The notes under the pieces are model-generated. The model saw only the letters and a program-made list of their open reading frames with translations. It had not been told where the DNA came from and did no database searches. A DNA stretch of 38,841 nt from Planctomycetota bacterium. GTDB lineage: Bacteria; Planctomycetota; UBA8742; JACQVU01; JANLHZ01. A program made the position numbers and the translations under genes. Shown one piece after another: positions 1 through 38,841 of this stretch; positions within the stretch are counted from its first letter, which is position 1; the number at the start of each line of letters is the position of its first letter. The stretch is taken from the NCBI GenBank assembly GCA_024653775.1, contig JANLHZ010000315.1, forward strand, positions 1 through 38,841. Reading direction: 5' to 3'.

Positions 1-32
1 GGCGCTTCTTTGATCCACCACACCGCGAAAAT

Positions 33-1718
33 ATGCTCTCACGAGCACACTACGAACAGATTCCCGCTATAGACCGCGATCTACCCCGTGAACAGTTACC
101 CTCCCTCTCCCTCCGGGATGGGGTCGGGGTGAGGGCGGTTAAAGGCAGTGGGAAACCGTATGAACACTTACTAAGGCTCCTGTTTCTGATTTCCGCTTTC
201 GCCTTCTCGGGCTGCACCGGACCGGGCGGATTCGGTCTATGGCCGATTTTCGACGTGGATTCCTTCGAGACCAAAGCCGACGGCGAGGTGTTCGAACTCG
301 AAGCGCTGCTGAACATAATCAAGTACCGCGAAACGAGCAACCAGACGAACCTCAGCACCGTGATTCTTTTCAATCGCGAACGCCAGGAAAAAGAGGACCG
401 CACGCTCTTCCAGATGATATGGCCGCTCTACAGCTACGAGCGAGAGAAGAACGATCTCTTCACCTATCTGTTCCCGCTGTTCTATTACAAGACCCACGAA
501 CACGCCACCGGAAATCTCGACACCGACTGGGCGGTCTTCCCGCTCATCTTTGCGGGAAGTGACGACCAGGAGGGCGCTTACTTCGGATTCATCCCGTTCG
601 GCGGGCATCTGAAAGGCCTGCTCGGAAAGAAATGGATCACGTTCGTTATGTTCCCGCTGTACTGGAACGCGGAAGACATCTACGGCTACAACACTACGTG
701 GGCGCCGTTTCCGTTCGTCGGCTGGGGCTCCGGAGGAGGACGGGAAAGCATCACGCTCTGGCCTTTCTACAGTCATTATCACAGATCGACCGTGCCAAAC
801 GAACGAGAGCTGCTGGAAGGCGTGGTCAGCGAACCAGTACACGATCACTGGAGCGTGCTCTGGCCGCTGATTCACTATCAGGAAAACTGGCAGAACTCGC
901 CGAGGCCGGAGACACTCTTTGCGTTCTGGCCGTTTTACGCCCAGAGAACGGCAGAAAGCGAAGGCAGCTACTATTTCACGCCGTTCTTCCAGTACCACTA
1001 CGACGATCACAAGGTCGGAAACGTCAGGCTCGGATACCGCAACTACGGCATTTTCTGGCCGCTGATAAAATTCGAGTGGGGCCGCACCCCCCGTCTCGAC
1101 GAGGTCGAAGAACAGCGCGTGATACCTTTCTACTACCATCGAATCGACTTCCAGGGAGAGACGACGTCTGTGCTCTGGCCGATTTTCTGGGACTGGACGT
1201 GGTCGGGCTACGACGGCGAACGCAAGTACGATCACCAGGAATACGCGATCGCTCCGCTTTTCTGGCTGAACTCGCGGACGTATCCGGAAATGGAGACCGC
1301 CGACGGATTTATCGAGGAGGATAGCGACTTCCGCTGGCGGTTCTGGCCTCTATTTGGATATCGCAGGGACAAGGACTACTTCCAGCAGTTCGAGTTTCTC
1401 TCCCCGATTCCGACCATCGTCGACGAGAACATGGACAAGAACTGGGGCTGGATCTGGCGGGTTTTCGAGTACCGCTACGAAAAGAATCCGGAGACGGAGG
1501 ACGAGGAAATGTACTGGGAAGTGCTCTGGAACCTGATCCGCTACCACCGCACACCCGACTACACGGAATTCCACGCGCTGCCGTTTTACAGTCAGCGCAG
1601 CTTCGATGCTTCAGGCGACCACAGTTGGAACGTCCTCGGTGGCCTCTTCGGCGGCGGCAGCTACGAGGGATCGAGTTTCATGCGTCTGCTGTGGTTCTTC
1701 GACATCCCGCTCGGATGA
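33..1718 (+). CDS. Putative lipoprotein with WPFY-type repeats
   Basis: I do not recognise a named family. After a hydrophobic stretch ending in a lipobox-like FSGC (Cys61 if the ATG at 33 is used), the protein is a run of roughly 18 short units. Each is built on an aromatic/proline core such as LFPLFYY, SITLWPFY, SVLWPLIHY, FAFWPFY, YGIFWPLI or RFWPLFGYR, spaced by 20-35 polar residues rich in Asp, Glu and Tyr. This looks like repeated beta-hairpins or blades in an exported lipoprotein. The start is uncertain: the first 32 codons cross a GC-rich dispersed repeat (99-138) and ATG 33 has no clear ribosome site. GTG at 129 would give an ordinary signal peptide of about 28 residues. The gene is complete, stands alone on the plus strand and converges on the permease gene downstream. 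Function unknown. Confidence 0.75.
   Translation: MLSRAHYEQIPAIDRDLPREQLPSLSLRDGVGVRAVKGSGKPYEHLLRLLFLISAFAFSGCTGPGGFGLWPIFDVDSFETKADGEVFELEALLNIIKYRETSNQTNLSTVILFNRERQEKEDRTLFQMIWPLYSYEREKNDLFTYLFPLFYYKTHEHATGNLDTDWAVFPLIFAGSDDQEGAYFGFIPFGGHLKGLLGKKWITFVMFPLYWNAEDIYGYNTTWAPFPFVGWGSGGGRESITLWPFYSHYHRSTVPNERELLEGVVSEPVHDHWSVLWPLIHYQENWQNSPRPETLFAFWPFYAQRTAESEGSYYFTPFFQYHYDDHKVGNVRLGYRNYGIFWPLIKFEWGRTPRLDEVEEQRVIPFYYHRIDFQGETTSVLWPIFWDWTWSGYDGERKYDHQEYAIAPLFWLNSRTYPEMETADGFIEEDSDFRWRFWPLFGYRRDKDYFQQFEFLSPIPTIVDENMDKNWGWIWRVFEYRYEKNPETEDEEMYWEVLWNLIRYHRTPDYTEFHALPFYSQRSFDASGDHSWNVLGGLFGGGSYEGSSFMRLLWFFDIPLG
99..138. repeat. GC-rich dispersed repeat with dyad symmetry
   Basis: The stretch holds CCCTCCCTCTCCCTCC followed by GGGATGGGGTCGGGGTGAGGG, a pyrimidine arm facing a purine arm. 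A related element lies at 31862-31897 inside the WaaP-like kinase gene, and a similar CCTCCCCCTCC hairpin lies at 4132-4184. Here it sits at the 5' end of the first gene, making the first 30 or so predicted residues doubtful. Confidence 0.5.
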
Positions 1719-1814
1719 TACATTTTATTCGTGCCGTCTACGAATTATTTGTATTATTTCGCGGTCAACGAAAAAATCGTACGGTAAATTCGTAGACGGC
1801 ACGAATAAAATGTA
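1719..1814. repeat. 28-bp perfect inverted repeat between convergent genes
   Basis: The left arm 1719-1746 (TACATTTTATTCGTGCCGTC...) is the exact reverse complement of the right arm 1787-1814, with a 40-nt loop. It fills the gap between the stop of the plus-strand lipoprotein gene and the stop of the minus-strand permease gene. It could act as a bidirectional terminator or mRNA 3'-end stabiliser, or be a small mobile palindrome. No T-tract marks it as a classical intrinsic terminator. Confidence 0.8.
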
Positions 1815-1825
1815 CCGCCTCGCCA

Positions 1826-2662
1826 TCACTCCTTGACCGAATGTTCCCGGCGGGTAAAGAGTAAATAGCCGAGAATCAGCGAGACGAGGAAGAAGCCCGC
1901 AAGATAAAGCAGCGACTCCTCGACGGTCCGGAATTTGTAGATCGACGCCTCGTCCTCCCGCTTCCACGGCATCGTGAGGTAGTGCGTGAGACATTGCATG
2001 TGGAAACTTATCGCGGCTAGTTTAGCCCTGCCGAATCTGAAAAGCTGGACGAATAGAAGCTGAAGGATTATCGCGTAGATCAGGTTCACTATGAGGCCTA
2101 TCATGGTTTTGCGCATCCAGATCGCAACGAAGTTGAACAGGGCGCCGTACGCTGAGACTCCGAGGCAGAGGATTCCCCAGTAGCAGAGGTTGGCGCTAAG
2201 CGGGCTGATTTCTTCCGCGCCATTCGGGATGCCGCCCGTGATTACGCACGCGAAGAGATAGGTGCCGTAGGAGATCGATACCAGGATGATCAGATAGAGG
2301 ACGAGCGCGAGCAGTTTTCCGAGGTAGATCGCGCCCTTCTTCACGGGGCGAAGAAATAGGAACACGATGGTCCTGTCACCGATTTCGCTCGATACGCTGA
2401 AGAATCCCGCGACCAGCAGCGACAGCACGATCGGCACCGGGTGCAGGTACATCGCGTGGAGCATTATGCGGTGGACCTTTTCGACGTTCTCGCCAGTTTC
2501 GCGGAGAGCGAACCACAGCCTGAGCAATGCGGGCACGAACACGACAAGCGCAATGACGAGGTTCCACCAGCTCCGGACGAACCTTGAAAACGTGTGCGAC
2601 GCGATGTGCAGCACGCTTATCGGAAAGCCTGGCGTTCGAATTGTCCCCGCGGCGGAATACAT
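1826..2662 (-). CDS. ABC-2 type transporter permease subunit
   Basis: 278 residues with about six hydrophobic segments (roughly 35-50, 76-92, 113-135, 157-178, 186-206, 251-269). Residues 92-120 carry the ABC-2 family signature: a conserved Glu-x-x-x-Arg stretch (EIGDRTIVFLFLRP), then an LGKLLAL segment leading into the third membrane span. This is the arrangement seen in permeases of the ABC2_membrane class, which pair with a separate ATPase to export lipids, polymers or drugs. No ATP-binding subunit is adjacent, so the partner must be encoded elsewhere. It converges on the first gene across a 28-bp inverted repeat. The ATG at 2662 has no strong Shine-Dalgarno, and the upstream 170 nt contain a heptamer array. 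Substrate unknown. Confidence 0.75.
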   Translation of the reverse strand: MYSAAGTIRTPGFPISVLHIASHTFSRFVRSWWNLVIALVVFVPALLRLWFALRETGENVEKVHRIMLHAMYLHPVPIVLSLLVAGFFSVSSEIGDRTIVFLFLRPVKKGAIYLGKLLALVLYLIILVSISYGTYLFACVITGGIPNGAEEISPLSANLCYWGILCLGVSAYGALFNFVAIWMRKTMIGLIVNLIYAIILQLLFVQLFRFGRAKLAAISFHMQCLTHYLTMPWKREDEASIYKFRTVEESLLYLAGFFLVSLILGYLLFTRREHSVKE

Positions 2663-2673
2663 GGGTTCAATTG

Positions 2674-2708
2674 TGGAATCGGAAATCTGAAATTACAAAT
2701 TAGAAATT
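2674..2708. repeat. Degenerate heptanucleotide tandem array
   Basis: Five 7-nt units in a row: TGGAATC, GGAAATC, TGAAATT, ACAAATT, AGAAATT. It lies between the divergent permease and glpB-like genes, one of several period-7 arrays in this window. Confidence 0.55.
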
Positions 2709-2831
2709 TAGAGATGGCGCCCGATGCAAGTCGTCGATGCGGCGCTGCCGAGGAAGTCGTCCGGAAATCTTCGAAGACAGACATCCGCGTTCAATGTAGA
2801 ACTCTCCCGAGACGGATGATAGAACACGTCC

Positions 2832-4082
2832 ATGGGAAAGAACGCGATTATCGTCGGAAGCGGCCTTGCGGGTTACGCGCTCGCGTACAAGCTGCGAAAG
2901 CGCGGCGAACCCGTAACCGTCGTGACGACGAAAAAGCGCGCGACTTCGTTCTTCTCGGGCGCGTTCGACGTCGCGAGGATGTCGTACGCGGGCTGCAACT
3001 TCGCTTCGTCGATGGAAGTGAACATCGAGGAGTGCGTCCAGAGCACGCTGCGGACGAATCCGGACCACCCTTACAAACGAATCTCCACGGACGAACGCGT
3101 CATCGTCCGGCTTCTGCGCGAAAACCTCGGGCTTTTCGGTCCGCTCGCGAGGGCGGGATTCGAGGTCACGATGCCGGGGATGAAAAACCTCGCGGCGGTG
3201 ACGTCGATCGGGACTATCCATCCGGCGCTGATGTTCGCAAGCAGCGTATCTCCAATGGAGATCGAGGACGTCATACATGGAAGAACCATTTTCGCGGGGA
3301 TTCGCGGGCACCGGGACTTCGTCGCGGAATTCGCCTCGAAAACCTTCGACGAGGTGCGCGAAAAGGTTTTCGGAGACGGCGTGATGGCTTCGAAGGCGTA
3401 CGAGTTTTCGCTAAAGCGCAGGACGAGCAGCGCCGGGCTTTCGAACGCGATGCTCGCGATGGCGCTGGACGATCCCGTGGAGTTCGAAAATCTCATCGGA
3501 GGGCTGCGGAGAGTTCGGGACGAGCTTCATCCGACGATGTTCGTAATTCCATGCGCCGTCGGCGTTTCGCGATTCGACGCGCATCTCGCGAAGCTTCGAA
3601 GCGAACTCGGAAACGTGACTCTTGCGCTTCCCATGATCGACTCGTTAAACGGCGTCCGGCTGACGAACGCGATCGACGTCGCGCTCGTGGACCTCGAAGT
3701 CGAGATCGTCGCAGGCCGCGCGACGAATATCGACTTCGAACGCGGCGCGGCTATAATCGACGGCGGTGGCGGACGATCATTCGAACGGGAGTACGACCGG
3801 CTTTTCGTCTGTTCCGGAAAGTACGTCGGCGGGGGGCTCGAAGTAGACCGCCACGGCGTGCATTCTCTGCTTTCCTCCGAAGAGCCGGCGCCGGAGATGA
3901 TCGAAAGCGGCGCGAAGAGTTTCGCGGACAATTTCGCGCCGATGATGAAGGGCGCGTTCGAAAGGGACCTCCCCGCTAACGTCAGGATCGCAGGCAGCGC
4001 GATTTCCGGACTCGACCACGCCACAAGCGGATGCAGCGCGGGAATCGCGATCCTGACGAGTCTTAGTGCCTCGCAGTTCTGA
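2832..4082 (+). CDS. glpB: Anaerobic glycerol-3-phosphate dehydrogenase subunit B-like flavoprotein
   Basis: 416 residues, matching the length of GlpB (about 419 in E. coli). The N-terminus carries a dinucleotide-binding motif GSGLAG at residues 9-14 followed by a beta strand VTVVTT, as expected for an FAD/NAD-binding fold. The segment FFSGAFDVA aligns with the FSSGSLDLL stretch of GlpB. The C-terminus (IAGSAISGLDHATSGCSAG) matches the GGFDP..QGCGGG end of the family. In the GlpABC enzyme, GlpB acts with the catalytic GlpA and the iron-sulfur GlpC to oxidise glycerol-3-phosphate at the membrane under anaerobic conditions. Here neither glpA nor glpC is adjacent, so the protein may partner with remote subunits or serve another reduction. 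The ATG at 2832 is chosen because the nearby upstream ATG at 2816 is followed at once by a stop. Confidence 0.75.
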   Translation: MGKNAIIVGSGLAGYALAYKLRKRGEPVTVVTTKKRATSFFSGAFDVARMSYAGCNFASSMEVNIEECVQSTLRTNPDHPYKRISTDERVIVRLLRENLGLFGPLARAGFEVTMPGMKNLAAVTSIGTIHPALMFASSVSPMEIEDVIHGRTIFAGIRGHRDFVAEFASKTFDEVREKVFGDGVMASKAYEFSLKRRTSSAGLSNAMLAMALDDPVEFENLIGGLRRVRDELHPTMFVIPCAVGVSRFDAHLAKLRSELGNVTLALPMIDSLNGVRLTNAIDVALVDLEVEIVAGRATNIDFERGAAIIDGGGGRSFEREYDRLFVCSGKYVGGGLEVDRHGVHSLLSSEEPAPEMIESGAKSFADNFAPMMKGAFERDLPANVRIAGSAISGLDHATSGCSAGIAILTSLSASQF

Positions 4083-4131
4083 TTCCCGCCGCGAACTCGA
4101 ATGCGGGCCTGATCGCAATACCGGTTCGCCG

Positions 4132-4184
4132 GCCCTCCCCCTCCACCCGCGGTAATCACTCCGTTACGTGTGGAGGGGGAGGGC
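4132..4184. repeat. 15-bp perfect GC-rich inverted repeat
   Basis: Arms GCCCTCCCCCTCCAC (4132-4146) and its exact complement (4170-4184) enclose a 23-nt loop. It lies 50 nt after the glpB-like stop and at the left edge of a transposase-like remnant. It may function as a factor-independent hairpin, though no T-tract follows; it is compositionally related to the repeats at 99-138 and 31862-31897. Confidence 0.7.
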
Positions 4185-4195
4185 GAAAGAGGTCT

Positions 4196-4368
4196 ACTAC
4201 GCTTCTCGAAAACGAGGAAAAAAGCACGGAGCGGCTCTTAGAATCGTCGCCTCGAAATGGCTGAAAATAATCTTCCGAATGTGGAAGGATGGAAGCGTCT
4301 ACGACGAAAGTCGATACCTCGCATCGATCAATAAACAACGTGCCGCATACCCGGCCGCTGACTGTTAA
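4196..4368 (+). pseudogene. Probable remnant of an IS110-family transposase C-terminus
   Basis: An open frame that enters from the GC-rich hairpin and ends at TAA 4366-4368. It reads RKRGKKHGAALRIVASKW, then LKIIFRMWKDGSVYDESRYL. The pattern of a basic RGKK stretch, an amphipathic helix ending in a leucine-rich core, then a G-x-x-Y-D-E motif resembles the extreme C-terminus of IS116/IS110/IS902-type transposases. Nothing upstream of about 4170 continues the frame, so only the tail survives. The assignment rests on pattern memory alone; a random open frame is possible. Confidence 0.4.
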
Positions 4369-4441
4369 CGCACTCAGAGAAGCTTGTTAAAAACTTAAAA
4401 ACGAACGTTGAACTGAAAGATAAGATGACTTGAGATAGTTA

Positions 4442-5350
4442 CTATTCACCGAAGACCGGCCTTTCGAAGTAGTGCAGGCCGTTTCCGTCTGAGGTCCGGA
4501 CCACTGAAACAAGCCTCCAGCCTTCCGTCGCGATTTTGTTCAGCGCTTCCTCGGACTGTTTGTGAGTCCTGACTCGCACCTCCTTCGGAATACCGTCCGC
4601 GAGAGACTTTTCGAGGTCTGATTCCTGCTGATAAACGAACATCACGAGTTTGTATTCGTATCGTTTCACGATCTGCTCCCTGCTGGTTTCTTCCCGCTCG
4701 CTGCTCACCGCTCCCTGTTCCCTGCTCCCTATTCCCTGTTCCCTGCTCCCTGCTCCCCGTTCCTTGCTCCCTGATTTTCTTCCGAAGTCGGCGGGAATCT
4801 CGCCCCACGCGCGGGTGTGCCATTTCTTCACCTCGATCGACGCGGGCAGCGTATCCCAGATTTTTCTTAAGACTTTCATCACTTCGTCGAACGAATGGAT
4901 GTCCTTCTTCGGTCCGGATTTCAGCCACGCGAGCACGACCTGCGAATCCGTCCATACGAATCGCTCCCCGCGTTCGATCGCGAACTCGATAGAGCGAAGC
5001 AGCGCCGTCAGCTCGCCGTAGTTGTTCGTGTGCCTGCCGATGTATTCGTCCAGGAGCACGGTCCCGCGAACGTCCGTTACGCGAATCTCGCAGCGCCCCA
5101 CGGGAGCGTCCGTCGACGCGTCGCCGCAGATTCCGGCGGTCGGCTTCCGTCCGTCGTCGTCGGTGAAAAGGCAGCCGCCGAGCTGATGGAGCAGGTCTGG
5201 CTCGGTCTTCGCGTGGGCCGGAATTCTTCTGCCCCACACATTCTTGACTTCCGTGACGCTCCCAGTCTCCGGCTGGTACTCGATGATCAGCCCCTTGCCC
5301 GCGTAGCGGACGATTCCCTTGTTCCCGGAAACGAGTTTTTCGAAGCTCAT
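4442..5350 (-). CDS. RNase H-like domain fused to a DUF4177 domain
   Basis: 302 residues in three parts. Residues 70-192 are an RNase H fold with all four acidic positions visible: D77 in CGDAST, E113 in NNYGEL, D135 in WTDSQVVLAWL and D188 in GEIPADFGRK. This predicts a metal-dependent nuclease acting on RNA/DNA hybrids or a related nucleic acid. Residues 195-226 are a low-complexity GSREQG linker encoded by a heptanucleotide array. Residues 228-300 (KRYEYKLVMFVYQQ ... ATEGWRLVSVV ... YFERP) match the small DUF4177 domain, whose function is unknown. The first 65 residues are unassigned. The gene appears to be the last cistron of the stress-switch operon at 12365-17860, now separated from it by the hsd insert. 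A frameshifted copy of its first 40 codons lies at 12169-12289. Confidence 0.8.
   Translation of the reverse strand: MSFEKLVSGNKGIVRYAGKGLIIEYQPETGSVTEVKNVWGRRIPAHAKTEPDLLHQLGGCLFTDDDGRKPTAGICGDASTDAPVGRCEIRVTDVRGTVLLDEYIGRHTNNYGELTALLRSIEFAIERGERFVWTDSQVVLAWLKSGPKKDIHSFDEVMKVLRKIWDTLPASIEVKKWHTRAWGEIPADFGRKSGSKERGAGSREQGIGSREQGAVSSEREETSREQIVKRYEYKLVMFVYQQESDLEKSLADGIPKEVRVRTHKQSEEALNKIATEGWRLVSVVRTSDGNGLHYFERPVFGE
4704..4773. repeat. Heptanucleotide tandem array inside the RNase H-DUF4177 gene
   Basis: Ten consecutive 7-nt units of the form CTCCCTG or TTCCCTG. Because three units make 21 nt, the array stays open and encodes a heptapeptide repeat (GSREQGA, GSREQGI) that forms the linker between the two domains. 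Change by one unit would shift the frame. Confidence 0.85.
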
Positions 5351-5465
5351 CGCTGAATAGTAGTCCGTAGTCGGTAGTCAGAAAAATGCAGAACGCAGAA
5401 TGCAGAATGCCGAATGCGGATCGAATAAGGAACTACTTCATCGAAAAATCCGATACGTCTTCCGC
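5231..5465. repeat. Left direct repeat flanking the hsd island (DR1-L)
   Basis: 235 nt that recur in the same orientation at 12169-12397. The repeat holds the first 40 codons of the RNase H gene, the intergenic spacer, and the last 11 or so codons of the hypothetical gene whose intact form is 12365-12889. I count 7 substitutions, a 1-nt indel and a 7-nt indel between copies, about 97 percent identity. The 7-nt indel is exactly one unit of the ATGCAGA array. Confidence 0.9.
5360..5420. repeat. Two adjacent heptanucleotide arrays
   Basis: GTAGTCC, GTAGTCG, GTAGTCA (5360-5380) are followed by ATGCAGA, ACGCAGA, ATGCAGA, ATGCCGA, ATGCGGA (5386-5420). The right-hand copy in DR1-R has four units of the second array instead of five. 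Confidence 0.8.
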
Positions 5466-5505
5466 CTGTAAGCAAAGGATATATTCCGCGACGAAGCGGA
5501 CATCC
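5433..5505 (-). pseudogene. Displaced 3'-end fragment of the hypothetical gene at 12365-12889
   Basis: The frame ends EYILCLQAEDVSDFSMK-stop, matching the end of the intact protein (ESILYFRAEDVSYFSME). Upstream of this the similarity fades and the DNA turns into a dispersed repeat reading SAAVSAACRR. It marks the left edge of the hsd insertion. The similarity over the outermost 40 nt is weaker than inside DR1-L, so the exact boundary is uncertain. Confidence 0.6.
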
Positions 5506-5566
5506 CGGCGGCAGGCAGCCGAGACGGCCGCGCTACATCTTGTGGATCGGGACAGACATCGAATTT

Positions 5567-5596
5567 TTGTTTTATTTTCTACGGTATGGATATTAT
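5567..5596 (+). promoter_or_regulatory. Candidate sigma-70-type promoter for the hsd operon
   Basis: TTGTTT (5567-5572) and TATTAT (5591-5596) are separated by 18 nt in an AT-rich patch. Transcription would start near 5603, giving a leader of about 75 nt. A good AAGGAG ribosome site (5663-5668) precedes the hsdM start. Motif match only. Confidence 0.4.
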
Positions 5597-5679
5597 CCTC
5601 GCCATTCAGCAAATAATGGAGCTCCTGAAAGATATGGGCAAGAACGGCGCGGACGTGTAGAAAAGGAGCGCAACCTCTG

Positions 5680-7764
5680 ATGGGCATGCAAAACGGACAA
5701 CTGAACTGGATCGCCGGGTTCATCTGGAACATCGCGGATGACGTGCTCCGCGATGTGTATGTGCGCGGCAAGTACCGCGACGTGATTCTGCCCATGACCG
5801 TCGTCCGCCGGCTCGATGCCGTGCTTGAGCCGACCAAGGAGGCCGTTCTCAAGTTGAACAAGCAGCTCGATGAGGGGGGCATCGCCAACAAAGGCGCCGC
5901 GCTCGGCCATGCATCGGGCAACGCGTTTTACAACGTTTCGCCCTTTACGCTCCGCGACCTTCGGGCCAGGGCGAAGCAGCAGCAGCTCAAGGCCGACTTC
6001 GAGGCCTACCTCGACGGCTTCTCGCCGAACGTGCAGGAGATCCTGGACAAGTTCAAATTTCGCAACCAGATTCCCACGCTCGTTGAGGCCGACATCCTCG
6101 GCAGCCTCATCGAGAAGTTCACCGCCAACGACATCAACCTGGGCCCCAGCCCTGTGTTCGACCAGGATGGCAAGGTCCGTCTGCCCGGCCTGGACAACCA
6201 CGCCATGGGAACCATCTTCGAGGAGCTGATCCGCCGCTTCAACGAGGAGAACAACGAGGAGGCCGGCGAGCACTTCACGCCCCGCGACGTGGTGAAGCTC
6301 ATGGCCAACCTGATCTTCTATCCCGTCGCCGATGAAATCCGCGACGCCACGTACCGCGTCTACGACGGCGCGTGCGGCACGGGCGGCATGCTCACCGTCG
6401 CCGAGGAAATCCTCGACGCCCTCGCCCGCGAGCATGGCAAGGAAGTCTCCATCCACCTGTTCGGCCAGGAGGTCCAGCCGGAAACCTACGCCATCAGCAA
6501 GGCCGACCTGCTGCTCAAAGGCGAAGGCCAGGCCGCCGAGAACATGAAGTACGGCTCCACACTCTCCTCCGATGCCTTCCCGTCGATGGAGTTCGACTTC
6601 ATGCTCTCCAATCCGCCCTACGGCAAGAGCTGGAAGACCGACCTCGAACGCATGGGCGGCAAGAAGGATCTGTCCGACTCGCGCTTCACCGTCCAGCACC
6701 AGGGCGACGAACTCTCCCTCATCACCCGTTCCAGCGACGGCCAGCTCATGTTCCTCGTGAACAAGCTGGCGAAGATGATCAGCGATTCGAAGTCGCCCGT
6801 AGGTAGCCGCATCGCCGAGGTCCACAACGGCTCATCCCTATTCACCGGCGACGCCGGGCAGGGCGAATCTAATATCCGCCGCTGGGTTATCGAGAACGAC
6901 TGGCTCGAAGCCATCATCGCGCTGCCGCTGAACACGTTCTACAACACCGGCATCGCCACCTACATCTGGGTGCTGACCAACCGCAAGCCCGCGCACCGCG
7001 AAGGCAAGGTCCAGCTCATCGACGCCACGGGCATCTCCACGCCGCTGCGAAAGAACCTCGGCAAGAAGAACTGCGAGCTGTCGGCCGAGCAGATCAAGCA
7101 GATCACCGACTCGTTCCTCGCCTTCGAGGAAACCGAGCACTCGAAGGTCTTCCCCAACGCCGCCTTCGGGTACTGGAAGATCGTCGTCGAGCGCCCGCTA
7201 CGGCTGGCGATCCACGTCACGCCAGGCAAGCTCGCCGCCTTCAAGGCCGACGCCCCTGCGAAGCTGCACAAGGCCGCCGATCTGCTGGCGGGGATCGCGG
7301 GCGGGTCGAAGCCGCACCTGGACTTCAACGCCGTGCAGCAGCGGTTCGAGTCGGCCATGAAGAAAGCCGACATCAAGCTCCGCGCCCCGGACCTTAAGGC
7401 ACTCTACGCCGCCTTCACCTTCAAGGATGAAGCCGCCGAGCCGGTCATCAAGAACAAGACCAAGACGCCTCCGGGGGTCGAGTACGAGCCGGACACCGAC
7501 CTGCGCGACACCGAGCAGGTGCCGCTGCTGGAGGACGGCGGCATCGAGGCGTTCTTCCAGCGCGAGGTGCTGCCGCACGTGCCGGACGCATGGATCGACC
7601 ACAGCAAGACGCAGGTCGGCTATGAGATCAGTTTTACTCGGCACTTCTACAAGCCCACGCCGCTGCGCTCGTTGGACGAGATCAAGGCCGACCTAGAAGC
7701 CCTCCAGGCCGAGGCCGAAGGACTGCTCGATGAGATCGTCGCCCCCGCAGGAGGGAAGGCATGA
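5680..7764 (+). CDS. hsdM: Type I restriction-modification methyltransferase subunit HsdM
   Basis: 694 residues. The N-terminal HsdM_N helical domain (residues 5-130, starting LNWIAGFIWNIADDVLRDV) precedes an N6-adenine methyltransferase core. The core has SAM motif I DGACGTGGM near residues 229-237 and catalytic motif IV NPPY at 311-314. The enzyme transfers methyl groups to adenine in host DNA and forms the M2S core of the restriction complex with HsdS. A C-terminal extension of about 170 residues, ending in a helical segment (LEALQAEAEGLLDEI), makes it longer than EcoKI HsdM. AAGGAG lies 11 nt before ATG 5680; ATG 5686 is an alternative start. Its stop overlaps the hsdS start (ATGA). Codon use favours GCC, CTG and GAG, unlike the TCG/GCG-rich neighbours, which supports horizontal acquisition. 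Confidence 0.95.
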   Translation: MGMQNGQLNWIAGFIWNIADDVLRDVYVRGKYRDVILPMTVVRRLDAVLEPTKEAVLKLNKQLDEGGIANKGAALGHASGNAFYNVSPFTLRDLRARAKQQQLKADFEAYLDGFSPNVQEILDKFKFRNQIPTLVEADILGSLIEKFTANDINLGPSPVFDQDGKVRLPGLDNHAMGTIFEELIRRFNEENNEEAGEHFTPRDVVKLMANLIFYPVADEIRDATYRVYDGACGTGGMLTVAEEILDALAREHGKEVSIHLFGQEVQPETYAISKADLLLKGEGQAAENMKYGSTLSSDAFPSMEFDFMLSNPPYGKSWKTDLERMGGKKDLSDSRFTVQHQGDELSLITRSSDGQLMFLVNKLAKMISDSKSPVGSRIAEVHNGSSLFTGDAGQGESNIRRWVIENDWLEAIIALPLNTFYNTGIATYIWVLTNRKPAHREGKVQLIDATGISTPLRKNLGKKNCELSAEQIKQITDSFLAFEETEHSKVFPNAAFGYWKIVVERPLRLAIHVTPGKLAAFKADAPAKLHKAADLLAGIAGGSKPHLDFNAVQQRFESAMKKADIKLRAPDLKALYAAFTFKDEAAEPVIKNKTKTPPGVEYEPDTDLRDTEQVPLLEDGGIEAFFQREVLPHVPDAWIDHSKTQVGYEISFTRHFYKPTPLRSLDEIKADLEALQAEAEGLLDEIVAPAGGKA

Positions 7765-9176
7765 CGAGCGACCTGCGGCCCTATCCCGAATACAAGGACT
7801 CCGGCCTGCCGTGGCTCGGCCGGGTTCCGGCGCATTGGGGCATGGTGCGTATGAAGCACCTGCTTAGAGAACGTAATGTGCGCGGGTATCCGGACGAACC
7901 ACTCCTCGCCGCCACTCAGACGATGGGTGTAGTCCGGAAGGAGGACTACGAGAACCGAACCGTGGTTGCCATGAAGGACTTGCACCTGCTAAAGCTGGTG
8001 GAAGTAGGTGACTTCGTTATCAGCCTTCGCTCATTCCAAGGGGGTATTGAACACGCGCGACACCGCGGAATCATTAGCCCGGCATACACAGTCCTTTACC
8101 CTGGCACCCCCTCGCTACACCCGTACCTTGCGTCGCTGTTCAAGTCCCGCCCGTTCATCGATGCCTTGCGCCTATACGTCACCGGTATCCGCCAAGGTCA
8201 GAATGTCGACTACGTGCGCCTGAGCCGATCATCGATTCCGGTTCCGCCATCGGAAGAGCGAGACGCGATTGCCCAGTTTGTAGACGACCTGGACCGCCGA
8301 TGTCGCCGGTTCATCCGCAACCGTCGGCGGTTGATTGAGGTGTTGAACGAGCAGAAGCAGGCCATCATCAACCGGGCGGTCACCCGCGGCCTCGACCCCA
8401 ACGCCCCCCTCAAGCCGTCCGGCATCGAGTGGCTTGGAAGTATTCCTGAGCATTGGGAGGTCATGTCACTGAAGCGGGTACTGCGAAGCCTAATCGACTG
8501 TGAGCACAAGACTGCCCCGGCTGCGGAAGGGACCGGCTTCCACGTGATTCGCACATCAGCCGTGAAATTAGGAAAGCTGCGATGGTCTGGAACCTATCAG
8601 ACCACAAAGGATGCCTTTGACCAGTGGACCCAGCGTGGAACGCCGGAAGCTGGCGATGTGGTATTTACGCGTGAAGCGCCAGCGGGTGAGGCGTGTGTCG
8701 TGCCAGCGGACGCCGACGTTTGCCTCGGCCAGCGCACTGTTTTGATGAAACTCAAGAGAGACGAATACGATCCTAGATTCCTTGTAAACATGATTTACGC
8801 AGGACCACCGCGCTTTCGCATTCAATTGGCTACGCAGGGATCGACAGTCGGCCACTTCAACATGGACGATATCGGCTGGATGCGAATATTGAAGCCACCC
8901 ATTGAGGAACAGATAGCGATCGCTGTTAGTGTCGGCGACCAAACTCGTAACGTGGACGCGGCCATCGAGAAAGCGGAACGTGAGATCGACCTGATCCGCG
9001 AGTACCGCACGCGGCTGATTGCCGACGTGGTGACCGGCAAGGTGGACGTACGCGGCCTCGCGCCGGCTGAGCCGCCTTCGGCCGACGAACAGAGCGACGA
9101 AGGGATCGACGACGAGGAGATGCTGGGGGACGACGAGCCCGAACTCGTCGAGGAGGCAGCCGATGCCGACGACTGA
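7761..9176 (+). CDS. hsdS: Type I restriction-modification specificity subunit HsdS
   Basis: 471 residues with the usual pseudo-symmetric layout. Target recognition domain 1 starts with SGLPWLGRVPAHW (residue 11 on) and ends in the IPVPPSEERDAIAQFVDDL stretch near 160. A central conserved helix (RRLIEVLNEQKQAIINRAV) follows. Domain 2 starts SGIEWLGSIPEHWE near 220 and ends in KPPIEEQIAIA near 378, then a distal helix ending in VTGKVDVRG near 424-432. Each domain would read half of a bipartite DNA target and direct both methylation and cleavage. The last 35 residues form a strongly acidic tail (SDEGIDDEEMLGDDEPEL), an addition I do not associate with the core family. The start overlaps the hsdM stop by 4 nt, and hsdR starts 14 nt before this stop, implying translational coupling. 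Confidence 0.93.
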   Translation: MTSDLRPYPEYKDSGLPWLGRVPAHWGMVRMKHLLRERNVRGYPDEPLLAATQTMGVVRKEDYENRTVVAMKDLHLLKLVEVGDFVISLRSFQGGIEHARHRGIISPAYTVLYPGTPSLHPYLASLFKSRPFIDALRLYVTGIRQGQNVDYVRLSRSSIPVPPSEERDAIAQFVDDLDRRCRRFIRNRRRLIEVLNEQKQAIINRAVTRGLDPNAPLKPSGIEWLGSIPEHWEVMSLKRVLRSLIDCEHKTAPAAEGTGFHVIRTSAVKLGKLRWSGTYQTTKDAFDQWTQRGTPEAGDVVFTREAPAGEACVVPADADVCLGQRTVLMKLKRDEYDPRFLVNMIYAGPPRFRIQLATQGSTVGHFNMDDIGWMRILKPPIEEQIAIAVSVGDQTRNVDAAIEKAEREIDLIREYRTRLIADVVTGKVDVRGLAPAEPPSADEQSDEGIDDEEMLGDDEPELVEEAADADD

Positions 9177-12117
9177 CACATCCGAAAAGGGCCTGGAGGC
9201 CCTGATCGTCGAGTCGCTGGTGAGCCAGGCCGGTTACGTGCAGGGCCGCAGCGAGGACTACGACCGCGACCATGCCGTGGACCTGGCGCAGCTTCAGGCG
9301 TTCGTCAGCGCCACCCAGCCGGAGACGGCCGAGGCGCTGGGGCTGGGCGAGGATACGCCCAAGCGGATGCAGTTCCTCCACCGCCTCCAGGGCGAGATCG
9401 CCAAGCGCGGCGTGATCGACGTGCTTCGCGGCGGCGTCAAGCACGGCCCCATCCACCTGGACCTGTTCTACGGCACGCCGACGCCCGGCAACACCAAAGC
9501 CGAGGATCGGTTCGCGGCCAACGTGTTCTCCGTCACGCGGCAACTGCGGTACAGCAAGGATGAGACGCAGTTCTCGCTGGACCTGGGCGTCTTCATCAAC
9601 GGCCTGCCGGTGGCGACGTTCGAACTGAAGAACCGGCTGACCAAGCAGACCGTCGAGGACGCGGTGCAGCAGTACAAGCGTGACCGAGACCCGAAGGAGC
9701 TGCTGTTCCAGTTCGGCCGATGCATGGTGCATTTCGCCGTGGACGACCAGGAGGTGCGGATGTGTACGCACCTCAAGGCCAAGGACTCGTGGTTCCTGCC
9801 GTTCAACATGGGCTTCAACGACGGCGCGGGCAACCCGCCCAACCCGGATGGGCTGAAGACGGCATACCTGTGGGAGCAGGCGCTGACCAAGGCGGGCATT
9901 ACGGACATCATCGAGAACTACGCCCAGGTCGTGGAGGAGAAGGACGACAAGGGTCGCAAGAAGCAGAAGCAGATCTTCCCGCGATACCACCAGCTCGACG
10001 TGGTGCGGAAGCTGCTGGCCGACGCCCAGGCGAGCGGCGCGGGCAAGCGGTATCTGATCCAGCACTCGGCCGGCAGCGGCAAGAGCAACTCCATCGCGTG
10101 GCTGGCGCATCAGCTTGTAGGGTTGGACCATAGCGGCTCGACGATCTTCGACTCGGTGATCGTCGTGACGGACCGGCGTGTGCTGGACAAGCAGATCAAA
10201 GACACCATCCGAGGGTTCGCCCAGGTGTCGGCGACGGTCGGCCACGCGGAGCGCAGCGGCGACCTGCGGCGGTTTCTGCGCGAGGGCAAGAAGATCATCA
10301 TCTCGACGGTGCAGAAGTTCCCGTTCATCCTGGACGAGATCGGGGACGAGCACCGGGGCCGGAAGTTCGCCATCATCATCGACGAGGCACACTCCAGCCA
10401 AGGCGGGCGCACGGCGGCGAAGATGAACATCGCGCTGGCCGAGAACGGCGGTGAGGGTGAGGACGAAGACTACGAGGACCAGATCAACCGGATCATGGAG
10501 GCACGGAAGATGCTGGGCAACGCCAGCTACTTCGCATTCACGGCCACGCCGAAGAACAAGACGCTGGAGATATTCGGCGAGCCGGTGCCGGACGGGGACA
10601 AGGTACGCCACAAGCCGTTCCACAGCTACACGATGAAGCAGGCGATCCAGGAGGGGTTCATCCTGGACGTGTTGGCCAACTACACGCCGGTGGAGAGCTA
10701 CTACCGGCTGATGAAGACGGTGGAGGACGACCCCGAGTTCGACACGAACCGGGCAACCAGGAAGCTGCGGCGGTACGTCGAGAGCCACGACCATGCGATT
10801 CGGCAGAAGGCCGAGATCATGGTGGACCACTTCCATGAGCAGGTGATCGCGCGGCGAAAGATCGGAGGGCAGGCGCGGGCGATGGTTATCTGCAGCGGCA
10901 TCCAGCGGGCGATCCAGTACTTCCACGCGGTGTCGGCGTACCTGACGAAGCGAAAGAGTCCGTACAAGGCCATCGTCGCGTTCTCGGGCGAGCACGAAGA
11001 CGGCGGTCGGCAGGTGACGGAGGCGACGCTCAACGAGTTCCCCAGCGCCCAGATTGAGAAGAAGTTCCAGCAGGACCCGTATCGGTTCCTGATCGTGGCG
11101 GATAAGTTCCAGACCGGCTACGACGAGCCGCTCTTGCACACGATGTACGTGGACAAGATTCTCTCTGGTATTAAGGCAGTGCAGACGCTGTCGCGACTAA
11201 ACCGGGCGCACCCGCAGAAGACCGACACGTTTGTTCTCGACTTCGTGAACGACACCGACACGATCACGATGGCGTTTGCCGACTACTACCGAACTACCGT
11301 GCTCAGCGAGGAGACCGACCCCAACAAGCTGCACGACCTGAAGGGTGCGCTGGACGGGTATCAGGTTTACGCGCGGCAGCAGGTGCGGCAGTTGGTCGAG
11401 CTTTTCCTCGGTGGTGCGGACCGCGACACGCTGGACCCGATATTGGATGTGTGTGTCGCCACCTACAACGCCGACCTCGACGAGGACGGGCAAGTCGATT
11501 TCAAGGGCAAGGCCAAGGCGTTCGTGCGGACGTATGGGTTCCTGGCGTCGATCCTGCCGTACACCAACCGCGACTGGGAAGAGCTGTCGATCTTCCTGAA
11601 CTTCCTCATCCCCAAGCTGCCTGCCCCGATCGAGGAAGACCTGTCGAAGGGAATTCTCGAGTCCATCGATATGGACAGCTACCGCAACGAGGTGAAGGAA
11701 ACGCTGAAGCTGACCTTGGCCGACGAGGACGGCGAGGTCGGCCCAGTGCCCACAAGCGGCGGCGGACGCAAGCCGGAGCCGGAACTGGACCGTCTGAGCA
11801 ACATCATCAAGGCGTTCAACGACCATTTCGGCAACATCGACTGGAAGGACGCAGATCGTATCCGCAAGGTGATCGCCGAGGAACTTCCGGGTAAGGTCGC
11901 GGCGGACAAGGCATACCAGAACGCCATGAAGAACAGCGACAAAGCTGCGGCACGCCTAGAGCACGACCGGGCACTGCAGAAGGTGGTTATCGAGATGCTG
12001 TCTGACCATACGGAACTGTTCAAGCAGTTCAGCGACAATCCGAGCTTCAAGAAGTGGCTGGCGGATACGATATTTTCCGTGACCTATGACGACTACGTGC
12101 CGGAGGCCCGGTCATGA
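9163..12117 (+). CDS. hsdR: Type I restriction-modification endonuclease subunit HsdR
   Basis: 984 residues. The N-terminal nuclease domain carries the PD-(D/E)xK half-motif E154-L-K156 (ATFELKNRL), followed by the QxxxY element (AVQQYK). A superfamily 2 translocase follows, with Walker A GSGKS at 304-308, DEAH at 407-410 and the FTATP motif III, then helicase domain 2 with ADKFQTGYDEP and LSRLNRAHP. A C-terminal helical region would contact the M2S core. The subunit translocates and cuts DNA lacking host methylation. All motifs are intact, so the system looks functional. It overlaps hsdS by 14 nt. Its TGA overlaps a further ATG (12114), suggesting the donor operon carried another gene that is cut off by the insertion boundary. 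Confidence 0.95.
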   Translation: MPTTDTSEKGLEALIVESLVSQAGYVQGRSEDYDRDHAVDLAQLQAFVSATQPETAEALGLGEDTPKRMQFLHRLQGEIAKRGVIDVLRGGVKHGPIHLDLFYGTPTPGNTKAEDRFAANVFSVTRQLRYSKDETQFSLDLGVFINGLPVATFELKNRLTKQTVEDAVQQYKRDRDPKELLFQFGRCMVHFAVDDQEVRMCTHLKAKDSWFLPFNMGFNDGAGNPPNPDGLKTAYLWEQALTKAGITDIIENYAQVVEEKDDKGRKKQKQIFPRYHQLDVVRKLLADAQASGAGKRYLIQHSAGSGKSNSIAWLAHQLVGLDHSGSTIFDSVIVVTDRRVLDKQIKDTIRGFAQVSATVGHAERSGDLRRFLREGKKIIISTVQKFPFILDEIGDEHRGRKFAIIIDEAHSSQGGRTAAKMNIALAENGGEGEDEDYEDQINRIMEARKMLGNASYFAFTATPKNKTLEIFGEPVPDGDKVRHKPFHSYTMKQAIQEGFILDVLANYTPVESYYRLMKTVEDDPEFDTNRATRKLRRYVESHDHAIRQKAEIMVDHFHEQVIARRKIGGQARAMVICSGIQRAIQYFHAVSAYLTKRKSPYKAIVAFSGEHEDGGRQVTEATLNEFPSAQIEKKFQQDPYRFLIVADKFQTGYDEPLLHTMYVDKILSGIKAVQTLSRLNRAHPQKTDTFVLDFVNDTDTITMAFADYYRTTVLSEETDPNKLHDLKGALDGYQVYARQQVRQLVELFLGGADRDTLDPILDVCVATYNADLDEDGQVDFKGKAKAFVRTYGFLASILPYTNRDWEELSIFLNFLIPKLPAPIEEDLSKGILESIDMDSYRNEVKETLKLTLADEDGEVGPVPTSGGGRKPEPELDRLSNIIKAFNDHFGNIDWKDADRIRKVIAEELPGKVAADKAYQNAMKNSDKAAARLEHDRALQKVVIEMLSDHTELFKQFSDNPSFKKWLADTIFSVTYDDYVPEARS

Positions 12118-12185
12118 GTGTCCGCGCCGCCCCGCTGCGAAGGTCTTGCGTGATGAAGCCGTGGAGCTGCCCCACACGTTCTTGA
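12114..12185 (+). pseudogene. Truncated start of a gene following hsdR
   Basis: ATG at 12114 overlaps the hsdR stop as ATGA, the same coupling seen at hsdM/hsdS. Only 23 codons follow before TGA. A frame shifted by one reads KVLRDEAVELPHTF up to the DR1-R boundary at 12169, which looks more protein-like than the ATG frame. I read this as the remains of a fourth operon gene lost at the junction. In related operons the gene after hsdR is often a M48-type metallopeptidase, but the fragment is too short to tell. Confidence 0.35.
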
Positions 12186-12289
12186 CTTCCGTGACGCTCC
12201 CCGTCTCCGGCTGGTACTCGATGATCAGCCCCTTGCCAGCGTAGCGGACGATTCCCCTTGTTTCCGGAAACGAGTTTTTCGAAGCTCAT
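12169..12289 (-). pseudogene. Displaced 5'-end fragment of the RNase H-DUF4177 gene
   Basis: The ATG at 12289 and the first residues MSFEKLVSGNKG match the intact gene at 4442-5350. A 1-nt insertion in a G run then breaks the frame, and similarity stops after about 40 codons at the hsd insert edge. This is the operon-proximal copy, left without its body when the hsd operon came in. Confidence 0.85.
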
Positions 12290-12397
12290 CGCTGAATAGT
12301 AGTCCGTAGTCGGTAGTCAGAAAAATGCAGAACGCAGAATGCAGAATGCAGATCGAATAAGGAACTACTCCATCGAAAAATATGATACGTCTTCCGC
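12169..12397. repeat. Right direct repeat flanking the hsd island (DR1-R)
   Basis: 229 nt, near-identical to 5231-5465 and in the same orientation. It runs from 52 nt after the hsdR stop to just inside the 3' end of the hypothetical gene at 12365-12889, and carries a heptamer array one unit shorter than DR1-L. Confidence 0.9.
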
Positions 12398-12889
12398 GCG
12401 GAAGTAAAGAATCGATTCCGAGCCGAAGCAGACGTCGGCGCCAGACATCGTAAGCTTCTTGCCGCCCGAGAGATGAAGGACAGTGCCTCGCTCCTCGTTT
12501 CGAAGCTCTTCGACGAGAAGCCCCACCAGCGGCTCGATCGCGGCGCGGCGGTTCCATACCGCGCTGCCGCCTTCCGGGACGAACTCGAGCGTCACCAGAT
12601 CTGCAAGCGGATCCTTCGATCCCCGTGGCATAAGCCTCTCCCACAGGCTGACGTCGCAGATCCACATCTCCGAAACCGCGACGACCCGCAAAAAGTTCTT
12701 CCCGGACAGCTCGATCGTCAGCGCGTCGTCGAACAAATGGAAATTCGTAATCGTCAGTCCGCTAATGAATTCCGAGAGGAACGGATCGATGCGATATCTT
12801 GCTGGAATGCTCGCGCCGGTTTTTTTTGCTCGGGCGGACCTTCCCGGCTCCGGATCAGGCCTCGAAATCAGCTTGACGTGCGTCCTCAT
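12365..12889 (-). CDS. Hypothetical protein in the stress-switch operon
   Basis: 174 residues with no recognised domain, signal peptide or membrane span. The middle (SGLTITNFHLFDDALTIELS, GKNFLRVVAVSEMWICDVS) looks like a small mixed alpha/beta cytosolic protein. The start is set by translational coupling: ATG 12889 overlaps the STAS gene stop as ATGA. An open frame continues upstream of this to 13300 but only as a shadow of the STAS gene. Position directly after rsbV/rsbW-like genes suggests a role in, or under control of, that switch. Its last codons lie in the DR1 repeat, and a fragment of them recurs at 5433. Confidence 0.7.
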   Translation of the reverse strand: MRTHVKLISRPDPEPGRSARAKKTGASIPARYRIDPFLSEFISGLTITNFHLFDDALTIELSGKNFLRVVAVSEMWICDVSLWERLMPRGSKDPLADLVTLEFVPEGGSAVWNRRAAIEPLVGLLVEELRNEERGTVLHLSGGKKLTMSGADVCFGSESILYFRAEDVSYFSME

Positions 12890-13239
12890 GCCGGGAATGC
12901 ACTCACGGCTTCGCGGAGGTCGTAGCAGATTTTGAACATCAGCGTGATGCCGAGGAGGTCGAAGACTTCCTTCACGTTGTCGTTCGGCTTGATGAGTATG
13001 ATCTCGCCTTCGTTTTCCTGCGCGACGCTGAGGTTTCCGATGAAGACTCCCGCGCCCGCGGAGGAGATGTACTCGACTTTCTCGAGATCGATGATGACGC
13101 GGTAATTCCCCTGCTCGAACTGATCTTGAATCTCGGCGTCCATCATTTCGAAGGTGTGCGCGTCGAGAAAGCCCTCGACCGAGAGGTAGACGATGCCACC
13201 CTTCATCTTTCGTGACGTAATTGAAAAATCGGCACTCAC
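12886..13239 (-). CDS. STAS-domain anti-sigma factor antagonist (RsbV/SpoIIAA type)
   Basis: 117 residues, a single STAS domain. The family landmarks are the edge strand GGIVYLSVEGFLDAHTFEMM, the strand YRVIIDLEKVEYI, and the phosphoacceptor loop SSAGAGVF at residues 59-66. In partner-switching modules the dephosphorylated antagonist binds the RsbW-type kinase and frees its target. The exact phosphorylated Ser here (59 or 60) cannot be decided by eye because the loop reads SSAG rather than DSSG. The GTG start at 13239 overlaps the kinase stop by 4 nt and has GGAGGA 8 nt upstream. The natural phosphatase partner is the PP2C protein encoded upstream in the same operon. Confidence 0.9.
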   Translation of the reverse strand: MSADFSITSRKMKGGIVYLSVEGFLDAHTFEMMDAEIQDQFEQGNYRVIIDLEKVEYISSAGAGVFIGNLSVAQENEGEIILIKPNDNVKEVFDLLGITLMFKICYDLREAVSAFPA

Positions 13240-13703
13240 AGGGTTTGTCCTCCTCCGCCCGAAGGGGTCTCTTTCTTCTTTTCGGGAACATAACGTACAA
13301 GCTTTAGCTCATTCATTTTTCCCTCTTCAAAATGATACACCACCTCGTCCATTATCTTGCGCATCAGGAACACGCCGAGACCCTTCTTCTTGCCAGTCTT
13401 GATGTGATTTTCGATGTCCACGTCCGAGATGGAATTCGGGTCGAAGGAACTGCCTTCGTCCCTTACATATACCGTAAATCTGGTCATTTCGCCCACGATC
13501 TCGACTTCGATTTTTCCGTCGCGAACGTCCGCGGGGTAGCCGTGCTCGATTATGTTCGCGACCGCTTCGTCAACCGCAAGAATAATCTTGTTCTCCTCCG
13601 ACTTCGGCAGCGGGCCCTTTCTGAAATGATCGAGGACGAAAGACCTCACCTTTGGAAGGTTTTCAGTCGAGTTCGAAATTGCTAATGTTCCTCTCGTGAG
13701 CAA
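13236..13703 (-). CDS. Anti-sigma factor serine/threonine kinase (RsbW/SpoIIAB type)
   Basis: 155 residues, a single GHKL-type ATPase domain. The N box has E46 and N50 in AVDEAVANIIEHGY, the G1 box is DEG at 82-84, and the G2 box is KKGLGVFLMRKI near 107-116. This kinase would phosphorylate the STAS protein encoded just downstream and sequester a sigma factor or other regulator. No sigma factor gene is in the window, so the final target is unknown. The best start is TTG at 13703, preceded by GGAG at a 6-nt spacing; no ATG lies in the right place. The C-terminus ends in a short GGGG tail beyond the fold. Confidence 0.88.
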   Translation of the reverse strand: MLTRGTLAISNSTENLPKVRSFVLDHFRKGPLPKSEENKIILAVDEAVANIIEHGYPADVRDGKIEVEIVGEMTRFTVYVRDEGSSFDPNSISDVDIENHIKTGKKKGLGVFLMRKIMDEVVYHFEEGKMNELKLVRYVPEKKKETPSGGGGQTL

Positions 13704-13718
13704 CGCTTCTCCAACTGG

Positions 13719-13907
13719 TTTAGGAGGCTAAAATAAATAAACTATCCATCTCGCATCTCATCTTCACGCCATCTTCTCTTCGCTCTCGGTCGTCAAATAC
13801 TCATCGGAACTATGGCTACGACTCCGTTTTGACTTCTTCGATCGAAGCGAACCTGACATAAACCCGAGCGCGATTTTGAATACCTTATTAATTTTAGCCT
13901 CCTTAAA
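13719..13907. repeat. Long-range imperfect inverted repeat in the phosphatase-kinase gap
   Basis: TTTAGGAGGCTAAAATAAAT at 13719 is mirrored by ATTTTAGCCTCCTTAAA ending at 13907, about 20 bp with a few mismatches and a loop of about 145 nt. On the operon (minus) strand the upstream arm places an AAGGAGG just after the phosphatase stop. The arms could pair in the mRNA and hide that ribosome site. Confidence 0.5.
13764..13892 (-). CDS. Possible small ORF in the phosphatase-kinase gap
   Basis: On the minus strand AAGGAGG lies 5 nt before an ATT at 13892 that opens a 42-codon frame (NKVFKIALGFMSGSLRSKKS, then a Ser/Glu-rich end). An in-frame ATG at 13859 would give 31 residues. The strong ribosome site and an otherwise unexplained 199-nt gap in a tightly packed operon argue for it. 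The rare start codon and low-complexity composition argue against. Treat as speculative. Confidence 0.2.
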   Translation of the reverse strand: MNKVFKIALGFMSGSLRSKKSKRSRSHSSDEYLTTESEEKMA

Positions 13908-16644
13908 GTCTTCTGATGGTCAGAATGGTGATGTCATCCGACTGTTCCGCGTCCGCCCTCCAGGAGTCGAGCGCGGTTACAAGCTGTTTCACGTACGTTC
14001 CGGAATCGACATTTTTAGCAGATTTGGTCACGTTGAAAAACTTCTCGTCTTCAAATTCTTCTTTGTTCGGGCTCATCGCCTCTGTGACTCCGTCGGTGTA
14101 CATCACGACGCGATCTCCCTTGCCTATCAGCACCTTCCCCTTCTGGATTATCCGACGGAAAATCGGACCCTTGTCGAAGCCGAGCGCGATGCCGTTCGGG
14201 TTGATCTCCTCGATCTCTCCGGTGCGCGCGCGCCAGATCGCGAGCGGGTTATGACCCGCGGACGCAACTTCCATCTCTCCGGTGTTCGGATCGAGGATGC
14301 CGTAGAGCGCGGTGACGAACATTCCCTTGCGGATGTCCTGCGCGAGCACGTCGTTGACCTTGATGAGCGTCGCCATCGGGCACTTGTTGGTGAACGCCTC
14401 GGACCGGACGAGCGAACGCGCCATCGCCATCACCATCGACCCAGGCACGCCTTTGCCCGAAACGTCCGCCACGATGAACCCGATGCGCCCGTCCTCGGTG
14501 CGCTCGATTATGTCGTAGTAGTCGCCGCCGACCTCCTTCGAAGGCTGGTAGTGCGCGGCGATGTCGAAGCCCGGAACCTCCGGAATGTACCTTGGAGTGA
14601 GGTTCTGCTGGATTTCGCGGGCGACGCCCAGTTCGTGCTTCTGCTTCTCGAGCTGGACCTCCTTGACCTGACCCTGCGCGAGATGCGCGGTCATCGCGTT
14701 GAACGTTATCGCAAGCACGCCGATTTCGTCCGACGATCTCGGCTGCGTGACGTGATTGAGATTTCCTTCCGCGACGATCATTATGTCCTGCATAAGGCTC
14801 ATCACGGGCTTCGTGACGGTCCGCGCGACGAAGTACCCCGCGGCGATTCCGATGACGCTCGAGAAGATGATCCCGAGCACCGCGACGAGTTTGAGGTTTC
14901 CTTCCGCGCTTGCGAGCTCCTCGCCGGAAAGGATGATGATCGCGCGTTCCGCCTTCGGGCCATACGTATCCGCGGAGTTGGCGGGAACCGAATGCGGGAG
15001 GTCCGTCCAGAACTGCACCACCGGGATCGTCTTCTGGATCGTCTTGTACTCCGCGCCCGCGGGAAGATCGTTCACGCCGTCGAAAATCCAGTCGGCTTTC
15101 TCCGTGTCGTATCTGGCGGTGATCGCGCGCGCGCCCGACGGAAGGAAGTACGCGCTCTCCTTGATCGTGATCAGATAGCGGTTCATCATCACCGCCGTCT
15201 TGATTCCGTGGATGCTCACTTCCTCCGCGAACTGGAAGGTGCAGGTTATGTCGCGGGACTCGTCCAGTTCCTCGTTCAGAGGGATGAGCGAAAGCTGCCT
15301 GCGGCTTCTCGCTCGCTTCTGATCGTCTGGATTTCGCTCTGATCGCTGCGACCAGATGACCATCTCCACTATCGCGGTGTCGAGGCCGTTGTCTCCGAAG
15401 CTCGCCGCGGTCTGGAGGGAACGCTGGTATCTGCCGAGGACGTCGTTGATGTCCTCTTTCTTTTTATTTTCCGCCACTCTCGGCTTGTTGACCTTTTCGA
15501 GCTGATCGAGGGCAGCCCTGCGTCTGCGCTCGTTCTCGGAATCGACTGGCGGATTCACGCCGAAAAGGGTGTCGATGCGCTCCTTCTGCTCTTTCTCGTA
15601 ATCGAGGACGCGCTTGTCTTGCAGATAATACCTTACTTCGATCTTGTCGATCTCGACGATCATCGAGTCGCCAAGCGCGGCGAAAATCTTCGCCATCCGC
15701 ACGCCGTCGTCCTGAATCTGGGTTCTAAGCTGACTCGACGCCATGCTGTACATCACGGTGCCGAGAAGACACACGACCCCGACGATCAGGAAACCCGCTG
15801 TCAGCGCGAACTTGATCGTGATGCCAAGACTCGCCTGGCTTTCATCGTCGGTCTTCGCGGCCTTTTCCGTCTTCTCCGCTTTTTCGGCTTTCTCCGCCTT
15901 GACCGGCTTCGGCTTCGGAGCGCCCTTCTTTTCGATCTCCCCCGAACTCTTCGACCTTCCGGCACGGGTGCGGGTCGAAGTAGCCACCCGATCGTCCTGC
16001 CGGCCCGCGCGACCGATCTTCGAGGGCGTTTTCGCCCGGGGCTTTTCGAGTTCCTCGGTCGGAGCGAGTCTGCGATCGTCCACCTGCGGAGCCGAGGTCA
16101 CAGCCGCGGGCGCAAGCGCCGCGGGCAAAGGCGTCGCGGGCTTCGTGTGATGATCGCTCTTCTTAACCGAAGGCATATCCTGGCTTCTTCCGCGCTGGCT
16201 TCGAAGCGAACGACGTTCCGACGTGCTGCTCAGACCCTTGACCGGACCGCCGGCTCCCGGACCGTGATCCGGCGAATCCTCGATCGCGATCTCAGGCTCC
16301 GTGACCATCTCAGGCCTCGGAATCGGCTTCGATGTCTTGTTTCTCTCTCGCAGATCGCGGACGCCTTCTTTACCGCGCCCAACTTCAGTGTCGGTAACTT
16401 TCCCGTCGCGAACTTTCCTGTCGTCGCCCACGCCGCTGACGCGGCCCCCGCCAGAGCCCCCGCCAGAGCCCCCGCCAGAGCCATTGTCGCTGGTCTTTAC
16501 GCTCGAAGTCTTGCGCTTTTCGTCCTTGCCGTTGAGTTTTCCATCGCGAACGGGACGAGCAGTCACTTCCGTTTTTTTCGAAAGCGGCTTCGTTCCCGCG
16601 CTGCTTCGCGAAGGCGGTCTTAATGGCCGACGACTGTTATCCAT
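13903..16644 (-). CDS. Membrane-bound PP2C phosphatase with HAMP domain (RsbU/SpoIIE type)
   Basis: 913 residues. Residues 1-270 are a disordered, Lys/Ser/Pro-rich cytoplasmic region with a GGGS repeat (encoded by three 12-nt units) and a KAEKAEKAEKTEK run. Transmembrane helix 1 spans about 275-298, an extracytoplasmic sensor region about 300-580, and helix 2 about 582-606, followed directly by a HAMP domain ending SSDEIGVLAITFNAM. The SpoIIE domain carries GGDYYD at 706-711, DVSGKGVPGSM, MYTDGVTEA and QSDDITIL, the metal-binding signatures. It would sense an envelope or external signal and dephosphorylate the STAS antagonist, releasing the partner switch. The ATG overlaps the GGDEF gene stop by 8 nt (ATGGATAA), so the two are coupled. 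Confidence 0.92.
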   Translation of the reverse strand: MDNSRRPLRPPSRSSAGTKPLSKKTEVTARPVRDGKLNGKDEKRKTSSVKTSDNGSGGGSGGGSGGGRVSGVGDDRKVRDGKVTDTEVGRGKEGVRDLRERNKTSKPIPRPEMVTEPEIAIEDSPDHGPGAGGPVKGLSSTSERRSLRSQRGRSQDMPSVKKSDHHTKPATPLPAALAPAAVTSAPQVDDRRLAPTEELEKPRAKTPSKIGRAGRQDDRVATSTRTRAGRSKSSGEIEKKGAPKPKPVKAEKAEKAEKTEKAAKTDDESQASLGITIKFALTAGFLIVGVVCLLGTVMYSMASSQLRTQIQDDGVRMAKIFAALGDSMIVEIDKIEVRYYLQDKRVLDYEKEQKERIDTLFGVNPPVDSENERRRRAALDQLEKVNKPRVAENKKKEDINDVLGRYQRSLQTAASFGDNGLDTAIVEMVIWSQRSERNPDDQKRARSRRQLSLIPLNEELDESRDITCTFQFAEEVSIHGIKTAVMMNRYLITIKESAYFLPSGARAITARYDTEKADWIFDGVNDLPAGAEYKTIQKTIPVVQFWTDLPHSVPANSADTYGPKAERAIIILSGEELASAEGNLKLVAVLGIIFSSVIGIAAGYFVARTVTKPVMSLMQDIMIVAEGNLNHVTQPRSSDEIGVLAITFNAMTAHLAQGQVKEVQLEKQKHELGVAREIQQNLTPRYIPEVPGFDIAAHYQPSKEVGGDYYDIIERTEDGRIGFIVADVSGKGVPGSMVMAMARSLVRSEAFTNKCPMATLIKVNDVLAQDIRKGMFVTALYGILDPNTGEMEVASAGHNPLAIWRARTGEIEEINPNGIALGFDKGPIFRRIIQKGKVLIGKGDRVVMYTDGVTEAMSPNKEEFEDEKFFNVTKSAKNVDSGTYVKQLVTALDSWRADAEQSDDITILTIRRL
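16444..16479. repeat. 12-nt tandem repeat in the phosphatase N-terminus
   Basis: Three exact copies of GCCCCCGCCAGA; on the coding strand they encode Gly-Gly-Gly-Ser type repeats in the disordered N-terminal region. Copy number is likely to vary between strains. Confidence 0.8.
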
Positions 16645-17860
16645 CTACTTCTTTCTTCGCGGCAATCTCTGCCGCCAAAGTCACCTGATTTCTTCCATTT
16701 TCCTTGCTCTTGTACAGCGCCTCGTCCGCCGATTTGATGAGCTGCTCGATATTCGTCGCGTCGAGAGGATAGGTAGCCACGCCGAAACTCGCCGTAAGAC
16801 TCAGATCGCCGTACTCTTCGGTTGGCACGACCATCTTCCGAACAGCTTCGCACAGCCTGTTCGCGACGACAACTACCTGCTCATTGCTAGTCTCCGGAAG
16901 CACTACGGCGAATTCCTCCCCTCCGTACCTGGAAACAATATCCATATCCCTGACATTATCATGAAGCGTCCTCGCAGTCGCCCTCAAAACAGAGTCTCCG
17001 GTCTGATGCCCATAGGTGTCGTTGAATTTTTTGAAAAAGTCAATATCCACAAGAATTAATGATACGAATTGTCCGCTTGTCGGGTCGCGCTTTGGGGTCG
17101 CCGCCATTTGCTGTCTGATTCTGCTTGCCCGTGCCATTTCCTGGTGGAGATGGGCGTCGAAATGGCCGCGGGAATAGACCTGCGTCAGCGCGTCGATAAT
17201 CGATTTGTGGTAAAGCTGCGCGTTGTTGAGACTCACTGCGACCATGTCGGAAAGCAGCGCCATCAGTTTCAGTTCGTCCGACGAAAACGCCTGATTCGTG
17301 AACTTCGGGCCGAGCGCGATGACTCCCTTCAAAAACGAGTCCCCAGGTCGATCGCCGGAATTGACGAGCGGAATAACAAGCTCCGCGCCTAGCATTTTCA
17401 GAAGCTGGACGTCCTTGCACTTGTCGAACTCAGGATCGGAGCCGATGCGGTACGGCTTATTCTGTTCCGCGAGCCGGAGGCAGAGTTCGGATTCAAGACT
17501 GATCTCGAAGGGGTCGTCCTTCGAGTTCTTGCGCTTTATCTGCTTGATGGTCGGACTCTCGAACGTCTCCTGGCGGAAAAAAAGAACCTTCATTACGCCG
17601 AACTGGCCCCGGAAAGTGCTGATCGTGTACGCCTCGAATTTGCCTAGATCGAGGGTTTTCTTGGCGATCTGCTTGGCGCTTTCGATAATGGTCGTGAAAT
17701 CGAGGGCCTGCTTTTTCGACGCCCGGTCGAGTTCCCGTTCGCGCTGCTGTTCCATTTCGAGATATTCGAATATCTCGTACTTCTCGTCTGACTCCGGCAG
17801 AAGTCGATCGAGAAGCAGTTTGAAATGTTCCCGCGTCTCTATCTTGGTCGGTTCGGCCAT
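16637..17860 (-). CDS. Diguanylate cyclase with GAF-like sensor domain
   Basis: 407 residues. The N-terminal 60 residues are helical and charged; residues 60-215 resemble a GAF domain (ending SFLKGVIALGPKF, FSSDELKLMALLSDMVAVSL). The GGDEF domain starts at DALTQVYSRGHFDAHL. Its active site is GGEEF at 313-317, and the inhibitory product-binding site RDMD stands five residues before it, so the enzyme should be active and feedback-controlled. It makes cyclic di-GMP from two GTP in the cytoplasm. As first gene of the operon, it couples c-di-GMP synthesis to the RsbU-RsbW-RsbV-type switch. A promoter candidate and a leader hairpin precede it. Confidence 0.92.
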   Translation of the reverse strand: MAEPTKIETREHFKLLLDRLLPESDEKYEIFEYLEMEQQRERELDRASKKQALDFTTIIESAKQIAKKTLDLGKFEAYTISTFRGQFGVMKVLFFRQETFESPTIKQIKRKNSKDDPFEISLESELCLRLAEQNKPYRIGSDPEFDKCKDVQLLKMLGAELVIPLVNSGDRPGDSFLKGVIALGPKFTNQAFSSDELKLMALLSDMVAVSLNNAQLYHKSIIDALTQVYSRGHFDAHLHQEMARASRIRQQMAATPKRDPTSGQFVSLILVDIDFFKKFNDTYGHQTGDSVLRATARTLHDNVRDMDIVSRYGGEEFAVVLPETSNEQVVVVANRLCEAVRKMVVPTEEYGDLSLTASFGVATYPLDATNIEQLIKSADEALYKSKENGRNQVTLAAEIAAKKEVDG

Positions 17861-17890
17861 TTATAACGGATAAAATAATACTCGCCTCGT

Positions 17891-17907
17891 CTTCAACAAA
17901 GTTGAAG
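17891..17907. promoter_or_regulatory. Hairpin in the leader of the GGDEF-led operon
   Basis: CTTCAAC-AAA-GTTGAAG forms a perfect 7-bp stem with a 3-nt loop, inside the predicted 5' leader about 30 nt upstream of the GGDEF start codon. It could affect translation or mRNA stability, or be an operator dyad. Confidence 0.45.
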
Positions 17908-17922
17908 CAGATATTTGTCATA

Positions 17923-17950
17923 AGTATATCAGAAACATGCCAACAAACAA
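17923..17950 (-). promoter_or_regulatory. Candidate promoter of the GGDEF-led operon
   Basis: On the minus strand TTGTTT and TATACT are 16 nt apart, with the predicted start about 55 nt before the GGDEF gene ATG. The surrounding 100 nt are markedly AT-rich. Motif match only. Confidence 0.4.
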
Positions 17951-18263
17951 CATGTTTTATTTAGCGCATCGATTCGGCGATCCATGTGGCGCGGACATCT
18001 CGTCCTTGCTCTACGGGAGTGCGGACGTCCTCGTCTCATCATACTACACATCTTTCCACCGCCGCCCACACTCTTTGGGACTCGGCCAAAGTTCCAACTA
18101 TTTTCTTCCGCATCCGCGATTGCCATAAGAGCATCTAAATAGAAAATATTGTGTTATGACATTATTTCTTACGCTGTCATTTTATAGCCTCTCTTATAGA
18201 CGATAAAATAAATTCAATCAGAATTATACGAAGTGCTCACCGCCACTCACCAGTAATCTTCAT

Positions 18264-18292
18264 GTGCCGGGCACTCTGGAAGTGACCGGCAC
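18264..18292. repeat. Dispersed palindromic repeat, copy 1
   Basis: GTGCCGGGCACT and AGTGACCGGCAC form a 12-bp stem with one mismatch around a 5-nt loop. A second copy, with the same arms, sits at 30048-30077. Both lie in intergenic DNA, so this is a REP-like or small non-autonomous element. Confidence 0.8.
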
Positions 18293-18435
18293 GACTCGTC
18301 CGCGCTACGTTAGTAGTGTGCCCGTGATGGCATCCGAACGACTTACGTCGTCACTCTACGAACCGAAAGTGACCCGGCCACGTCTCGTCCGTGATTTCAC
18401 GCTCAGGATGACCGTGCCACATAGAGGAAACGCCC

Positions 18436-18463
18436 GAAACTCGAACCTGAAACTTGAAACTCG
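18436..18463. repeat. Heptanucleotide tandem array
   Basis: Four 7-nt units: GAAACTC, GAACCTG, AAACTTG, AAACTCG, located 49 nt before the permease start. Confidence 0.6.
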
Positions 18464-18511
18464 CGGCCTGCCCTGTATGATCGATCATGCAATCCAGCGC
18501 GGAACTCCATT

Positions 18512-20257
18512 ATGGTCGGCGGCAAAGTCTTCGGTTCAATCGTAAGCAAGGATCTCATCGTAGGCGGTCGGGACAACGGCCTCGCCATGCGCCGCTTTTT
18601 CACGGGCCTAGGATTCTTCCTCGTCGTGTTTCTGGTGTGGTTTTCAATTCCACTGGAGGAAACGTCGCGGTATGCCTACAAATTCTCGATACAAATATAT
18701 GAAATCTTGCGCTACGTATTTTTAGTCCTGATTTTGATCCTAATTCCGCTACAAATTGCGACGTTCATGTCCACGGAGAAGGAAAACCGTACTCTCGAAC
18801 TGATCCTGCTCACTCCGCTCGCCAGGGCGCAGATTCTTTTTGAAAAGTACCTTGCTGGCTGCTGGAGGATCGTTGGCCTTCTGCTTCTGTGCCTGCCTCC
18901 GATGGCGTATCTCGCGACGCTAGCGAAGGTGGAGACGATAGCGTTCGCGGTCGACGTCGCTATCGTGGGTTCCGCGGGTCTCGCGTGCGGCGCGATCGCT
19001 TTGTTCTTTTCGTCAGTTACTCGCAGGGTCCTTTCGGGCGTTGTCACGACATTCGTTGCGGTGATCACCTTCCTGACGATGTTCTGGACCGCGTACGCCA
19101 TTATCTGGCTGTTTGGAAAAGCCCTGATGAACCCGCGCATCGTCGAAATCGGCGATTACGTCGGGATCGCGACCATTCCGTTCTACGCGCTTTACTACCT
19201 CCCGAGCTACAGCGGTTCGACCTACGCCTACCTCTGCTGCGCAGCGATCGGTGGGCAGATCGTTATCGCAACGATCGCGGTCGCCATATCGACGAAGTAC
19301 ATAAACCTCGCGATCCCGGATTCCACGACTCCCGAAGCGACTCGGAACGTTCAGGACATAATGCAGAACGCCAGAGCCAGACGACAGAAGAAGCGAATCC
19401 AGAATTCGAAAGCGAAGAGCTTCTGGCCTATGCTCGAGAAGAACCCGATCTGCTGGCGTGAGGTTCGCTGGGTTGCGATGGATCGCGCGATGGTGCTCAC
19501 GGTCCTTTCGCTGCTTGCGGTCGGCCTGATCGAGATGATCAACCTGCCGGGGATTATGCTACTTGTATTCGATTTTTCGAATTCGTACGTGCGCGACCCG
19601 GAGTTCCAGGCGGGACTGATTACCACGCTCGTTTCGATCGTCTGGTTCATGGTCGCGATAAGGAGCGCTTCGATTTTCAGCAAGGAAAGAGAGCAGGCGA
19701 CGCTCTCGCTTCTGCGCGTGAGTCCGATTCAGCCTATGGCGGTGCTTTACGGAAAGTACCTCGGCGTGCTCTATTCAGTTCGGTTCATTCTGATAATCGT
19801 GGTCTCGCATCTGATTCTGGTCGGCATTGCTGTTCCGATGAATCCCTTGAACTTCCTCGGCGCCCTCGTGGTGCTGATTGCCTGGACCAACTTCATTATC
19901 CTCCTTGGTGCCCTGCTTTCGATAAAGCTTCGGAAAACGCTTCACGCGACGATGGCGCTTCTGATTTCGCTCATCGTAGTGAACGGCCTTTGGGTGTGGT
20001 TCCTCGAAGAATTCATGTACCTTGGAAATGGGGTCGCGCGCGGTCTCGCGGAGGCGACGAGTCCGTTACACCAGCTTGCAGAACTCATAGCAAGCTCGAA
20101 AAGCGGAGCGACGTCTTCAGAGGCGATGACCGCTACCGTCGCCTGCCTGGCTGGATTCGTTTTCACGATTTCGTTCACCGCGATCTTCATCGCGCTCTAT
20201 CGCGGCATGTACGAACGCTTCGCGAACAGATTCTCCGCCGGGCTGGGATCGAACTGA
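18512..20257 (+). CDS. Double-length ABC-2 type transporter permease
   Basis: 581 residues, about twelve membrane spans arranged as two homologous halves joined by a basic cytoplasmic linker (RARRQKKRIQNSKAKSFWP, near 285-310). Each half has the ABC-2 signature before its third span: STEKENRTLELILLTPL near 85-105 and SKEREQATLSLLRVSP near 388-404, both followed by an (E/G)KYLAG/GKYLGV segment. Two permease domains thus sit in one chain, which would pair with a separate ATPase dimer not found in the window. The 278-residue permease at 1826-2662 is a single-domain relative. The ATG at 18512 has only a weak GGAA upstream. It converges on the methyltransferase gene with a 46-nt gap. Substrate unknown; export of lipid, polysaccharide or peptide are the family options. 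Confidence 0.85.
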   Translation: MVGGKVFGSIVSKDLIVGGRDNGLAMRRFFTGLGFFLVVFLVWFSIPLEETSRYAYKFSIQIYEILRYVFLVLILILIPLQIATFMSTEKENRTLELILLTPLARAQILFEKYLAGCWRIVGLLLLCLPPMAYLATLAKVETIAFAVDVAIVGSAGLACGAIALFFSSVTRRVLSGVVTTFVAVITFLTMFWTAYAIIWLFGKALMNPRIVEIGDYVGIATIPFYALYYLPSYSGSTYAYLCCAAIGGQIVIATIAVAISTKYINLAIPDSTTPEATRNVQDIMQNARARRQKKRIQNSKAKSFWPMLEKNPICWREVRWVAMDRAMVLTVLSLLAVGLIEMINLPGIMLLVFDFSNSYVRDPEFQAGLITTLVSIVWFMVAIRSASIFSKEREQATLSLLRVSPIQPMAVLYGKYLGVLYSVRFILIIVVSHLILVGIAVPMNPLNFLGALVVLIAWTNFIILLGALLSIKLRKTLHATMALLISLIVVNGLWVWFLEEFMYLGNGVARGLAEATSPLHQLAELIASSKSGATSSEAMTATVACLAGFVFTISFTAIFIALYRGMYERFANRFSAGLGSN

Positions 20258-20303
20258 TGGAAATGATCGGGGGTCGGACCTGGGACCGCGGATTCGCTTC
20301 GCA

Positions 20304-20927
20304 TTATTTTTTCCCCACGATGACGATCTGTCTCGAAAAGTCGATGCCGACGATTCGAAACACCGGGTAGAACAAAAACCTGCGAACGACGCATTTAAAA
20401 ACGCTGTCGTTGTAGACTCGCGCGACATCCGTGACCTCGAATCCAGTTGACTGAAGCACTCCGCCGAGTTCGTCGTAGCACCAGTGCGTCACATGCTCCG
20501 CGCACCGCAGGTACGACGGCGGCGAATAAATATTCGGCGTGGTCACGACGATCCTCCCGCCCGGACGGAGGACGTCCATCGCCTTCCGGAACATAGCTGT
20601 GACGATTTCAGGGCGAACGTGCTCGACGACTTCGAGCAGAAAAACCAGGTCGTACTCGCCGGAAACGTCGTCGAGTCTCGCAAAGTCGTGAGGATTGTTC
20701 AGATCGACGTCGAAGCTTTTGTATTCGACTTCGCCCAGCATTTTTTCGAGCTTGGTTTTAAGTCTGCGATCGCCCGCGCCGAGTTCGAGCGCCGCGGCGC
20801 CGGGAGTACCGTATTTCGAAATCGCGAAGTCGTAGCTCTTGGCCAGAGGAAGGTTCCAGATGTCGCCGAACCTGGCGCGAATCGCCCGCGAGTTCGTCCA
20901 GAGTTCTGTCCAGTTAAGGTCGCTCAC
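20304..20927 (-). CDS. SAM-dependent methyltransferase (class I, type 11-like)
   Basis: 207 residues with a Rossmann methyltransferase core. SAM motif I is AALELGAGDRRL near residues 45-56, the acidic strand-2 end is YKSFDVDLNN, motif II is YDLVFLLEVVEHV, and motif III is LRPGGRIVVTTPN. The later NIYSPPSYLRCAEHVTHWCYD and GFEV segments resemble the methyltransferase_11/23 class acting on small molecules, lipids or sugars. The substrate cannot be told. It is the last of a minus-strand run after exbD and the giant lipoprotein, separated from exbD by an array of heptamers. The final 30 residues (RRFLFYPVFRIVGIDFSRQI) are hydrophobic and may touch the membrane. Confidence 0.85.
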   Translation of the reverse strand: MSDLNWTELWTNSRAIRARFGDIWNLPLAKSYDFAISKYGTPGAAALELGAGDRRLKTKLEKMLGEVEYKSFDVDLNNPHDFARLDDVSGEYDLVFLLEVVEHVRPEIVTAMFRKAMDVLRPGGRIVVTTPNIYSPPSYLRCAEHVTHWCYDELGGVLQSTGFEVTDVARVYNDSVFKCVVRRFLFYPVFRIVGIDFSRQIVIVGKK

Positions 20928-20935
20928 ATTGGGAA

Positions 20936-21007
20936 CAGTTGTCAGTGGCCAGTTGTCAGAAATTCAATTCTTAATTCTTAATTCTTAACTCTTAACTCTT
21001 AACTCCC
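20936..21007. repeat. Paired heptanucleotide tandem arrays
   Basis: CAGTTGT, CAGTGGC, CAGTTGT, CAGAAAT (20936-20963) are followed by three AATTCTT, two AACTCTT and one AACTCCC (20966-21007). The second array is nearly perfect. It fills the gap between the exbD-like stop and the methyltransferase start. Confidence 0.88.
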
Positions 21008-21009
21008 AA

Positions 21010-21417
21010 TCACTCCTTGTCCGCGAAAAGCGCCACGTCCGTCGCTCCCGCGAGCCTGCATTCGTCGATGACGTCTACGATCACTCCGCCCGGAGCTTCG
21101 CGGTCCGCGATTATCAGGACGCTCGTTCTCGTCTCTCCCGCGAGCTTCCCCGCAACGTAGCCGCGAAGATTCGAAACCGCGATCTGCTTCGACTCGACGT
21201 GAACCGTCCCCGAGGACGTTATCCCGATCCGTATTGCGGCCGCGTCCTTGACTTCCGCGCTGTCCGCGGTTGGAGTGGTGACCTCCACCCCGGTGTCCTT
21301 CACGAAACTCGTCGTCACGAGCAGAAAGATCAGCAGGATGAAAACCATATCGATCATCGGCGCCAGCCCGATGTCCGGCTTCTCCCTGACTTTTCTCTTT
21401 CTCGAAATCGAGATCAT
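21010..21417 (-). CDS. exbD: ExbD/TolR-type proton-channel accessory protein
   Basis: 135 residues: a short basic cytoplasmic start, one membrane helix (residues 18-38) containing the family's essential Asp (D23 in LAPMIDMVFILLIFLLV), then a periplasmic domain of about 90 residues. ExbD/TolR works with the ExbB/TolQ channel to turn the proton gradient into force on TonB- or TolA-like outer-membrane partners. No exbB/tolQ or tonB gene lies next to it, which is unusual. It starts 47 nt after the giant lipoprotein gene and is probably cotranscribed with it. Symbol by family; tolR is equally possible. Confidence 0.88.
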   Translation of the reverse strand: MISISRKRKVREKPDIGLAPMIDMVFILLIFLLVTTSFVKDTGVEVTTPTADSAEVKDAAAIRIGITSSGTVHVESKQIAVSNLRGYVAGKLAGETRTSVLIIADREAPGGVIVDVIDECRLAGATDVALFADKE

Positions 21418-21464
21418 AGGAGGATTGTACCGCGAAACGGAAAGCTTTCAACGAGGACCATAAA

Positions 21465-24400
21465 TTACTCGGTCCGCACCGCCGCGATCTCGCCGGAGTC
21501 GAGGAAAAGAATCGCGCTCTGGTTCGAGCCGGTGAAGATGAACGTCGCTTTGCTGACGCTGGCGTCCGCAATGCGAAGCGGGTAGCCCGCTCGCGCGGCG
21601 CCGTCCGGAGTAGCGACCGTCGAGACGTTCGGGCACGTGAGGCAGATCAGATCGCCGCTCGCGCCGATCATCCAGAGGTAGCCCGTTAGCCTGTTATAGA
21701 GCATTCCGCCGCTGACGAGATCGCCCCAGATCTGCTGAGAGTCCCGCGCAGGCGTAGGCGTATCGTAAATCCAGTCCGGATCGACGGTGCCGTCGTCTTT
21801 TACTTTCATCGCGTAAGTGTGTCCATTTTCGCGGTACGCGGCGAATACATGTGGAGCGCTGTAGTAACTCCTCATCGGATACACGAACGTCGCGGAGGCG
21901 CCTTCCGCGATCGCCTCGGCGGAGAGATCGAACGCGTCGAAAGGCGAAACCACATCTGAAAGGTTCGACTCCACGAGGAAGAAGTGGTCCACGTCGTCCG
22001 ACGTCATCCAGATCCTTCCCGGATTCGCGTATGGTCCGGGCATCGGCGTGAGATTCGTTCCATTAAGGGTGTTCCCGCCGCCTGTGACGTTCAGCGACGC
22101 AGTCGGCGTCAGAGTGTTATCGAGCTTGACGACGTCCGCGTCTCCCGCCGCGTTCGACTTCAGAACCGCAATGAACTCGCCGACGACGAACTGCGACAGC
22201 CCGAAGCGGTAATCGTAGTGCGGCGCGGATGCCTGCTGGTGGTAGTTCTTCGCGGTTCCGTAGCCTCCGGAGGCGGGGTCGTTGTCGATCATAATCGCAA
22301 CGGGGTTCGAATTGCTCCACGCACCGCCGGAGTGGCTTTCCGCCATGAAGCAGACGTCGTAATTGCCCTGCACGTTGAACGTCAGATGAGATACCGGCCC
22401 TTCGCTTACGGTGTACGACCACTCGAGAGTGGTTTCGTCGAAGCGGAGCGAGCTTGCGGAAAGCCCGCCGCTCTTGGCGTACGGCACGGCGATTTTAGCG
22501 ACGCTGTCGGAGCGTCCGTCGTTATCGTTATCGAAGACGATGAAGATGTCGTAGAGGTAGTCGGAGCCGCCGCCGTCGCGCTGGGTCCAGATGTTGATTT
22601 TCTCCACGGGTCCGGAGAACTCCCAGGCTGAGGTGAAGGAATACGTCTGCCCGGAGACGTTGTTATCAGTGGCGGAACTCAGCGTACCGCGGACGCCGGC
22701 GATCACGCTTCCGTCCGACGGATCGATCGCGACGAGCGCGTTCTGCCAGCGCGGCGTGGCGCTGTCGAGCGCGCCTGTCGTAAGCCAGACAAGCCCCGTG
22801 CCCGAGGAATCCCATCGGTAGGCGTTAACGGGTCCGATGCTGTCCGCTACCGTGAGGTCCGTCCTCGACCAGAGAATCTGTCCGATGTTCGACGTGTCGT
22901 CGTCGATTTCGTCCGCGCCGATGGTTGCTGGGGAGCCGCGGGGCTGGTTGTCGTAATCGAAGCCGACGGCGGACGTCGTCGCGCCTTCTATCGCGTTCGC
23001 CACGCTTGCGGCTCCGAGGTCGAGGTGGAGATCGTTTCGATCATAGTTTCCGCCGAAGTAATCCGCCGCGGTGACGCTTTCGAGGTTCTCGGTCTTCGTT
23101 CCCGCGGTAATCGCTCCCGTGGCGATGTTCCATTTCGCGGTCGTCGCGTCAATCGTTCCATCGACGCTGCAATGATAGACGTTCGCGCAGGGGTCGCTCG
23201 CGCCGACGTTTCCGAGCACGAAGCTGTTCTGAAGCGTGTACGTCGCTGCGTCGGGGAAATCGATGCTTCCGTAAATCGTTAGGCGGTTAAGTACGACGTT
23301 CGCCGGGAGCGAGTTGTAATCGACGTTGTGATCGCCCCACAGCGGGACCGAGTTTATCTGCGTGAGCGTGTGGCCGTCCGTGGTGTCCGGATCCTCGAGC
23401 GCATCTGAGAGCGCGGTATCGCCGTCGAAGATTTCGCCTGTGTCTTCGTTCATAACCGCTGGTTTTTCGCGGTACCAGTGGATACAGCCCGACGGGTCGT
23501 CGTCGTACGCTTCGCCGCCGATGGTGCCGGTGTCTTCGCCATAGATGGTAATATTAGTCGTGCCCGCGTCGGCTTTGATGTTCCTCGCGTTCGAAACGTT
23601 GGTCGTGTTGCCAAAGAACGTGTCCCACAGCGGAATCCATACGCTCGTCGGCGCTGTGCTCTGCGTGAAATCGATATAGCATTCGCCAGAGCCGGGGTGA
23701 TAATCGAAGTAGACATATTCCCAGGCCATCGGGAACGGAACACCTATGATGTTTACCGTGCAGCTCTCGATCTGGCAGTACTGGAAGTTCCAGCACGGTA
23801 CGGTTGGCGACGGAACGTTGAAGTCTATGTCCCAGGTTCCGCTCGACGCGTAGAGGACCGGCATATTGCTAGTGGACGTTCCGGTGAGATCGAGCATCCC
23901 ACCGTCGTTGACGGTGATCTTTTTCGCATTCGCCATCGTCAGCGAGGGAGCGTCGACGCCGTTCGCGTAGACGAGAAAATCGCCGTAGAGCGTGACGTCG
24001 CCCGAAATCGCTATCGCGCTGTCCGCGTCGCACTTCCAGATTCCGTTCGCGCCCACGCTTATATCCGCGAAGCTGCTACCGTTTCCAGGCGAGAACTGCC
24101 CGTCCGTCACAGTGAGAGTCCCAGTGACGCTTACTGCGTCCTGCGTTTGAACGTCGTTCGTGTCGTCCGGCGAGGCGTGGGTATTGACGATAGTCAGGTT
24201 GTAGAATGGGTTCGTCGTTCCGCTTGTAATGATCTGCGCGGCGCTTCCGTCGAACGTAACGGTGTCCGTGTTGCAAACGAAATCTCCGGTGCCCTGCGCT
24301 TCCCAGTTGCCGCTGGCGCTGATGTTCGTCCCAAATGAGTCGAGTTCCATTCCGGTTTCGATGGTGACGTCGCCGTTTACGTCGAGGTCGTAGGCGTTGG

Positions 24401-27400
24401 CATCGTCGAAAAGCAACAGATCGTGACTGACGAGCAGATCCCAGAGCGCGCTGCCTTCGTCGTAACAGTAGATGCGGAAAGCGCCCTTCATCTGTCCACC
24501 GGTGCCGCTGTATACACTCGCGCCATTTCCGTTCAGATATACGTAATGCCGCGCGTCGAGGGTTCCGCCGGACTGATTGAAGGTTCCCGCCTGCGATGAG
24601 CCGTCGCCGTTATGGAAATCCCGATCGGCGCTCGCGGAGTTCGTGCTCACCTGAAAAAGCGACGTTGTCGTGCTTCCCGACAGATTGACGGTGCCGTAGT
24701 TCTGAAAGCGTCCGGCGCAGTCAAGTGCGCCATCCGTATGATTCCATGTGCCGAGATTCGTCGCGCCGTAGCCGAGGCCGGAAGTGATGGTGAGCGTGCC
24801 CCCGCTCTGATCGAGGATTCCTCCGGGATCGACATGCACGGCATGGAAGTAGTTGTCGCTTAGCGAGTTCGTCAACGTGACGGTGCCGCCGTCCATATCG
24901 AGCGTGCCTCCGCTATCGACGAAAAGGCAGCAAACGTCCATGGTCGAGACGTTTACGGAGATTGTGCCGCTCGCTATCGAGAGTGTGCTCCCCGCGCCGC
25001 TTACGTAAATCGAAGGAAACTCCGCGGAAAGATCGGGCGCGTCGTTATTTACCCCCGCGTCGTCTCCGCCGTTTGCGTTCAGAGTCCCGCCGGTGACATT
25101 CAGAACGCCGTATACGCTGAGGCGGTCGCTAACTGTGATTGTCAGACCGCCGCCGATGCCGCGTGTCTCGCCACCCGCGATTTCAAGGCGATAGAACGTG
25201 GTATCGCCTGTGATGCTTCCCGTGCCAGCGCCGTCGAAATAAACGATGTTGCTTCCGCTTGTGAAGGTGCCGCTCAAGGTCCAATCTCCCGCAACTTCGA
25301 GCGTTTTCCCGTTGCAACCGAGGGTACAGGCGCTTTTGATGTCGATGTTCCCGTCGATATCACAAGTCTGCTGGGAAGTATTATTCCATAGACTGACGGT
25401 GTGCGCGTTCGTTCCGTCGCCTATATCGATATTGTTGAAATTGAAATTCGTCGGCTCTTCGATGCGGATCGTCTGCGCGTTTGTCGATCCGAAAACGACC
25501 TTCCCGCCGGCGGGCGTGAAATTGCATCCGCCGGCGGCGTAGAACGCGCCGTAGGTTCCGTCGTCCGCGGCGTTAATTGTTATCGTTCCCGCGCTTATGT
25601 CTTCGGCGCTTCCGGAGAGAAATGAAAATGGCGCGTAGGTTCTCGATCCCGCGATGCTAATGGCGCCCGCTGCATTCGTCATTACCAGAGTACCGCCCTG
25701 AAAAACGTAAAGACCTCCAGTTAGCGCGAGAGAGTATGCGTCAATCGAGAATTTGCCCTCGTCGATGTAAACGTGACCGAATCCTGAATTCTGCGCGAGG
25801 GTGACGGACGAAGTCGGTCCGCTTTTCGCGATGTGTAGCGCGAAGTCCCGCGCCGCGCCGCTTGTTGTAAGCGTGGTGTTCGATCCGCCGTCGAGGAATA
25901 GTCCTCCGTCGTAGTCCACGGAATCGCCTTCGCTGATGTCGATCGTCGTGGACGCGCCAAAGTCGATATTACCGGCGCAGGCAACGATCTCATTTACCCC
26001 GGCGTCATCGACATCGAGCGTCCCCGTTCCGCTGACTGTAATGTTCCCCTCGACGTCGAGGTAGGTCGTCTGATCGCCTGCTGTGGTGAACGCGAGGGAC
26101 GCGCCCGTCTCCACGGTAACATTTCCGAGAACGTGGACTATAACAGACGTGTCGGCCGCGGTGCTCGCTCCGGTGACGGTGAGATTGCGAAAGCAGTCGT
26201 CCGCTGATCCATCCCATTTGCCCGTAATCGATTGCGCTCCGCCCCCATCGAGGCTGACGGTTCCAGACGCGCCAGGAATGAACTTTCCACTGTTATCGAG
26301 GTCTCCGGCGACACTTAACGTATGCGTGGTCATGGTCAAGGTCGCCGCCACGACGAAATCGCCGTCGAAGTTCATGTTGCTTGCTATGGTGGTCGTTCCC
26401 GAGAATACGCGGAAGTCCGCGTTGATCGTCCCCGACCCTGACATAGATACATCGTTGTTGGTATCGAAATCCCTGGTGCCGTCGTAAACGTCCGTCGCGG
26501 AAATCGTGCCGTCGATGACGATGCTTTCGCCATCGGAGGTGGAACTGTAGATGTCTATGGTTTCTCCAGTTGCTACAGTGATCTGTCCGGAACTTGAAAC
26601 GATGAAGTTCCCGTGGACCTTTAGACGATCGCCGCCGGAAGGATTGAGCGTCATGTTTGCGGTGGACGCGATAGTGAGATGATGGAAGTCGGTGGTCAAG
26701 CCTTTGATGTTTCCTGTGCCGTCGAAAACAACGGTTCCCGTGCCGCGAGTGAACGATCCGTCGTACACCCACGATCCATCGACGTTTATCTGGTGTGTGG
26801 TCATCACGAAAGTCGCGCCGGTGTTTATAATAAAGTCGCCGTCTATGTCGAGGTTGCTGGTAAGGGTGCAAATCCCCGCGAAAACGCGGAAGTCGCCGCC
26901 GATGGTTCCGGAGCCTCCGATGTCGCAGGTGTTGTTTACGTCGATATCGCGGGTCTCGTCGTGAACGTCCGTCGCGGTGATGTCACCGGCGAAGGTTATC
27001 GTTTCGCTCGACGCGCTCGCAGAGTAGATGTCGAGCGCGTTGCCGGAGTTTATCGCGATGTTCGACCCGGACACGGAATCGAACGAGCCGTAGACGTACA
27101 CCTTCTTGCCGGAGGTGAGTCCGAGAGTCGTACTTGCGCCTGATGCGAAAGTCAGATTGTTGAACTGGCAGTGATACGATCCGGAGATGGCGCCGGTGCC
27201 GCTGAATGTGACGGTTCCCGTTCCGTAGGTGAACGCGCTGTCGCTTGCGCTGTTCGTCCAGCTTTTGACCGTAATCGGCGTTGTGCTCGTCGTGAGAGTA
27301 TCTCCCGCGGTGATCGTCAGCGTTCCGCGCACGTCGAGATCGTACGAGCCGGAAAGCGTGATCGCGTCGTCGATCGTTAGGTTGTAGATGTAGCTGCTCG

Positions 27401-29777
27401 CGTCGTTTGCGTAGATGTAATCGCTCGTCGAACCCGTTGCGCTCATGTTGATCGTCCCACCCGTCGCGGTAACGGTGCAGTCGTTGCTCAGGTAAAGGTA
27501 ACCGCCGACGTAGAGCGTCGCGCTTCCCGACATCGTGTACGTGCAGCCTGAATTGAAATTCGCGTCGGCGATTGTAGAGTCGTTCCCGGTGCGCATCGAT
27601 CCTCCGGAGTGGGTGAAGGCGCCGTTGTTTTCGAGTTCGTCGTCTATGTTGAACGTGCCGCCCGACATCAGCAGCGTGCCGTCGTTCGTTAAGTCCCACC
27701 ACCATGTGGTTGTGCTGTTCGACATGTTGACGGTGCCCGCGGTCATATCGAAAGTTCCGCCGCTTTCGATGTGCATCGCGTAACTGTAGTCGTCGTTTAT
27801 GGTCGCGGTGAGGTTCAGCGTCCCACCGTCCATATCCATCCGTCCGCCGCTCTTGATGTCGAGGCGTTTGATGTCGTCCGCAACGTAGCTCGCGTTTATC
27901 GTGCCCGACGTCATCGTGAGCGTCCCGGACAGGCTTATCGCGATGCTGCTCGTGGCGTTCTGAACAGTGAGCGTCCCGCCGCTAACGGTTACGCTTCCGC
28001 CGGAGTTTATCGTGAGACTGTTCACCGTCACTGTCCCGCTCGAAATATTAGGGTAGTTCGGACAGCCGGAGGGAATCGTCACCGCCGCTGTTGACGTCGG
28101 CACGACCCAGTCGTCCCAGTTGCCGTCGTTTGTCCAGTCGCCGCTGTATCTGCCCGCCCAGCGGTTGGCGGTGCCGCCGTAGTAGATGTTCATCGTCGCT
28201 GCGTAGGACGCGCCGCGTTCGTAAGCGCTGATCCATCGATAGCTTCCGCCGGCGGTGGAGTCGGTCTCCCAAATGCAGACCATCGCGTTCCCGCTCGACC
28301 ACCCGCCACGGCTTACGACCTCCTGTACTGGTCCCTTCATCGGATGGAGTATCCACCTCGAGTCCGCGCCCCAGGAACTGCTTGAGTCGTAAGTCACCGA
28401 TGCGGAGGTTTTCGTACGCGAACTGATACCCGTGCCGCTGAAATCCACCGCGTTGTCGACGTCGTTCCAGTAGAAGACGGTATCGATCGTGTTAGTGTAG
28501 TTGCTCGAATACGAAGTGAATTCGAAGTCCGCGCCGTCGATCGAGGTGCCCTGCGCGATGGTGACGCTCGGGAAGTAAAAGCCGGACTCGTAATAAGGCG
28601 CGGCCTCCGTGTCGTGCTTGCCGACCTTCAGGAAGTTCGCGGCGGGATCGTACCCGGCTGCGCTGTACTGATACGCGTCCTGATTGTTCCCCGCGACGTC
28701 CTTCGAGACAGTCGGGTCGATCGCCACTGGGAAGCTTCTGTTCTCGTCCTTCAGCCACGAAACTGGAACCAGAACGGAAATGTACGCGCCGTCCGAAGTC
28801 GGCTCGACGCGGTACGAAAGCCAGAGCATCGCGGCGTCGCGGTTCGTGTACTCCTCGGACGGAAGGATCGCCTCGTGCGCAATCGGCTTCGGGAACGCGC
28901 AGACCGCCAAGTCGTCCGCGTTCCTGATTTCCACAGCGGTCGTAACTACCCGCGTATCGACGATCTTTAGCCCGTCCACCGCGAAATAGAAACCCTCTGG
29001 AAGAATGACCCGCTCGCGGAATTCGAGATTGCCCGTCTCGCCTTCGATCTGTGGAAATAGATCGTTTATAACGTAATCGTGTTTGATCCTTCCGGGATAG
29101 ACCTTGAAGCGCTGGTCGATCCCCGCGAATGACGACGGAAACGAGATCTCGTCGCCCGAGACTTCCGCGTCCGCCGTGCTCCGGCTCCAGACAAGCTTCG
29201 TTTCGCCTTCCACCGACGTCCACCTGATTTCGTTTTCGTTCCACACTGAAATCGAGTCCGAGGTTTCCGCGATTTCGATCCGTACCGCATCGTCGCCTGT
29301 CACCGGAAACGTCGATCTAAGGGAATTCGTCTCGTTTTTGAAACCGCCTGAATCAGCCACGATCGTCGTGTTAATCGTCTGCCACTCACCCGCTGAATCG
29401 ATGTAGTTCACGGGCACCTGCGAAAACGTAGCGACGTATCCGCCGTCCTCGCGGAGATAATGACGTCCGTACTCACTTCGAAGCTCGGCGATCTCGTTCT
29501 CCGGCCTGATGTCCTTCTTGCGTTCGAGCATCTCCGGTGAGCCAGCCGCGCTAAGCTGCCCGCGCAGAGTAGACGGAACCTCGCCCGCCTCCTCAGGAAC
29601 TTTCGAGGCGTCCACTGGCGCCGGCGCGACGTCGGGACCTTCTTTCGACTCCTCGGCTATTTTCGTCATGTCGAGGACGGCAGGATCGCATGATGCGAGC
29701 GTGGATACGAACGCGACCGCGAACGCGACAAGCGCGATCCCGCTGACGATGCGCAAAAACAGTCCTTTCACTTCCAT
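21465..29777 (-). CDS. Giant surface lipoprotein with DNRLRE-like and beta-helix repeat regions
   Basis: 2770 residues. The signal peptide ends in a lipobox LASC with Cys30 and Asp at +2. Residues 100-360 resemble the N-terminal region of RHS/wall-associated proteins (YLREDGGYVATFSQVP, DSAGEWQTINTTIV), followed by a DNRLRE-like segment (KVGKHDTEAAPYYESGFYF). From about residue 535 a long array of short beta strands begins (VTIPSGCPNYPNISSGTVTV, then LTINSGG, GTVTFSGTG, FNNLTFASG), typical of right-handed beta-helix adhesins. It ends near the family-like stretch GFDYDNQPRGSPATIGADE. A globular C-terminal part of about 430 residues follows. Two 159-residue units are clearly duplicated. Likely roles are adhesion or matrix binding. 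A promoter candidate lies 66-94 nt upstream. Asp at +2 would keep a lipoprotein at the inner membrane in enterics; whether that rule holds here is unknown. Confidence 0.8.
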   Translation of the reverse strand: MEVKGLFLRIVSGIALVAFAVAFVSTLASCDPAVLDMTKIAEESKEGPDVAPAPVDASKVPEEAGEVPSTLRGQLSAAGSPEMLERKKDIRPENEIAELRSEYGRHYLREDGGYVATFSQVPVNYIDSAGEWQTINTTIVADSGGFKNETNSLRSTFPVTGDDAVRIEIAETSDSISVWNENEIRWTSVEGETKLVWSRSTADAEVSGDEISFPSSFAGIDQRFKVYPGRIKHDYVINDLFPQIEGETGNLEFRERVILPEGFYFAVDGLKIVDTRVVTTAVEIRNADDLAVCAFPKPIAHEAILPSEEYTNRDAAMLWLSYRVEPTSDGAYISVLVPVSWLKDENRSFPVAIDPTVSKDVAGNNQDAYQYSAAGYDPAANFLKVGKHDTEAAPYYESGFYFPSVTIAQGTSIDGADFEFTSYSSNYTNTIDTVFYWNDVDNAVDFSGTGISSRTKTSASVTYDSSSSWGADSRWILHPMKGPVQEVVSRGGWSSGNAMVCIWETDSTAGGSYRWISAYERGASYAATMNIYYGGTANRWAGRYSGDWTNDGNWDDWVVPTSTAAVTIPSGCPNYPNISSGTVTVNSLTINSGGSVTVSGGTLTVQNATSSIAISLSGTLTMTSGTINASYVADDIKRLDIKSGGRMDMDGGTLNLTATINDDYSYAMHIESGGTFDMTAGTVNMSNSTTTWWWDLTNDGTLLMSGGTFNIDDELENNGAFTHSGGSMRTGNDSTIADANFNSGCTYTMSGSATLYVGGYLYLSNDCTVTATGGTINMSATGSTSDYIYANDASSYIYNLTIDDAITLSGSYDLDVRGTLTITAGDTLTTSTTPITVKSWTNSASDSAFTYGTGTVTFSGTGAISGSYHCQFNNLTFASGASTTLGLTSGKKVYVYGSFDSVSGSNIAINSGNALDIYSASASSETITFAGDITATDVHDETRDIDVNNTCDIGGSGTIGGDFRVFAGICTLTSNLDIDGDFIINTGATFVMTTHQINVDGSWVYDGSFTRGTGTVVFDGTGNIKGLTTDFHHLTIASTANMTLNPSGGDRLKVHGNFIVSSSGQITVATGETIDIYSSTSDGESIVIDGTISATDVYDGTRDFDTNNDVSMSGSGTINADFRVFSGTTTIASNMNFDGDFVVAATLTMTTHTLSVAGDLDNSGKFIPGASGTVSLDGGGAQSITGKWDGSADDCFRNLTVTGASTAADTSVIVHVLGNVTVETGASLAFTTAGDQTTYLDVEGNITVSGTGTLDVDDAGVNEIVACAGNIDFGASTTIDISEGDSVDYDGGLFLDGGSNTTLTTSGAARDFALHIAKSGPTSSVTLAQNSGFGHVYIDEGKFSIDAYSLALTGGLYVFQGGTLVMTNAAGAISIAGSRTYAPFSFLSGSAEDISAGTITINAADDGTYGAFYAAGGCNFTPAGGKVVFGSTNAQTIRIEEPTNFNFNNIDIGDGTNAHTVSLWNNTSQQTCDIDGNIDIKSACTLGCNGKTLEVAGDWTLSGTFTSGSNIVYFDGAGTGSITGDTTFYRLEIAGGETRGIGGGLTITVSDRLSVYGVLNVTGGTLNANGGDDAGVNNDAPDLSAEFPSIYVSGAGSTLSIASGTISVNVSTMDVCCLFVDSGGTLDMDGGTVTLTNSLSDNYFHAVHVDPGGILDQSGGTLTITSGLGYGATNLGTWNHTDGALDCAGRFQNYGTVNLSGSTTTSLFQVSTNSASADRDFHNGDGSSQAGTFNQSGGTLDARHYVYLNGNGASVYSGTGGQMKGAFRIYCYDEGSALWDLLVSHDLLLFDDANAYDLDVNGDVTIETGMELDSFGTNISASGNWEAQGTGDFVCNTDTVTFDGSAAQIITSGTTNPFYNLTIVNTHASPDDTNDVQTQDAVSVTGTLTVTDGQFSPGNGSSFADISVGANGIWKCDADSAIAISGDVTLYGDFLVYANGVDAPSLTMANAKKITVNDGGMLDLTGTSTSNMPVLYASSGTWDIDFNVPSPTVPCWNFQYCQIESCTVNIIGVPFPMAWEYVYFDYHPGSGECYIDFTQSTAPTSVWIPLWDTFFGNTTNVSNARNIKADAGTTNITIYGEDTGTIGGEAYDDDPSGCIHWYREKPAVMNEDTGEIFDGDTALSDALEDPDTTDGHTLTQINSVPLWGDHNVDYNSLPANVVLNRLTIYGSIDFPDAATYTLQNSFVLGNVGASDPCANVYHCSVDGTIDATTAKWNIATGAITAGTKTENLESVTAADYFGGNYDRNDLHLDLGAASVANAIEGATTSAVGFDYDNQPRGSPATIGADEIDDDTSNIGQILWSRTDLTVADSIGPVNAYRWDSSGTGLVWLTTGALDSATPRWQNALVAIDPSDGSVIAGVRGTLSSATDNNVSGQTYSFTSAWEFSGPVEKINIWTQRDGGGSDYLYDIFIVFDNDNDGRSDSVAKIAVPYAKSGGLSASSLRFDETTLEWSYTVSEGPVSHLTFNVQGNYDVCFMAESHSGGAWSNSNPVAIMIDNDPASGGYGTAKNYHQQASAPHYDYRFGLSQFVVGEFIAVLKSNAAGDADVVKLDNTLTPTASLNVTGGGNTLNGTNLTPMPGPYANPGRIWMTSDDVDHFFLVESNLSDVVSPFDAFDLSAEAIAEGASATFVYPMRSYYSAPHVFAAYRENGHTYAMKVKDDGTVDPDWIYDTPTPARDSQQIWGDLVSGGMLYNRLTGYLWMIGASGDLICLTCPNVSTVATPDGAARAGYPLRIADASVSKATFIFTGSNQSAILFLDSGEIAAVRTE
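26280..27230 (-). repeat. 159-residue (477-bp) tandem repeat in the giant lipoprotein
   Basis: Two adjacent units share the order GTV(T/V)F(S/D)GTG, F(N/H)(N/H)LT(F/I)AS, (S/T)ATDV(H/Y)D(E/G)TRD, FRVF(A/S)G and MTTH(Q/T). Equivalent DNA points at 26961 and 26484 are 477 nt apart. A third partial unit begins near 26280 (GTVSLDGGG). Boundaries are approximate. Confidence 0.75.
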
Positions 29778-29842
29778 CCGGCGGTTTTCCAGTCAAATAG
29801 GGCGAACAATACAATCATACCCGAAACACATAGGTTCCGGAA

Positions 29843-29871
29843 ATTTTATTTACGTGTAGATAATTGTGCAA
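29843..29871 (-). promoter_or_regulatory. Candidate promoter of the giant lipoprotein operon
   Basis: On the minus strand TTGCAC and TAAAAT are exactly 17 nt apart, 66-94 nt upstream of the ATG at 29777, in an AT-rich stretch. Motif match only. Confidence 0.5.
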
Positions 29872-30047
29872 AGTTACACGCGATGCGCGTTGGTTCGACA
29901 AACCACGCCGAATCGTTCATACCAACCACATTTGACAGCCATGTTTTGAGGGAGTCGCGTACTCGTGAGAGAATGTTTTCCAGATAACGGTGGATCAAAA
30001 AAACGCCTTACGGTGCTACTACGAACGCGATCTACCACGTCATCCAT

Positions 30048-30077
30048 GTGCCGGGCACTTTTGAAAGTGACCGGCAC
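30048..30077. repeat. Dispersed palindromic repeat, copy 2
   Basis: GTGCCGGGCACT, then TTTGA, then AAGTGACCGGCAC: the same arms as 18264-18292, with the loop differing by one base in length. Both copies follow a CAT triplet. Confidence 0.8.
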
Positions 30078-30153
30078 ATCCCGTCAGCAGACTTTCGAAC
30101 CTGAGGAGATAATCCAATCCCGGCTCACCAATCAAACGTTTTGCTTCGGTGAA

Positions 30154-31149
30154 TCACGTTTTCGGATCGTCCGCGGATTCTTTCGCCGCGATGCGTCTGG
30201 ATAGAGACCTGTTCAATAATATTACAATTCCAATAGCCGCGAGGAACAGGAAGAAAAGGTACGGCTTCAAACCGTTTTCGCTTTCGTCGCGGGGCGGGAC
30301 GATCGGCGCCGGCTCTACCGCGGGCGCTACGACTTCCGGAATTCGATTCGCCTCCGTCGTCGCTTCCGGAAGCGCGGGTTCCAGCACGTTCTGAGATTCC
30401 GGCGGTTCCGGGAACCGTTCCGCGGCGACGATGCTGCTCATTTGATTTTCGAGAAGGTTGATCCTGGATTTCATCTCGGCGAGGTTAGCATTCTCGATCC
30501 GTTGATTGTGCTCGAAGTTTCGTTTGCTCTGAAGGGCGGAATAAAGCGACTCCTCGGAACTTTCGAAATCTTTCTCGTCGAAAAGCGCGGGGTGGAGGGA
30601 CGCGATATCGCGAATCTGCATGAATCCCGTTGCAATCTCGTCAAGCACATCGATTTGCTTTTCGCGAAGCTCGACCACGATTTCGAGAGTATCCGTCACC
30701 TCGCGGCTTTTCGTTATCAGTTCCGTCAGCGCGGTTTTCTGCGCTTCCACGCTATCCTCTGTGAGTAGAATTTCGTTTGCGGATCGTAGTTCGCCAAGCT
30801 CATCGTTCTGTTCGATCAGCTTTTTCATAAGGTTCTGATCATGGTTGCTGAGATCTTCGAGGGACTTGAACGACTCTCGCACTTCCGCACTGAGGAAGTC
30901 GAACCGCTCCCGCGCCGCGACGTCCTCAGCGGTGACGGGCGTTTCCGCGACTTCTTCCTCCGCGGCGGGCTGATCCTCGTTTACATGGGCCTGCGTGCAG
31001 GACGAAAAACTCGACAACGCGAACGTCGCAAGTAGCGGGAACGCCGCGAATCCCCATTTTCCGCGGGTGACATTCCGCGCGAAGATTTTCGCGATCCGTG
31101 TTTCTTCGCCTTGCGATCGACTATCGCTTGTTAGGGTTTTCGATTCCAT
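30154..31149 (-). CDS. Bitopic lipoprotein with central coiled coil and C-terminal membrane anchor
   Basis: 331 residues from the ATG at 31149, chosen because an earlier ATG at 31185 would deepen the overlap with the kinase gene and lengthen an already long n-region. A hydrophobic segment (AAFPLLATFALSSFSSC) ends in a lipobox-like site at Cys51. Residues 85-260 are predicted helical, rich in Glu, Leu, Lys and Ser (SFKSLEDLSNHDQNLMKKLI, LRSANEILLTEDSVEAQKT), consistent with a coiled coil. A Pro/Glu-rich segment follows, then a C-terminal span (YLFFLFLAAIGIVILL) and a basic tail. If both ends are membrane-linked, the coil could form a loop or bridge in the periplasm. It overlaps the upstream kinase gene by 29 nt, so the two are likely coexpressed. 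Function unknown. Confidence 0.75.
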   Translation of the reverse strand: MESKTLTSDSRSQGEETRIAKIFARNVTRGKWGFAAFPLLATFALSSFSSCTQAHVNEDQPAAEEEVAETPVTAEDVAARERFDFLSAEVRESFKSLEDLSNHDQNLMKKLIEQNDELGELRSANEILLTEDSVEAQKTALTELITKSREVTDTLEIVVELREKQIDVLDEIATGFMQIRDIASLHPALFDEKDFESSEESLYSALQSKRNFEHNQRIENANLAEMKSRINLLENQMSSIVAAERFPEPPESQNVLEPALPEATTEANRIPEVVAPAVEPAPIVPPRDESENGLKPYLFFLFLAAIGIVILLNRSLSRRIAAKESADDPKT

Positions 31150-32071
31150 GTCCCGTATTCTGAACCGTCTTTTTGTACCGCGCAAGAACTCTTCCCGCCT
31201 TGAACTTCGCCGCGGCCTGGAGAATGATCCGCGGAATCTTGGAAGGCGAGAGTTTCGAGTATTCGTCGATCAGTTCCTTCATAAAATCGTGTTCTACGTC
31301 GCAAAGCGTCATCGAGAAGATCAATGCCGCGACGTCCTTGATTCGAAGACGCTGCGCCTTCAGACCCTTCGCGAGAGTCACTCTGCCGAGGTCGGTGAGG
31401 ACGAGTTTCGAAAGATCGCCCCCACTTGCGCGGATGTGATGGAGGTATAAGTCCTGATGGAAAATTCCTGAGCTGTGCATCTTAGCCGCGATGGAAATGA
31501 CTTCGCGAAGCGTGTTTTCGTACCCCGCGGCTTTTTTAGCCACCGGAACCGACAAAGGTTCGCCTTCGATGAAATCGAGGATCAGCGCGGAGTCGTACGC
31601 GCCCTTCGTCTGCGGCATTACCGCGCACACAGCAGCGGGCACGGGGATGCCATAAGAAGCGAGCAGCGAGTGCGCCTTCGCTTCGAGAATAGCATTGCTA
31701 GCGCGGAGCGCGTCCCTCTGGAATTCAGTCAGCGCGCCGAGCGCCAGCCTTTCAGACGACTGAGTGTGGAGATACTTCCAGCGAACGCGGGCACGGATGG
31801 CGGCGCGCTCCTTCGTGTGGACTTTGTAATAGACCTTCAGGAATAGGGGCGAGTTTTTTTCGCCCTCTTCCTTTGGGAGAGGGCTGAGGTGAGGGCTTTT
31901 CGGCGAGCCGGCGTTTTCAAGCTCGACAACATAACTCGCGCTCAGTTTCGACCGCTTGATCGCCTTCGAGTTCGTTATCAACCGTTCGATCTCCCCCTCA
32001 GGCGTGACGCAAAGATCGACCCCGACGATGTTGACGGCGTACCTGAGGACGTTGTCGAGCCTGATTTCCAT
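31121..32071 (-). CDS. WaaP/Kdo-type lipopolysaccharide kinase family protein
   Basis: 316 residues from the ATG at 32071. The larger open frame extends upstream to 33289 but that part is a shadow of uvrA. Kinase-fold landmarks are FIEGEPLSV, the catalytic loop HSSGIFHQDLYLHHI with Asp207, and the metal-binding LTDLGRV with Asp227. This pattern matches the WaaP/KdkA group, cytoplasmic kinases that phosphorylate heptose or Kdo of LPS cores, and related small-molecule kinases. The first 60 residues are followed by an insertion, SPHLSPLPKEEGE, encoded by a dispersed GC-rich repeat (31862-31897) in the N-lobe. The insertion keeps the frame. The gene follows uvrA by 119 nt and overlaps the bitopic lipoprotein gene. 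Confidence 0.8.
   Translation of the reverse strand: MEIRLDNVLRYAVNIVGVDLCVTPEGEIERLITNSKAIKRSKLSASYVVELENAGSPKSPHLSPLPKEEGEKNSPLFLKVYYKVHTKERAAIRARVRWKYLHTQSSERLALGALTEFQRDALRASNAILEAKAHSLLASYGIPVPAAVCAVMPQTKGAYDSALILDFIEGEPLSVPVAKKAAGYENTLREVISIAAKMHSSGIFHQDLYLHHIRASGGDLSKLVLTDLGRVTLAKGLKAQRLRIKDVAALIFSMTLCDVEHDFMKELIDEYSKLSPSKIPRIILQAAAKFKAGRVLARYKKTVQNTGHGIENPNKR
31862..31897. repeat. GC-rich dispersed repeat inside the kinase gene
   Basis: GCCCTCTTCCTTTGGGAGAG followed by GGCTGAGGTGAGGGCT: a hairpin-forming element related to 99-138. It is translated in frame as SPHLSPLPKEEGE. Confidence 0.65.
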
Positions 32072-32155
32072 CCGCGGTAGAATACCGAGAGTCCCACGCG
32101 TCGGCAAACGGAATCCCATCTCCGGGGGCCTCGCGGGAAGGATACCTGTGTTCTT

Positions 32156-32188
32156 GCGACAGCTCGCTGCGCTCACAGTTGCACTCCG
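32156..32188. repeat. 33-bp dispersed repeat downstream of uvrA, copy 1
   Basis: GCGACAGCTCGCTGCGCTCA and the next 13 nt match 32308-32340 at about 30 of 33 positions. It lies immediately after the uvrA stop. Confidence 0.8.
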
Positions 32189-32190
32189 GA

Positions 32191-35202
<3,012 letters not shown>

Positions 35203-35359
35203 TTTGCCCCTGAAACTGGTTTTTCGGTTGATTCGCGATCCAAATTCGAACCGAACAGGTTACCAAAGCGCCCGCGTATACAGCAAAGGAATTGCAAAAG
35301 TCCAACCATTCTGCTTGGCGCCTCCAAAGTAACGAACCGCACACATGGATAGACAAAAG

Positions 35360-35390
35360 AATATTTTGACGAAAATTTTCTGAAAATATT
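35360..35390. promoter_or_regulatory. AT-rich dyad between uvrA and the cassette
   Basis: AATATTTT and AAAATATT arms enclose GAAAATTTTC, giving a nested, nearly palindromic 31-bp site. It stands between the divergent uvrA and membrane-protein genes, where an operator for either would be expected. No known binding motif was recognised. Confidence 0.4.
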
Positions 35391-35477
35391 GCGCTTAACG
35401 TCTTGCCTTATGCGAGGGTGGGGGTAAACTTGCTTAAACGTTTGATTTCCAAAGCGCATCGAGTCAGGAGTTGAAAA

Positions 35478-35999
35478 ATGGATGGTACTACTTCGAATCC
35501 AATTCCACGCTGGATTATCTGTCTTCTTCTCGTCCCCGTTTATATTCTCACGATTTTCGTCATTGCTGACTTCCCGAGCCTGGTTTCCATTTTTATTTCG
35601 CTCTTTCTAGGTGGACCGGACCTCGGTCTTTACCTTGTCGGCGGATTTCTGGCTCTCGTCGTCGTGCTCGTGCTTGCCGGACTGACCGTTTCTCACCTGA
35701 TGACCTGGCGAGCGAAGTCGTCGGTTCAGCAGTGGGCGATGTCCCGCGGCGTCAATATCTCGGGAATCGTGGCTTTCTTCGGTGGAAACTTTTTCCGCGA
35801 CGGACTCACGATCAGAATTACGATTTTCAGCATTCTCGATGTAGTGGCTTTTCTCGTAGGATTGCTGTTATCCGTGTCCGACCCGACCGACTCGGGAACT
35901 TGGGTTCTTGTCTTGATCACAGGTGCGCTTTTTCTCATCCCCTCTGGATTTCTGAAGATGCTGAACGCCTGGTTTTCTAACACGCAGATAAACGTTTGA
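35478..35999 (+). CDS. Hypothetical membrane protein, first gene of the cassette upstream of uvrA
   Basis: 173 residues with four predicted spans (about 12-30, 32-47, 51-73 and 112-160, the last probably two helices split near 135). The linker MTWRAKSSVQQWAMSRGVNI is basic and likely cytoplasmic. I recognise no family. AGGAG lies 8 nt before ATG 35478. It heads three plus-strand genes enclosed by the DR2 repeats; the next starts 40 nt downstream. Its base composition is intermediate between the GC-rich flanks and the AT-rich genes that follow. Confidence 0.7.
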   Translation: MDGTTSNPIPRWIICLLLVPVYILTIFVIADFPSLVSIFISLFLGGPDLGLYLVGGFLALVVVLVLAGLTVSHLMTWRAKSSVQQWAMSRGVNISGIVAFFGGNFFRDGLTIRITIFSILDVVAFLVGLLLSVSDPTDSGTWVLVLITGALFLIPSGFLKMLNAWFSNTQINV

Positions 36000-36039
36000 A
36001 CATGAAGAATACCCTGTGTATACTTCTTGAATTGGAGAT

Positions 36040-36807
36040 TTGAAAATGCCGTTAAACGATTTTTTGCGCGAAACCACCGTGGGACCGAACTTTGCAAAAA
36101 TTTTTGGCGGGCCGACGAGCGATGTAAGCCTGACCGCCATCCCAGCACGAGTAGTTACAGAGCAATCCATTGAAACAACCACGCAGTTGCCGATCATAAA
36201 TCAGAATAGAAACTTTGGGGTTAGGTTTGGCGGATTGAAAATGAACTTGTGGTCAGGACCTTGTCCGCCAGCGGTGGGAAGCGCAGCCGCGGTTCCTTCC
36301 TTTTACTTTTATGTACCCAATCCTAAACCAGGTGTTTCGCCTGAACCTCACACTTGTGCCTTGATGCCAGGCCCCGGCGCAACGGCAGTGGTATCAGCCG
36401 TTAGGAAAGTTACTTGCGGTGCAATTCTTGATTTGATTTGCACATGTTATGTAATTACCATTACACATACATACCCCGCGCCATTTATTCGCTGCTGGGC
36501 GCCAGGCGGCCCGTTTGCGGACGTAGTAGCTGACTACCCTGCAACGCCAGGGGCGCACTTCACCGTTGATACCTGTATGAGTTGCTTTGGAAGTTCTATT
36601 TTGGAATCAAATGAAGGCGCATCCGTCGACGAAAGAGATAATGTTGTTTTAAAAGCGCAAAACATTGAAATTGACTTTGACATGCTGCAGTCATTTTCCA
36701 AAATATTTCAAGAAGCAGAAAAAATAAAATCAGAGATGATGGGTTTCCAACCTGTACCTCTCGGCTCAGCATACTCAGGCATAAATGGATGCGGTTGTAA
36801 TGGATAA
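36040..36807 (+). CDS. Cysteine-rich hypothetical protein in the cassette
   Basis: 255 residues without signal peptide or clear membrane span. Ten cysteines are spread through the chain, several in pairs: ICTC, TCMSC and a terminal NGCGCNG. The middle is rich in Pro, Gly and aromatic residues (PSFYFYVPNPKPGVSPEP), then VTCGAILDLICTCYVITITH. Paired cysteines in a protein with no export signal suggest metal binding or, more speculatively, a processed peptide. GGAG lies about 10 nt before ATG 36040. AT-rich codon use differs from the chromosome on both sides. Its end overlaps the next gene by 23 nt. No family recognised. Confidence 0.65.
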   Translation: MKMPLNDFLRETTVGPNFAKIFGGPTSDVSLTAIPARVVTEQSIETTTQLPIINQNRNFGVRFGGLKMNLWSGPCPPAVGSAAAVPSFYFYVPNPKPGVSPEPHTCALMPGPGATAVVSAVRKVTCGAILDLICTCYVITITHTYPAPFIRCWAPGGPFADVVADYPATPGAHFTVDTCMSCFGSSILESNEGASVDERDNVVLKAQNIEIDFDMLQSFSKIFQEAEKIKSEMMGFQPVPLGSAYSGINGCGCNG

Positions 36808-38053
36808 TAAAACGAACAATTTTTATCGACACATTGTTGTATCTATTATTGCGGTTCTATTTCTTTCTACCTGCAATAAAAACATAGAGGATGATTACGT
36901 CAATTCATTGCGGGATCGATTTCAGGATGCCGGTGAAGATAGTAAAAATAAACGACTTCTGTTTATCGAAGCACTACGACGAGTGAATTCGCCGGCTTCA
37001 TCACTGTTATCGCCGGATAAGTATCCTAACGGTCCTTTTGGCACGGATATGTTGAATAGCTGGCCTGAAGAAGACGCAGATTTGATAAAGTGGCTGGAGA
37101 CAAATTCTGGAGTTATCACCAACATAGTAGATTCTTCGGATTTAGAAAAAAATGAACCCGTTTTCCCAGATGCCGCGTGGGAAGAATATCAGTCTCCAGC
37201 GTTTTTTCGTATTTCTGGACTTCGGAACCATCTTTTTATTTCTCGCCCAACTGCGATCGCTGTGTTGCAGGCTGAATTGCGAAGGCGGCTTCAATCAGGG
37301 TCTGTTGACAAAGCAGTAGAGCTAGCTTGCGCGTCGTTACCATTTTCAGTTGATCCAATGGATGAGTATGGTGTGTATGACATATGCTATGAAATTCGTC
37401 GAATGCTGTCCATAGGATTGAGTGACTTACAAGGTGAGAAATTAGGTGCCTCTATACTTGATACCATTGCTAAGTATTCTTTCACATCAATAGTCCAGTT
37501 CTATCTGTTGGAAGAAAGTAAAGAATTTCCACCTACTTTCGACCCGATAGTTGTTGAAGCTGGAAATGCCCCTCCGATCCCACCATCAGTTGACCAGTTA
37601 ATCGCGGAGTATCGCAAGTTGATCCAGATAGTTGAAAGAGGCACATATTCCGAAAAACTGTCTGCAATAAAAGCTGAAATGTCGAAGGCTTCAGAAAACT
37701 CTTCATGGCGTCATTACTTTTGGACATCAGTTAAGGACAAGTTTTTACAGATATTCAGACAGCACTTGATATTGTACGCCACCTATCTTTTTCTTCTCGT
37801 CGAAATCAACACCGATAATGTTGCTTTTCCGCCGGGTTCAATGGCTGATGTCTCTGAGATCGTTAGCGATAAGAATTTATTCTCTTCATTCAGAGATTGG
37901 ATAAAGATTAAAAAGGGTAATAATGATTATTCGATGTATATCATAGGAGATGACGGAATTGATTGGGAAGGCGAGTTGTTCGGATCTGACGACGACAATC
38001 GACGCTTTTCGATAAAACCTAGCTTTCCGCCACGGTCCTTCGCTCATAGGTGA
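36785..38053 (+). CDS. Hypothetical lipoprotein, last gene of the cassette
   Basis: 422 residues. An N-terminal span ([15 protein letters not shown]) ends in a lipobox LSTC at Cys30, so export and lipid anchoring are likely. The body is largely helical and acidic with no recognised domain. The C-terminal stretch [19 protein letters not shown] resembles the YSVGPDGxDDGG motif at the end of some hypothetical or pseudopilin-like proteins in PVC-type bacteria. ATG 36800 (codon 6) is an alternative start, overlapping the previous stop as ATGGATAA. The last few codons run up to the DR2-R boundary near 38055, so the original C-terminus may have been altered by the insertion. Strongly AT-rich. Confidence 0.7.
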
Positions 38054-38060
38054 TTTTCAT

Positions 38061-38309
38061 CGGCGAAAGTCCCCGGATGTAATCGTTAGGCGGCTTTTCC
38101 ATCTGTCCGAGGAACTGCCGCGCGTAGGACGACAGGCTCTCGACGTACCTTCGCTGACCTTCCGCGTAGATCGTGTCGAACGCGAGGGACGATTTCCCGC
38201 TGCCGGAGACCCCGCTGAAAATGACGAGCTGCTTTTTGGGAATCTTGACGTGGACGTTCTTCAGATTGTGAATCTTCGCGCCCTTGACTTCTATGTGATC
38301 CGGCTCCAT
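38061..38309 (-). pseudogene. uvrA: Truncated uvrA copy, codons 1-83
   Basis: ATG at 38309 begins the same 83 residues as intact UvrA, including Walker [10 protein letters not shown], with one change (Tyr75 to Asn). Similarity ends after GLSP; the frame runs on to 38019 in unrelated DNA. The silent nature of the differences indicates that it came from a functional allele and has not yet decayed. The region 38409-38659 beyond it holds no gene I can support, only a small CGCAA/TTGCG dyad at 38488-38502. Confidence 0.92.
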
Positions 38310-38408
38310 TTTGCCCCTGAAACTGGTTTTTGCGGTTTCGACGATGCGAATTTGAACCGACGAGCCTAACAAACTCCCCCCGTGTACGGCAAAGAAATTG
38401 CAAAGTCC
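38061..38408. repeat. Right direct repeat flanking the three-gene cassette (DR2-R)
   Basis: Second copy of the uvrA 5' end and upstream DNA. Alignment with 34954-35303 shows 16 substitutions in the diverged part of the coding region, 15 of them silent. Confidence 0.9.
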
Positions 38409-38659
38409 CCGCGGATCGAATCTGGCTACCTCCGGCATCAGCCCCGACGACTGCCCCGCGAGCGGACAGGACGGTATTTTCGAATATCGCAAAAAACTTG
38501 CGGTCATAATTCGTTCTGTGGTAGTAACTTACGCGAATTTGCCAATAATTTATAGAATAACCTCTTGCAATCATAGAAAGGGGGGGAGGTAGACTCCATT
38601 CATCATTGAATCATAAATTGGAGTTTTGTTCGAATAAGTTTTAATCGTGGAAAAGCCTT

Positions 38660-38841
38660 ATGTGTAATGGTGCTCGTGCAATTTCTGCTTTTTTCGCGTT
38701 TCTGATCGTCTTCTGGGCAATACTCGCAGGCGTCCTCTGGGCGGTGCTCGAAGTCCCGAAGTCCGCGGGATCGGATTTCACTTGCATCGCGCGGGGAATC
38801 GAGAGCGCGGGCGAAAGCTACTACATCGGTACGAAGCGCGA
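38660..38841 (+). CDS. Hypothetical small membrane protein, cut by the window end
   Basis: ATG 38660 with GGAAA 8 nt upstream opens a frame that runs off the window (60 codons seen). It has one hydrophobic segment (ISAFFAFLIVFWAILAGVLW) followed by a polar, probably extracytoplasmic part. Codon use is like the chromosome rather than the AT-rich cassette. Before the cassette arrived, this was probably the gene divergent from uvrA. Confidence 0.6.
   Translation, partial: MCNGARAISAFFAFLIVFWAILAGVLWAVLEVPKSAGSDFTCIARGIESAGESYYIGTKR

Follow-up and report, generated by a model that had tools for sequence, protein, structure and literature searches.

How can a restriction-modification (R-M) operon come to lie between two copies of the same piece of host DNA, with no enzyme of integration beside it? 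The question is raised by a stretch of 38,841 nt (hereafter the window) from an uncultured Planctomycetota bacterium, in which a type I R-M operon is bracketed by a long direct repeat. Insertion of R-M genes with long, variable target duplication is described for H. pylori and other genome comparisons in four reports (PMC3874152, PMC3031569, PMC1643837, PMC4978471), which attribute the pattern to Nobusato et al. 2000 and Furuta et al. 2010; the movement of R-M operons between genomes without integrases or transposons is not settled by these comparisons. The locus analyzed here belongs to this published class, an assignment that the preliminary description of the DNA had missed. It shares with the class R-M genes that lie, without a mobile element, inside a long direct repeat of locus-specific host DNA; it differs in the length of the repeat (about 280 bp here versus the order of 100 bp), in carrying a type I operon, and in sequence features that suggest copies from two diverged lineages.

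A host gene junction duplicated around a type I R-M operon

Comparison of the window with itself returned a direct repeat at 5229-5517 and 12167-12447 (290 columns, 89.3% identity, E 6e-106), outscored by just one other repeat of the window, on either side of what reads as a complete type I R-M operon, hsdM-S-R (5680-12117), predicted on the strand opposite to that of the neighboring genes, here called B and C. The features concerned are as follows.

4442-5350, minus strand: intact gene C; residues 83-192 form an RNase H-like domain, which an in-frame heptamer array separates from DUF4177
5229-5517, minus strand: left repeat copy; 3'-terminal ~28 codons of a second, truncated B ('B, 5433-5517), spacer, and first 41 codons of intact C
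5326-5405 (approximate left-copy coordinates): exact core of 80 bp common to both copies (p = 0.006, column shuffle); probable crossover tract
5518-12166: the insert, about 6.65 kb; the hsdMSR genes plus 162 nt on the hsdM side and 49 nt on the hsdR side
5680-7764, plus strand: hsdM, 694 aa; HsdM_N and N6_Mtase domains, NPPY motif at residue 311
7761-9176, plus strand: hsdS, 471 aa; type I specificity subunit
9163-12117, plus strand: hsdR, 984 aa; HSDR_N and SWI2/SNF2 helicase domains, DEAH box
12167-12447, minus strand: right repeat copy; C' (41 codons from the start of C, with a frameshift, cut off at 12167), spacer, and 3' end of intact B
12365-12889, minus strand: gene B, intact; 174 aa, an orphan without family match
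12886-13239, minus strand: STAS-domain protein, anti-anti-sigma type
13236-13703, minus strand: HATPase_c_2 protein, anti-sigma kinase type
13903-16644, minus strand: SpoIIE phosphatase with HAMP, RsbU-like

On the minus strand, SpoIIE comes first and is followed by HATPase, STAS, B, spacer, C', hsd (reverse), 'B, spacer, intact C. The repeats of about 230 bp that had been proposed around hsd (5231-5465 and 12169-12397) are therefore present, if slightly longer, and both copies have the composition ascribed to them: the end of a minus-strand gene, a spacer, and the start of the RNase H-DUF4177 gene. The copy of C on the right, described as frameshifted and truncated, stops after 41 codons and carries a 1-nt insertion, and the distance of about 75 nt proposed between B and the RNase H gene is exactly the length of the spacer (B ends at 12365, C' starts at 12289). 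Beyond 12447, part-by-part alignment found no similarity between the copies. Had the repeats been scattered independently of hsd, a search of the 5.4-Mb genome assembly should have returned them elsewhere; the full repeat occurs at this single locus, marking it as locus-specific host DNA, and its only dispersed part is the heptamer-rich spacer, about 50 bp.

An assembly artefact or a chimera of strains could mimic such an arrangement, as the assembly is fragmented (331 contigs), the genome is rich in repeats, and exact cores of 80-93 bp could mislead a k-mer assembler. Yet the copies are non-identical and are flanked by unique DNA that differs from one to the other, the 12166/12167 junction offers no shared sequence for a false join, and unrelated assemblies show this architecture too (see below). 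We regard this explanation as very improbable.

The insert is a bare operon of foreign composition

All three subunits carry the domains and motifs expected of a type I R-M operon, as had been claimed, and in this the predicted system resembles EcoKI and EcoR124II, although HsdM, at 694 aa, is only distantly related to the solved M subunits of those two enzymes. Relatives of HsdM with 77-87% identity occur in several phyla. Because DNA homology to the nearest hsd relatives ends at hsdM (5685) and just short of the hsdR stop, the insert is essentially a bare operon; the stretch 5500-5690 occurs once in the genome. The opposite strand and different codon use of the hsd genes, both noted previously, are plain to see: GC3 of hsdM and hsdR is 0.88-0.89 versus about 0.75 in most neighbors, and their codon-use distance exceeds that of host genes of similar length. 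By the composition of hsdM and hsdR, then, the operon is foreign-looking in this host.

Direct repeats at both ends, together with the frequent carriage of type I hsd genes on plasmids, would suit an integrase island or a composite transposon with the repeats as its ends. However, in agreement with the preliminary description, we found no integrase or transposase and no terminal inverted repeats at the insert borders; there was also no IS at the edges and no tRNA in the window, and the repeat itself consists of parts of two host genes and is confined to this locus. These results largely refute a mobile element, which we rank as the least probable of the explanations considered. A 10-bp inverted match (CGGCGCGGAC) at 5645-5654 and 12120-12129 lies before hsdM and after hsdR, inside the insert ends and not at the borders. 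A promoter scan of 5100-5760 and an Rfam scan yielded nothing useful.

The repeat copies differ unevenly and, in C, synonymously

Divergence between the two copies is concentrated at one edge. Identity is 95.9% over the 5' end of C and 98.7% over the spacer but 80.7% over the 3' end of B, so that the B edge is about 20% diverged versus about 3% for spacer plus C (16/83 versus 5/197, Fisher 6e-6). One uniform decay after a duplication would not predict so much more divergence at the B edge. The two genes also differ in the kind of change: 'B and B are separated by 5 synonymous and 11 non-synonymous differences, indicating no constraint, and the four substitutions between C and C' are all synonymous (4/4, p = 0.004, a test that rests on four substitutions).

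The window holds a second bracketed insertion, new here and absent from the preliminary description, 23 kb from the hsd scar on the same contig (34955-38408).

34955-35303, minus strand: uvrA repeat copy 1; codons 1-83 of the intact uvrA (32191-35202) with about 100 nt upstream
35304-38061: insert of 2.76 kb; three ORFs without identification, partly low GC (about 0.40 at 36600-38000)
38062-38408, minus strand: uvrA repeat copy 2; 5' part of uvrA, cut short after about codon 83, with upstream DNA, 88% identical to copy 1

This case bears the same signature as the hsd repeat. The uvrA fragment differs from intact uvrA by 18 synonymous and 2 non-synonymous changes (p = 1e-9), and the copies share an exact core of 93 bp (p = 1e-4), so that in both repeats of the window an exact core of 80-93 bp lies between diverged edges. 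Such a core is probably what a crossover tract would leave, with constraint near the start codon as an alternative source.

Had the unit merely copied a host target, the dead fragment should decay regardless of codon position; the C' and uvrA fragments instead differ from their intact counterparts almost exclusively at synonymous positions. They look like parts of genes that were functional in another lineage until recently, and the repeat copies would then derive from two diverged lineages. The pattern of synonymous and non-synonymous change between copies separates two origins, namely two diverged functional alleles and one decaying target copy, and bracketed R-M or toxin-antitoxin modules of any genome can be examined in this way.

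A proposed single crossover with DNA of a related lineage

The almost exclusively synonymous differences in C' and uvrA, together with the exact cores between diverged edges, lead us to favor recombination with a related lineage over a fresh target duplication: we lean towards the foreign hsd operon having arrived by single-crossover or one-sided homologous recombination with such DNA. The donor DNA would already have carried hsd beside a B-spacer-C locus, and one crossover between the incoming DNA and the resident B-spacer-C would have followed. The incoming form may have been a trimmed, re-circularised molecule (Campbell-type) or may have joined by homology on one side and illegitimately at its far end; either would yield B-spacer-C'(truncated) / hsdRSM / 'B-spacer-C(intact), with the 12166/12167 junction as the presumed illegitimate end-join. 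'B would have been cut by hsd already in the donor and have decayed there, and C' would stem from a C that until recently still worked. The high divergence of 'B without constraint would follow from an earlier cut of B by hsd in the donor, although the truncation of 'B right beside hsd is explained only by assuming this earlier insertion there. We infer the donor, the single crossover and the illegitimate join at 12166/12167 from the product; none of the records searched has hsd adjoining 'B-spacer-C as a donor should.

Two known systems come close to this scheme. In an E. coli study, non-replicating DNA, which its authors inferred had been cut, trimmed and closed into circles again, was integrated by single crossover and left duplications of 109-950 bp (PMC3240628). 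Here, too, the insert lies between duplications of a partly trimmed homologous segment, and about 280 bp falls within that range; the E. coli case involved a laboratory plasmid whose homology came from cloned E. coli lacZ, whereas the donor proposed here would be natural and diverged. The second is homology-facilitated illegitimate recombination, a route put forward for T6SS effector-immunity arrays (PMC5361080), which likewise combines homology at one end with an illegitimate join at the other and leaves shifted or truncated host pieces behind; it is expected to delete recipient DNA, whereas recipient sequence is duplicated at our locus. The preliminary description had offered two routes, single-crossover integration of a circle and recombination with a donor carrying the same locus; both are favored by the synonymous-only changes in C' and the exact core, and neither is proved. 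The pattern is real and makes the locus a new member of the known class, with a mechanism that has been sharpened, not proved. Its direct repeat should let RecA delete the operon or amplify it in tandem.

Other hsd-family operons are bracketed in the same way

To place the locus among its relatives, we surveyed 76 distinct hsd-family loci with enough flank, requiring a direct repeat no more than 2 kb from each operon end. Such a repeat was present in 4/76 (this locus, L066, L075 and L092) and in 1/271 shifted control placements, the one control (L086) overlapping an hsdM-like stretch. Bracketing recurs in about 5% of these operons, an enrichment over controls that is suggestive, not overwhelming. 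L026, L031 and L054 were left out of the bracketed count, their repeats lying far from the operon, and L080 was dropped, as its repeat looks like a dispersed element and recurs, inverted, within that locus.

The three additional operons are new, and two of them belong to other phyla. Their duplicated host genes are unrelated, encoding urocanase (L066), a DMFA2_C-domain protein (L075) and an unnamed protein (L092). In L066, L075 and the present locus, the second copy begins within about 50 nt of the hsdR end. The character of the divergence varies: L092 shows 6 synonymous and 0 non-synonymous changes over the last 41 codons, and in L075 and L066 the dead copy has decayed without synonymous bias.

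These loci also bear on a strict insertion with long target duplication, in which the R-M unit would have inserted itself, by a transposition-like or staggered-break process, copying about 280 bp of host target, after which the copies diverged with partial gene conversion. Long and variable duplications, of the order of 100 bp, are the published R-M pattern (PMC3874152, PMC3031569, PMC1643837). Three further operons of the family bracketed alike at unrelated host genes speak for such a process, as does the unbiased decay of the dead copies in L075 and L066. By itself, however, it leaves the synonymous-only differences of C' unexplained, as well as the contrast between a B edge diverged by about 20% and a spacer plus C diverged by about 3%. 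We consider it possible but doubtful for the present locus.

Further bracketed inserts in the same genome

The scar at uvrA and several more elsewhere suggest that bracketed insertions are frequent in this organism. Within 1.07 Mb of the genome, taken piecewise from contigs partly chosen for earlier hits and hence not random, locus-specific direct repeats around small inserts were also found in stretches L234, L240, L202, L193 and L210. At L234 (3236-5452), the 3' end of a ligA-like gene is duplicated around a 2-kb low-GC insert, one ORF of which weakly matches the candidate defense family PDC-M32A; at L240, the repeat lies at the 3' end of an FGE-like gene. We take both gene names from our reading of the C termini. 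A DUF433-DUF5615 pair, laid out like a toxin-antitoxin module, lies at L202 (9610-10499) between 100-bp direct repeats, 94% identical, that represent the 3' end of the neighboring 637-aa gene. At L193 (746-3959), the start of a 234-aa gene is duplicated together with the 3' end of the preceding gene, and the inserted 513-aa ORF starts inside the duplicated start, as in allele-displacement arrays.

Synonymous bias is again seen in L193, L210 and a second L234 pair. It is absent from the ligA (L234), L240 and L202 repeats, which have 4-8 substitutions each; this would count against a single crossover, as plain target duplication would give such a pattern. A bolder reading, less likely than not, is that the lineage repeatedly captures small modules (the R-M operon, the DUF433/DUF5615 toxin-antitoxin-like pair, low-GC gene sets) from diverged relatives by single crossover at short homeologous gene ends, without mobile-element enzymes, leaving direct repeats of 100-350 bp as datable scars.

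The several locus-specific repeats in the 1.07-Mb sample could also mean that duplication of gene ends is general in this genome and that hsd entered later, between ready-made tandem copies. Under this order of events hsd would have had to hit the precise point where two copies meet, and the cargo takes up the entire gap between the copies in all cases examined; we judge it quite unlikely.

A dispersed element of ~140 bp with terminal inverted repeats (GTAACTGTTCACGGGGTAGTTCGCG) was also seen at L210 (16310-16450), L211, L229 and elsewhere, with about 27 copies in 20 sampled stretches.

The genes flanking the insertion

What did the locus look like before hsd? The SpoIIE-HATPase-STAS core is conserved in relatives, and in none of them does B or C follow it. 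An ancestral B-C junction, with C as the next cistron of the stress-switch operon, would therefore be read from the duplication itself. Searches with each gene found neither B nor C in 99 class-level relatives; the two occur together in no other genome searched, with no well-scoring matches elsewhere. Against a 392-genome sample of the phylum, B gave one marginal match (E 2e-4), and viral contigs searched with B and C gave nothing usable. A C-like RNase H match was present in only one other genome, at 33%.

The surroundings of these genes contain several small repeats. Heptamer tandem arrays (CTGYTCC, TAGTCNG, GCAGAAY), which we take to resemble cyanobacterial heptamer repeats, occupy 4673-4777 and 5351-5430 and occur genome-wide, one of them in frame within gene C; CTGYTCC x3 has 36 matches in this genome and none across 40 others from the phylum. 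An inverted-repeat element (13719-13906) that separates the SpoIIE gene from the HATPase gene shares sequence with a dispersed MITE-like family of ~154 bp (e.g., L233 10566-10719), present in about 30 copies in the 1.07 Mb sampled. Directly after ORF 33-1718 lies an imperfect inverted repeat of about 96 nt (1719-1814), 79% self-complementary.
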